Shown: in pieces, positions 1-64,000 of the stretch | Position numbering within the stretch: position 1 is the stretch's first letter | How the letters are laid out: each line of letters opens with the position of its first letter | Notes under the pieces: model-generated | Seen by the model: only the letters and a program-made list of their open reading frames with translations | The model's database searches: none | Told to the model about the DNA's origin: nothing | NCBI GenBank assembly: GCA_002286715.1 | Contig: NSJX01000027.1 | Span: 186,001 to 250,000, forward strand | Length of the DNA stretch: 64,000 nucleotides | Reading direction: 5' to 3' | Source of the DNA: Dentipellis sp. KUC8613 | Lineage: Eukaryota > Basidiomycota > Agaricomycetes > Russulales > Hericiaceae | Made by a program: the position numbers and the translations under genes

Positions 1-1563
1 ACGTCGCTTCGATATTCCCTCCTGATGTACTCCCAAAGTTGGCACGGCCACTGGAAGAGGACGTTGATATGAGCGGCTTTCTCCCTCTGAGAGGTTCTGC
101 TGCGGACGACAAGCAACGCGACTCTGGCACACTGGGAGAACAAATGGAAATCGACGAACCTCGGGCGTTGGAGCAAGTTCATCCTAACGAAGAACAGCTC
201 ATGCGGATATGGGATATCTGGAACGATGCCCGGCGTCTCGCAGACGCCACAGGCTTGTCTTTGGGACAGATTTCGCGACCACCAAGCACTTCGCAGGATT
301 CTCTGCCTAATGGCAAGGGAGTTGATCCTACTCGAAAGGATGGCGCGAACGCCACGGGACTGAGCCAGAGTCCTCACTCGCTAGACCAGTCGCAATGGCA
401 GCCTTGGTCGGCCCCGAAAGAAGTCGAGGAGGATGCCCGGACCGAAGCTACGAAAACGGATGACGATCCTGTCGGCGACGCCTTCAGACAAGCTTTGAAC
501 GTGTCCGATGACGAGCGAGAGGAGCAGGATGAAATTGTATGGAATCCCAGGTAAGTGCTGGAGACGATGAGTCTGTCGTACGCAGCACTAAAGTAACCTC
601 AGAGCATTGTCACCTGAGAAGCCTGCTCCAATCCAGCCACGCCGAACTCCCGCCCACATCCGGACTGTCTCCGGGATGAGCCCTACGAGCCCCATTAGCC
701 CTGTGAAGCCTAGTCCCGTATACGGCGCTACGTCTCCAGTTCACCGTTTTGGCACCCATGCTTCTTCGGTCTCGCCGACTGGGCCAACACCAGTAGCCTC
801 CAACGTCGTGCAGACTACGGCGCAGGATCTCCTCAACAATGTTATGTCATTCAGGCCTGTTGGCGGCGCCCATGTTGGACCTCGGCAGCCTTCACACAGG
901 AGCCAGGTGTCCCAGTCAGCATTGAACTCGCCGCTCGGACAACAGCCCAGCGGACCTCCGGCCCCTCACCCGCAGCTTTTGTTTGGTGCCTCTCAGGCAG
1001 GACCGGGTTCAGGCCAATCCATATGGGCAGCTGGGCCCGGCGAAGGGTCGCTCATGCCACAAAATCGTGCACCTTCAGGATCTTATCCGTTACCGCCGCC
1101 GACTTCGGGAGGACACATGGCCAACCCATCCATGAGCCAGGCCTCGTGGCCTTCGCCGTACGATCGTCCCAACCAAGCCTCGAATGCTCAGTACATGAAC
1201 GCAATGCCGCCTCTTAACACATTCGCTGCTCCTGGTCCTAATAACGCACATCGCCGTGTCCCAAGTGCGGCTTTGCCCATGACAAATGTGTATACGAACA
1301 CAAACCCGAACGAGGCAATGGCATACGTGCAATATAATCAGGCATCTGCTCCGCCTAACCATTCAGTTGGTTTCGGCAGGCCTGCTCTGGGAGGCTTAGG
1401 ATCTGCGCCGGGCGCAAACTTCGACCCCGCGATAGTGTCCGTGGGGGGCCAGCCACCCCACCTGCCCTACTCATATCCGCACGGACACCACGCCCTAAAC
1501 TCCATCGACCATTCCGGAAACCGCCGCCCGAACGCAGGAGGAATCTGGGGAAGCGCAGGATAG
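1..1563 (+). CDS. Est1/SMG7-like protein, C-terminal part (5' end outside window)
   Basis: The reading frame is open from the window edge and has no start here. Exon one ends at 550, a 52-nt intron covers 551-602, and the last exon runs from 603 to the TAG at 1561-1563. The visible N-terminal stretch has an LEEDVDMSGFLPLRG segment, which resembles the end of the EST1 DNA/RNA-binding domain of Est1/SMG5-7 proteins, followed by VHPNEEQLMRIWDIWNDARR. The rest is a long disordered tail rich in Pro, Ser, Gly, Asn and Gln. In that family the folded TPR/14-3-3-like part lies upstream, outside this window; members act in nonsense-mediated decay or telomere maintenance. The family call rests on one short motif and on the architecture, so it is tentative. 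The frame and the intron are secure. Confidence 0.5.
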
Positions 1564-2364
1564 ACATCGTCTCGCTCGGATTCACCCATCGTCTGGACTG
1601 GGGTGCCGTCTTTCTCTCCTCTCACAAGGGCTGCCGTTGCCCAGACACGCATACGCATCTCAGCACGCTGTACCGGCCGCCTCCTCGCGCCTGCTTCTTG
1701 CGAAGTCTCTCGCCGCCCCGCCTGCGCCGGTGTGTTCATCGGTTCCGACGGGGCCCGACGAGCCCCTGCTGTGGCTTCCTGTCTGTCTTATATATGGATA
1801 TTACATGCCTTTGGTCCGCGACGTCGAACGCCTGGACACGTATGTCAGCGCGCGGGCGTCGCATCGCTTATTATGCCCTTTATCTCTTGATATGGTGAAG
1901 ACGGAGGCGTACGAAACCGTGGCGTCTCCGCGTCGCCTGCGTCCCGCGTCCCGGCTTCCTAGCTTTTACCCTCATACCATTTCCCTTAGCTCACTAGCAC
2001 CCTGTATGTCGTTCCGAGGGCCAAATTCATGACGTATTGGCGTACAAGCTGGCATTGTACGTACTCGCGTCAATGGTCCGGTTTGCTGGGTGCGAGGTGG
2101 AGAGACTTGAGGACGGGGAGGAGAACATAGGTAAGTCAGGATGTGTTGGAGCTCGCGTGCCCGGGCATGCGACGCGAACGTGCTTTTCTGCCCTATATGC
2201 ATCACCTACATAGCTTGCATCGCGAGCAGAGAGAAGTTCACCCACTCATCGTCCATACCAACGAATAGGACCTCTTATTCGGACTGAAACTCATAAGGTG
2301 TGGGTTCTTGCTTTCCTTCTTACCACCCCCACCACCTGGCTGACACCTGCACCACCCACCTTAG
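1564..2364. other. Intergenic region, 3' flank of Est1-like gene and promoter of next gene
   Basis: About 800 bp between two plus-strand genes. Short open frames occur on both strands, but none has family motifs or matching splice sites. The stretch just before 2365 is rich in C and T, as is common in basidiomycete promoters. Nothing else was recognised. Confidence 0.5.
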
Positions 2365-3606
2365 ATGCCACTGCCCACAGTTCCCCCCAAAAGACCCTTC
2401 TACAAAGCCGGCTACCGCCACGACATTGCCTACCCGCGCCAAATCAGCATGCCCGAGCGCGACAGCGAGCCACGCTGCCTCGTGCACCACACCGACGCAG
2501 GCCCGCTCGTGCGCGTGCGCATCCTCGACTCAGAGCCGGCAAGCGGCAGCGCGTCAGGGCCAGTTGCGCACCGGTGCTTCGTGCCGCGGTGCTACGCGGC
2601 GCCGCTCGCGCTGCTGGGGAAGAAGATGGCGTTCTTCGAGGCGCTGCGCTACGCGAGCGGCGTGCCGATCCGCAGCCGCACGGGCGCGGGCTGGCACCGG
2701 CTCGCGCGCACGGACATGCTCGAGTACACGTACCTCTGGCGCGTGTGCGTGCGCTTCGTCGCGGAGCTGCTCGAGGAGACGCGGATGCGCCGCGTCGGCG
2801 CGGGGTGGCGGTCGGACGTACTGCGCGGGTATCTGCACCGCGAGTACGCGCGGCACGAGCATACGCTCGCGGGGCGCGCGGCGTACTGGCGCGAGCAGAC
2901 GTGCGGGGGCGGGGCTGCGTATGAGCGGCCGGACGAGCAGGACATGGGTTTGTGCATCGCCTTTGCCTGTGCCACGCGTGCTTTTGGAGGCTGACTGTCG
3001 ATCTGCCCCGGCGTGATATCAGACTGGGACGCGTTCTTGGAGGCTGACAGAAAGCAGCGCGGATGGCACGCGTTCCTCTGGCGGCACATCAGCCAGGGGT
3101 ACACAGACGATCACCACGACAGACCACAGCAGTGGCTCGCGTGGCTCCGGGAGGACCTCAGCCTCGCGCGCGACGCCAAGCTGAGCTTCGAGGAGGCCCC
3201 TCGGTCCAGGGTCGATAGCGCTAGGAGCCTCCCCAAGCCCAAGCTCAATTTCTATGAGCCGCGCTCAGATATCAATACGCATACAACGTCAGCCAAGCGG
3301 CGGACACGACGTCAAGACGGTGCTGATAGCGGGACGATCGACGAGGACCCTCCTATGGCTATTCAGTGTGAAGACGGACGGCAGGTGCGGGCGGCTGAGA
3401 GGAACGCGGAGCCAGCGCAGGATGCGATCGACGAGTCCGAGTCTGCCGAGGCAGCCTTCGCAGGTCCGCGCAAAAGGAGGAGGGTCACATTCGTGATGTA
3501 TGTGGACGCGGGCTTGGACTTCGAGTTCACAGTCGCGGGCGCACCCGTTATCCCAACACCAGTGCCAGCAGAACTGACTGACAACGAAGAACGTGCAATA
3601 GACTGA
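2365..3606 (+). CDS. Hypothetical protein, 388 aa
   Basis: Two exons, 2365-2947 and 3023-3606, joined across a 75-nt GT..AG intron; the phases match and give 388 residues. The ATG at 2365 opens MPLPTVPPKRPFYKAG. I do not recognise the family. The first half (about residues 1-195) looks folded, with charged and aromatic residues and several Trp, and continues into WDAFLEADRKQRGWHAFLW after the intron. The last third is disordered, contains a basic KRRTRRQ patch and a basic PRKRRRV patch that could be nuclear localisation signals, and ends with a short hydrophobic strand and an acidic tail. The two alternative frames over 2298-3016 are GC-rich shadows with Arg/Ala-rich products. The gene is convergent with LCB2, and the stop codons lie about 220 bp apart. 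Confidence 0.65.
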
Positions 3607-3823
3607 CGATAAAATTCACACCACTGTAGCTGTAACCAAAAGACGTAGCAGCCCCAGGGCCTCTATCGCATTAAATAAACGCTATAACTATAACACACAC
3701 AGACCTGCGCCCAGATCTAGAAAGCAACTTCATTCGTTCCACTACATGCTAGCAGCCAAAAAGCCAATGTGGTATTCCCGCCGGAAGATAGTACTGAGCA
3801 CCGTTACAGCCCCGTGCCCCGTC

Positions 3824-6070
3824 TCACTCCTGCATATTGACGAGCTCGACGGCGTTGTCGAAGATGCGCTGCAGCGGCCAGCGCTCGCCCTCGAGGTGCT
3901 TGAGGTCGAGCACGTCGCCGATCTCGTCGCACGCGCGCAGCACGATGTCGATGTCCTCCTTCGTGTGCGCCGCGCTGAGGCAGAAGCGCACGCGCGACGT
4001 GACGAGCGGCGTGGCCGGGTACGCGACGACGACGATCACGATCGGCGTCGCGCGCGTGCGCATCATGCGCGCGAACACGGCCATCTTGCCCGGGTTGAAC
4101 AGCAGCAGCGGCACGATCGGCGAGTCGCTGTGCCCGTACGTGATGAACCCGAGCTTCTCGAGCCCGCGCGAGAGGTAGCGCGAGTTGAAGGCGAGGCGGC
4201 GGAGGCGCGCGCGGCCCTGGGAGCCGTCGGCCATGTTGGGAGGGAGCTGCAGCCACGACGGGAGGAGCGAGGGCGCCGCGGGGCCGGGGTACGAGTACTG
4301 CTCCATCTCCTGGCGGATGGTGACAGCCGAGTCGGACGAGCGCGAGCCGTGCTTGAGGGTGGGAGCAGGAGAAGCGCCGACACCCATGATGCTGGCCATG
4401 CTGGCCATGACCTGCAGCAGGACGGGGGGAGTCATGGACTCGGCGTAGGTGCCGCCGTGGCCACGCAGCCGCATGCGATCGATGAGCGCCTTGTTGCCAG
4501 AGATGTAGCCACCCGCGGCGCCGAACGACTTGGTGAATGTGCCCATGAGGATGTCGATCTCGCGCGGGTTAATGTTGTAGTAATCAGCGACGCCGCGGCC
4601 GTGCGGACCAAGAGCACCGATCGAGTGAGCCTCGTCGACGAAGACATAGAACTGCAGGCCAGATCAGCAAGAATGAAATGCGAGTTGACAAGGGCACAAA
4701 CCTTGTACTTCTTCTTGAGCTCCAAAAGGACGGGAAGGTTGACCATGGTGCCCTCCATGCTGTACAGACCCTCAACGATCACGAGAATCTTCTTCCACGG
4801 ACGATGCGTCTTCGGCTGGCCCTGGCTGATAACCTCGCGCAAGAGCGTCTCGAGCGACTCCATATTGTTATGCTTGAACATGCGCACATTCGCGCCGCTC
4901 AGACGCACGCCAAACCGGATGGACGCATGGTTGAGCTCGTCCGAGATGACGAGGCAGCCCTTGCCCACGAGCGCGGGGATGATCGTCGAGTTCGTCGCAA
5001 AGCCCATGGAGCTGATGAGCGCGTCCTCCTGGCCGACGAAGCTCGCGACGAGCGCCTCCGCCGCAAGGTGCAGCTCGGACGTGCCGCCCTCGAGCCGCGC
5101 ACCGCACGTCGACACGCCGTAGCGGCGCATGCCTTCCTCGACGACGTCCGCGCAGCCGCCGCGGGCCTGCGCGAAGCCGAGGTAGTTGTACGAGGAGATG
5201 TTGAGCGCGCGGGTCTTGGTGCCGGTGAACACCTGCGTCAGGTTGTGGTCCGGGGACGTGCGGTCGAGGAGCGTGAGCGTGCGGCCGGGGACGCCAGTGA
5301 TGGGGTGGCCGAAGCAGTCGTCGATTCGGGCCTTCAGGCGGCGGGTATAGAAGGAGTCGAAGTCCGAGTTCAGGGGGGCATGACCCTAGAACACAGCGTC
5401 AGCACGGGAATACAGCGCGCGGGGGAGAGAGAAAACGCGAAACGGATGGCGGTTGCGAGGCGCGACTGCGGTCGTCAGCCATGGGCCGGCGCCAATGATG
5501 GGAAGGCGCGTCGACACGGCCGAGATCCCGACGGGACGAAAAGGAGAGACTCACATCGTAAGGGAGCAGATGGCGGTAGAACTTGGGGTTGAACCGCTTC
5601 CCGAGGAAGTCGCGCATGTGTCCGAGACAGATGAGGATGAGGTAGCTGAGGTACGTCGTGAGGAGGATGTAGTACGGGGGCTCCTTCTCCTCGAACGGCT
5701 TGACTTCAGCGCCGGGCGGGTGCGCCGACGTGTACCGGTAGTTCTCGTTCGCGCAGTGCCCGAACTCGGAGTGGAGGGTGTCGAAGACCTGCTCTGAGGT
5801 GGGGGGGTTGAGCGGGAGCGCGAGCCCGTCCGCGTTGTCGTCAGACTCGTTGAGCACGGTGTCCTCCGACGATGAGGTCACGGACGAGGACAGCGAAAGC
5901 GCCGGGGTGGACGTGGGGGTGCCGCCGTGTGCCCTGGCGCGAGCGTCCGCCTGGGAGACTGCGGAGAGGTAGGAGGCGGCAGAGGCCATTGCGGACATGG
6001 ACTGAGAGGAGCGTTTTTTGAACATAGAGGCAATGGGGGAAGGGGGGTTAAGAGCGATGTTTGACGGCAT
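3824..6070 (-). CDS. LCB2: Serine palmitoyltransferase subunit 2
   Basis: PLP-dependent enzyme that condenses serine with palmitoyl-CoA, the first step of sphingolipid synthesis, as a heterodimer with LCB1 in the ER. Three exons, 6070-5555, 5385-4702 and 4651-3824, give 675 residues. An N-terminal disordered Ser/Thr-rich part of about 120 residues precedes a membrane segment (about 137-160) followed by the aminotransferase-fold domain. The signature GTFTKSFG is present with the PLP lysine near residue 441, after the VFVDEAHSIG strand. The Ser-rich segment before the C-terminal domain is somewhat long. Start chosen as the first ATG in frame, with no upstream extension. Large open frames on the opposite strand across this gene are codon shadows. 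Introns are 169 and 50 nt; the first is unusually long for this window. Confidence 0.96.
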
Positions 6071-6500
6071 CGTCTGGGTGGAAAGAGGAGATCCACGAGC
6101 ACTCGTCGTCGAGGGGGACTTGGACGACGAGGACGACGGGAGAGAGGAGGCGCGGATGAGCTATCCCTCCTCGGTTTCAATATTTGACCTGGTCCGCACC
6201 CGTGGGAACTTCCTGCCTTGCCTCCCGCTTCACCCCGACCCTCGCCTCGTTCACACTCGCTTAGATATCCCCAATGCTGCATCGATAGCGCATGTATCGT
6301 ATTTATGTGTATACAACAGGTCTCTTCTACTCCCACTAATTATGTATCTAAGCCTCGTTTTGGCGGTAGACGCAGCAGACTGGCAGTCCCAGACGAACGG
6401 GGTAACGAGTAAGGAATAGTGCTAAAATGTCCCTAGGTAGTTCAGTCTAAAACTCCATAGCCATTATCTAGAAAAAATGTCAGAGAAAGCCGCAGCTGGC
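6071..6500. other. Intergenic: LCB2 promoter and 3' flank of UDP-glucose dehydrogenase
   Basis: About 430 bp between two minus-strand genes. It must hold the LCB2 promoter and the 3' untranslated region of the dehydrogenase gene. No clear TATA box or other element was recognised. Confidence 0.5.
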
Positions 6501-8342
6501 TCAGAGCCTCTCGCCGCGGCCAATCGTGGTGACCTGCATATCTCCGTTAGCAACACCCGGTGTGTCAGCGGCGAAAAGCACCGACCTTGAAGCCAATCTT
6601 GCGGAGCTCGTCTGCGTTCAAGATCATGCGGCCGTCGAACACGAACGCGGGCTTCTCCATGGTGTTGTAGATCGCCGTCCAGTCGATCTCGCGGAACTCG
6701 TTCCACTCAGTCGCAATCACGACCGCCTCGCTGTTCTTCGATGCCTCGAGGGCCGACGGCGCGAGCGTCACCTGCTTCTGGACTGGAGGCATCGCGTTTC
6801 AGCATGATCGCTGCGCGGGGAAAGACGGGAGCATGACGTACTCTGCTCGAGGGGGACGTTGGGCATCGCTTCCGACAGGTCGAGCCAGATCTGCGCGGCT
6901 TCGACTTGCGGGTCGTAGATGGTCACGCGCGCGCGCTCCTGCAGGAAGTCGCGGACGAGCGTGATCGCGGGCGACTCGCGGGTGTCGCCGGTGTCCGCCT
7001 TGAACGCGAATCCGAGGACCGCGATGTTCTTTATAACGGATCAAATGAGCATGATGCGTGCGATAGGCAATCTGTCAAGTACCCACCTTGCCAGTGATGG
7101 TGTTGAAGAGCGTGTCCACGACCGTCTTCGAGAACCGGCGCTTCTGGTACTCGTTCATGGTCACGACCTGGCGCCAGTACGCAGCGACCTCGGGCAGGTG
7201 CAGGCTCTCGCTCAGGTACACAAGGTTGAGAATATCCTTCTGGAAGCAGGAGCCGCCGAATCCGACGGAGGCGCGCAGGAACTTGGGCCCAACACGCGAA
7301 TCGCGGCCGACGGCGTGCGCGACCTCGTCGATGTTGGCACCGGTGGCCTCGCAGATGGCGGAGAGCGCGTTGATGGAGGAAATACGCTGAGCGAGCATGG
7401 CGTTTGCTGCGAGCTTGGAAAGCTCGGACGACCAGAGGCCGACGGTGAGGATGCGCTCCTTGCTGTTACGCGATATCAGCTTGCAAGTCCACCCTCAAGC
7501 ATCACAGGATACTCACGGGACCCAGTTCGCGTAGACATCAGCAAGCGACTGGCACGCGTTCTTGCCCTCCTCGGTCTGGAGCGATCCGATGAGAACACGG
7601 TCGGGGCTGAAGAGATCCTGGATGGCAGTGCCCTCCGCAAGGAACTCGGGGTTGGAGAGGATGTCGAAGCGGCAGCCGGGCTTGGAGTTGGCCTCCAAGA
7701 TCGTGCGCATCGATTCGGCGGTGCGGCATGGCACGGTCGACTTCTCGACGACGATCTTGGACGACGTCGCGACGGCAGCGATGCGGCGCGTCGCCGACTC
7801 GACGTAGCTGCACAAGACGCCAGTCAGCTACTCTGTGATCTCGAAGCCAAGGGCGGAGCGCGTCCGAAAGGCACCGCGACGCGCAAGATTAGACACGCAC
7901 TTCAGGTCGGCAGCGAAGCCCGCGCCGACGCCGCTCTTCTTCGTGGGCGTGTTGACGCTGACAAAGATGAGATCGGCCTCTTGGATAGCGCGGTCGACGT
8001 CCGTCGAGAAGAAGAGGTTGCGGCCGCGGGCCTGCTTGACGACGTCGACGAGGCCGGGCTCGTAGATGGGGACGGCAAAGTCGGGGCTGTTCCACGCATC
8101 GATGCGGGCCTGGTTGAGATCGACGATGGTGACCTGGATGTTGGGGCACCTGAGCGCGATGACGGCGCACGTCGGGCCACCTGTTGGGCTGATCAGACAC
8201 GTTCGTTCGCCGTGCAGCGTGTAGAACACGCACCGACATAGCCAGCACCGACTGAGCACAAATAAGATGTGAGCGAGGTTCAGTGCAAAGTATGTGAGGG
8301 ATACGCACTGCAGCAGATCTTCTTGACGTTGACGGGGGCCAT
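6501..8342 (-). CDS. UGD1: UDP-glucose 6-dehydrogenase
   Basis: Oxidises UDP-glucose to UDP-glucuronate with two NAD+, feeding UDP-xylose and glucuronate-containing glycans in the cytosol. Eight exons: 8342-8309, 8251-8234, 8180-7901, 7807-7517, 7462-7087, 7028-6842, 6782-6586 and 6533-6501. All phases agree and the product is 471 residues, normal for the family. The Rossmann motif IGAGYVGG is assembled across three exons. The segment [12 protein letters not shown] and the catalytic [10 protein letters not shown], with the nucleophilic Cys near residue 280, are intact, as is the C-terminal UDP-binding domain containing [19 protein letters not shown]. The second exon has only 18 nt. Introns are 52-93 nt. 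The long plus-strand frame 6919-8241 is an antisense shadow. Confidence 0.96.
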
Positions 8343-10633
8343 TGTTAGATGTGGAGGGATGAGGGGAGGAGAGAAGGAGTACGGGGAGCTAATGAACGGA
8401 AAAATGAGGCCGACGACGACGGGGATATACAGCCAGGCGACGGTCTATCCAATCATCTCGGCCCGGCCGAGAGGCTCTTGCCCGCTTTCGGCCAGCCCTC
8501 CGCGCCTTGGCACAACATCTCACCACTTTCTCCTCCTCATCGTTCGATACTCTCCTCAACGTCCTCCAGGCGCCCTCAAACATGCTTATATCACAAGCCC
8601 ATCTGCACCATGCCTGACAGATCCAGTCAATGCCCCCCGAGCTCTGCGGACTCCGTGCTCTTCGAGCGGTCTGATGTCCTCATCAGGCAACCACCACGTT
8701 AGCAAATCTGTCTCGGCGTATGTCACCCGCGCGGCATCCGGGGGCGCCTTCCAGTCCAGCGCGATTCAGCGTGTCGTATCGACACAAGCTCTCGCTCAAC
8801 CGAGATTCGCTAACCTTACGACCCTCTCGAGGCCGGTCTGGTTACCTGTAAGGCCTGGACTCGACATCAGGGTACTTCTAGGCGAACATATGAACACTCA
8901 GGTGCGCGTTTCTCCCACTCCCAGAGCGGTACCACTCACCCAGTGGGCTGAATTCGAAGATCGTTGTTGATCATCAGTGCGGCACATTTACTGTGTGTCT
9001 TTTGCCCCTGGTCTGGTCGATGATTCGCCCGCAAATTGCCGCGCTTCGATCTGATAGGGCCTCGTTCATCCAAACGCGCAGGAAGGTGATCATGACGCAG
9101 AAACACATCTTTATCCACCAGATTCATCAAGGTCGGTACTTACCTGGCTGCGTGGACATGGTCGCTTGCACTCGCACAGCTAAGCTAGTTACGCACCTGG
9201 CTATGTGACGGTCTGTGTTCGTTCGTCTTTGGAGCGAAGATGTGTCAATATCACTATTTGCCACCAGACAATTATACATAACGCTTACATGGCACCCTCA
9301 TCTCATCTTCCATTGGCTCACGCAAGAACCGCGGGTGCACCGAACACCTCAGCTTGACGTCCTTCCCTCGCACTTCCTTATATCTTCTCGGAACCCACTC
9401 ACCGACGCGGATCAGCGGACAAGTGCTGTGTCGGGATCCAACTCCGTTGGACACACAAACGCCGCATTCGGTATCTGGTTGTCCTGAGTATGTTTGTGGC
9501 GCACAGACAGTTAACTAGGCAAGTAGCTCGGGATTACAGCCAGCGTGCCGCGCGAGTCAGTCTCGGAAAAGCATTCCGTCGCATCCCCCGGGCCCGTCTT
9601 GCAAGAAGCCACCGCCTCTCCATCGTACTTCACCGTACGCCGCACGTCACTCAAAGTCACCAGGCCCGCCCACTAGCCTCGCGTTTTATCACCAAGACAC
9701 GACAAACAGCGATCCTTATTCGACACTCAAACGTGAGCGGTGCCTTGATGGACACCCCTTCACAACACCCTCCACAGAAGCCTCGACCGCCGTCGAACTG
9801 CCATTCTAATAGCCTTGCGCCTCGCAGCAAAGGAGTTGCTACAATTGGCAGTCGCTCGACGGCGTAGTCGGAATTAGAACGGCGCTGTATGTTCAGTCAG
9901 GAGAATGAAGAGGACATTGTGTGAGTGTCGACGCAGCCTCTCGTTGGCCGTGAGGCAGCTGATTGCCTTATACTTCAAGCAGGGACTAGAACGTCCCCGG
10001 ACTTCCATTCGTACGACGTCAGTCCATCCGTCTTTGCTCTAATTTTGGAACTCAAGTATCTACAGAGCGCCGCACGTGCGCATTAGCCTTGCAATCCTGC
10101 TCCGAGTCGCAGCGTATAGCATCCACCGCGTTCGGGTCTAGTGCAGCACGTCGCCTGTCACCGCGCTCAAAAGCCTCCTCAACAGGTCGACATTCATGCT
10201 TCCCGGCGAAACAACCTGCGGGCGGCGGGCGGACGAAGCTGAATTACTACTGCCATGCCGCCCGCACCCAAGCCAGTCGGAAATTACACGGCGTCGTTCT
10301 CATGCAAGGGGCGCATTCCTCTGCCCGCGACAGATCTTACCCCGGACTCGCGCTTCAGGACATACTATGTCCGAGGGAATCCTGTCTGACAGGCAAAATG
10401 CCTAGTCGCGACCACGGCCCTGGTTTCCGACGACGTGGGCCGGCACTTGTGCTCCCCATCGAGCCTATCCGCCTATCCTCGAAAATGTCAAGCTGGCAGC
10501 AGACAAGTATAAAGTCTAGCCGAGCGAGCCTCGTTCTCCTCATCCCCAACCTCGTTGGATTTCGCCACAATCCCTGCACCCCCAACCCAGCCTTCCTTCG
10601 TTCTTAACCTTTCTTCACCACTCCTTCTTCACC
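8343..10633. other. 2.3-kb region without a recognisable gene
   Basis: Lies between the start of UDP-glucose dehydrogenase (minus) and the start of the 1152-residue protein (plus), so it is a divergent promoter region. Open frames such as 8269-8970, 9490-9867 and 10089-10607 have skewed, low-information products and no splice-consistent extension. I saw no tRNA, repeat or transposon signature. A non-coding transcript or a fast-evolving small gene cannot be excluded. Confidence 0.45.
10508..10513 (+). promoter_or_regulatory. Probable TATA box of the 1152-aa gene
   Basis: TATAAA located about 120 bp upstream of the ATG at 10634, followed by a CT-rich stretch leading to the start codon. Position and context fit a core promoter; no transcription start is known. 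Confidence 0.45.
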
Positions 10634-13600
10634 ATGTGTCTAGGCAACCGCGCCGAGGTCTCCGCGCACTACATCAACAGCCAGCTGCGCGCGCTCTGGG
10701 AGAACGCGGAGGGCTGCGTCAAGAAGCACGACACGGGGCTCAAGCCACTCAAGAGCGAGATGGAGTACGGCTTCGCGTGGAGCCGGTTCTACTACGGCAA
10801 GCACAACCGCTACCACGCGTCTAAGGACGACCTGTCGTTCTACGCGTCCTTCGGATGCCCCCGCCTCGAGTTCGTGTGCAACCATGAGGCGATCTTGTAC
10901 CTCACGCCCAAGGACGGCCACTTCTACGTCGAGAACAATAAAAATGTACACCGTGCCAACACGTGGGTGGTCCTTCTGCTTTCTTCGCTGCGTCCCTTGC
11001 TGATTTTGTGGATCTACAGCGAGCACAAGCATTCCTTCCAGGGATACAAGGTCGCCTTCCGCCTCGAGTTCGCGACGCACAGCGTCCGCAACGTCTCTTG
11101 CAGCGCGATTGGCAATGCCAGCACCTACAACGTGGATCTTCTTATCCTCGACTTGGCCTGTAAGCCTTCCACCCTCTCGTCGACCTTACATCCCTACTCA
11201 CCCACATCTGCCCAGCCGCCACCTTCTGCGACTACCTCTCGGACCTGCCCGACCTAGTCACCAAAGGCTCCGAGTTCAAATCCCGCGAGCTCACCGCGCT
11301 CACGCACTACCTCCGGCAGCACTACCTCGCGCTGCTGCAGCGCGCGGGGCTGCACGTGCTCTACTCGCTGCCGGACTTCGACAACCTCGCGCGCACGTCG
11401 GCGATCGACTACTCGCTCGCGGCGCACCACGCGCCGAGCGCGGGCGCCATCTTCGGCATCGCCGTCGCGGACGTGAACACGTTCCTGCGCGGGCTCTGGC
11501 TGCAGGCCGCGGCGCACATCGACGAGTTCGGCACGGACGCGGCGGGCGCGGAGGCGTTTTATCTCGCGGAGCACCGCAGCGTGTGGAAGGAGGAAGGCGA
11601 GGAGGTGCTGTTCCATGCGTGCTTTGGCCCGCTGCAGGTGCAGCCGCTGTGCAAGCGCGAGGTGGTGCTGTATATGACCGTCCAGGATGTGCATTTCTAC
11701 CTTGGCGGATTTGACAGGTGCGTTGTTGCTCTGCTACTGGTGGTGGTGGTGAGATAAGGGCTGATGGGATGGGACAGCGAGAAGAAGTACGATTTCTCGG
11801 ACTGGAAGATCGCGATCATCGTCGATGTCGAGATCGAGGAGTCCGAGCAGTGCGCCGTCAGGAAGCTCAAGCTCAAGCTGAACAGTAAGCGCACCCCCCG
11901 GTCCTCATCCCCAGCGCAGTTTATTGACCATGCATTTCTCAGCCGCGCGCTTCTGCGAGCACCTCTCGTCCTTCGCGACCGACTTTGCAGACCGCACGCT
12001 CTTCACGCGCCTGCGCACGACGCTCATCCGGTACATGACCACGCGCTACCTGACCATCATCGAGGAGTCCAAGCACTACTACGTCTACCACAAGGACACG
12101 CGCATCGTCCACACGCACGAGGAGGAGAGCGAGAGCAGCGAGGGCAGCGAGGAGGAGGAGGAGCTCGGCTGCTGGTGCGAGGACGCGGCGGACTGCGGGC
12201 ACACGTACGTGCACGGGCACGTCTACTGGGGCCAGGTGCTCCGCCGCACGCTCGCGCGCACCGCCGCGCTCGCGCACGACTGCGTCACCGCCGTCACGCA
12301 GGGCGCGCTCAACAGGCAGTGGCGCCTGCTGTGGGCGCAGGCTGCGCAGCGGGCGGAGGCGCTCGGCGTGCATGCGGAGCGCTCGCTGAAGGAGGTGCTG
12401 AGTTTGTGCCTGGCGGATTATATCTTCGAGCGCGACGGCCATGTGCTTTTTACGGCGTCGTTTGGCGCGCCGCAGATCCGGCTCGTGTGCGAGCCGGGGT
12501 CGAAGAAGGTTATCGTCTACTTCAGCCTCAAGGAGGGATTCTTGAAGACTCTTGGAGCGGACAAATCCTATGACACCGAGTCGGTGGTTTCCCTTCTTTC
12601 GCTGCCGATGTGTTCTGACGTCATGTGTATACTTTCAGGGCTAAGGAGTACCACTTCTCTCGGTGGATGGTGGCCTTCGAGGTCGAGCTCAAGCTGCGCG
12701 ACTGCTCCAAGCACCGCAAGGTGCCAGAGCACGTCCGGAAGCTTCTTGGCAACATCGACGACCGTAACTACAAGCAGCTCGTGTTGGACTTCACCAGTGC
12801 GCCTTTGCCCTCTCATTCTCTCCAATACACAAACTGACCAACCTCTCCCCTCAGCCGTCAAATTCCTGGACTCGCAATCGACAGTCCCCGGCTTGGTCGA
12901 CGGCGACGACTTCCGCGTCATCCGCAGGCGCCGCGAAGCGCTCCTGCACTACTTCACGAAGCACTACTTCCCCACCCTCGCCGTCGCCGGGCTCGACGTG
13001 CTCTACACCCTGCCCGTCTACGCCGAGAAGCGCACCGACACGCTCTCCCTCACGGACGTCGCGTTCCAGATCTGCCCGTTCACCTTCGGCCCGCACGAGC
13101 AGCACGTCGAGGGCATCCGCGGGCGGCAGCGCGCGCTCTTCGACCGCAACGCGGTCGTCTTCGCCGGCATGACCGAGGGGCGCGCCTTCTCGAGCGCCGC
13201 CGCGGCGGCCTTCCCGCGCACGGGCAACTGGTTCGCGGGGCTCGCGCGCGAGCTGTCCTACGGCACCGTCGTGCTCTCGCGCCGCGTGTTCCTCGAGGGC
13301 AAGCTCCTCGCGCTGCTCGCGCGCATCAACCGCGAGACGACGGTGCTCCCGTCGTTCTCGGGCGTCGAGGACGGGAGGTGGAATCTGAACCTCACGACGT
13401 GGGCCAAGGCGGAGAACAAGAGGGGCCGCGAGTGTCTGTTCAGGCAGGCGCCGCTGCGGGCGGACGGGAAGCTTGAGTTTGTGTGGAGCAACCGCGACCG
13501 GTGGAGCTACGAGCACGAGGGCGACGTCGAGAACAACGGGTCGTACCGCGTCTCTTGTGGGTCCTTTTTCCTGCATCTTGCTTGTGTTCGTTTGGCTGAC

Positions 13601-14619
13601 CGGGCTCCTAGGCGACACGACGAACAAACTCGTCCTGCCCACCGGGACCAACAACGGCGCCTGCGCCATCAAGCTCACCGGCTCAGTCGTCCTCAAGCTC
13701 GCCTACGACGGGCCAGAGCAGCACTGGAAGTAAGTCCGCCCCACCCACCGCGCCTCCTCCAGCCACTCACTCACACCCGCCCGCCCGTACACGCAGGTCC
13801 GAAGCCTCCGCGACCTGGACCTCGACGATCACGCTCGCCTCCAGCGCGGACGCGGGCGTGCGCGTGCGCGTCACCGCCGACTTGATCGTGCCCGACTGCT
13901 CGGACTTGCACAGCTCGGGCGTGCTCGCGCACTCGACCTTCGTCGACGCCGCCGCGGAGCTCAGGGCGCAGCTCCCCGCCGTGCTCGACATCGCGCACAT
14001 CGTCGCGGAGCTCAGGGGCGCGCTCGAGGGCGCGTGGCCGCTCCTGTTCTCGGGCGCGGGCGTGCTGCGCGTGAGCAGCCCGACGTTCAACGCGTGCGGC
14101 GATCTGCTGCTCGAGCTGCAGCCGTACGTGGAGCCTGCGATGTGCGGGCTGCCCCCCGCGAAGGACGTGAAGGTGCAGAGCAACACGGTCGTCACGGGTG
14201 CGAGCCAGAACCAGAGCTGGATCAAGAAGAGTCAGTAATTCTTCGCTCTCGTCAGTGCGTGTGCAGTATGACTGACGATGTGTGCAGTCACTACGGCCGT
14301 CGGCGAAGCAGTCTCCGTGTCCACCCCCACCCCCGCCTCCGCAGTCGTATCGCCGCCGCCGACGTACTCCACGCTCACGAGCGCGACGAAGACGAAGACG
14401 ACCGTGCAGGGCAGCTACTTCAACTTCGCCGCGTCCGCATCCGAGGCCAGCAGTCCGCTCGTCCCTGCCCCCTCCCCCGCCCCCGTTGCTGTCGCGAACG
14501 GAAAGAGCAACGGACACGGCGCGAGCAATGGCAACGGGCACGGCGTGAGCAACGGCAACGGAAACGGAAACGGTGTGAGCAACGGCAACGGGGCCGCGCA
14601 CGACGAAGTGGACGAGTGA
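10634..14619 (+). CDS. Large repeat-built protein of unknown function, 1152 aa
   Basis: Ten exons: 10634-10962, 11020-11159, 11216-11717, 11778-11884, 11943-12579, 12639-12796, 12855-13556, 13612-13729, 13797-14230 and 14288-14619. Every junction keeps phase and the product has 1152 residues. Three internal repeats are visible at about residues 65-205, 286-405 and 525-675. Each starts with an LFxAxFGxPxxxxxC-like strand (FYASFGCPRLEFVC, LFHACFGPLQVQPLC, LFTASFGAPQIRLVC), continues with a YxFSxWxxAxxxE-like strand, and ends with HYLxxLxxAGLxVLYSLP or a relative of it. The second repeat carries an acidic insertion. A different beta-rich region follows (about 790-1040), with PTFNACGDLLLELQPY near its end, then a disordered Asn/Gly-rich tail. 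I recognise no enzyme motif, signal peptide or membrane segment. A damaged copy of the 3' part lies at 17520-18415. Confidence 0.85.
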
Positions 14620-15374
14620 GTGCGCGAACAGCGGGTTCGGTTTCGGTACTTCTAATTAGCTACGGTGTATTAATATCCCTTGGGTACGGATAGCTATGAT
14701 ATCTGCGTGAACTGCGTTGGATGCCGGGAGTCTGGGTGCGCGGGCTGGGCGAGCTGTGTGAGCTGTACTGGTATCGGCTGTGCGAGTTGCTCGGGCTGTA
14801 TGAGTTGCTCGGGCTGTGTGAGCTGCACGGGATGCCTGGGCGTGCTCCGGTCCATCTTCTTCTGCTTCCAAGTTCAAGATCGGAGTCAAAGTGAAGACCA
14901 GACCCGGAAGTGTACGTGCAGGTGCCATGAGTGTGGGGGAGAAAATCTCCAATTGACGCAGGTACAGCCGTCGGCGGCGAGAAGCATGATTCAGAGGGTG
15001 AATTAGACCGTGTTGGAGTCGATGTAATCGTGCTGTACCTTTCAAGCATGTGCATGAGTGACGATAATGAGAATGAGGACACGTTTGGGCGCGATGTCTC
15101 GAGAGATCCAATACAACGACTCAGAAAAACAGCTGCTGCAGCTAGGTCCCCAGACTGCATACAGGATATGGTTTACTTCAGCCTGTACTTACTATCCGCA
15201 TTCACGATGCATTGCGCATTCGAGGTGGAGCATGCTTTAAGCGACGAAGGTCAATCGTTTATTGAGAATCATACAATCACGCTCAGTGACAAGTTACAAG
15301 CACTATCACAAGCTACAATGTACAACACGTATTCGTATCCGTATTCACGTTCATATTCTTCTTCTACTCAGTGT
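14620..15374. other. Convergent intergenic region with an 18-bp degenerate tandem repeat
   Basis: Region between two converging genes. From about 14740 to 14845 there is a decayed tandem repeat of an 18-bp unit similar to tgagttgctcgggctgtg. Translated, it gives an artificial Cys/Ser/Gly-rich frame. The rest has no gene that I can support. Confidence 0.5.
14740..14845. repeat. Degenerate 18-bp tandem repeat
   Basis: Several imperfect copies of an 18-bp unit; two adjacent copies around 14778-14815 are nearly identical and the flanking ones have diverged. No coding or structural role is evident. Confidence 0.5.
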
Positions 15375-15983
15375 CTAGTTGATCTTGAGCACCTCGACCT
15401 CGAATCTCAAGCTCGAGTTCGGCGGGATGATGGGCGGGTATCCCCTCGCGCCATATGCCTATCGCAGGAGATCAGAAAACGCGATGCAGATAGGAGGCGG
15501 AAACTGACGTAGTCGGGCGTGGCGGTCAAGATGGCCTTCTCGCCAAGGGACAACTGGGGGATGCCTGGCGGGATCGATAAGTGTCGATAGAGCTGTAGGA
15601 TATGGAGAAGGGAGAAAAGACGTACCTTCATCCCAGCCCTTGATCACCTTACCGACACCGATGGCCGTCACCAATGGGCTGCCGCTACATGTGCGCGAGA
15701 GGGTCCGTCAGGCGAGCTTGTGGGATGGCTGGAAAGAAACGCACCGGTCTCTGCTCGAGTCGAACTTGGTGCCGTCGAGGAGGGTGCCTACATAGTGGAT
15801 TGCCACCGTGTCTAAGAAGTGTCGGTAAGTAAGGTAAAGTAGGTTGGGATGCGAGGTTACACGAACCGCCCTTCTGAGGGAAGGTCTTGCCGTCGCCAGG
15901 AGAGATACGTTCGACAGTGACGCCCTTGGGAAAGAAAGAGAAGATTGAGCTTGCGACCGGAAGTGCGGCAGGTAACTTACCAT
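15375..15983 (-). CDS. FPR1: FKBP12-type peptidyl-prolyl isomerase
   Basis: Small cytosolic prolyl isomerase, the receptor of FK506 and rapamycin. Six coding exons: 15983-15981, 15924-15867, 15811-15745, 15684-15626, 15564-15509 and 15458-15375, giving 108 residues, exactly the family length. The product begins [14 protein letters not shown] and contains the pocket signatures [23 protein letters not shown] and TPDYAYG. The first coding exon is only the ATG: it sits directly before a GTAAGT donor, and the next exon begins with the conserved GVTVE. No other in-frame ATG precedes GVTVE. Introns are 50-61 nt. About 160 bp separates this start from that of the divergent HNH gene, so the two probably share a promoter region. 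Confidence 0.95.
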
Positions 15984-16143
15984 TGTAAAAGCCAAGTAGA
16001 TGAGTTTCGAGGATTCGGATGCAGAGGTTCTTATAAGCACTCATCCGATCTGACGTCATCTATCTGTGGTCGATAGCCACCGAATATCTTCGTCAATATT
16101 TCGTTACCTTTTCTCTCTATGTACATGTCGTCCATGTTCTAAC

Positions 16144-17512
16144 ATGTCGACGTCGTCGAAAGTCGTACATGTCTCTACGCAACTACCCACAGATGGTAAC
16201 CCCTCAAATCTCGTCTTAGACAATTGGGTTTGGAAACGTTGTCTTACGTTTCCGGTGGACGCCCTTACTGCACTCAAATTCTCCAACAAGCCGTACAAGT
16301 GGATCCGTTACGCCGCAGGCGTCGTCCTCGGAGCAGAAGGCACACTCTCCCGAGGCGATAATGAACTTCTCGATCTCGAGTCAGACTTGGCTTCCCTGGA
16401 CCGTCTACCAGACACCACGGATCTTTTCTACCATATCGACATTTTCACCGAAGAAGGGGTGCCAACGAGACGTCTATTTCCATTGGACCCTGACTTCGCT
16501 GCTTCGCGCATGACTGGCACATCCACTGCAGATAGTACGCGTTGTGTCAATTTCAGGGCTGAGGTGATGCAGCGTGATGGGGACGGCTGCGTCGCGACAG
16601 GCATGCCCCCTGAGATTTGCGATGCCGTCCACCTTGTAGCTCACTGCAAGGGTGACGAGGTATGAATATTTTCCTATGATTCATAGGTTTAATCCCTCAC
16701 GATCCCTCAAGTACATTCAGAGCCTCACGCGCCACCGACAACGAGGGGCCGACGTGATAGAAGAAATCGATGACACGCGCAACGGTCTGTTTCTCTGCAA
16801 AAACTTACACGCAGCACTCGGTAAAGGCTTCGCAATCTTAAAGGTTCGTCCTTGAGGCCCATCCGATGTCTGGCCAGGGACTCACAATGCCTTCGCCGTG
16901 CAGACGCCAAATTTTGCCATGAAGACGGAGGACGTCGTACAAGTTGGAACAGAGGCGGTGGGCACGACGAGATACACAGCCCACTTATTTCATGTCAAAT
17001 ACCTGCCATCAGAAGTCTCAGGGGGTCTTTTGGGCAGACCACCCGGCTCAGCGATCCAAATTCCTGCCCGTGGCGAGGACATGGCCTCCTGGCCTCCTGA
17101 CGTGCTTTTCGACGCCGTCTACGCTAGCGCTATCAGCGAACATTTTGGTGGTCCCATGAAGGACCTCCGGGAGTTACTTGAACCATTCCAGGCGCTGATG
17201 CCCAAAGAAGATGCAGAGCAGAAACGACTCAATGAAGAAAGACTAGAAAAGAAGCGTAAAGTTGCTGAAGGGGACGCGGAGCAGAGGAAGCGGCACGCCC
17301 GTCGCTCCAACACTGGACCTCACGAAATGGACAGCATGGACACTGTCTTCAGCCTGTGGCACCTTACTGCTGGTATATCAGCAGACATGTTGGCAAAGCA
17401 ACGGGAGGAGATGGCTACGAAAGAGCGTGAGGCAAAGATCAAGTCGCGGAGAGAATCGGCAGCAAAGGTTGAGTCGTGGAGAGGATCGGTGTCTACTGCT
17501 GGCGCGGCTTAA
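16144..17512 (+). CDS. HNH endonuclease-domain protein (HNH_2 type)
   Basis: Three exons, 16144-16659, 16712-16843 and 16904-17512, give 418 residues. The N-terminal half has no recognised function. The central HNH_2-like region reads FRAEVMQRDGDGCVATGMPP, then AVHLVAHCKGDEYI, then IDDTRNGLFLCKNLHAALGKG, which matches the fungal HNH_2 pattern with its metal-site His and Asn residues. The C-terminal part (from about residue 310) is charged, Lys/Glu-rich and probably a coiled coil. Such genes are common and dispersed in Agaricomycetes; their role is unknown. The stop codon lies only about 8 bp before a decayed copy of another gene, which suggests that this gene landed there. Upstream ATGs are out of frame. 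Confidence 0.85.
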
Positions 17513-17519
17513 CAAGTAG

Positions 17520-18415
17520 ATGACGATCTCCCCGTCGTTCTCGATTGCCGAGGGCAGGAGGTAAGAACTACAGTTGTCAACATGGAGCAAGCGTGAGGAC
17601 AAACGGGCGTGCAGTGCCGATTTGAGCGGGAGACGAAGAGCAAAGATGGAACATTGGAATTCGCATGGAAGGACTCCGCGGTGTGGACTTACGAGTGCAC
17701 AGGGAATGCAAAGAAGACCGACTCTTACCGTGCCTCTTGTGAGTGCGCCATCTTCTTCTTTTCGTTGTTCTCATCTCCGAACAAGGTCGCAGGTGCCACG
17801 CACAACAGAGTCATCGTGCATACTGGGGTTCACAATGGGCGCTGCATCATCGAGCTCGTGGGTGTAGTGGTCCTCGAGCCGGGATACACAGGAGCAGATT
17901 CCGGATGGAGGTCAGTCTTTGAGCATGTTGTCCACTTGTGCCAACATCGTGACTGATATTGCTGATACACAGCTCTGCAGCCCAAGCACAGTGGGCTTCA
18001 GCCATCACCCTTTACTCCAATCATCGACGACAGAAGCCCTCGCTGGAAGGCGCGTGGCCGCACCTATGCTCCAGGCCGGGGCTGTTCCGCATCGGCAACC
18101 CGGTATTCAACGCGCGGGGCGAATTGCTGCTGGAGCTGCTGCCGCATGAATATGAGCCGGACTCCAAGACCGAGGTTCTTGTGGCGGAAGACCAGAGTCA
18201 GCATGACGAGAGCGTCGCGGCTGATCAGGCCTCAGGGCCAGCCCGCAGGTCAGTACCAGTGTCACTGCTGAGGTTCTGTAATGGATGGCTTACATTGGTC
18301 CTTGCTCCCTGCGTGCAGCGAATTCGCCCTCCAGTACTGCCAGCACAGCGATCAACCAGGGCAGCAGTCTCGTCCGATCCCTGGCGTCTCAGGACACCAG
18401 CACTACCCTCAATAA
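17520..18415 (+). pseudogene. Decayed 3' fragment of the 1152-aa gene
   Basis: Homologous to the 3' third of the gene at 10634-14619. At 17520 the frame reads TISPSFSIAEGR, matching the parent LPSFSGVEDGRW. An in-frame TAA follows at 17562-17564, the homology goes on (STWSKREDKRAC) and then shifts frame near 17610 into CRFERETKSKDGTLEFAW. A segment of about 70 residues is missing between SAITL and LEGAW, and the end carries FNARGELLLELLPHEYE. Parent introns are kept at equivalent sites (after SYRAS and after SGWR). The 5' two thirds of the gene are absent: the copy begins right after the stop of the HNH gene. Broken frame, deletion and truncation all point to a pseudogene. Confidence 0.85.
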
Positions 18416-18678
18416 TGGAGGCGGTAGCGGAATCCCGGGGCAGTACGAAGGAGTGAACTGACCTCGAAAACGATAATTGGGTCTCGGGTATTCTGTGTTG
18501 ACACAAAAAACTTTGAACGTTGTAGTTACTTCTAACCCAACCCAACCCAAATCCATGGGCTGTACTTCTTTGATTTCATCAACGCTGTATGTTTCATGTA
18601 GTCGCATTACGTCTCTTGCCACAGAAAGTGCGTCTCAAGGGACATAACGGAATCCAACAGCCTGGTTCATTTGATGTA

Positions 18679-20925
18679 TTAGCTCGCACTCAGGAGGGAT
18701 GAATGTTGACGTTGGCGCACCCTATCGGCCAACTCAGACGTGTCGACACGAGCCTCGGGCGTAGGCTTGCCCTCAACACGGTCTCTCCGCGCGTTTTCAT
18801 AGCGATAGAACATCTGTAAAAACAAATCATCAGCTGATATGGCCGGCGAAAAAGCATGACACGTACCGTAAGGACAAGCGCGCAAAGGGCACCTACGAAT
18901 TCCAGCGCGCACAACACTACAATCGCTCGATCAGTCAACAACCCAGGAACCTGGAGAATATTCCGCCGTACCCGCAAAGCCTTTTCTACAGAAAAAACGC
19001 ACATCAGTCTCAACATTCAGCTCAGGGTGAACAATGGCATCCCACGTACATGTATCGTGGTCCCTCCGTAGCCGGGAACAGATGCGAGCCCAACACGCTT
19101 CCGCACTGTCCGATGGCCATGTACATAGGCGTCCCGGTTGCACGTTTTGTCTCAGATCCCAAATTATGTGCGACTGCACAAGAAAATTCCAAGTTGTCAG
19201 TACTATGCAATGCCGGGTATCAAGTAGAAGACAAGACATACACCAAGCGATGACGATTCCGATCGTGGTGTAGGTCCCGCTGACAATGCAGAACGTCGCG
19301 AAGTACCGGACGTGCACATTGTTGGCCACGGTGAGAAGTAGCCTGATAATGGTCATCATTTTCAGTCAAAACTACAGAGGAGGATGACGACGTACAAGTA
19401 GCCTATCCCTCCAATGCCACTTGCAACACATACAAAGTGTCCACGACTCTGCAGGCGGTCGGAGCACCAAGAAGCAGCCGTGATGACCACAGCACACACG
19501 GCATACGGCGGGACCGTCAACAACTGCGCGCGGGCATTCGCTAGTGCCAAAGCATCGATATCAGCAAGGCCAGACTCGAGACGCTGGAAAAAATCTAACG
19601 CACTGTAGCCAAAAGTCTGAATAATGGTGGGAAGAAACGCCGATATGGAGGCAAGCGCAGCGTTCGACCCGAAGTAGATGACACCGCCAAGATAGATCTG
19701 TTTATCATCATCGGTCAGCACGCGCCAGTCGAGGTTCAAGATGCTCATACGAACACGCCAGTCCTTGAAAGCGTCGATGATATGCCCTGCAGCAGAGACA
19801 TCAGCACCAGGACATTGCTTCAAGCCTACTGTCCGTACCTTTGTTCACTGTATACCCAACATCACCACTCGTATCGCGATTCGCACGCTGCATGGCAAGC
19901 TTGCGCTCGTCCTCATTGAAGAACGTGGTCGTCTCGGGTCTGTTAGGAAGGAAAGCAATCGCCACGAGGCCCAACAAGAAAGACGGTATCCCCTTCAACA
20001 CGCCATTACCCGTCAACGCCCGACGACTTCGTGGAGCTCAGGAGCGCTCACCTCCACGATGAACAGCAGGCGCCAGTCGGAGAAAGGCAGGTCTGCGTGC
20101 TGCACGCCATACGCGATGAGCCCGCCAAAGGCGCCTGCGACGGCGGCAAAGCCAAACCAGTAGGCGAGGCGTAGGCCAACTTCGTGCTTGGTATAGAAGA
20201 GCGCTGCGATGGACGTTAATGAGACATCATTTCGAAACTGATATGCGAACATACTGAAGTAAAGCGGGATCCCAGGGCCAAAGCACGCCTCGAAGACGCC
20301 CAACCCAACCCGACATACGATTAACCCTGCCTCATTGAACCCAGTCGACTAGATGACAGCGGTTAGCTCATTCATGAGATAATTCCGTGAATGGGTATCT
20401 ACCATGAGAGTAGAGCAGAGGCCCCAGCCGAGGGCGGCACTTCCTAGCCATATTCTGGGCTGGAACAATTTGGACAGGACTGTTGCAGGGACCTGACACA
20501 AGATCTGCATTGACAATACAAAGTCAGTAAACCTTGCGTCAAGAAAGGCAGTCATGCCAACGTACGTAGGAGAAGAAAAATGCCGAATTGACCCAGTCGA
20601 ATTTCTTCCCGGTGGGGTCACCACCGAGCGTGTCTTTCGGGAGACCCTGCAGACGCGCGTTGCCCAGATTACTTCTGTCCAGATCTGCGCGGTGTCAGTC
20701 ATCTGTCACACAGATGCTAGTCTCAATGCGTCACTTACAGGCGAAGAGGTACATCATGCACGCGATGGGCAGAATCCTAAGGTCGAGCTTGCGAATAAGG
20801 CGCCGCTCTTCCTGGGGCGTTTCGACGACACTGTCGCGGTCGACAACGACATCCGACGCGGCCTTCTCGCTGGCCACAGGGACAGTCTCTCGCTCCTCAA
20901 AGCCATGCTTCTCGTCGAGGGACAT
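18679..20925 (-). CDS. MFS transporter, Dal5/allantoate permease-like
   Basis: Predicted plasma-membrane symporter for an organic anion or vitamin (anion:cation symporter family). Twelve exons: 20925-20739, 20684-20563, 20504-20403, 20348-20255, 20203-20052, 19992-19839, 19786-19396, 19342-19242, 19173-19050, 18985-18972, 18916-18867 and 18813-18679; about 541 residues. Family landmarks are LDRSNLGNARLQGLP after TM1, the GLGVFEACFGPG loop, FLPNRPETTTFFNEDER before the central loop, and a C-terminal AHNLGSETKRATG. Exon 10 has only 14 nt. The end of exon 2 is doubtful: the family expects SAFFFSYILCQVP, but the T run near 20577-20580 is one base short. The frame is kept only if a weaker donor at 20562 is used instead of GTACGT at 20566. 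Confidence 0.88.
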
Positions 20926-21636
20926 CTTGGTCGTAAATCCTCCAGCTGAGTCGGGTCAGAAAGCGGAGAGGAGGGTAGCGTGACGGTCAGAGCGAGACGG
21001 TGTCAGCGCACTTCATCTCAGGCGTTGGGAGCGGCTATTTATTCAATTGTACATGGAGCCCGGTGCCCTGAGCCACATGAGCATACGTACCGGCGAGCCG
21101 GGAATGCTGGAGATTTTGTAGTGAAACCGTTCATCTCGTCGTGGATATTGCAGTCGCCATACCGTAAGTGGCCCACGAGGCGGTCCAGGACATCGCTTGC
21201 AGGACGAAATTTGTACGGAAGCTGGTCAGGTGGAAGCTCGTCCCTAGCAGTATTTGGCTTGAGAGAAGCCGTAAGGAACAGCTGGGATCACGATGGAGTG
21301 TCACCAAGCTCTAATTCGGGATGCGGGGCTGATGCGGGGAAGCGTGAGAATACTCGGAAACCCGTTTGTCTCCGCAACCCTCCGCAATGTCTCCGGACGA
21401 GCCGATCGTGCTTTGGATGAAATTACAGGAACATTTGCGGGACACTTTCCGTCGACAGAAGTTTTATCTGCAACACAATATCCGATCCAGGAGTACTCTG
21501 AAACAGAGGTAAACCACATGGTCTAATTTAATTTGCCGGTAAGCACAAAATTTTAATCTAGAACAACAATGTTCACCGGGAACTATGAAGGAAATCTAGA
21601 AATCTGCACCCCGGCGCGGTGAGTAGATCCTACACT
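20926..21636. other. Intergenic: transporter promoter and 3' flank of the epimerase fusion gene
   Basis: About 710 bp between two minus-strand genes. AT content rises towards 21550, close to the end of the epimerase fusion gene. No gene, tRNA or repeat was recognised. Confidence 0.5.
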
Positions 21637-24600
21637 TCAGACCATAAGAGACATACGACAGATAAACAAGAGAATCCCAAGAACCAAGACGGCCCGCTGA
21701 CGCGCGTTCATCCTCTCCTCGTTCCTCGGGCCATCCCCAACTCTCCCCGCAAACCAGTCAAACCGCCACCCAAGCAGCATCACCTCTCCACGCTCCAGAA
21801 TCCCAGCCACGCGCCCCCACTCACTGAACATGCGAACCAGCGAGCTCTCCACCACAGCCACAAACCAGCGCACGCCAGTGACAGACGTGTTCATGGTCCG
21901 CATCCTGTCCGCATCGCGCCAGAGGTGACGATAAACATCATGGACAACATTCGCGAGCAGCGTCGCGACGAACATCTTCACCGAGAAGACGAGGAGCCAA
22001 GTCGAGTTCGCCGCGACGACGGCGAACGTACCTAACAAAAACATCACAGCTCCAAGGAGGAAAAATTCCGCGCTATTGGGCGCGCCGCCGAAGTACGTCA
22101 ACTCGGGGTACATCCTCACCAGCCCGCCATCTCCCTTCGACCACATATAAAAGCGCCAATACGACCTCCTGCCGCCATTCCACCACGGGTGCGTGACGAC
22201 CACGTCCGGCGCCGCGCAGAAGCCCGTCCCGCCATGTTCGAGCGCATACGCGCGCTTGCGGAGCACATAGTCGATATCCTCGCCGCCGCCCGTCTTCGGG
22301 AACTGCAGGTCGAACTGCACGCCGTCCGGCGCGCTGCGGCGCGCGATCAGGTTCGCGGTGACGCCCCATGGGAGGTCGTCCGCCGCACCGGGGAGCTTCG
22401 CCGCGATGTCCCAGAAGTACGTCACGCCGGCAAGGTGCAGCGCAGCCGTAAAGACGCGGTCCGCGCACGGCAGGCGCGCGGTGCCGACGAACCCGGCGGC
22501 GGCGGGCGCGGCGCGGATGGCGCGCTCGGCGGCGAGGAGCAGGTCGTGCGCGGGCAGGACGTCGTCGTCGAGGAAGAAGGCCCACTCCGCGGCGGACTCG
22601 CGCAGGCCGCGGTTGCGTGATGCGGAGGCGCCGAGGTTCTGCACGTTGATGCGGATGCGCACGTCTGGGCGGTGGGCGTAGCGCTGCTCGAGGGCGGCGA
22701 TGTGGGGGGAATTTGGGTCGTCGATGATGACGATAAACATGACCGTGCAGTCCTTCGATGGCTCGAGCTCTAGGATGGGTCGGAGGTATCGCATCTGGAC
22801 GCGGTAGCAGGGGATTATGATGTCGATGGTCAACTTTCTGCAGGCACTGGGATTCACCGCTTGCAAAGACTGCTCCAAAGCATCGGTCGCACAATCGAGT
22901 ACACCAAAGGTCCAGTCGACCGCGTGCTGCTTCTCGTAGCGAGCATTGTCGCTACCGCCCAAATTATTGCGGATGCGAGAGCCGAACATCCTAGAGCACC
23001 CGAATCGGCGATAAAGCTGGAACAAGAACGGATCGCCGTCCTGGTTCACAAAGCTGTCGGGAACCACATCTCCCTGGAAGACGTCCGTATGATTGCGATG
23101 AACGATTGGGAAAGTCGGCATGCCGGGGAAGGAGGTATCTGTAAAAGCAACACAACCAAATCCTACCGGTACGCCTTCCGCCTTGGCAATATCCGCGAAC
23201 TCTGCCTCCGCATCCCGCATCCAGCCCTCGTCCTGCAGCTCAACGTCATCTCCCAAAAGAATGAAATAATCGCAGCCGTCTTCCCATGCCCTGCGGGCGC
23301 AGGCACGCCAGAGGTGGCATATATACCCCGGTGGAAACGTGCACTCCAAGACCTTCACATCGGAGAACCCCGCCTTCAACAACACATCCACCGCCTTGTT
23401 CTCAGGCTGCAGAAGGAATGTATCAACAGCATCGATGGCGAGGTATATCTTGATACGAAAGCGCTTCCCCCCAAGTTGATGCATGTCGCGCCACGTCGTC
23501 CGCTCCAGCGAGTGCGCGAAGCGTCCAAGATGCTCGAGGCAGTCCTCCGGGGCACCTGCGCCCCGCGACGTGATCGGCAGCAGCACCGCGAACGTGGTCC
23601 TCTCGAGCTTCATATCCACGAGGCGGCTTTCTTGCAGTCCTTCCAGAAAGGCGACGCGTGCGCTGGGGTTGAGGGGTCGAAGGCGTGTATCGATCTCCCT
23701 CTGCATCCAAAGCGCTGTATCGTTCAACCCGTGTTCCAGTGGCGTGGCGGGCCTCCAATCTAACGCCTCCAAGACAAATTCATTATTCGAGTTGCGCAAG
23801 GCAACGCCAACCGGCTTGTGGAGGTCGAACTTGAAGTCCACGTCGGCCTCCTCCAATCCCGCGGCACGGACAGCGATCCTCGCCAGTTCGGATATCGTGA
23901 CAGACTGGTCTGATCCGATATTGACGATCTTGGTATCCTTCGCCTCGACGCCATCAACTTGAAAGAGAAAACGTTCAATGGCTTGAACGCAATCTTCGAT
24001 ATACAGGAAACTGCGGCGCTGGTCGCCACTCCCCCAGACCTCCATGGCGGGCTTCGTCTTCGTCTGCTCGAAGAGCCGCCGCGCGCAGATTGCTTTGCGG
24101 AGCAGGGCCGCGGGAGCTTTCTCCCGGCCGTCGCACCAGGCCCCTCGCGGCCCGTACACATTGTGGAACCGGGCGATGCACAGCGTCATTTTTGACTCGA
24201 ACTGCTGCAGGAGGATCTCCGAGACGAGCTTCTCTAGACCATATAGTCCTTGCGGCTTCGGCGGCGGCTTCGCCCAAACGTCGTCCTCGCGGAGCGAGAC
24301 GTCCTTGTTGTCTGAACCCTGGAGAGACTCGGGGTAGACGCACGCAGAGGAGGCGTAGAAGAGCCGCTTGACGCCTGCAGCGATGCATGCGCGGACGATG
24401 TTGACCGTCATCGCCTGGTTCTCCTCGTAGATCTCGAAATCATTCTCCTCGTGGATGGTCCCCATGCCGCCCATGACTGCGGCGAAGTGCAGCACCGTGT
24501 GTGCGCCTTGGACGATGCGGGTGCAGAAGGCCGGGTCGCAGAGGTTGCCGACGACGAGCTCGTCGCAGATGGGCTCCGTGAAAAGCGAGGTCGGTTTGAT

Positions 24601-24756
24601 ATCAACGATGCGGACGAACTGATCACAGTTGCGAAGCATTACGGCCACATGGGATCCCTGAAAATATAGTGAGGATGTAGCGCAAGGGATAATCAGGAAG
24701 CTGCTGACGATGAACCCATTGCCGCCCGTCACGACGTATACCTGCTTTCCCGTCAT
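21637..24756 (-). CDS. GDP-mannose 3,5-epimerase fused to two glycosyltransferases
   Basis: Two exons, 24756-24709 and 24657-21637, give 1022 residues. Residues 1 to about 350 are an extended SDR epimerase very like plant GDP-mannose 3,5-epimerase: TGGNGFIGSH, AAVMGGMG, SSACVYPE with Cys122, Tyr155xxxLys159, and RFHNVYGP followed by GREKAPAAL with Lys196. These match the Tyr/Lys pair and the acid/base Cys and Lys of the plant enzyme, so activity is likely; the expected product is GDP-L-galactose or GDP-L-gulose. About 370-612 is a GT-A-like domain with FILLGDDVELQDEGW. About 625-870 is a GT2-like domain with IIIPCY, NLGASASRNRGLR, FFLDDDV and GGGEDIDY. Two hydrophobic helices follow at about 880-925 and one at the C-terminus (1004-1020), suggesting a Golgi or ER membrane enzyme. 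The single 51-nt intron contains no stop and lies inside the Rossmann motif. It is divergent from the methyltransferase-GT8 gene. Confidence 0.9.
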   Translation of the reverse strand: MTGKQVYVVTGGNGFIVSSFLIIPCATSSLYFQGSHVAVMLRNCDQFVRIVDIKPTSLFTEPICDELVVGNLCDPAFCTRIVQGAHTVLHFAAVMGGMGTIHEENDFEIYEENQAMTVNIVRACIAAGVKRLFYASSACVYPESLQGSDNKDVSLREDDVWAKPPPKPQGLYGLEKLVSEILLQQFESKMTLCIARFHNVYGPRGAWCDGREKAPAALLRKAICARRLFEQTKTKPAMEVWGSGDQRRSFLYIEDCVQAIERFLFQVDGVEAKDTKIVNIGSDQSVTISELARIAVRAAGLEEADVDFKFDLHKPVGVALRNSNNEFVLEALDWRPATPLEHGLNDTALWMQREIDTRLRPLNPSARVAFLEGLQESRLVDMKLERTTFAVLLPITSRGAGAPEDCLEHLGRFAHSLERTTWRDMHQLGGKRFRIKIYLAIDAVDTFLLQPENKAVDVLLKAGFSDVKVLECTFPPGYICHLWRACARRAWEDGCDYFILLGDDVELQDEGWMRDAEAEFADIAKAEGVPVGFGCVAFTDTSFPGMPTFPIVHRNHTDVFQGDVVPDSFVNQDGDPFLFQLYRRFGCSRMFGSRIRNNLGGSDNARYEKQHAVDWTFGVLDCATDALEQSLQAVNPSACRKLTIDIIIPCYRVQMRYLRPILELEPSKDCTVMFIVIIDDPNSPHIAALEQRYAHRPDVRIRINVQNLGASASRNRGLRESAAEWAFFLDDDVLPAHDLLLAAERAIRAAPAAAGFVGTARLPCADRVFTAALHLAGVTYFWDIAAKLPGAADDLPWGVTANLIARRSAPDGVQFDLQFPKTGGGEDIDYVLRKRAYALEHGGTGFCAAPDVVVTHPWWNGGRRSYWRFYMWSKGDGGLVRMYPELTYFGGAPNSAEFFLLGAVMFLLGTFAVVAANSTWLLVFSVKMFVATLLANVVHDVYRHLWRDADRMRTMNTSVTGVRWFVAVVESSLVRMFSEWGRVAGILERGEVMLLGWRFDWFAGRVGDGPRNEERMNARQRAVLVLGILLFICRMSLMV

Positions 24757-25559
24757 GGTTGGGAGGGTACAGAGCTCACCAGCCAACACAAGATCTTTAA
24801 GGACCGGCAATGCTGGACATTCTGGCAGCGATCTTCCAGATACACTCTGGCCCCATATCACTGACACCCCATTAATGGAGTGCTTCGCGAGGTACCCGCG
24901 TCCAAAAACTCCACGATAACAGACAAACTTTCAGGGTTCCTGTTCAGCATAGAGGCCGCCAAGGACCATGAGGCGACGGTGACCCGGCGATTAGCACCTC
25001 CATAGCGACTCATCATAGCGGGGACGGCCTGAAAAGCACTGTACCACTCTATTCAGGACAACAACGCCGCTCCTTCACTCCACGTTGCGTACTCGAATAG
25101 ACTCGGAGCTGTCAGCGTACTGCGGAGAAGGACGTCGGAGCCTCCCGCCCGCAGCACGATGTTCTTCGTAGACGAGGCCAGGTCGTCCAGAGACGCCTCG
25201 ACGTACGTATCGTTGGAGGAGCCAATACAGACGACGGGCTATGTTTGACGTGTATCCTGGGTGCATGGTCCTGAGGCGCCCATTGTCACGACATACTGCG
25301 GAAAACGCGCGGATAGTTGGGAAGAGGAAAGCTGGAAAAGGAAGATCTAAACTCGTGAGCGATTAGCAAGAACCCCATGATACTAGGATGGTACCTCGAC
25401 TGTGGCGTTTGCGTATATCTCAGAGACAAAGGGGTGAACGATGTATCTTCACCCAACCACACCCACTCTCATCCCTACTCCATCCTACTTTTCCAAACTT
25501 CATCCCACTTGTTGAAGTGGGGCGCATATAGTGAGTTGATACCGTCCACCTAGAGGGAA
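24757..25559. other. Divergent promoter region of the two sugar genes
   Basis: About 800 bp between two divergent starts, so both genes may be co-regulated from here. The last 120 bp before 25560 are CT-rich, with repeated ccactc/catccta-like words. Short open frames here lack family motifs. No TATA box stands out. Confidence 0.5.
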
Positions 25560-27218
25560 ATGCTCAGCCAAAGTCACATCCAGAACATCATGTCCGACAC
25601 CAACACCGACGCCTACCTCTTCACGCCAACGCAAGACTGGTTCACCTTCAACATCGCCAACTGGAAGACCCTCTTCCCGCGCATCACCTCTCCCGCACCG
25701 CGCGTGCTCGAAATCGGGTCCTGGGAAGGCCGCTCGGCCATCTTCCTCCTGACAGAGCTCTGCAACCCGCACGGCAGCATCGTCTGCATCGACCACTTCG
25801 ACCTCTTCCACACCGCCGCGGGGCGCGAGCGGCACCGCAAGCTCACACACAACCTCTCGCTCACCGGCAAGCCGCACCGGATCCTCGACCACTTCAGCTT
25901 CCCGGCGCTCATGCTGCTGCTCGAGGAAGAGATGTCCTCGACGAATCCCGGGTTCGACTGGGTCTACGTCGACGGCTCGCACGAGGCGGACGACACGTTC
26001 CTCGACGGCGAGCTCGCGTGGCGCCTCGCGCGCAAGGGCGCGGTGTTCATCTTCGACGACTACAAGTGGAGCGTCGAGTGCGCCGGGGGCGCGCACCACC
26101 CGCAGCGGGGCGTCGACGCGTTCATGGCGCTGCATGCGGGCGAGTACGAGCGCATTTCCGGGCCGGAGCAGTACCAGATGATCTTGCAGAAGACGACGGA
26201 GATGCGCATCGGGTTTTTGGTGAAGGACAAGGCGGGGTGTGATGGGCGGCTGGCGAACGCGCTTGGGTATGGGATCAATGTGGTCTACACCGTGGACTCG
26301 GCGTATGCAATGCCTGCGGCAGTCTCCATCCGCAGCCTCCTGGAGAACACCCGCAGTAAAGTCACGGTGTATGTCGTAGATTGCGGCCTTGCGGAATCCG
26401 ACAGGACACAGATCCAAGACTCCATACCACACCGCGAAGACACGAGCCTCATTTTCCTTGACGTCCCTGCAGAACTTGCCAGCAGTGCCACTGGAGGAGC
26501 CACCTGGGCAAAGGTGCATCTGTCCAAGATCCTCCCAGTCGAACGTGTCCTCTACCTCGACGGCGACACATTGATTCGGTCGGACATCAAGGAGCTGTGG
26601 GACACCGACTTGCAAGGAAATGCACTTGGTGCCGTGGTCGATGTCGGCTATCCCACAGGCCACGCCGGTGCCAGTGAAACCCAATACAGTGCACCCTACT
26701 TCAACGCCGGAGTGATGCTCATGGACCTCACTCAAATCCGCGCTCGGCAACCAACCCTCGAAGAGTCGGCCCAAAAGGGCCTGGAGATGCCTTACGGAGA
26801 CCAAGACGTGCTGAACGCACATTTCCAGGGAGACTGGTCAGTGCTGCCGATGAAGTGGAACGCACAAGGGCTGGGAACGTACGCCAATGCTCCATCTGCA
26901 GAAGGCAACGCTCTCAACATCCCAGAGGTCTTCAACAACCCATCAATCGTCCACTTCACAGGGCCCGTGCACCCCGACATGGAGGCCATCCTCAACCCAT
27001 ACGTGCAGCCCTGCACCGCAAAGCCATGGGGGTACCTCGGCGCGCCCGGACACCCGTACGCAGAGGCGTGGTGGTCCGTGCTGGAGAGGACAAGCTGGAA
27101 GGGCTACCGCGACTCGGACGCGTTCAAGGTGTTGTGCAAGGAGGGAAGTGCCGAGGCGACGCGGCGCGCGGTGGCCAAGTTCGAGGAGCGCGTTCGAGCC
27201 GGCGGCGCGCCAAAATAG
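25560..27218 (+). CDS. SAM methyltransferase fused to GT8 glycosyltransferase
   Basis: Uninterrupted 552-residue frame, with no intron in 1.66 kb. Residues about 40-225 form a class I methyltransferase of the Methyltransf_24 type: VLEIGSWEGRSAIF is the SAM-binding loop, and VYVDGSHEADDTFLDGELAW with IFDDYKW are the typical later strands. Residues about 240-520 are a GT8 glycosyltransferase: VVYTVDSAYAMPAAVSIRSL, the metal-binding DGD at 334-336 (VLYLDGDTLI), FNAGVMLMDL, YGDQDVLNAHF and a VHFTGPVHP motif. No signal peptide or membrane segment is seen, so it may be cytosolic or bind the membrane-anchored partner encoded divergently. A second ATG at 25590 could also be the start. A 440-residue antisense frame is a codon shadow. 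The likely job is addition and O-methylation of a hexose or uronic acid on a glycan. Confidence 0.9.
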   Translation: MLSQSHIQNIMSDTNTDAYLFTPTQDWFTFNIANWKTLFPRITSPAPRVLEIGSWEGRSAIFLLTELCNPHGSIVCIDHFDLFHTAAGRERHRKLTHNLSLTGKPHRILDHFSFPALMLLLEEEMSSTNPGFDWVYVDGSHEADDTFLDGELAWRLARKGAVFIFDDYKWSVECAGGAHHPQRGVDAFMALHAGEYERISGPEQYQMILQKTTEMRIGFLVKDKAGCDGRLANALGYGINVVYTVDSAYAMPAAVSIRSLLENTRSKVTVYVVDCGLAESDRTQIQDSIPHREDTSLIFLDVPAELASSATGGATWAKVHLSKILPVERVLYLDGDTLIRSDIKELWDTDLQGNALGAVVDVGYPTGHAGASETQYSAPYFNAGVMLMDLTQIRARQPTLEESAQKGLEMPYGDQDVLNAHFQGDWSVLPMKWNAQGLGTYANAPSAEGNALNIPEVFNNPSIVHFTGPVHPDMEAILNPYVQPCTAKPWGYLGAPGHPYAEAWWSVLERTSWKGYRDSDAFKVLCKEGSAEATRRAVAKFEERVRAGGAPK

Positions 27219-27454
27219 GCTCCGGCCCGGGCGGAGTAGACTCCGCATTTGTCGCATTTTGAATTTCGCCGCCGTGTTGTCGTTACCGTGTAGTAGTTCG
27301 AACATATGTCCCTGTAGTGCTTGCTTCAAAGATAGCACGAAGTTTCAAGCTTCCCAGTAGCCGCGTATACAAGTATAGAATTTCCATAAATACACCCAAG
27401 ATTTTGATACACTGATATCAAGTCTCAAAATACACAGTACCACATAGTCCCCTC

Positions 27455-29408
27455 CTACACATCCGAATACACATCATCCAACGACTGCGGCGACCGCGCC
27501 ATCCCAACCGACTCCGAGCGCCGCCACCCCCGCGCCTCCTCATACACAGGATCAACCGGGCTATCCCTGTTCCCGTTCTGGTCCTTATCCCTCCGCGGCA
27601 CCGGCGTCGGAAAATTGGCAGCCCGCGGCGAGCGCAGCGATCGGAGCTTCGAGAGCGGAATATTGTCGTTCGCGTTGCCTGTGCGCTCGTCAATGCGCGG
27701 GGGCCCGTAGACGGTCACGCGGAGGTTGAGCGTGATGCGGCAGATCATGACTGTGGTGATGCTGTACATATCCGTGTGCGCAGCACGGATCGGAATCCAG
27801 CGGGGGGAAAAGTGAACAAGTAAGAAGCGGAATTGTGATGGAGGTGGCATTCATACGGACCATGCGGAAGGACTGTGGTTGGGTGATCTTGTCAGCGGAG
27901 CTCGCGGTGTTAGAAAGATAATTTGCATACATAGAAGAGATAGCGCGGAGACCTGTCGGTGCGTATAGGATCATGACAACCCAGGTCAGATTTATCGAGA
28001 AAATAACCCTGATAATTGCAACCGATCAGCATGAATCGGGATCGGCAAAAAGAAAGATAGCGTACGTACGCGAAGTAGAACGCGCCATCCCTGATGAGGT
28101 TGTCCAACAAACTCCTAGAGCTCGGGCCTCGGCCTTGATGTCTCCAGAACATGAAGGACGTCCGGCCGAGGGTGAGGAAGAAAATGAGCGTGTCGTAGCC
28201 CAGCTCCATGAAGACATACATGGACGCCGTGCGCCCGCTGAAAGCAATTCCGTCAGTTGCAAGAGCGGATAAGGGAACGCGGATTCCGCAAGGAACGCAC
28301 AGTTTCTTCGGAGGTAGGTATATGCAGACTATCCGAATACGTGTCAATCAACTCATACTGCGGAACAGTAGCACCAGACCTACAATGGAACTCGTAGTTA
28401 TCAATTGGGTCCGGTGCGGCTTTATTACAGCCGCTGCGTTAGTAGCTTTTTCAAACAGAACACCCAAGGAAAGCCGACGCACGTGTTCCGCCGGAGACGC
28501 TGTATTGCCATATCCCAGCTATCGTCTGCGCAAGGAGCACAGTGCTCAGCCCAAATAGGACGATTTTGTTCCGGTTGTAGAGCGCGTACACTCTGCCGCA
28601 GTCAGCTTAGCGCGGACTATATGTTCCGCGGGGCGGCGCTTACCTGACGAGCATGAGGATACCGGGGAAGAGCATAAGCGGCACGGTGACACCGAGCGGG
28701 AGGAAGAGCATCCAGTGGGCGCATCTGTACAATACGTTCTTAATCGACCGCTCGTCTCGTCTAGACATTCATGACAAGCGCTCACCGTTCACGGGTCATC
28801 TCCGTGGAGAAGAATCCTGCAAGAGTCGAAGATCATCCAGCACGTCTAGAAGCATCCCAGAAGAGCAGCGCCTACCGAACGCAACGACTATGACCGCAAA
28901 CAGAGCGTAATACCGGACCTCATGACGATGACATCACGGCCGAGTTGAGCCGACGAAGACGGACTATGACGGTGTAGAATGGACATACAAAGAGGAATAA
29001 ACACAGTACTGCACAGGTCATGAGGACAGAGGACAAGAGAGAGAGAAGCGAGTACGCGTACCATATGTTTTCTTCTTTTTCCAGACGGTTTGGACCTTTA
29101 GGGGCGGAGTGTCGATAATCACCATAAATCGCTGAAATAATGATAGAGCTCACCTCCGCGGGTAATGTCAGTATGTGGTCGTACAGGAGCATTGTCAGTG
29201 TCCCGAGGAAGAAGTACTATATGCCCAGATGACCATTAGTTGTGTTCATCTCGTCACGACATAATTCTTTACCTTTCCAATGAGACTAGCAAAGAACCAC
29301 CAGTCAGCTTCAACACAAAGAAAGACACCGACCAACGTACATCTGGTGCAAATTCTCCACCGTCGCAGGCGTGCCATAATTTCCCGTCGGCACGAGCACA
29401 TTCACCAT
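27455..29408 (-). CDS. DUF6533 integral membrane protein
   Basis: Multi-pass membrane protein of the basidiomycete DUF6533 family; function unknown. Twelve exons: 29408-29341, 29285-29273, 29216-29154, 29095-29062, 29008-28965, 28918-28876, 28816-28786, 28724-28644, 28592-28483, 28328-28070, 28008-27857 and 27750-27455; 397 residues with all phases consistent. The DUF6533 segment reads KYFFLGTLTMLLYDHILTL, then PAEVQTVWKKKKTY and RYYALF. Further helices include MLFLPLGVTVPLMLFPGIL and MELGYDTLIFFLTLGRTSF, with the typical LIRDGAFYFA and APTGLRAISS. The C-terminal 90 residues are a cytosolic-looking disordered tail. Exon 2 is a 13-nt microexon. The gene is convergent with the methyltransferase-GT8 gene, whose stop lies 236 bp away. 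Confidence 0.88.
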
Positions 29409-31116
29409 GGCGAGCGAGCAGCAGCAGACCCGGGCTACTCGGAAAGTGGCACCCATGCACAGTGGTACTTAACGCGCCCGCACACCCCGCTCTCGCACCC
29501 CGCGCGCGGCAGGACGCCTTCCAGAAGGCGCGGCCTCGAGCACCGCCGGCGCGAAGCACGCGACTCAATCACCGTCCAGTGGACGGCCGTGCGAGCGCCA
29601 CCCTGGCACCTGTGTGAGCGTCCGAGGATTTTGGCACTTGGGCAGCAGCACGCGGTTGGCGCATACTCGCGTGCCGGCGGTATGCCGGCGCTGCGCGGAG
29701 GTGGAAATCGAAGCGCCAGCGTGCGGGGTGCAGCAAACTTCATGATGATGATTATGATGAACATGCACTGACATGCGCGGCCGCGGCCGTTTCCTTACGC
29801 GTGGCCGTGGTGGCGCCCTGCAGGAACGCTCGCAAAATCCAGATGCGATGGGGCGCGGCGCGGGTCTCAGGATGGCGGGCTGATCAAGAAGGGCGCAGAG
29901 ACGCTGATCGCGAATACGGTCCCGTTTGGGCTTTTTGATAGCCTCCGCGAAGCACCGAAGGCCCCGACGGTCCCAGGCATGTCTCTCAACCGCCCACGGG
30001 ATGACAATGATTCTCATTTTCTGTCAGTTGTCCTTGATTCGTTGTTTGAGGTCTAGCCAACCGATCTGATGAACCCCGTCAAGGAAAAACCATCAATAAT
30101 CGAGCACGGATCCTCACAGTTAATTCACAGCAACAACAACAGCGATAACAACAACGTCGCGTGTCATTATTTTGCAGGGGTACAATGCGGAGCTGGTTCC
30201 TACTCCTACGGTCCCTGATCACTATGTAATCACTCAGGAACAGATTCGCCAGCCCAAATTCACGTACCTGCGCACGCCATGTGACCGGCACTCAAACCGC
30301 GCAAAGAAGCTTGCTTCTGACAACGAGCGCAGGACTCGACATTGTCAATATCACGAAATTGCTCTCCCAGAGCTGCCAGCCTGTCTCCCCGCAACGCCAG
30401 CCCCGGTTCACATGTCACAGGAAAAGAGGCTCAACATGTGGGTCGGATCTGGATCTGAGGTCTGAGAGCCACGAGCCACGAGCCATCGAGACAGGCCTAG
30501 TACCGCCGTGCCCTCGACACCTGCCAGTGCCAGCATCTCGCATCTGGTATTGCTCCACGGCCCACCACACTGACCGGCAGCAGCGCATCCAACTCGGTAA
30601 TCAGTAATCTAAAAACCACTTCAGCTAGAGGATCATTACATTTTCAATCCGCACAGTTCGCAATGAACCCAATATGCACTCACCCGTAGCATTCCTCAAA
30701 ATCCATACAGAGCCCACCAACAAATTTGAACCACCCCAAGCACCGACCGGGTCGAGTAACCGTGGACATACACTTGCCCGCGTTTTCGCCTACTGAAACC
30801 GATCTGTCGCCTGTCGTCCCATTGCCGCTTCCTGAACTTCGAATTCTCTGTTATCGCTTCGCCCGTTCTTTTCCCGCCGGCACCATCCGCTGCCCGACTG
30901 CACACATAGGGGCAGGCTCAGAAGCGCACCCATGTGGCCTTGACGTGATCAAGTGGTCCTGAACATCACTTCTCGCCGACGGAACCGCACTAATACCATA
31001 CACGGCCACAGCCGAGCGTTGCGCTGAGCACTGACAGACTGGATTCGAGAGCACGCGTGAGTTCCATAGCTTGAGCACAACCGGCGCACGCTCGCGATTG
31101 TCACCGCGCCAGCAAA
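29409..31116. other. 1.7-kb region without a recognisable gene
   Basis: Lies upstream of the DUF6533 gene and downstream of the second MFS gene, both on the minus strand. Contains a CAA-rich stretch near 30120-30155. Open frames such as 29565-30017 have no recognisable motif and no splice-consistent partner. No transposon ends or tRNA were seen. Confidence 0.45.
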
Positions 31117-33272
31117 CTACAGGGTATACTCGAACCGCGGATGGCGATCGCCCAACCTGGCCCTCTCCTCCCGCGAATCCCATCCACCGGGGCCCGTCCC
31201 GTCCCCGTGCTCCCGCAGCAGCCGCGCGACCGTCTCGCGCTTGATGCGGTTCTGGCGCCGCAGGTAGAGCACGATGGCGCCCGCCGCGACGCCGAGCGCG
31301 AGGATGAAGGACAGGTTCACGATCGACGCGTCGCGGAAGCGCGGCGGGCCGAGGAAGATCCACGTCGACACGATGCCTGCGGGCGTGGTCAGTTAGCTGC
31401 AGATACACACGACGCGCGAGATGCAAGACTGGAAGCGAGACTGACCTCCGAGGTTGGTGCTCATAAACGCCATCGCGACCGCGGTCGCGCGCCGATAATG
31501 CGGCTGCACGTTGTTCGCCTGCCACGTGCTCAAGCACGGCGGGATCGAGTACACGCCGATGATCTGCAGGAAGAGCGCGCCGTAGTTCGCGTGCTTGTTC
31601 GGCGTGGCGATGAAGATCGCGTAGCCGGCGAGCGCGATGAGCGCGCAGAAGATCGCCATCGCGCCGCGTTGTCTGTACCGGTCGGAGAAGTAGGCGGCAA
31701 CGATGCTGAAGACGAAGGAGCAGGCGTAGGGCGGGACCTGAGTAAGATGAAAGATGATCAAATCCATTTTCGGAGAATTGAATGAAAATGAATGTGACAT
31801 ACCGACAGCAATTGCGACTGCGTTGCAGAATGGCCCAGAGCATTGACGATCGTCGGGGTGCTATTCACAACTTCTATGAGAGACATGACCACACCGGCTA
31901 AAAGGCAGAACTTACAAATTCGCCAGACCAAAGAGCTGGTGAAAAAAAAAATTAGCACAAACACAAAATCACACTAAAAACCAGCCTCACCGTCAACCCA
32001 CTCGCAAACAGCGGCAGGCAATTCAACAGCACATGCGGGGCGTCCGTAAACGCGCTCGCGACCTCGCTCCAGCTAAACACCTCATGCTCCTCGTCGCCGC
32101 TCCAGTCGTCGGCCAGTGCGCGCGTGTACGCGACCCTTTCTTCGGGGTTGAGGAGCCACATCGTCGATGGGGCTGCGGGTATCAGGAAGAACGAGACGAT
32201 GCCGAACACGGTCGTAAACACGCCCTCCTGTTGAACGCAACAATCAATATGTCAGTATATATGCGCTTGTTTGAGATTTAGAGGGAAAGCGCGACGAACT
32301 AGAATAAATATCCACGCCCACCCCGAAAGCCCCCTCATACCATTCATATTTTGAATCGCAGCCGCAAGCAAGCCCGAGAACGCGCCCGCCAACGACGTGA
32401 CACTAAACATCATTGCAAAGCGCAGCTGCATCGCATGGCGCTTGTAGAACGACGACATATAGAGCACGATGCCGGGGAACAAACCGCCCTCCAGCGCGCC
32501 GAGGAAGAACCGGCACGCCAGGAGACCTCCGTACGACTTTACGGCACCTACGTCATCACACGATCGTAAGGGTTCACGCTCACATGTGCATATCAAATGC
32601 ATGCGTTACTGACCTTGACAGGCGCAAACCATGCCCCAAAGCGTGACCATGACCGGCAGCGTGATATTGGCCCCGAGCCGCTTCATGAGCAGGTTCATGG
32701 GGAGCTCGGCGACGATGTAGGGGACGCTGGTGGAGCCGATCGGTTTTTTGCTCCATGGAGGTATGGGAGGTCGTGCTTACTAGGTGATTGTCAGGGCCGT
32801 TGAATATTGGTGGTCCGTCATTTTGAGCTGTTTTTCAAGGCCGGCTATGCGCGCATTACCTATATTTCTGCATATGTATATTAGATGGAAGTCATTTCAA
32901 GACCGGATGAAGCACTTACGATCTGTCCTAAATAGACATCGTAGTTGTAAATCATCCCTCATGACTTTGAGGTAACGCAAGACTTACTAAAAATGACAAG
33001 AAGTCTACAATGGTCGATCAGAACATGCACAGGGTAACAAATCACGGCAACTCACAATACATGCCGACGAGCGGAACGATGAGCAAGTCCACCTTCAGCT
33101 GCGCCCTTCGCTCAACATGCTTGTCCACCACCCCAACCGACTCAGAGTCGGAGTCCAGGTGCGTCATATGCTTCTCCTGCATGCCCAAGTCCGAGTCCTC
33201 ACGCGACCGCAGCTTGTTGCTCTGCTTCGAGAGCGAGTCGGGCGGGTCGGACGGCGAGGTTGTGCGGGACAT
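31117..33272 (-). CDS. MFS transporter, Dal5/allantoate permease-like, rich in microexons
   Basis: Predicted symporter of the same broad family as the gene at 18679-20925. Eleven exons: 33272-33056, 33004-32988, 32927-32920, 32867-32781, 32726-32614, 32547-32300, 32227-31991, 31935-31916, 31860-31803, 31737-31446 and 31376-31117; 518 residues, all phases consistent. Landmarks are FLSFLDRSNIGNARIAGLEK after TM1, ACRFFLGALEGGLFPG, FFLIPAAPSTMWLLNPEER before the central loop, and ANNVQPHYRRATAVAMAF in the C-terminal half. The sequence encoding FLSFLDRS is split over consecutive 17-nt and 8-nt exons; a 20-nt exon occurs later. The N-terminal 50 residues are a hydrophilic Ser/Asp-rich cytosolic tail. 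The substrate cannot be told from sequence. Confidence 0.9.
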
Positions 33273-34395
33273 GATCGCGGCGGGAGGAAGAGGGTTGTGC
33301 GGGACAAAGACGGAAAACGCGGGGCAGTTATGGGATTCATAGAGTGAATATTTGCACTTCCTGATGGCAGGCGCACCCGGCGTTCAAGCAGAAAAGACAT
33401 CGCTAGATCTGTCACGTTCGGCGCATGGCCGGACATATTCGGGCTTCCGCTCTCGTCCTCGACGCCCCCAACTTGGCTACCATGTCAGGCCTGCGGCGCG
33501 CGCGCTCTCACCCCACGCTGCAGTCCACGCCCGCGGAAACGCCATCTCAGTCTGTGGCAGCGCGGAATCAATCATGCTGCTGCAAAGGGAAGTCAGCGGA
33601 CCGCGTTCCCCAGACAGAATGGAGTTTGGAGATGATCACCTCGCGCAAACTCTAGTGGCTTCTCATGTCACCCGATCCACCGCAAGGCCTGCCCCCCTGG
33701 TATCGACCGCCTTTGGCAACTCCGTCGAGCGCGGGGTCCATGTTATATGGATTCGTTGTAGAAGACATGCAGGATATACCATCACACGGACAGTTCAGAC
33801 AAGCGTGGTGGGATTCAAAGCGTCGACGCGATGTGGCCACGTCGGACAACGCGAGTAATGCGGGCGGGCCGAGGTGTCGACACGTTCGGGTATTCAGTCC
33901 GGCCGACCGGGGCCCCGCCGGACTTATGTTTTCGATCGTGGCAATTTGCGTGCCAAGCGCTCGTCAGGCACCTTTCTCCAGGAAACATGGCCACCGAAAT
34001 CGATGTTCCAAAAACTGCATTGCGTCCTCGAGCGACGAGCCGTGGTCACTTACGCACGTTTTTCTTCTATGCAGTCTTTGCCTTTCACTTTTACAGCATG
34101 CGAAGATCGTTAAGTACGTCAATCAACTGGCCTATAGAACAGAGACCGCTAGGTAGGAAGACGAGTATACCTCGACAGCTTGCGCGCGGATCCTTCGAGG
34201 ATAAGACCACCGTTACGACTGCCCGCCCTGCACCTTCAGAGTATCCGGCATTCTTGAAGCTTAAAGGTTATGTCACTGGCGCTTTCATTCAGTACGGCAG
34301 ACTTCGGTCTGCGGTATATATAAGAATAGACGGCCTATTCTTTATACACCTTTCAGACTCTCTTCAATTTCCCTCATCACAGGTGACTGCCCGAA
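33273..34395. other. Divergent promoter region (MFS transporter / TauD dioxygenase)
   Basis: About 1.1 kb between two divergent starts. It contains a clear TATA element for the plus-strand gene. Open frames on the plus strand (33352-33858, 33831-34406) overlap one another and show no family motif. Nothing else was recognised. Confidence 0.5.
34315..34322 (+). promoter_or_regulatory. TATA box of the TauD-like dioxygenase gene
   Basis: Tatatata located about 75 bp before the ATG at 34396. Distance and sequence fit a strong core promoter of an inducible gene. Confidence 0.6.
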
Positions 34396-35872
34396 ATGAC
34401 CTCTGAGTTCACCGAGACTGCCGTCCAAACCACAGAAGATGTTACCAATGGCATCACTAGCCTGAAGCTGACTTCAGAGAAGCCCGTCGATAGTTCAGAG
34501 GATGTACGTCTTTAATAACCATCCACAATCATATTCTGACTCTCATCTGAATTATGCAAAATAGAGCGGCCCAGCATACCCTTTCTACTATCCCTACTTC
34601 GACCCGCAAGAAAAACATCCACCTACCGAGCTTTTCGAATTCACAGACCCCGGTCTACGAGCAGACCCCACAAAACCACATCTACTCTCCGAGGGTGTCA
34701 CAGCCAAAATGATCAGCCCATACATCGGTACCGAACTGCGTGGCGTGCAGCTTTCCCAACTGAGCAAAGAAGGCCTCGACGAGCTCGCCCTCTTCACTGC
34801 CGAGCGCAAACTGGTCATATTCCGCGACCAAGACTTCAAAGACATCAGCACCCCGCGCCAGATTGAAATCGCGCGCCACTTCGGGCCTCTACAGAGCAAC
34901 CCTACGTCTGGAAACGTGAAAGGGTACCCTGAGTTCCACATTGGTTCGTCTATCTAATACTACTATGTTCCCCCCGGTACGCACCGTCCGTTGAGGGATA
35001 TTTCTAAATCAACCCCCGCATGCAGTATACCGTGACGCGCAGCTCAACCGCCGAGACTACCTCAACAACAGCCGCGCCAACCACACCTACTGGCACTCCG
35101 ACGGTGTACGGCACTTCCCCCCCAACATCCCTCCTCTAACCCTCACTAACACACCACAAATCTCTCCTCACAGTCCTACGAACTGCAACCCCCCGGCACC
35201 ACGATCTTCTTCATCCTCGAGCAGCCCCAAACCGGCGGGGACACCATCTTCGCATCTCAAGTTGAGGCGTACAACCGGCTGTCCCCCGCGTTCCGGAAGC
35301 GCCTCGAGGGCCTGCGCGCGGTGCACTCGTCTGTGCCACATGAACTGTTTGCGCGCTCGCGGAAACGCGGGGCGACGCTGCGGCGCGAGAATCTCGAAAC
35401 CGAGGTGAGCGGTGCACTATCCCAGATCCCAGATCCCAGAACCTCCATTCACCTCCCGCACCCTGCAAACCCCCGTCCGGTCTGCCGCCGCAGCACCCGC
35501 TCGTCCGCCAGCACCCCGTCACCGGCGAGAAAGCGCTCTTCCTCAACCCCGCCTTCACGAGACGCATCGTGGGGTTCAAAGCCGAGGAATCGGAGCACCT
35601 CCTCCGCTTCCTGCTCGACCACATCACCACGGGCGCCGATTTCCACGTCCGCGCGGCGTACGAGCCGGGGACTGTTGTCGTTTGGGTGCGTCTGCGTCTT
35701 CTTCATTGCATCTACTGCAAGGGAACAGGAGGTTCAGCGTTGATGAATATTAATGTTATCTGCGCAGGACAATCGTGTGACTATGCATACGGCGACGCCG
35801 GATTATGATAATGGTGCGAGGCGGCATGCGGCGAGGCTGACGCCGCAGGCGGAGGTTCCTATCCCCGCTTGA
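34396..35872 (+). CDS. TauD/TfdA-family Fe(II)/2-oxoglutarate dioxygenase
   Basis: Non-haem iron dioxygenase; fungal relatives oxidise taurine, other sulfonates or related acids to release sulfite or modify a carboxylate. Six exons: 34396-34503, 34565-34943, 35026-35105, 35174-35404, 35494-35685 and 35768-35872; 364 residues. The iron-binding facial triad is visible as HSD (His186, Asp188) in NHTYWHSDG and the distal His337 in VTMHTATPDY; Arg353 is in place to bind 2-oxoglutarate. GTELRGVQLSQLS and VIFRDQDF are typical N-terminal strands. No targeting signal is seen. The exon 3 donor was placed at 35106 because only that choice keeps phase. Neighbours are an MFS transporter (divergent) and a P450 (convergent), which may suggest catabolic or detoxifying use. 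Confidence 0.93.
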
Positions 35873-36075
35873 CGGGGTAGGAAGGAGTGTGTGAGGACCC
35901 ACTTGTACCGTTGAGTCGTACTTCTTGAACGTGAGCGAAAACCGATCTAGGGACTTCGCAAGGACAGACGGAAGCAAGCATTATTGAATGAATCATCATC
36001 TATAATACTGTCCACATACAGCACCAATGCGCGACTACTCGAATATGCACTCTATTTTACAGAGCAGTAGACCAT

Positions 36076-38520
36076 CTAAGGATTGACGGGACGTATCAGA
36101 ATCGGCATCTGCGGCCCCTTCTCCGTCTCCGACGCCAAATACGGGCGCCCCACAATCATCGTCTTGCGAACAATCTGGTCCTCCGGGACGGCAAAGTCAA
36201 ACGCGAACGTCCGGATGAGGGTGAACAGGACCGCCTTTGCCCTTCCAAGTCGCGGCACCAAGTCAGCAATCGCACCGGAGGCACAAGACAGGACGAGATG
36301 CCTTACTCGAGAAGCGCGAAGCGGTATCCGATGCATGCGTGCGGGCCGGTGATGAAGGACATGAGGTTGTTGTATACGCCAGGAATGGACTTCGCGGCCC
36401 CAGGAATATTCTCCCAGCGTTCCGGACTGCACACACCCCATATGAGCACAAAACACGATAAACGTGGAGAAACGAACGCACATAAACTCAAGCGCATCCT
36501 CGCCCCATATCTCTTTCGAGAGGTGCACCTCCCGCAGGGCCACCAAGATCGCATCGCCTTTGTTCAACCTGCAGCCCCAAGGACATGAGCATGGGGTGAT
36601 CACGACCCGCACTTCGCTTGCCCCCCCAAAAACTCACCTAATCTCCCTCCTGGTCTTGCCAAACCGATCGACATACTCGCTGTCCACAGGGATCACGCAG
36701 TCCTTGACGGCGACCCTCTCCGACTCGGCGACCGGACTGTGCACACGCATGCTTTCGCGCAGGACCGCATCGAGGTACGGCATCGCGTTCAGCTGCTCCA
36801 TCGAGGGCGTGTCGCTTGGGAAGGAGCTGACTTCCGCACGGAGTTTGTCCTGGGCGGTTGCGTTGCGGCAGAGGAGGAGGAGGGTCCATGATAGCGCCGT
36901 GCTGCAAAAATGAGCATATAATAAGCAAGCGTCAACGAGTTCTCAGGGCGGGCATGCATGCCTCGTGGTCTCATGCCCCGCAAATATAAACGTAGGTATT
37001 TCTGTGTCGCTCCGTCAGCTTGTGTTTCCTGCACCACCTAGATCTTGAAAGAACCCACGAGAGACGAGATCCTCATCGCTCAGCCTCGCATCCTCCGCCA
37101 CATCATTCGCAAGGTTAGCCTTGATCAGAAGACTCATGAGATCCCGCCCTTCAATGCTGCTCTTCCTGAGGCTGCCCTTCTCCGCGCTGCTCATACCCGC
37201 AAGCACCGCCGCTTTCCTCTCAGCGACAATCTGCCCCCCAACGCGGTGCAGGATGGCGCGCGACCTCGCCAATTCACGAGCGCGCTTCGTGGGCTGAATG
37301 ACAACGATGACGTGAGAAAAACATAATGCCTGAGACTTGAGCTTCGGACGCGAGTTAGGGCACTCACGATGAGACGCGCGGGAGGGAAGACGAGCGGGAT
37401 GAGGAAGCTCAGAGAGTTCGAGTCGAAGAACATCATCGTCCGCACCGCCTCGTGCAGCTCACTGTGCTGCCCACCACCAGCGGCGAGCGAGTCAAACGAG
37501 TAGTTGAACCCTGAGGTCGCATCATACATCCATCATCAAGAATTCGAAGCTGCATATGCAATCTATCGAAAGTGCTCACCCACCAACCCGATCATGTCAA
37601 GTGCAGCGCGGCCCAGCCAGTCGAAGATATCGACCTGCGTTTGCCTGTCGCCCGGAGGCGCGTTGGAGCATTTTGACAGCAAGATGTCTCGGAGCTTATG
37701 TCTGAGATGAACAAGCGTCCCAGAAAAGAGCATGACGACGGACGGCTGACCTCAATTGACTTATCCCAAACGAGGGGGGTAAGTTCGCGAGTTTGCTGCA
37801 CGCCAAAGGCTGGACTCTAATGCACACGGTAAACACGATATCCTCGTAGTGCAGGGACAGGCATCGCGTACCAGGATTCTGCGCTAGATCGATAATATTC
37901 AGCACGAGGGCGTGAAGGCAGCATGATTGAAGGAAACGGACCTGCTTCTTGTGCTGGGCACCTGGAGACACCAACCATAGTAACAAAAAAGGACTTGATC
38001 GTGGGTGATGAAGGTACCGACCTTCGACTGCTAACAAACCTGCGAGGAAGGTTAGCAGGGCTCAACGTATAAAACGCTGAGTAGAACCCACCTTGCCCGA
38101 CAAGCTCGCCCAAAGCAAAGTGCACCTCATCAGTCTTGTGAAACTCCATCGAATGAGTCAAAATATGATTGATAGCTTTGAGGTCGACTGTGAGTAGCTT
38201 ATCCATCTGCAAATGACCATTCACCAAAAATGATTCGCGAGAAAAAAGTGAGGTGCATCTACATTGAAGAACGAGTGGTACTTGAAAGTAGGTCCATATT
38301 CCCTGATCCATCTCAGGTATTCTTCCGGCACATCGCTCTCAAAGACGCCTTTGACGCTGCCCGTGAGCCAGCTAAGGGACTTGGGGCCTCTCAAATCTCG
38401 GAGCGGGGAATTTGACGCTCTGCGGAAGCTGCGGAAGACGCCGGAGAGGCTGTAAGCTGTCAAGGAAAGAAGCACGACTGCGATTGAGCCTGCAATCGCC
38501 TGCGAAGACTCGGAATTCAT
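36076..38520 (-). CDS. Cytochrome P450 monooxygenase
   Basis: Microsomal haem-thiolate monooxygenase; substrate unknown. Fourteen exons: 38520-38263, 38206-38092, 38039-38022, 37961-37942, 37883-37872, 37816-37751, 37694-37580, 37510-37368, 37293-37059, 37001-36962, 36901-36638, 36568-36482, 36426-36307 and 36241-36076; 552 residues. The N-terminal anchor helix is at about residues 9-27. QHKKQRRILSPAFG, the I-helix AGHETTS, the K-helix ESMR (ExxR), PERW and the haem loop [13 protein letters not shown] (Cys ligand) are all present. Exons 3-5 are microexons of 18, 20 and 12 nt. The intron at 36961-36902 has a GC donor inside the AGHETTS codons. A TATA box lies about 50 bp upstream. Confidence 0.94.
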
Positions 38521-38986
38521 GTCGAAAGAAGTTTCGGGCTTCAGGGGATCCCTAGTGCACGACTCGGACAGTATATATAGGATGGAAGAATTTCGAATTC
38601 AACTCGATCGCAATACGCAGTGCGCATATCACTGCGTAGATCATTGCGATGAGTGTGAATGCAAGGCAACAATCGGGCATCGCGGCAATCGTTGTCGGAG
38701 GAAAGAAGTGGTGGCCAATCCAGAGCTGCCCTTGAACAGGGGCCTCAGGGCGATGATCAAGATCGTCGGTTCACTACACACTGCAGCTTAGTAGTAGTGA
38801 GTGAGCAGCACGTCAGGTAGTCACAATAACTCAGCGTTACCTTGGACACGTATAACAGCTCCTTGGGGCTGCACAATACAGGGTCTTCAAAGAGAGAATA
38901 GACGAGTACGACTTGCCATCTCAGCTTGTTAGAAATGACGGTGGTTATCTTACAGCGAATCACGGGTTGAGTTCAAATATATGATT
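38521..38986. other. P450 promoter and 3' flank of the PEX39-like gene
   Basis: About 470 bp between two minus-strand genes, with a TATA element close to the P450 start. No other gene is seen. Confidence 0.5.
38571..38580 (-). promoter_or_regulatory. TATA box of the P450 gene
   Basis: On the minus strand the sequence reads ctatatatac, about 50 bp upstream of the ATG at 38520; consistent with a strong inducible promoter. Confidence 0.6.
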
Positions 38987-39662
38987 TCAATCGCTGTTGG
39001 CTGATGATGCTAATTCCCAAGGTTTCTTTCTCGGCTGCTCTTTCGCCTCGGATGGAGCTGCCGTCTGTCAGGAAGACGTTCAGCTCATGAACAACGACAT
39101 AAAGGGGGAAAGGAGCAACATTCAACGCATCCGGAATCTTCTTATTATTGGGTATCTCGTCCGTCTTTCCCTGCTCAATGAGCTCCTTCAATTGCGCAAA
39201 TGTGAGATGCTGGGGTTCCTCCTCTGTCACGATTTGCGCAGCTTCAGCCTGCGGGGGAGGCAGTGACTCTTGAGAGAACATTAGCAGTCCAGAAAGCATT
39301 ACACGAAATGATGACTTACGTTCTGCGACCCTTGCATCTGTTTCAGACACATCGTATCCCGTTACGCTGCACACCGGTGTTGAGCATCGTACGGCATCCC
39401 AGTTTGATATGACCTACCGCTTGAAATAGAAAAGCTTTGCGCGCCTCAGTATATCCTCGTCACTTTCGCCTTCTGCTCTGCTCAAGGTCCCACTCGACAA
39501 TATGCTCGAGAGACCTTGCTTGGGAGTTTAATACGCACGTCAGCGTACCTACAAGGAGGGTAAGTTCATACTGACCTGGAAGACTTCATCAGAGCCGAAT
39601 GGGTATTCGGCGTACAGCTTGGCAGGGTCCGCCAGGTGGGTTGCGTCAGAGATCGTCGCCAT
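38987..39662 (-). CDS. PEX39: PEX39-like (DUF5572) small peroxisomal import factor
   Basis: Five exons, 39662-39576, 39518-39418, 39366-39320, 39268-39120 and 39064-38987, give 153 residues. The middle has LTFAQLKELIEQGKTDEIPN, the helix-plus-PGI-like segment shared by Pex39 (yeast YJR012C, human C6orf226) and distantly by the Pex14 N-terminus. The C-terminal end carries PRKKPWELASS, including the KPWE motif that I recall as shared by Pex39 and Pex13 and used for binding the Pex7/PTS2 cargo complex. The N-terminal part (ATHLADPAKLYAEYPFGSDE) is short and acidic. No membrane helix is seen. It is divergent from the ArfGAP gene, 318 bp away. The family call rests on these two motifs and on the size. 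Confidence 0.7.
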
Positions 39663-39980
39663 GCCTCAAACGGACTGTCTAGGTAGAGTTACACGCAACA
39701 CTGCGTCTGGAGGTAACGCGCACCCAGCTGTAATAGAGCAGTATCGTTGAGAGTAAAGAGAGTGGTACGGACGTCCAACTCGGAAGAGCGGGACAAGAGG
39801 TGCCCGACGCGACTCGGAGGCTGTTCCCACAATAATAATAATATTATCCGAGCCGAATCTCCATTCGTCCGAGCCTCCGTCTCCTCTGCCGCGCTTCTCC
39901 TTCAAGTCATCTCGCCAATTCTCTCTCATCTTTCCCTCTAATCGTATTCGGAACTCTGCCCTTTATCTTGTAAAATCGCC
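39663..39980. other. Divergent promoter region (PEX39-like / ArfGAP)
   Basis: Short shared promoter of 318 bp. It contains an AT-rich aataataataatattat stretch near 39830-39850; no clear TATA box at the usual distance. Confidence 0.45.
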
Positions 39981-41951
39981 ATGTCTTCAGGTGTGAACAA
40001 GATTACTGCCGAACGTAATCAGAAAGCAGTGGTGGAGTTGGCGACCAAGCCAGGTAACGGTAAGCCAAGCACTCCCTAGATAGTCAAATCATCGGCTTGA
40101 ATTCGATGAATTGGGATGTCGGTAACACATTTCCAAGACAATATGTTCATTCGCTGCTCTTGCTATCTACGCAACCATCTCTTGTTTCCGTACTAACGCC
40201 TCTGCACTCTTCCTAGACATCTGTGCCGACTGCAAGACAAGGCATCCACGATGGGCATCATATAATCTCGGGATATTCATCTGGTTTGTGATGATGTCTC
40301 AACGTCTGTATACTATCCACTCTCAGACCGATCCCTTGAAGCGTGAACTGTGCCAGCATTCACCGGAAGATCGGGACGCACATTTCCAAAGTGTACGTCC
40401 GCTCAGTGCGCCTCTTGCTTGCCCGGACCACTCACAACTATTGCAGGAAGAGCCTGACGCTTGACACATGGACCAAGGAACAAGTCGAAGTTGGTGCATC
40501 GCTCACGTTTCCTCGTATCGATCCTACCTGCTGAGAAGCCGTGTCCAGGTTATGCGGCAGAATGGCAACATCGTGTCCAATCAACGCTACAACCCAGACG
40601 AGGTACGCAACCCACCGCCTACCAATATGGTCGATGCCGAGCGAGATAGCGAATTGGAGAAGTTCATACGAGGTTAGCCTGGCCTCCCCGTGGATACATC
40701 GATATAGATGACATGGGCATCACAGACAAGTATGAATTCAAGAAATTCATGTCGCGTTCGGCTATCGTAGCCCAACATCTGGGTCCCTCGCGCTCTGCAT
40801 CTTTGGGCAAATTGGCCGCACCACCACGGTCGCAGACGGCGCCCATACCACCCGCCCAACTGCCGACTACACAAGCCCTTCCGCCCATGCCGACGGGCAC
40901 CCCCGCAGCCAACCTGCCATCAATTGCATCTCGAGCCACCCCCTCCCGCACAGTCTCGCAACCGCTTGGAGCGAACGCCTTCCAAACTCAACCCGCAGCC
41001 CAGCCACCGCTGCAGTACCAGCAGCAGCCGCAGCTTCAGCAGCAGTCACAATTTCAGCCGCAGCCACAGTTTCAGCAGCAGCCGCAACTCCAGTCTCAGC
41101 AGACACAACAGAGTTTTAGCCAGCCGACGGGCGGCGTCTGGAATGACCTCCTTGCGCTGCAGACGCCGAATCAGAACTCTTCATTACCCTTACAATACCA
41201 GCCCACCAACAACCTTACATCGCGAAATCCATTCCCTATGGCCGGCACATCCCCCGGGCAGTTTAGTTCGACGCTGAGCACAAATCCAGGCGCCCCGACA
41301 GGCTTCCAATCGTCGATGGGAAACACCCAGCTGGGATCATCGCCCTTCCAATCGCAGATGCAGTCACAATTCCAGTCACCATCGCCCCAACCCCAAATGC
41401 AGATGCAGCAGCCAATGCAAATGCAGCAACCGATGCAGACGCAGCCGCAAATGCAAATGCAGATGCAGACCGGCAGCTTCGGTGCACAGACAGCATTCTC
41501 ACCGACAGCGATGGGCGCGGCCGGGAATCCATTCGGCCAGACGGCCGCCTCGCAATTCCAGCAGCAGCCCTCCATACCCCAGCGCTCCTTTACGACGCCC
41601 TCGCAGTTCCAGCCCCAGCAGACCGGCTTCGCGCCTCAGCAACAACCGCAGCAGCCCCAATTCACCGCGCAACCGCAGGGAAACCCATTCTTCAACAGCG
41701 GCGTACAGCAACAGCAGCAGAACCTGCTGTCGCAGCCGCAGATGCCGTACCAGACGACACCATCACCGTCACCATTCGCTGGGGTCGGAATGCAGTATCA
41801 GCAGCAGCCACAGCCGATGTTTACGGGCCAGGCGCAGGCGCAGCCGATGCAAGGGCAGGGCTCGAACCCGTTTACGAGCTGGATGCAGCAGTCGGGGCCG
41901 CAAGGTGGCAGTGGCTATCAGGGTGCAGGCGGCCCCTGGGGCACGATGTAG
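39981..41951 (+). CDS. ArfGAP-domain protein with Q/M-rich tail (SMAP/Age2-like)
   Basis: GTPase-activating protein for Arf, acting in vesicle traffic from the trans-Golgi and endosomes. Six exons: 39981-40059, 40217-40283, 40342-40392, 40447-40489, 40549-40672 and 40726-41951; 529 residues. The zinc finger CADC-x16-CVNC is followed by ASIHRKIGTHISKVKSLTL, with the catalytic arginine finger (HRKIG) and the SLTLDTW core. SNQRYNPDE, NPPPTNM and DKYEFKKFMS complete the SMAP-type ArfGAP domain within about 135 residues. The last 390 residues are low complexity, rich in Gln, Met, Pro and Phe, with CAG/CAA runs at 41000-41110 and 41390-41470. NPF-like triplets (NPFGQ, NPFFN, NPFTS) could bind EH-domain endocytic proteins. 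The donor at 40283 joins the two halves of the zinc finger. Confidence 0.93.
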
Positions 41952-42595
41952 CGTCCAGCGTGCGCGCGCATTGATGCGGACGGTTTGGTGTGTGGCGAAG
42001 TGGAGCGTGGATCTCAGACTATCATTGACACATTCCCTGTGCACGTATGTTATGTTACATGTAGGTCGCTCGAATACCCGGATCTCGGAGTACTTAATAC
42101 CGCTTTTTCCTCGCTTTTGCTTTGCTTTGTTCGTGCGCTTGCTTTTGGTACATGAGGCGGGTGAGACAGGAGTAGGCAGGCTGCTTTTGTCTGTCCACTC
42201 GTCCACGCGATGCGCTTATTGGGCTGGGCAGTGGCAGCCTCGCCAGTGGTCGTGCCTCGCGAATGCTATGACCGCGATCCATGATTCGCTCGCCTGGAGT
42301 TTCAAAAGGATTCACTCGATACTTACGGCAGTCCCCATCCTTGTCGCGTAAGTACCAAACAATAAGAAACTCACAAAGGGCCTTGTTCTTTGTTCGGAGT
42401 GGCACCTTCCCTGAATGGCAGCACCTCTCGTCCACATTGACCTCGCACCATATAAAGTCCATGTCGACTCTCGCCTTTCCCCAGCTCGAGCGATACCCGG
42501 GACTGGCTCCCACCCTCATCCTCATCCTCACTCTCACTCCCGCATCCTCACCCTCGCGTCCCCACCCCCACTCATAATCTGACCCTCGTAGACCG
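41952..42595. other. Intergenic: 3' flank of ArfGAP gene and promoter of 42596 gene
   Basis: About 640 bp. A TATA-like element and a CT-rich tract (42505-42585) precede the next start. No other gene was recognised. Confidence 0.5.
42451..42457 (+). promoter_or_regulatory. Probable TATA box of the 42596 gene
   Basis: Tataaag about 140 bp upstream of the ATG at 42596, followed by a CT-rich tract. Confidence 0.4.
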
Positions 42596-43378
42596 ATGGA
42601 TCCCACTCCGCGCTCTCTCTTCACTCACGACATGACCACGGCGATGCGGTCCCACCCGCACCTCGCAAAGCCCATCACGACCAACTACCTCTCGCCCGCC
42701 GAGCGCGCCGCGCGGCGGCGCTCGGACGCCAAAGCATCTTACCTGCTCGACGTGCCGATCATCCGCATGGACGCCGGCGAATACGGGTACGAGTACGAGT
42801 ACGCGTGCACCCCGGACACGCTCCCGACACACGAGATGCGGGGGCGGTCGAGCCGGCTCAAGCGCGGGCTGCAGAAGGGCATCAGCAGCCTGGGCATATG
42901 GAAGCCCGTGCTCAGCCAGAGCAGGCGCAGGGAGATCCCGAGGCGGGCGGTCCTCCCGACGGTCTTTGCGCGCCATCATGGAGATAGAGAGCGGTCGCGC
43001 TCGCCGAGACCATTGCGCCGGACGCGCAGCGATACCTTCTCGCGGGCGGCCGTGCCATCAAAAGCCAGCTCAGTGGCACAGCAGGACGGGGTGGCGGGCG
43101 TGAGTGGGGAGGTGGTGTTTGAGAAGGAGAAGGAGAAGGGGCAGGGGGCGGAGGCGGGCTCTGTGAGCACGAACTGGGTGGAGTCGCTGTTTGGGCGGTA
43201 CGACTTGGAAGGGCCGGAGGTTATGGCTGTGGGGCGGGCGACGCCTATCAGTAGTAGCGGCAGCGAGGAGCAGAGCACGCTGGTCTCGCCTAGGCTGAGC
43301 TTGGACACTCAGGTCACCCAGGGTAGCCAGGGTTCCGGTTCGCCCTGGAACGCAGAGGAAGAGCCGTGCGCAGTTTGA
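42596..43378 (+). CDS. Hypothetical protein, 260 aa, disordered C-terminus
   Basis: Single exon from ATG 42596 to TGA 43378. I do not recognise the family. The N-terminal half has a conserved-looking stretch (TNYLSPAERAARRRSDAKAS, then LDVPIIRMDAGEYGYEYEY). A basic stretch, KRGLQKGISSLGIWKPVLSQ, and Arg/Ser clusters (ERSRSPRPLRRTRS) follow; these could serve nuclear localisation or RNA-related binding. The C-terminus is Ser/Gly/Glu-rich. No membrane segment or catalytic motif is visible. The promoter features and coding-like composition make it a likely real gene. Confidence 0.6.
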   Translation: MDPTPRSLFTHDMTTAMRSHPHLAKPITTNYLSPAERAARRRSDAKASYLLDVPIIRMDAGEYGYEYEYACTPDTLPTHEMRGRSSRLKRGLQKGISSLGIWKPVLSQSRRREIPRRAVLPTVFARHHGDRERSRSPRPLRRTRSDTFSRAAVPSKASSVAQQDGVAGVSGEVVFEKEKEKGQGAEAGSVSTNWVESLFGRYDLEGPEVMAVGRATPISSSGSEEQSTLVSPRLSLDTQVTQGSQGSGSPWNAEEEPCAV

Positions 43379-43785
43379 CGTCTTGTGCTCTCCGGGTGCG
43401 CAAGCTAGTTGAAGAGTCGTTGCTTCAAAGCCGAGGTGAGGATGGATGTCAGAAGGGTTCCATGGACGTGAGGGTAGGACCTGGACTGGTGTACGAGTGT
43501 GAGGGCCTGGACATGTGTAAATGTATGTGCTGATCCGTGGATGGATGGTGTAGATGTGCATGCTGTTGTGGAGAAGTAGGAGCGAGATGACATGAAAACA
43601 AAATATACCTATGCAGTATGTCCGATTAGTATAGCGTGGATCAAAGGAACACGAAATTCTTGAAGTGGCGATCAGCTGAAGAACAGTGATTATCAGGATA
43701 TATTCAAGGCGCGCGTCGTTACTGAGCATAATAAAGATACAGCATGCAGCAGACAGCGGAGACACACGAAGCCAAGGTGGTCGCT
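43379..43785. other. Convergent intergenic region
   Basis: About 400 bp between two converging genes; presumably both 3' untranslated regions. Nothing else was recognised. Confidence 0.5.
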
Positions 43786-45161
43786 TTAGAGCTTCGTCTT
43801 CAATTGCGATGTTGAAATCGCCTGGATCAAGGAAGTGTATATATTCTCAGCGACTGCTTGCGGATTCGTTTGCAGCACCTGGACGAAGGATTGAATATTG
43901 CAAGATTGACGCGAGTCCGGGCAAGACTCACAAAATGACCCTCTCCGTCTGCTGTAACGACTCCCTTGAATTTCCTACCGGCATCCTTCTCGACCAGATT
44001 GGACGAATTGTTCGCAGGACTGTCGAAGGGGTGAGAGGAGAGTTGGCAGTATGTGTGCCGCACTTACAGATAATCAGCTTTGGAGCCGAGTACAACATAC
44101 ACGGGAACGTTCGAGCAGAAGGTAGGAAGATAGGCCAACGCGTTCGAGCTACCCAGGACGCCCCGATACGTTGCCTACAATATAAGATGTAAATTATTAT
44201 GCCGAATTCTATGTTCTATTTTAGTAATTGATTTCGTACCGCTTCCTGAGACTTGCTGCACTTCAATGTGACTATTTTGTTCTTGGGCTGCCCCATGATT
44301 GAAACTTCTCGCAAGCCATAGCTCTACGTTCAGCACCAGTCAGCTTTGGTGCTGAGAGACAAGACACGATCCCACTTACGACATAGAGCTCCAAGACACG
44401 AGGATCCCACGATTTGGAGGAGCCACTTTTGATAGTCTTCAGTGCCTCCTCGCGATCGGGCCATACGTCAGGGTTCTCAGCCGCGAGTGCTGCCAAGGGA
44501 GATCTATAGGCCTTGTCCACCTCTGAACTCAGTAGCAGCGGCTCTATGAGCACCGCCGCCAGCCATGGAATCGTGGGCTGAATCATCCTCGACAAAATGC
44601 TAATTTCAAAGATTTTAAATCAGGGACGGTGGGGCAATCATGGTCCGTAGAGCTTACAGAGCCGTGGCGCCCAAAGAATGACCGACTCCGACGAGTCTTC
44701 GGGATTTGAAGTCGATATTCAGCCCTTCCCCGCGACCAGACAGTACGACGTGGATAGCTCGAGCGTAGTCTTCTACAGGGACTAGATGTGCATGAGTTAT
44801 TACTTCTCGAGACTGTACATACTCAAACGTAACACTCACAAACTGACGCGTATTCGGTCTTCAGCTTCTCCTCATTAAGCAAAGCACCCTCCCCATGATT
44901 CGGGCACTCTATAGCCCATGCCTCCCGTACCTTGAACGAGTACTTGCTGATGGAGCTCGCAGTGGCGTTAACTCCATACAACTCTTCCAGGACAGGCTCC
45001 CATTGCTCATTGTGCGAACCCACGGCGTGGGTCAAGACCAAAGTGAGCGCGTCATCGTCCGTTGCGTCGAAACCCGGCGACCAGTATCGTTTGACCGAGA
45101 TCAGCAAGGGGTATTGCGGACGTGCATCAACCACGAAAGATTCAGACTCGATGCGAGGCAT
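43786..45161 (-). CDS. Alpha/beta hydrolase
   Basis: Seven exons: 45161-44840, 44781-44658, 44599-44380, 44323-44240, 44174-44068, 44019-43932 and 43878-43786; 345 residues with consistent phases. The serine hydrolase fold is shown by the oxyanion strand LVLTHAVGSHNEQWEPV, the nucleophile elbow GHSLGATAL, the acid-bearing strand YVVLGSKADYL and the catalytic His in ADGEGHFV. No signal peptide is seen. Many basidiomycete genomes carry several members of this cytosolic family, whose substrates are unknown; some act on esters or lactones. It is divergent from the Hikeshi gene. The exon 4 acceptor was set where SYGLREVS restores the family strand. Confidence 0.88.
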
Positions 45162-45675
45162 TGACGAGATTGACTAGAAAGAGTGGTCGTGTGAGCTGTT
45201 TGGCGACTCTGGGTTGGGAGAAAGATGGCTTACGATTATCTGGGCCACTCACAACGATCGAATGATGAGCAAACCCGCAGCCTGAGAACTTATAGAACGC
45301 GAGCAAGGGGATAGGATATTTGTATCACATGATGAAATTATAAGCAACTCCGAGGACTTAGGGAACCAGCTTAGCCAGCAGGGGTGGTATCGAGTCGAAG
45401 AGCGGCATGCCGTCGCTGCTGATATTCCTCGGGTTTGACGGAGAGCGATTAAGAAGTGATAGAGGGAAGGAGCAAGCTTCAAGTTGCTCTTTTCGTCTGC
45501 CTTGAGGCGGCCAAACGCGTCGCGGGCTATCAGCCACATCTTGCAATTGCCCTCGACGGAACCAACATGAACTTTCTAGAGTCTCCGTCTCTTGTGAACC
45601 GTCTCCACTTGGCCACGGGCTTTGTCTCGTAAACTCTCTTCGACTTCCCTCTCGCCACACGCTCGAATTGTCAGA
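45162..45675. other. Divergent promoter region (hydrolase / Hikeshi)
   Basis: About 510 bp between two divergent starts. Open frames on the minus strand here have no recognised motif. Confidence 0.5.
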
Positions 45676-46407
45676 ATGTTCGGATGCTGCGTTGCGGGCC
45701 GCCTGCTTCAAACCAATCTCCAACAGATCGACGAGACCCATGCAGCCTTCGAGCTGCAGCAGGCGGGATCCATAAATCACATATGTGTGTTTCTTTTGGG
45801 GACAGGTAAGTAGCCCGCAATGCATCCATTTGTTGTTCATCCAGATGCGATGTAATTGCAGTACCTTTCCCTGAGGGCTACGGAGCGACGGTTCACTTCT
45901 TCTGGCCAGGAAAAGGCTTTCAGCTTCTTGGAATGTACGACCCGCCATCTATTTCTCGCTCTACAACCGTGAACTTATGATCACATCAGGCTCTCCAACG
46001 AAAAGCCCTCCGCCATCTTCCGATTACGTGGAACTTTCTCCAGTGCCCAGGCTACAGCGGCGCACGCTGCGTTCTCCAACAATGCACAACCCTCGCTCGA
46101 CCCCAGTAAAGACGTGACCGCCGTCCTCGGTCTCGCAATTGAACCACTTCCTCAAATTCTCGCACAAGTAGCCAGTCTGCCATCTGCAGTCGTGAAGCCA
46201 TCCCCAGCAGTACCCGACGCCACACTACTCGCAGAGAAGATCGTGAAGCATCTCTTCCACTATGTCTCTGGGTTTATATCCGGAAGCGGTAGCTCAACCG
46301 TGACGCCCGATAGCCTCGTGCCGATGAGCTTGATCGCGAGATGGTACGAGCAGTTCATAGGGAAGGTGAAGGCGGGAGGGATTGCATTCTTGGATAGGCA
46401 GGAGTGA
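45676..46407 (+). CDS. OPI10: Hikeshi/OPI10 family Hsp70 nuclear import carrier
   Basis: Small conserved carrier that brings Hsp70 into the nucleus after heat stress in animals; the yeast homologue is OPI10. Three exons, 45676-45805, 45862-45934 and 45990-46407, give 206 residues, against about 197 in human. The N-terminus MFGCCVAGRLLQTNLQQID, the strand INHICVFLLGTVPFPEGYG, the QLLGMLSNEKPSAIFRL segment and the C-terminal WYEQFIGKVKAGGIAFL match the family from end to end. The FPEG loop implicated in FG-nucleoporin and Hsp70 binding is intact. Start chosen at the conserved MFG; upstream in-frame ATGs are not conserved. Confidence 0.94.
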
Positions 46408-48139
46408 ATGAATGTAAGTTTACACTCGACCTTGAATGAGATCTTGGTGCTGAAGCTCTCATACGACAGCAGGGAATGGAGGAAGTCATATTTTCTTGTA
46501 GTTTCAGGTTGATCGAATCTACCTGCGCAGTACCGTTCAACCCATCAAAGAACGGCAGATGGCTTTCGATCTGAGCAGATCTAAGTCAAAGCAGTAAGAT
46601 ATTCGTCTTACTCCCAGTGTCGAGTGCGAATCTGTTTCAGTTTCCGTGCTGCCTTTAGCCTTCAGCGACCACCGATCTAGATCTAAGGCCTGCCCACCTC
46701 AGAACCTGCAAATCTGTGTTCGCCGCGGCTCCGAAGCTATTCCCAACCGAAAGTGTCGCAATCAGCACGATTACTTGCCCAGACGCAGTGGCAACCTTCG
46801 CCTCACACGTTTGCGAAGGACGATGCCGTACGTAGTGCGCTCACATGCCTCCAAATGTCCATCGTCCTTATCTGCGGCCCCCGCGGACCTTCGGAGACGA
46901 AGACAATCCGCATTCCTATGTTCCGTGCACGGGTCAGCAGTCTCCATTCATCCTCACTTGCCTCCGATGGCAGCGATGCCGCAGAGCCTTTCGGCCTTTT
47001 ACGCGCTAAGTATTCCGCACCCATGAACAGGATTGTGATTGACAGCCGTCGGTGGCTGATTTACAATGTCCCGTGTGTTGGCACTGTGGCTATCAAGATA
47101 CGCCCTGCAGCTGCTCGTCTGTTAAATTTCCGTCTCGCGGTATTGCAGCTCTTCATTTTTGACTGTTATAGCATAGCATAGCATAGCATCAAATCAGCCA
47201 AAACCGCCCTTACTTTTCGCCTCTTAGTCGGTTCTGGACTTCGACCAACGCAAATATCTGTCTCGAGGTAACATGTACAGCTTGTTCCCGACAACATTCG
47301 ACACCTGGTTGATTCTAGGTTTCAGATCTCGTTGATCGGCGTTGACAAGCTAATCTGGCTATACAGGGCGCGGTCACGGACCTTCTCTAGAAGTCGAGAC
47401 CGCAAGCCTTCAATGGATCAATGGATCAATTCTTCGCGCCACGGATCATCGGCGAAACCCCTTCTCCATTCGCATCTTCAACCCGCGGTGTCACTGACCA
47501 GCGACCTTGTCCGGAACTACGTCCACTGGCACCTCTCACTTCCGCTCAGTCTTCGCATGTCTGATCACTCATGTCCGCACAGTGACGTCGGGCAGCGTCG
47601 ACCTGTAGGCTATACCCGCACACGCTGCCTTAATGCGGCCACAGGTGACGCTGTCGGACGGAAATTTAGGGCGGATATGGCGAAACGGAATGAATGGCCG
47701 TTGCGGCCCTGACATCGCCTTTGTCGAATTTCTACTCGCACGCAATGCTAGACCGTGGCCCCCGGGATAATCTGAAAATCCACAATCGGTGTAGCAGCAG
47801 CAAATATCTTGAAGGTCGTGTTTCATTTGTGCGACACGACCGACTTGGTATGCGCCTCATGGCCTATTTTTCTATTATTTAATATGCCTTTTCATGTAGA
47901 GAGATATTTGTCGCCATGCTACAGATATACATCTCCTAACGAACCAGAAGCGGCTCGACCTCGTTGATTCATCCACTAGCAGGATCCATGCCGAATAACT
48001 TCAAGTACCGATGATATACAATGCAAATCTATCTACGTGACTACAACATTTCCGTGTACAATTTCCGCGTTTTGCCCAGACCAATGGAATTCAGCCCTGC
48101 CGCCCTTTACCATTTTCATCCCACCGCTGTGCCTGCCTA
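46408..48139. other. 1.7-kb region without a recognisable gene
   Basis: Between the converging ends of the Hikeshi gene and the first desaturase gene. Contains a short tandem tract of a gcata unit at about 47165-47190. Several open frames of 60-140 residues occur on both strands, but none has a motif or splice-consistent extension. No TIR, LTR or tRNA was seen. Confidence 0.45.
47167..47190. repeat. Short tandem repeat, gcata unit
   Basis: Four adjacent copies of a 5-bp unit. A simple microsatellite without evident function. Confidence 0.7.
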
Positions 48140-49982
48140 TTATATTTCCGCCTTCGCCGCAGCCTTCCAATCAGTGGAAAGACGCCGCTGCGTGACGCCA
48201 TCTTTATTCTTGTAGAACACGATGTCGCCCTCGTCCTCAATGAAGCAGCACTCGGTGAACGAGCGGTATAAGGCCCGGAACGTATTCTGCAATGCGCAGA
48301 TCAGCTTCAATATTCAATATCCGCAAATCATGAATTCGGTGTGCTTACTGTGGAGTCGTAATTATAGTCGTCCTTGAGGACACGCTTGATACATTCCGTG
48401 ACCTGAGGCTGGTTGTCTATGAATCGATAACGAAGCGCCCATCTCAGTTTTGAATATCACGCGGACAGCCTCGACAAAGTGCCTTGCTTCGAAGACTTAG
48501 GGACTTACAGAATGGGATGGCCGAGAAGAGATGGTGGGCAACGTGGTCGTGGGAGACCTAGAGGATGTCAGCGCCTCTCGTGACGATGGAGCCAGTATGG
48601 CTGAAATGAGCAGCGCGTACATTGTGCAGGAAAAATCTCCCGGCCCAGCCAAGGAGCGGGCGATCCACGGTGGCGATGGCGCCGCGTACGAACGTCCATT
48701 CTTTCGAGCGGTAATGCGGGACAGTGGGGTCCGAGTGGTGCAGGAATGTGAGAAGGACGATCCAGTTATTTGCCAGCTAATCCCGAGTGATGTGTAAGCC
48801 GTCAGCATGCACGAGTAGTGGGGGTGCGTAGTATGCGGGGTGAAGTGCTTACCAGGTAGGGTATAATGTACAATTTGCAGACATTGCCTGCGCCCATGGA
48901 GCGACTGCACCAGAACAGCACACTGGCCATGGCTGACAGTCCTATGTTTGAGGCGATGACGCCGGAACGCTCATGGGGCTTGAACAGCGCAGATGAAGGG
49001 GAGAAATGCTGCATTACACGTTGGAATGTGAGCCCGCATCGCCGGAAGGTATCTAAGTCAGCGCTCACATTGGTACCCTCGGGATAGCTCGGGGATCCCA
49101 TGGCATTATATGCCAGATACGCATGCCATCCGAAAGCTTGCATCAGCAGCATGCGACCGAGCGTGTATAAAGGCGTTTCTTCGAACAGCTCGTGGTAGTC
49201 GGTGGCACGGGATTTTTCTGGTGGGGGAAGAGAATACTGCGCGCGAGTGCGGGGAACGTAATTTTCGTCGCGTTCCACGGAGCTGGTAGCTTTCTGCGTA
49301 TTCAATCAAGTGCTTGAGAAAGAGTGGTCGGTTGTGAGGCAGGATGAACGTACGTGGTGAGCTCGGTGCGTCGAGCGCCAAGAGTAATATGGCACGAGCA
49401 GAAACTACATATCACATCGGCGTTGGTCATTCTCCACAGAAATTCGCAGACAAATCTCACCGTGTGAAGAGAAAATCCTACCACATGATTGACCCAACGG
49501 TAATCTGACAACGTGCCGTGCCCTGCTTCATGACCTGTACACCGGTGGCATCAGCAATCGTATCTCAAAGAAAAGATAGGGTGGCATATCGTACCCAAGC
49601 ACCACCAGCCCGCGAGAGCTAGCCCTTGGAACCACCAATATGCGGTCCACAAAGCATAACCTACGATCTGAAGCGCCGCTTGGTTGAGTCGTAGACTTCT
49701 TGACAGCAGTTGCAACAAGGTATCGATATGTCGCGCGGCCGAGTAGAGCACAATAGAGACACCTATATCCCGCGCGACGAAGAAAATGCCTTTCAAAGTC
49801 GACTTTTTGTAAAGTTCTCTCGGCACGACAGCGTGGAGGTCTGCTAAAGTGATCTGGATAGGGCAGAGATCCTATGTGTGAGAATTCTGATCTGTCTATG
49901 GCTGACAACTGACCTGAGGAGGCAGAAAGTCTGTCCTTTTGCGTTCTAGATATTCTGCAGAATCATGGAAGCAAGAGAACAT
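48140..49982 (-). CDS. Delta-12-type fatty acid desaturase, HEAGH variant
   Basis: Membrane-bound di-iron desaturase that introduces a double bond into an acyl chain in the ER. About nine exons, about 417 residues; the start was taken at ATG 49982 and the stop at 48140-48142. The three histidine boxes are HEAGH (spliced at 49557), HRAHH in STHRAHH, and HVAHH in SHDHVAHHLFSAIP. ERDENYVPRTR and FLHHSDPTVPHYRSKEW are typical family stretches. Box 1 has Ala where the paralogue at 52992-54677 has Cys. The first 23 residues (MFSCFHDSAEYLERK) are the least certain part; an upstream non-coding exon is possible. It is divergent from the EMB8-like hydrolase gene. Confidence 0.9.
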
Positions 49983-50411
49983 GGTGAACTGAGGCCTGAG
50001 AAGATGGAAAGCTGGACGAGTACTCACGAGGATTGCGACGTTATAACCAGCTGGGGGAATTTGTCAAGTCCCCGTAATTGTTCGAGAATGCGGCGACCCT
50101 GTGTCTCCTACAATTTCCTGCCATGAAGCTATGGATAAATCCATGTCGGTGATGATATGTTGTGACGGGCAGCGCGAGAACTTCAAGTCGCCTATGAACC
50201 GACGTGTCGGCCATACGAAGGGGACCCCGTGCACCCGTTGAGCCAGACTACTGGCCTCGGCAAATGCCGAGAGCTTTCGTCCAGTTCATTTTCTTCCCGC
50301 CATGCAGCGACCCTGCCATCCTATGATCTTACACTGCTTGTTCGCTTCTGAGAAGCCTCGTTTCAGTACATAATTCAGCTTCAGCAGCATGGGTCGAACA
50401 CTGCATCGATA
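49983..50411. other. Divergent promoter region (desaturase / EMB8-like hydrolase)
   Basis: About 430 bp shared by two lipid-metabolism genes. No clear TATA box or operator was recognised. Confidence 0.45.
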
Positions 50412-52171
50412 ATGTCCTTCTTCGTGGCAGCCTTGAGGTCCAATCACTGCCAGCAGCTGCCAACCAGTCTTAGCGGCGACCACTTTCTACCCCAAAACTT
50501 GACTCCGATACTCCTGGCGATTGTTACTTTGTGCTCGCTGATATATTCTCGATTAACACCACGATCTGGATCTGTGCACCTATTTTTCTCCGCTCCATCG
50601 GAGGTTCTTGCTCGAAGTTCTTCGGACTTCGGTGATGACAGGCAACTCATAGATATTTTGCGTAGCAAAGCGGACTCGCTATTCAATCCGCAGTATGCCT
50701 TCTCTCCTGTTCTATGGCTTTTCGGGTGAGTGGCCTTCCATGCTTCCTTGAGGCCACGACTCAACGCAAGCTTATTTGACAGCGGCCATGCCCAAACCAT
50801 TTACACGTCAATGAGCGACGATCTCGAAGTCGACGAGATAGAGTATGAGCGGTGAGATGATATGTATCTACTCAATCTCAATTAAGGGCACTCATCGCGA
50901 GCTGTTTCCAGCACCCTCATCCGATTGTCCGATGGAGGTATGCATGGAACCTGTCCACGTATCAAACACGATCTAAATTCAATTGGCAGGTACTCTAGCG
51001 ATCGATGTGGTTCCATCCGACTCGACCTCTTCAAATGCCACCAGCCCTGTGCTGCTGGTGACACACGGTCTCACGGGCGGGTCGCACGAAGCGTATGTCC
51101 GAGCGGCGATCAAGCACCTTACTTCTCTGAGGCTTGACTGCGGCGTCACCTTCGCAATTGTAGTTCTGAACTCACGGGGTTGCAACCAAACTCCAGTGAC
51201 AAGTCCTAAATTGAGTCATGTCAGTGTCGTTCTCATTGGTCATATGCTACGGAGTTACTGATATGCCACAACTTTGCAGGCCGGAGTCACTGATGATATC
51301 CGCCACGCAATTCTATGGATCTCTGCGTCGTTTCCCACGTCGCCGATATACGGTCTGGGTAAGTTATCGCATTGTACCGCTCGGCAGAGACCATGAGGGA
51401 GACCATGAGAATTGATTGCTTCTCGACCCTGCAGGTTTCTCCGTGGGCGCCAACACGCTGACAAAATACGCTGGAGAAGAAGGCGACACTTGTCCACTTA
51501 GTGCAATAGTCAGTGTTGCAAACGTGTGGGATTTCGTGCGCGGGAGTCGCTACATCGAGCACGGCCCTGCATTCAGTTTTGGTTGGCTCTACTCCCTCGT
51601 TCTAGGTAACGCTTTGCGGAACCTTCTTTCAACGCATAGAGAGGCCTTCAAGAATTCTCCCCACAGCTCACAGCTAGGTGCAATCTTCAAATCACGCTTT
51701 GTCACCCTCCGCCAGTACCATGACAGTGTCACGTCGCTGTTGTACGGATTCGCGGGCGCGGATGATTACTACGCCCAGATCAGCTCTGCTCGATACATAT
51801 CCAAGATCCGAATACCTTTTCTCGGACTGAACGCCGCAGACGACCCCGTTACTGGCCCAGACACACTTCCCGTATGTGATGCCTTGGCAAACCCGTGGAT
51901 AGTGCTGGCGCAGACAGACAAAGGCGGACATCTTGGGTGGTTTGAGCGGGGGCCCGACGGAGCGATCTGCAAGTGGTATGTGAAGCCTGTCGGCGACTTT
52001 CTCAGGGCAATGGTTGATGTACGGGCCCCTTCCGTTACTCCGATGCGTCATCTGATCGAACCACACTCGCAGTATAACCTTGCTCCGCGCCCTCAAATCA
52101 AGGTCGAATATTTGGGTGATACGGTTCGCCAGCATGGACGCACGGATATATCATACGTAGAAGTGCGTTGA
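50412..52171 (+). CDS. EMB8/ABHD1-3-type alpha/beta hydrolase
   Basis: Relative of yeast Eht1/Eeb1/YMR210W and animal ABHD1-3, which act as acyltransferases, esterases or phospholipases on acyl chains. Exons begin 50412-50725, 50783-50851 and 50912-50937 (a 26-nt exon); the fourth starts at 50990, and others follow up to the stop at 52171. A membrane segment (LTPILLAIVTLCSLIY) sits near residue 35. GGHAQTIYTS, RTLIRLSDGGTLAIDVV, the oxyanion region THGLTGGSHEAY, the nucleophile elbow LGFSVGAN, the acid in NAADDPVTGPD and the catalytic His in GGHLGWF are all present. The location between two desaturase genes supports a role with fatty acyl groups. Confidence 0.9.
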
Positions 52172-52991
52172 TTCTCGGCAGAATGTAAATTGGCCGTGTA
52201 TCTTTCGGACAAGTGTGAACGTGCCCACCTACTCCGCTGAATTGTTCCGTCTGTTCGCTTGCAAGTCTGATCTATCGATTTCTTCAAGATAATGCTCTTC
52301 GGGGCGCAATGCACAGAATGGCTCGTCAACACGTTCAAGCCCCCGAGGCAGCTCTAGGTACCAAAAGCCTAAATGACATTAACAAGCCTGCAGCGAAGAT
52401 CTCACCGATATGAAATCTTGGTACAGTCGTGGATCAAATATGAACCAAGATACGCGCACGTACACGTGGATCTCTTGGTGGATCCATGAGATCCATGCCT
52501 CCACTCAATTGACGGTACTATGCATCATCTCAGTCGCAGCCTCCGCCAGCATCGCGGACGGCGGCAATCTGCGTTCAACAAGTCACCGAGGCATGTTCGG
52601 GAAGACGCAACCGATTCAATGGCAAGTTTGAAGATATATTAACCCGGCGCATCGCTTTTCACACGACTCCCGGAACCTATGAATGCAGAAATGCTTTGCA
52701 GACGTACGCCGTGCAGCATGGAGGTATGCACAGGGACGGTATACTAGGTCAACATGGGAAGGCATCATATTCCGCTTCGCAGGGCCCGCTAATGCAGTCC
52801 TCGAAGTCCCCGTGACAGTGCTTCCCAGCTATGTTCAGCCCTTGAATCATGTCGGGCTGCCAGGTTTCATCAGAGAGTGTTCCGTGGGCCTAGGAAAAGC
52901 ATAGCAGTACAAAACAAATTATATTGCCGCCGGTCTATATCAACCCAGGGATGTCAACTACGACTCACAGTACCCCACCCCATCTGGCACA
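52172..52991. other. Intergenic region between hydrolase and second desaturase
   Basis: About 820 bp between two plus-strand genes. Short frames at 52410-52631 and 52683-52904 are not supported by motifs. It presumably contains the desaturase promoter. Confidence 0.45.
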
Positions 52992-54677
52992 ATGGATACT
53001 ACAACTCCCGTCACCACGGATCCGCATACCACCGAGGAGCGCGTTTGTCGCAGTGACAACGCTGTTCCCGAATTCGAGCCAATGACATTGTGAGTGAATC
53101 GCCCCGCACCTCGTCATGGCTTTCATGCACTCACGCGAGCCTTGCCGAGACAGTTCGATGAACGACATTCGAAGAGCCATTCCGACGCGGTTGTTCGAGC
53201 GAAATACTGCGACAAGCATGCGTTATTTGGCCAGGGATATGGCGATGGCCGCAGTTTTGTGGAGGCTTGCTCTTTGCATCGACCCGCTACTGGGATCAGA
53301 TAGAAATATCCCTTTGGTTGGACGCGAGATGTTGCGATGGCTGGGTTGGGCATTGTAGTAAGTAATCCCTATTGATCGCATGGACACCAATCTTACATCT
53401 ATTGGTGGTAGTTGGTGGTTTCAAGGCCTCGTCTTCACCGGGATTTGGGTCGTCGGCCATGAGGTAAACCACATCGACCTCGGAGCATTTGTATACAACG
53501 ACTGATGACTTGTTCTAGTGCGGACACGGGGCTTTCTCTGAAAGCAAGATTGTTTGCGATATATTTGGATACGTACGTATGTCTTTTCCTCAGTATAGAC
53601 TACTATTGACATGCCCCTCAGGTCCTACACACACTCCTGTGGACCCCGTACTTTAGCTGGAAAATATCGCACCATCGGCATCACAGTAATCACGCCTCAA
53701 TGGAAAGGGATGAAGTCTACGTACCGAAAACTAGAAGCGATCTTGGAATTCCACAGGACATCGGTCAACCCATAGATTATGAAGAGTACTTTGGCGACAC
53801 TCCCCTCTACACACTGTTCATGCTCGTCCGGCAACAGCTACTGGCTTTTCCGTCCTATCTTTGTGGGTCATTGGTGATTGTCTATTGTAGGGGGCGATGA
53901 GCTAACAGCGTACAACCAGTGTTCAATGTTTCGGGCCAAAAGAGCTATCCACCCGGGACTAATCATTTTGATCGTAAGTTTTCCTGTTTGTGTACAATAA
54001 AGCATTGCTTACCTGTCATTCTCAAGCTCGATCAATCCTCTTTACAAAAAAGCAAAGGAATGCTGTCATCGCCTCCAACCTCGGGATTGCTGCGATGATC
54101 CTCGGGGTGCAATGGGCCTGCGCCCAATTTGGCGCAGCAGCGGTGCTGAAGTATTACGGGATCCCCTGGCTCTGCGTGACGCACTGGTTCATCATGATAA
54201 CGTACCTGCACCACACCGACCCAGATCTGCCGCACTATCGCAATAAGGAATGGAGTTATCAACGAGGCGCAGCAGCGACCGTGGACCGACCTTTTCTGGG
54301 ATGGCAGGGCCGTTTCTTCCTACACGATGTCGCCCATTTCCATGTGGTCCATCACTTCTTCCCGAGGATGCCATGGTGTACGTCACAGATCCGATATGAT
54401 TTGACCTCGTGTCTGAGATATTTTGCAGACCATGGCGCAGAGGCGACCCAATACCTGAGAGAGTTTATCGGTGAACACTACATGTTCTCAGATAAACCCG
54501 TGTTCAAGGCGTTGTGGGACAACTACAATAATTGCCAGTTTGTCGAAGACGATGGTTCGCCGTCATCTATGCCCTGCCACCACGATTGACCTGCTGACAG
54601 GACACGTTGCAGGAGACATTCTGTTCTACCGAGACAAGACGGGTAGAGCACAACGCCAACCTCCCAAGTTTCATTGA
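52992..54677 (+). CDS. Delta-12-type fatty acid desaturase, HECGH form
   Basis: Paralogue of the desaturase at 48140-49982, in the opposite orientation. Multi-exon; the first exon is 52992-53089, the second begins after an acceptor at 53153 and restores [12 protein letters not shown], and the last carries [20 protein letters not shown] to the stop at 54675-54677. His box 1, GHECGHG, is split by an intron between HE and CGH; box 2 is SHHRHHSNH; box 3 is [38 protein letters not shown] and [12 protein letters not shown] are typical of the family. The N-terminus is short (about 33 residues) and hydrophilic. Box 1 matches the standard fungal delta-12 form, so this is the more conventional of the pair. 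Confidence 0.9.
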
Positions 54678-55104
54678 GCGACGAAAGCAGACTGAGGGTC
54701 CGTTAGGCGAGGAGCGAACAGATAACAGGATTGTAGTAGACGGTCGGAGCATTTGAGATGGATTGTACGATGATCGAAGGCTCTTTGACATTTCACGACG
54801 GCGATTGAGATCACGCTTTGGAGAATAAGAGTTCATATAAGATCAATGGATTAAAATCTTCATAGAACAGCACTTACTTTAACTAGAGATGCAGAGCTTG
54901 TCTTTCGAGTCGTGGCCTAGCTTCGCAAACAGCCGATTGCGACGGGATTTGCCGAGATCCGACCTAATGCGCATGACTTGTCCTGCTGCTCACTCGGGCT
55001 TTCACTCTACACTGTACGCGAATCATAGCACATTTACTCTCAATCTGCTCTCATAAGGCCTCGTGTTCAACGTCTTAGCCACATACGACCGAAACTGGCC
55101 CACC
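54678..55104. other. Intergenic region before the USP-like gene
   Basis: About 430 bp between two plus-strand genes; nothing recognised apart from the presumed promoter. Confidence 0.45.
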
Positions 55105-57628
55105 ATGTCCCAGGAAACGGAAGAAGATTCCGTCAACCTCCTGATCTCAATGATGGGAGGTGACCTTGACCCCGAGCGCGCGAAGGCAGTCCTTCGTAAA
55201 CACAATGGCGACCTGCAAAAAGCTGCAACTACGATCTTGGAGGAGACTACAGACTCGGACCCGATTTGGGATGGCGCAGGTCTGATCACCCTGCCCGAGC
55301 AGGGGACGATATCTCAGCCACGTACGCCTCCGCGTAAGTTCGGCCATGTTTGTAGTTAAATCGCAGCGGTTCTACTTATAGGGCTCCATAGCATCGAAGC
55401 CAGTGCCGCTGCCTGGTGCTTCCATTGAAACCGAGGAGGATAAAGAGCTCAAAGAGGCACTGGAGGCGTCTCTGCAGCCACAACCAACATTGCAACCCAG
55501 TAATCGCGCACCTGACCCGAACTGGGCGGTTGTTTCTTCTAACGTACCCTGAACTTTCCTTCTTTCCGTCCCAGAATGTCTAATGCTCTATGCAGATCGA
55601 GGCTCCGCCTGGCGTTTCACAAGAAGACCAAACACTCAATCGAGTGATACAAGAGAGCCTCAATACCACATACAATGACTACGCCATGGATGCATTCGAG
55701 GAGCTTCCTCTGGAGAAACGTGTCAGATACGACGGACGGTATGTCCCACTTGTACAGGCATCGTCAACTCGAAATCTCATCTCATTACGCCAGGCCAGTT
55801 GCCCTTCGACCAACACAAGCCACGCTTGCGTACGCAGGCCTCATTCTTCAAGGCCTCTTCTTTGTTCCCCAAGTGCGCGAGACATTCGCAAACTGGAGAC
55901 CTTCAACCGCCGAAGCAGAAGATGGGTACATCTTGCCACCAGTTGAAGGACCAGGTACGATCATTAACTTACGCCACTCGGACTTCCGTCGAGCCTTGAC
56001 TATCAGAACACATGGTCTGGACACTGGTCGAGTTATTCACCAATATGGACATCGCCGCCCTATCCGAACTCAATGTTGACGACGCGCTGAAGGCGTTTGG
56101 TATTGACCCACCCCTTCATGCGACTGAGAGCCCGGGCGATATTTCATGTCGTAGGCCTTTACAATTATCTTTGTAAGCCATTTGTTTACATCGTTTCTAG
56201 AACTCTTGTCAAGTCTGGCTTGGGTCGCAGAGACGGTACTGTACGGCGACATTGCGAGCGTATCTCACCACTGGCCAAGGCTCTTTCACTTCCGGTACGG
56301 TCCTGCGGACGCAGAGCTCAACACGGGCCCCTTTGACAAGCGGATCGATACCTCGGTGGTCAAAGTCGATGTTCGAGGTGACGATAAGCGCAATGACTTG
56401 ATGTCCTCTCTCTCGGCCCAGCTCTCCGAGAACGACGTCAGTTCCAAGCAGCAGGTGATCTTCGAGCCTTCCGACGTCGTTTCCTTCCAACTCGTACGGC
56501 ATGAGGTATTGCCTTCGTACTCCGGTGGACAATCACCGCCAAAACAGCGATTCAAATACCCGAAACACATATATCTCGACCAGTTCATGAAAGAGAACGT
56601 AGGGCTTGCGAATGCGAAACGTGCAAAGCAGCGGGAGATCGAGGAAGAAATTCGAAGTTTGACATTGCGCAAGAATGCATTGACGCATGCGAACGTGAGA
56701 GCTTCTGTTTGTTCGGGGAAACGGCACGCTTATAGACAATGAATGTCTTCAGAACAAGGACATTCTGAAAGATCTACGCTCTTCTCTGCACTATTTCGAG
56801 AACATTGCCAATAGGGAGGATCCAGAACGGAAAGCGACGGTCGAAGGAATGTCAATGAAATTGCGCAAGATGCTGACGCGGATCGAGAACGAAATCGAGA
56901 GTGAGTGCCGTACAGCTTTCCGTCCTCAATATCTTTTTACTGATCATTCACTCGAAATCCAGCAATTGAAAGTCAGATAGCCAAGCTGCAAATTCAGTCA
57001 GCGCAGCAGTTCGATGGGCCAGAACTGCGAGAACATCGCGTACGTCTATGTACTACTACTTCCTTGGAAAGTTGGTTGTCTGATTCATCTGCACAGTATG
57101 ATCTTCGCGTTGTGCTGGTTCACGACGGCTTGTTCGGCCGCAACCATATGTATTCGTATGTCCAACAAGGGTCGACATGGTGGAAGACGGTCGATTATGA
57201 GGTCACTGAGGTGGGTTTAGGTTTTCTAAAAGCGCTGATTACTTGTTGATAATCACGCTTGGTAGGTTTCTGAAGAAGCAGTTCTCAACGATCCGGTGGG
57301 ACTTCACCTCGGGGCCGGCCCGTACTTGCTTATCTACAGTCGAGCGGTGCCCGAGTTCGAGTCAAAATCCTTGCCATGGCCTGAGGACGTCAAGGTTAGT
57401 TGGCATCGATGCTGTTGCTTAGAAGATACGATGTTGATAACACTCCTGCAGAACTCAGTCAAACACAATAATCATATGTTCCTGTCTGCACTACCAGAGG
57501 CTATTACTAGCCAGTTGCAAGGCCAGTCTCCGCCATCATCCACGCACCCATCCGAATGGGACACCCCTTCTTCGAGTGTCGAGCTTCCTTCCAGTCCTCG
57601 GATCGAACCAATGGACGTCAGTGTATAG
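55105..57628 (+). CDS. USP-fold protein with N-terminal UBA/UIM, probably inactive deubiquitinase
   Basis: About 650 residues in at least ten exons; the first six are 55105-55333, 55392-55543, 55596-55738, 55794-55954, 56007-56150 and 56201-56694. The N-terminus has a UBA-like helix set (NLLISMMGGDLDPERAKAVL) and UIM-like acidic motifs (EEDKELKEALEASL, NRVIQESL). The USP domain starts with RPTQATLAYAGLILQGLFFV and ends with the well conserved HDGLFGRNHMYSYV, then WWKTVDYEVTEVSEEAVL and GLHLGAGPYLLIYSRA. The His box is kept, but the position aligned by eye with the catalytic Cys of USP25/28-like enzymes appears to be Ala187. A coiled-coil-like insertion (about 415-520) separates the two halves. 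It may bind ubiquitin without cutting it. Confidence 0.8.
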
Positions 57629-57923
57629 ATTATCGACCGGAACATTCAATGGCGTATGCCATGCATCCACAGGTATAATGTGTAAATCTACAGGCGACGA
57701 ACTCTTGCACCACAGTTATAGCTATAGCTTTCTGGAACTCGAACTGAATATATCTAGTATGATTGATTCAGCGCGCCAGAACACCCGAGTACTCTGAGTG
57801 TTCCGTAAATTCACGCTGTTCTATGTGATGAGAGACGAGATCTTATCTTTTGTGCCTACAACACGTATGAAGGACAAGACCTAGATGCACTTCTTGGCCA
57901 ACCGTAACGAGTCCCTATGACAA

Positions 57924-57932
57924 GGGTGAACC
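57924..57932. repeat. Target-site duplication, left copy
   Basis: Gggtgaacc, identical to 58748-58756 on the other side of the inverted repeats. Nine bases fit a Mutator-like element; the exact boundary is slightly ambiguous because the outer bases could belong to the element. Confidence 0.75.
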
Positions 57933-58072
57933 TCAGTAAAAACGGTTAGTCAACAAATTTGATGAAATGGACTTTCAATTGCCATTTTGTGGACTTTTAC
58001 CCTCCTCAGCGACTAGTAACTGACTACGAAATTGACTAAATTTGATTGTCGAATTCATTTCCGGGGGGCTGT
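57933..58072 (+). repeat. Left terminal inverted repeat, 140 bp
   Basis: Matches 58608-58747 in reverse complement at every base; it runs directly into the N gap, so it may be longer. Confidence 0.95.
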
Positions 58073-58552
58073 NNNNNNNNNNNNNNNNNNNNNNNNNNNN
58101 NNNNNNNNNNNNNNNNNNNNNNNNNNNNNNNNNNNNNNNNNNNNNNNNNNNNNNNNNNNNNNNNNNNNNNNNNNNNNNNNNNNNNNNNNNNNNNNNNNNN
58201 NNNNNNNNNNNNNNNNNNNNNNNNNNNNNNNNNNNNNNNNNNNNNNNNNNNNNNNNNNNNNNNNNNNNNNNNNNNNNNNNNNNNNNNNNNNNNNNNNNNN
58301 NNNNNNNNNNNNNNNNNNNNNNNNNNNNNNNNNNNNNNNNNNNNNNNNNNNNNNNNNNNNNNNNNNNNNNNNNNNNNNNNNNNNNNNNNNNNNNNNNNNN
58401 NNNNNNNNNNNNNNNNNNNNNNNNNNNNNNNNNNNNNNNNNNNNNNNNNNNNNNNNNNNNNNNNNNNNNNNNNNNNNNNNNNNNNNNNNNNNNNNNNNNN
58501 NNNNNNNNNNNNNNNNNNNNNNNNNNNNNNNNNNNNNNNNNNNNNNNNNNNN
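58073..58552. other. Assembly gap (480 N)
   Basis: Run of N inside the inverted-repeat element. The real length is unknown; open frames that run through it are artefacts. Confidence 0.99.
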
Positions 58553-58607
58553 GCTTTTTTTCTAAGCGCTGCTTTGCCGCCTCGGCAATCCCGAATAGTT
58601 CATCAAC

Positions 58608-58747
58608 ACAGCCCCCCGGAAATGAATTCGACAATCAAATTTAGTCAATTTCGTAGTCAGTTACTAGTCGCTGAGGAGGGTAAAAGTCCACAAAATGGCA
58701 ATTGAAAGTCCATTTCATCAAATTTGTTGACTAACCGTTTTTACTGA
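58608..58747 (-). repeat. Right terminal inverted repeat, 140 bp
   Basis: Reverse complement of the left arm without mismatch. Confidence 0.95.
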
Positions 58748-58756
58748 GGGTGAACC
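58748..58756. repeat. Target-site duplication, right copy
   Basis: Gggtgaacc, matching 57924-57932. Confidence 0.75.
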
Positions 58757-58958
58757 GTGACGGGGAGACGTCGCGACAAATTAGGCGCCCATAGATTAGA
58801 TTAGATAAAACCGCGGGTAGCCAAGATCCGCCCGACGACTCTTCGAGTCTCGGATTTCGGTGACTCGGGCGAGTCGCGTCGGAGGAAATAGTCACTCAAT
58901 TGTATCAGAGGCCATATTCTTTGCTTCGTACGATTCGTCTTGAGACTACCAGAACACC

Positions 58959-60608
58959 ATGGTACGCGCAGATGTCTCGCCCGACTCCCCGATCGAAGAC
59001 CAGCCCACAATTGGCCTCATCGGCATGGGCGCGATGGGCAAAATGTACGCGCAGTACCTTTCAAAAGCGGGCTGGAAGAAGTGAGTGGTCTTCTACACGT
59101 GTCATATAGGCCATAGGTAGAGCTTACTGTTAGAATCCACGTCTGCGACCAGCCAGAAAAGTATGAGGTGCTGAAAGCGTCTTACGAAGGTGAGATAACT
59201 TGCTGGTCGTTTAAGACGTTCGCTCAAATGTAACAGGTGCACCTGGCATCACTGTGCTGAAGGATGGCCATTATGTTTCGCGGACATCTGACTTTATCAT
59301 GTATTCGGTCGAAGCTGAGTTCATCGACCGAGTAGTTGCGCAGTACGGTCCTTGTAAGTGCATCCCATCCTGCTTCATGACGTTGTTGACCCTTCATCAA
59401 GCAACAAAGGTTGGTGCCATTGTGGCCGGACAGACGTCAGTTAAGGCGCCAGAGAAGGAGGCATTCGAAAAACATCTTCCTGATGACGTGCACATCGTCT
59501 CTTGTCACTCCTTGCATGGACCTACGGTGGATCCTCGGGACCAGGCTCTGGTAAGTGATTGTCTTCGTCGCAATCTAGATAGTGGCTTGAGAATTTCACA
59601 CAGATAATCATCCAACATCGAGCCCCAGACGAGTCCGTGCGCCTCGTTGAAAATATCTTGCGGCCTTTGCAGTCGCGCTTTGTCTACATGACATACGAAG
59701 ACCACGACGTTGTCACAGCGAACACCCAGGCCGTAACTCACGCAGCTTTCCTCAGGTATGCCTCTCCCCATCTAATGCTCTATTCCTTGAAATTTATATT
59801 TTGATATAGCATGGGTACAGCATGGGCAAGTGCCGCCTCCTACCCATGGGAGCACGGGATGTACGTCGGTGGGATCGAGACGGTCAAAGTAAACATAATG
59901 CTCCGCATCTTCTCGAACAAGTGGCACGTCTATGCCGGCCTCGCGATCCTCAACCCCTCCGCGCGCATCCAGATCAAGCAGTTCGCGCAGAGCGTGACGG
60001 ACATCTTCAAGCTCATGCTCGCGGCGGACGAGGCCGGCCTACGGCAGCGCATCTACGACGCGCGGCTCCGCGTGTTCGGGAACGAGAAGGAGAACTCGCG
60101 CGCGCCCGTGCTCCTGTCCGAAGACATCCTGAATCGATTTAGCCTCGGCAAGAGGCCGTCGAACGGCAGTGAAAATGGGACCTCGGGGAACGACGGTGCC
60201 AAGGCGCCACCGGCGAACTCACACCTGTCGCTCCTCGCCATGGTAGATTGCTGGGCGCAGCTCGGCCTCAAGCCGACGGAGCACCTCGACCTCGCGGCAA
60301 CGCCCATCTTCCGCATGTGGTTCGGTGTCGCCGAGTACCTGTTCCGCTCGCAGGAGCGCCTGGACGCGGCGCTCCAGGCGGCGCTGCACGACGTGTCGCA
60401 CCGGTACGATGATGTGGAGTTCGTCGTGGCATCGCGCGGGTGGAGTCAGTGCGTGTCGTTTGGGAACTTTGATTTGTACCGGACGCGGTTTGAGGAGACC
60501 GCGAGGTTCTTTGAGTCCCGGTTTGAGGAGGCGGCGAAGGTTGGATCGGAGATGCTGAAGGTGATTGCGAGCAGTTCAACTGGAGCACAGGGGAGCGCGG
60601 GGAAATAG
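58959..60608 (+). CDS. TYR1: Prephenate dehydrogenase (NADP+)
   Basis: Converts prephenate to 4-hydroxyphenylpyruvate in tyrosine synthesis. Six exons: 58959-59080, 59134-59189, 59237-59353, 59402-59550, 59604-59755 and 59810-60608; 464 residues, close to yeast Tyr1. The Rossmann motif GLIGMGAMGKMY is near residue 19. CHSLHGPTVDPRDQ, QHRAPDESVRLVENIL, VTANTQAVTHAAFLSMG, then YVGGIETVKVNIMLRIFSNK and ILNPSA, are the conserved blocks. The C-terminal region has a Ser/Gly/Asn-rich insertion at about 350-370 before the helical domain. The TIR transposon ends about 200 bp upstream of the ATG, so it lies in or next to the promoter. Convergent with the old yellow enzyme gene. Confidence 0.95.
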
Positions 60609-60794
60609 AGGGATATAGCATTGGTGTAGGATATCTAGATATTGGTTATCTCACTGGGATTTTTAGGTCTTATCCTTATGTCTAGTAGATTAAAGACAAA
60701 ACAGTGTATCAAATATCGCAATGGTCCCACGTCTACTCTACGACTAACTATTTCGGGGACTCGGTATGGCCCCACATTCTCGGATGTCTAATGT

Positions 60795-62077
<1,283 letters not shown>

Positions 62078-62640
62078 TGCTTGTGCGGTAGATGGTATAT
62101 GAGGTCGAATGAAGTTGGAGATGAGGAGATGGAGAACGGCAGTATTTTACCATGTACCTCTTATATGGGTCGTCGAGTAGGTTGTTTCTGAGCTCGGGCA
62201 GCCCTCGGCCATGGATCTGACATGCCGACAAGAACAAGGACAGTAGAGAGAACGCTTACAGAATGACGGACATTCTACAAGAGCATTTCTAGTCATCCGA
62301 TTGACTAAATGTTGATCAAGTTAGGCCAGATGTCAGAAAAGTTCCTGGCGTTACGTGGCTCGCGAGCCTTGCTGACCTGAATAGAGATATCGGTCAATGT
62401 CAGAGCCTCGCTAGCTAGAATGCGGAGGTAGAGACATCGTATACATCATTCATGATGCAAAATTGAGGTTAAACAGCCCTGAAAGTAGCAGATTATCGAG
62501 CCAGTGCCCTACCAGCCATTTGTGTGCGGTACTTGCGAACGGAAGAAAGAGTAGAAAGAATTGCAAGACCACGAGAGTCTCGGGGCGGAAAAAGCCGAGC
62601 CGAGCCTGACGAAGAGAATTTGGCGCTGGACGAGCAAACC
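62078..62640. other. Divergent promoter region (old yellow enzyme / DUS3)
   Basis: About 560 bp between two divergent starts. No element stands out; the frame upstream of 62641 has ATG-less codons only. Confidence 0.45.
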
Positions 62641-64000
62641 ATGGCCTCCACCACACAACCCGGCACTGCTCCCATCAAGTCCCAGTGCGTCCGCTGTCTC
62701 CTCTCCTTCTCCCCGAGTCCTCACCCGACCCAGATATCTCATCGACCTTCGTGCGGCGCCTGCCTCGGTCGACGACGATGCAGCCGAGGGCTCCACCAGC
62801 CATGTAAAGCGTCCGGCGGCCGACCGCGACGATGAAGCTGCAGAGGCCGATGGCCCTGCTGCGAAAAAAATAAAGCTTAGTGCTGCTCAGAGGAGGAAGC
62901 TTTCTAAGGAAGAGAAGAAGCAGCAACGCGGATCGAACAAGGGCAGGCGGTGGGGCAAAATGCACGATGAGCTCGATCTGTGCTGGAAGATTGCGAGCGG
63001 CGGCACTTGCGAGTTTGGTACAGAGTACGCGACATATCTTCGGACATTGCGAGCGCGCATGCTGACTGCGTGGTTTGTACAGGTGCCGTCATAATCACGA
63101 CGTGTCCGCGTATCTCGCAGCCAAGCCAAGAGACATCTACTTCCCGACTCTTGAAGAGCTGAGTGAGGTGCCGCCTTTCGTGACCAAGCCTGCGGATGAC
63201 CCCGATGCTGTCCACCCTGCGCGCCCCTCGGTGGATCCGAGGACGAGATGTCCTATCATTGAAGAGACCGGCGAGTGTCGCCATGCGCTCAAATGTCGGT
63301 TTTTGGGGGGTCACGATCGTAAATCTACGGAAGACACGGCCATGAAATCCGCTGAAGAGGCGGAAAAACAGACTCTTGTTTCGAATGCTGAAGTTAATTT
63401 CATGAGCGGCCCCGTTCTTAAACTCTTACGAACCAAAAAGGTGGAATTTCGCCTTGTCCGGCGTGATAAATTGATGTTAATCAATATTCTGCAAATAGTA
63501 CCCTACGCCGGTTACCGACGTGTATGTACGTGAGTTGCAGCAGCAGGCCAAAGAGGACGAGGCCAAGGAAGAGGCGAGGCGAGAGGCCAAGAAAGCCTCC
63601 GAGTCCGCGGGGGAGCCAAAGCCTGCCGTCATCATTGCCGAATCCGAACAGTCGCCTGCAGAAAATGGGACAGTCACCGCGCCAGAGGCTGCAAAGCCAT
63701 CTGCGGAGGAAATAGAGGCTCAAGCAGATACGCCAGATGTGCCCATACGTTTGCCGGAGAAAAAGCGGTTGAATTGGTCTGGAAAGACATGTGAGTGTGG
63801 CTTCAGACCAGCACCCAGATACCCTGTTAACAGCGCTCCAAAGACCTGGCGCCTCTAACTACCGTCGGAAATCTGGTATGTTCTCTGCTGGCCTGTTCAA
63901 CAGCCAAAAGTAATATTTCGACCAGCCCTTCAGGCGCCTATGTGTTGGTTATGGCGCCGACATCACCTGCGGTGAAAGTGAGTATCTCGAACTCTTCTCT
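62641..64000 (+). CDS. DUS3: tRNA-dihydrouridine(47) synthase DUS3, 5' part (3' end outside window)
   Basis: FMN enzyme that reduces U47 in the variable loop of tRNA. The start is ATG 62641 (MASTTQPGTAPIKS). An intron from 62685 separates it from QYLIDLRAAP. A Lys-rich nuclear-type stretch precedes two CCCH zinc fingers: CWKIASGGTCEFGTECRHNH and CPIIEETGECRHALKC with RFLGGH. The second is spliced intact in exon 3. A disordered Glu/Ala-rich linker leads to RLNWSGKTYLAPLTTVGN and LPFRRLCVGYGADITCGE, the start of the FMN-binding TIM barrel. The final exon visible ends near 63979 at a GTGAGT donor, so the catalytic domain continues beyond the window. Confidence 0.93.

What the first reader, a model, noticed from the sequence alone, without database searches (positions are those of the whole stretch)
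21637..24756. Three-enzyme fusion: GDP-mannose 3,5-epimerase + GT-A domain + GT2 membrane glycosyltransferase in a fungus
The sequence directly shows a plant-type GME domain with its Cys (122), Tyr/Lys pair (155/159) and Lys (196), followed in the same frame by two separate glycosyltransferase-like domains with DD and DDD/ED motifs and membrane helices. GME is known from plants and algae, where it makes GDP-L-galactose for ascorbate and cell-wall sugars; I know of no described fungal enzyme coupled to transferases in one chain. A self-contained machine that makes an L-sugar nucleotide and transfers it would be new.
Basis: partly seen in the sequence, partly recalled or inferred. Interest (0 to 1): 0.92.

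Follow-up and report, generated by a model that had tools for sequence, protein, structure and literature searches.

The report
Mushroom sugar-epimerase/double-glycosyltransferase fusion protein
This mushroom gene makes one membrane protein that joins a plant-like enzyme for making a rare mirror-image sugar to two sugar-transferring enzymes; the same protein recurs across mushroom-forming fungi and suggests an overlooked sugar in their surface, but I found no test of it.

Summary
[quoted passage not shown] Residues 366-612 are a GT-A-fold domain without a Pfam family; 626-900 are GT2, followed by membrane helices. All 120 homologues listed (of 382 found) carry the three domains in this order; every organism named there is an Agaricomycete (taxonomy recalled). 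The transferase pair also occurs without the epimerase in one Verrucomicrobia MAG contig (43% identity over 539 aa). Most likely the protein makes GDP-L-galactose (or L-gulose) at the cytosolic membrane face and hands it to its own transferases. Donor use, acceptor and product are inferred. GME is not only a plant/algal enzyme (a bacterial one is characterised), and the fusion is widespread in databases, though my paper searches found no functional description.

The parts
21637..24756 (-). coding region of the GME + GT-A + GT2/membrane fusion (1022 aa after splicing; stop at 21637-21639)
   Evidence: identical to P0001
24709..24756 (-). exon 1, codons 1-16
24658..24708 (-). 51-nt in-frame GT..AG intron
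   Evidence: of the 12 homologues aligned, 11 lack the 17 residues and one (P0014, unnamed source) has a different 17-residue stretch there
21637..24657 (-). exon 2, codons 17-1022 plus stop
23671..24756 (-). [quoted passage not shown] S120, C122, Y155, K159, N182, K196, R231, R304
22870..23610 (-). middle GT-A-fold glycosyltransferase domain (MID), residues 366-612, GDDV at 485-488, NQDGDP at 554-559
22009..22830 (-). GT2 domain, residues 626 to about 899, DDD at 713-715, ED at 809-810 (its end overlaps membrane segment 1)
22009..22065 (-). membrane segment 1, residues 881-899
21943..21999 (-). membrane segment 2, residues 903-921
21640..21696 (-). membrane segment 3, residues 1004-1022
25560..27218 (+). 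divergent neighbour, 552 aa: Methyltransf_24 + GT8 in one frame; possible partner, not shown

Best explanation
A single membrane-anchored protein that makes and uses an L-sugar nucleotide. Its N-terminal domain converts GDP-D-mannose to GDP-L-galactose (perhaps also GDP-L-gulose) by oxidation at C4, Cys122/Lys196-driven epimerisation at C5 and C3, and re-reduction. The two following GT-A-type transferases act at the same membrane: at least one transfers the L-hexose made next door; the other adds the preceding or following sugar (D-mannose from the same GDP-Man pool is the simplest guess), so that a short or repeating L-galactose-containing glycan or glycolipid is built on the cytosolic face and then exported. 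Shown: gene structure, domain identities, conserved catalytic residues, conserved architecture. Predicted: folds and membrane segments. Inferred: reaction, donor use by the GTs, number of sugars, acceptor, topology.
Against: No activity, transcript or product data. No report of L-galactose in mushrooms was visible in my paper searches (capped listings), and the 491-fungus nucleotide-sugar survey has no occurrence of 'L-galactose' or 'GME' in its main text. The GT that would use GDP-L-Gal cannot be named: WrtF, a GDP-L-fucose user, tops the MID list but is tied with GTs that use other donors. The two-GT unit exists without the epimerase, so its ancestral donor need not be GDP-L-Gal. Fused and standalone GMEs lie on opposite sides of a supported branch, so substrate drift is possible.
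Confidence: 0.55

Rival explanations
1. The epimerase domain is active but on another nucleotide sugar, or its main product is another epimer (GDP-L-gulose, GDP-altrose), so the transferred sugar is not L-galactose.
For: GME can give mixtures (PMC8787198 passage); the fused GMEs and their close relatives are one side of a 100/100 branch, apart from standalone GMEs; identity to plant GME only about 35%.
Against: The residues tested, including the diphosphate-binding Arg, are kept in 117 to 120 of 120 listed fusions; plant GMEs are the best folds by about 9 Z units.
Confidence: 0.2
2. The domains are fused only for joint expression or targeting: the GT pair keeps an older donor (e.g. GDP-mannose or a UDP-sugar) and the GDP-L-sugar goes elsewhere.
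For: A MID+GT2 protein without GME exists in one Verrucomicrobia MAG, and 80 of 98 MID hits showed MID alone (many are fragments).
Against: The fusion is kept in all 120 listed proteins; fungi make ascorbate analogues by other routes (PMC4396506 passages), so no separate sink for GDP-L-Gal is obvious.
Confidence: 0.17
3. It is a mis-predicted gene: neighbouring genes run together by annotation, with separate transcripts.
For: One source has an epimerase (P0130) and a transferase (P0242) as two Lentinula aciculospora proteins whose longest contigs have the same length.
Against: The frame is open through all domains and linkers over 3 kb, and the same single chain is called in all 120 listed proteins, from several sources.
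Confidence: 0.03
4. The N-terminal domain is a GDP-L-fucose synthase or UDP-glucose 4-epimerase rather than a GME.
For: NCBIfam's top model is GDP-L-fucose synthase, but far below its cut-off (87.5 against 500 bits).
Against: GMER has His as base and Lys beside the Cys, GalE lacks the acid/base pair (PMC8787198); here Lys196, Arg304 and Cys122. Best GME and best non-GME PDB E-values differ by over 30 orders of magnitude.
Confidence: 0.03

Closest known systems
Plant GDP-mannose 3,5-epimerase (Arabidopsis GME, PDB 2C54/2C59; Myrciaria dubia 8SG0)
   Different: about 35% identity; a homodimer by itself in plants (PMC8787198), here the N-terminal domain of a membrane-anchored chain, on the other side of a supported branch
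Bacterial GME (Methylacidiphilum fumariolicum, PMC6678494; its sequence was not compared here)
   Same: GME activity outside plants; GME-like proteins in 151 of 313 genomes of one verrucomicrobial order
   Different: as far as I know a standalone enzyme (recalled)
Two-domain GT-A polymerases (E. coli K4 chondroitin polymerase 2Z86/2Z87; Pasteurella heparosan synthase 8VH8)
   Same: two GT-A domains in tandem (recalled); among the MID fold hits and, weakly, the GT2 sequence hits
   Different: 9-11% identity to MID; no epimerase, UDP-sugar donors (recalled)
Verrucomicrobia MAG protein, L002 1675-3444 (CANGMH010000440.1)
   Same: MID + GT2 + start of the membrane region, 43% identity over 539 aa
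   Different: no epimerase domain; contig of 3.4 kb also carries RadC; no other genome had it among 288 of the phylum and 320 of the order
Giant-virus uncharacterised proteins (Chrysochromulina ericina virus A0A0N9QZS9, Cafeteria roenbergensis virus E3T529)
   Same: best viral fold matches of MID, E 5.8e-15 and 3.3e-12, TMq 0.71 and 0.74
   Different: 18-20% identity, a MID-like domain only, function unknown

Membership tests
GDP-mannose 3,5-epimerase (GM35E/GME) | extended SDR fold with glycine motif | tested here: met
GDP-mannose 3,5-epimerase (GM35E/GME) | catalytic [ST]..YxxxK (At S143, Y174, K178) | tested here: met
   S120, Y155, K159
GDP-mannose 3,5-epimerase (GM35E/GME) | Cys/Lys acid-base pair (At C145, K217) | tested here: met
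   C122 and K196, 120 of 120 listed fusion proteins
GDP-mannose 3,5-epimerase (GM35E/GME) | Cys-acidifying Arg (R306), diphosphate Arg (R243), Asn N203 | tested here: met
   R304, R231, N182, each 120 of 120
GDP-mannose 3,5-epimerase (GM35E/GME) | converts GDP-D-mannose to GDP-L-galactose | not testable with these tools
   no assay
GDP-L-fucose synthase (GMER) | His as catalytic base and Lys beside the Cys | tested here: not met
   Lys196 and Arg304 instead (criterion from PMC8787198)
Glycosyltransferase family 2 (C-terminal GT domain) | match to PF00535 above the curated cut-off | tested here: met
   40.6 bits against 23.3
Glycosyltransferase family 2 (C-terminal GT domain) | acidic metal motif and ED base motif (motifs recalled) | tested here: met
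   DDD 713-715 in 120 of 120; ED 809-810 in 119 of 120, one not aligned there
Processive GT2 synthases (cellulose/hyaluronan type) | QxxRW motif (recalled) | tested here: not met
   absent from this protein; the string occurs somewhere in 4 of 120 homologues, place not examined
GT-A fold glycosyltransferase (middle domain) | GT-A fold with DxD-like motif | tested here: met
A named CAZy/Pfam family for the middle domain | match to a curated profile | tested here: inconclusive
   no Pfam match at E <= 1, no PHROG at E <= 0.01; CAZy not held
Bifunctional two-domain polymerases (K4CP-like) | two active GT-A domains alternating two sugars | not testable with these tools
   two GT domains with motifs present; activity unknown

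The most novel reading that the evidence does not exclude
Mushroom-forming fungi, and perhaps arbuscular mycorrhizal fungi, make an unrecognised L-galactose- (or L-gulose-) containing glycan or glycolipid with a one-chain synthase that both makes the GDP-L-sugar and transfers or polymerises it at the cytosolic membrane face. The synthase arose when a GME was joined to an older two-transferase unit that also occurs in at least one bacterium, and its middle domain belongs to an unnamed GT-A family with fold relatives in giant viruses.
Probability: 0.42. Interest if true: 0.8.

Novelty: new variant of a known kind. Interest (0 to 1): 0.62.

Why it matters
A gene shared by many mushroom-forming fungi predicts a sugar nucleotide that the main text of the 491-fungus inventory of wall sugars does not mention (PMC8092308, passages). 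If the product is an L-galactose glycan, it would be a new component of mushroom and perhaps mycorrhizal surfaces and a possible ligand for lectins; analyses that give no absolute configuration, as one paper notes for GC-MS and HPAEC-PAD (PMC6269047 passage), could have hidden it. A natural epimerase-transferase chain is also a tool for making L-galactosides from GDP-mannose, and the unnamed middle domain would be a new transferase family to characterise.

Tried and rejected
GDP-fucose synthase or GalE identity for the N-terminus: rejected on base and Arg/Lys residues and on scores. Viral relatives of MID by DNA scan: 31 stretches matched a pattern, none encodes a relative; the viral structure library gave distant fold matches instead. 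PHROGs: no match for MID and two relatives at E <= 0.01. Verrucomicrobial co-occurrence of GME and MID-GT2 as a functional link: the one MAG with MID-GT2 also has a standalone GME-like gene, but so do 151 of 313 genomes of the order, so this says nothing. Conserved gene cluster: I scanned 20 of the 67 flanking frames listed; one gave a family (TauD, 35153-35740), none a sugar family; the divergent Methyltransf_24+GT8 gene is the only sugar-related neighbour found. Synteny in other fungi could not be tested, as no fungal genome collection is held. PDB sequence matches of the MID profile: 18 at E <= 10, one below 0.001 (7uek, OT3, 1.6e-4, profile positions 31-89), not taken as homology. L-galactose in mushrooms in print: searches listed only the best 4 to 20 papers each, and no title or abstract start reported it; PMC6269047, opened in passages, names L-galactose only as a standard. 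Most subscription papers are not held, so this absence is weak. Single origin of the Agaricomycete fused GMEs: not shown; the nine labelled rows need three label changes because unnamed fragments fall among them.

Full report
What is there. The frame lies on the minus strand. Stop to stop it spans 21637..24930, 1097 aa; the protein starts at the ATG at 24756. A 51-nt in-frame GT..AG intron, 24708..24658, interrupts the Rossmann glycine motif; spliced, the protein has 1022 aa and is identical to P0001, named 'glycosyltransferase family 2 protein' of Dentipellis sp. KUC8613 by its source. The window's contig is 376,792 bases long, the figure given for P0001's longest contig, so the window very probably comes from that genome. 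Forty first-order Markov simulations of 64 kb gave no stop-free frame above 695 aa. A search of the own genome with the whole protein found one match, the gene itself.

Distribution. The whole-protein search scored the 7997 candidates sharing most words and found 382 at E <= 0.001; the best 120 are listed, and all 120 show GME, MID and GT2 in that order; 114 are 900-1150 aa long. Candidates were limited by length, so this search could not list standalone parts. At least one model is cut short in GT2 (P0002, D. fragilis). Every organism named among the rows is an Agaricomycete to my knowledge (taxonomy recalled); the other 262 hits were not seen. With the epimerase alone 7844 of the 8000 candidates scored matched: of the 120 listed, 110 showed GME only and 10 GME+MID; the rows after the fungal ones are about 40% identical and include plant, dinoflagellate and bacterial names. 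A partial protein of Racocetra persica (an arbuscular mycorrhizal fungus, recalled) is 46% identical. The MID profile found 98 proteins: 80 MID only, 16 MID+GT2, 2 GME+MID; many are short fragments. Four pairs, one GME piece and one MID piece each, share the same longest-contig length (4324, 4318, 8942 and 1370632 bases, which compared 9 GME with 7 MID entries picked by hand), which suggests, without proving, that fusion or adjacency extends further.

Phylogeny and origin. In a GME tree of 48 rows picked from P0001-P0240 (LG+C20, midpoint root for drawing), the fused, contig-linked and Racocetra sequences, with some unnamed fragments, form one side of a 100/100 branch (18 rows), opposite plant, algal, bacterial and unnamed GMEs (30 rows); under that root Racocetra and one contig-linked sequence branch first. 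The nine labelled Agaricomycete rows need three label changes because unnamed fragments fall among them, so the tree does not show one origin of that subset. The transferase pair is separable: a 3.4-kb contig of a MAG titled Verrucomicrobia (L002) encodes MID+GT2+start of a membrane region without GME, 43% identical over 539 aa, on a contig that also carries RadC. The scan that found it used one degenerate pattern; 22 stretches matched and this one was confirmed. No other genome had the gene among 288 of the phylum and 320 of the order. Mis-binning of so short a contig cannot be excluded. The MAG also has a standalone GME-like gene, but so do 151 of 313 genomes of the order, so the pairing is uninformative. 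A transfer between bacteria and fungi is possible; direction is unknown.

Metabolic setting. A search for the Epimerase family gave 16 matches in the genome; besides the gene itself I classified nine. One is a GDP-mannose 4,6-dehydratase (TIGR01472, 2e-97 for a 181-aa stretch, about 70 kb away on the same contig) and one a short GDP-fucose-synthase-like exon (6.8e-12, 71 aa). So GDP-L-fucose probably has its own genes. Fungi make ascorbate analogues by other routes (PMC4396506, passages), so a GDP-L-galactose supply for ascorbate is not expected, and use by the attached transferases is the simplest reading.

Literature. PMC8092308, a 491-fungus survey of nucleotide-sugar enzymes, has no occurrence of 'GME' or 'L-galactose' in its main text (passages; supplements not read). 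PMC3220709 Table 1 counts two fungal sequences closest to the GME model (passage). PMC8787198 has no word beginning with 'fung' in its main text. Bacterial GME: PMC6678494 (listing and start of abstract). Ten paper searches were run; eight bore on GME, L-galactose or fungal nucleotide sugars, one on the strain and one on WrtF. No listed title or abstract start described this fusion; listings were capped, and most subscription papers are outside the library.

Mechanism, with steps marked. Shown by sequence: one frame, three domains with intact motifs. Predicted: folds, membrane segments. Inferred: GDP-Man to GDP-L-Gal/L-Gul at the epimerase; transfer by at least one of the two GTs; a two-sugar or repeating product by analogy with two-domain polymerases; cytosolic-face synthesis and later export. 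The main doubts are the donor of the GT pair, since a relative exists without the epimerase, and the lack of any fungal L-galactose report in what I could search.

Verdict. I rate it a new variant of a known kind, interest 0.62.

Noticed in passing
window 25560-27218 (+): Divergently transcribed neighbour, one match in the genome, joins a Methyltransf_24 domain and a GT8 glycosyltransferase in one uninterrupted 552-aa frame: a second sugar-related fusion, 0.8 kb upstream of the first.
   Followed up: partly
L002 1675-3444: Two-transferase protein in a Verrucomicrobia MAG, 43% identical to the fungal GT pair; no other of 320 genomes of the order had it.
   Followed up: partly
P0320, P0326, P0329, P0336; BFVD A0A0N9QZS9 and E3T529: The middle domain belongs to an unnamed GT-A family with distant metagenomic members and giant-virus fold matches; no Pfam family with a curated-level match and, for two of them, no PHROG.
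   Followed up: partly
G000:C92:137614-138156 (outside the window, about 70 kb from the gene): GDP-mannose 4,6-dehydratase gene on the same contig as the GME fusion, so two GDP-mannose-consuming genes lie on one contig.
   Followed up: no
window 58073-58552: Run of 480 N; open frames listed across it (57975-58705) are artefacts.
   Followed up: yes
window 35153-35740 (+): Fragment matching the TauD/TfdA dioxygenase family (PF02668, 5.2e-15).
   Followed up: no
P0255: A 144-aa middle-domain fragment is filed under Calypogeia fissa (a liverwort, recalled) on a 10.7-Mb contig; plant gene or fungal contaminant not resolved.
   Followed up: no
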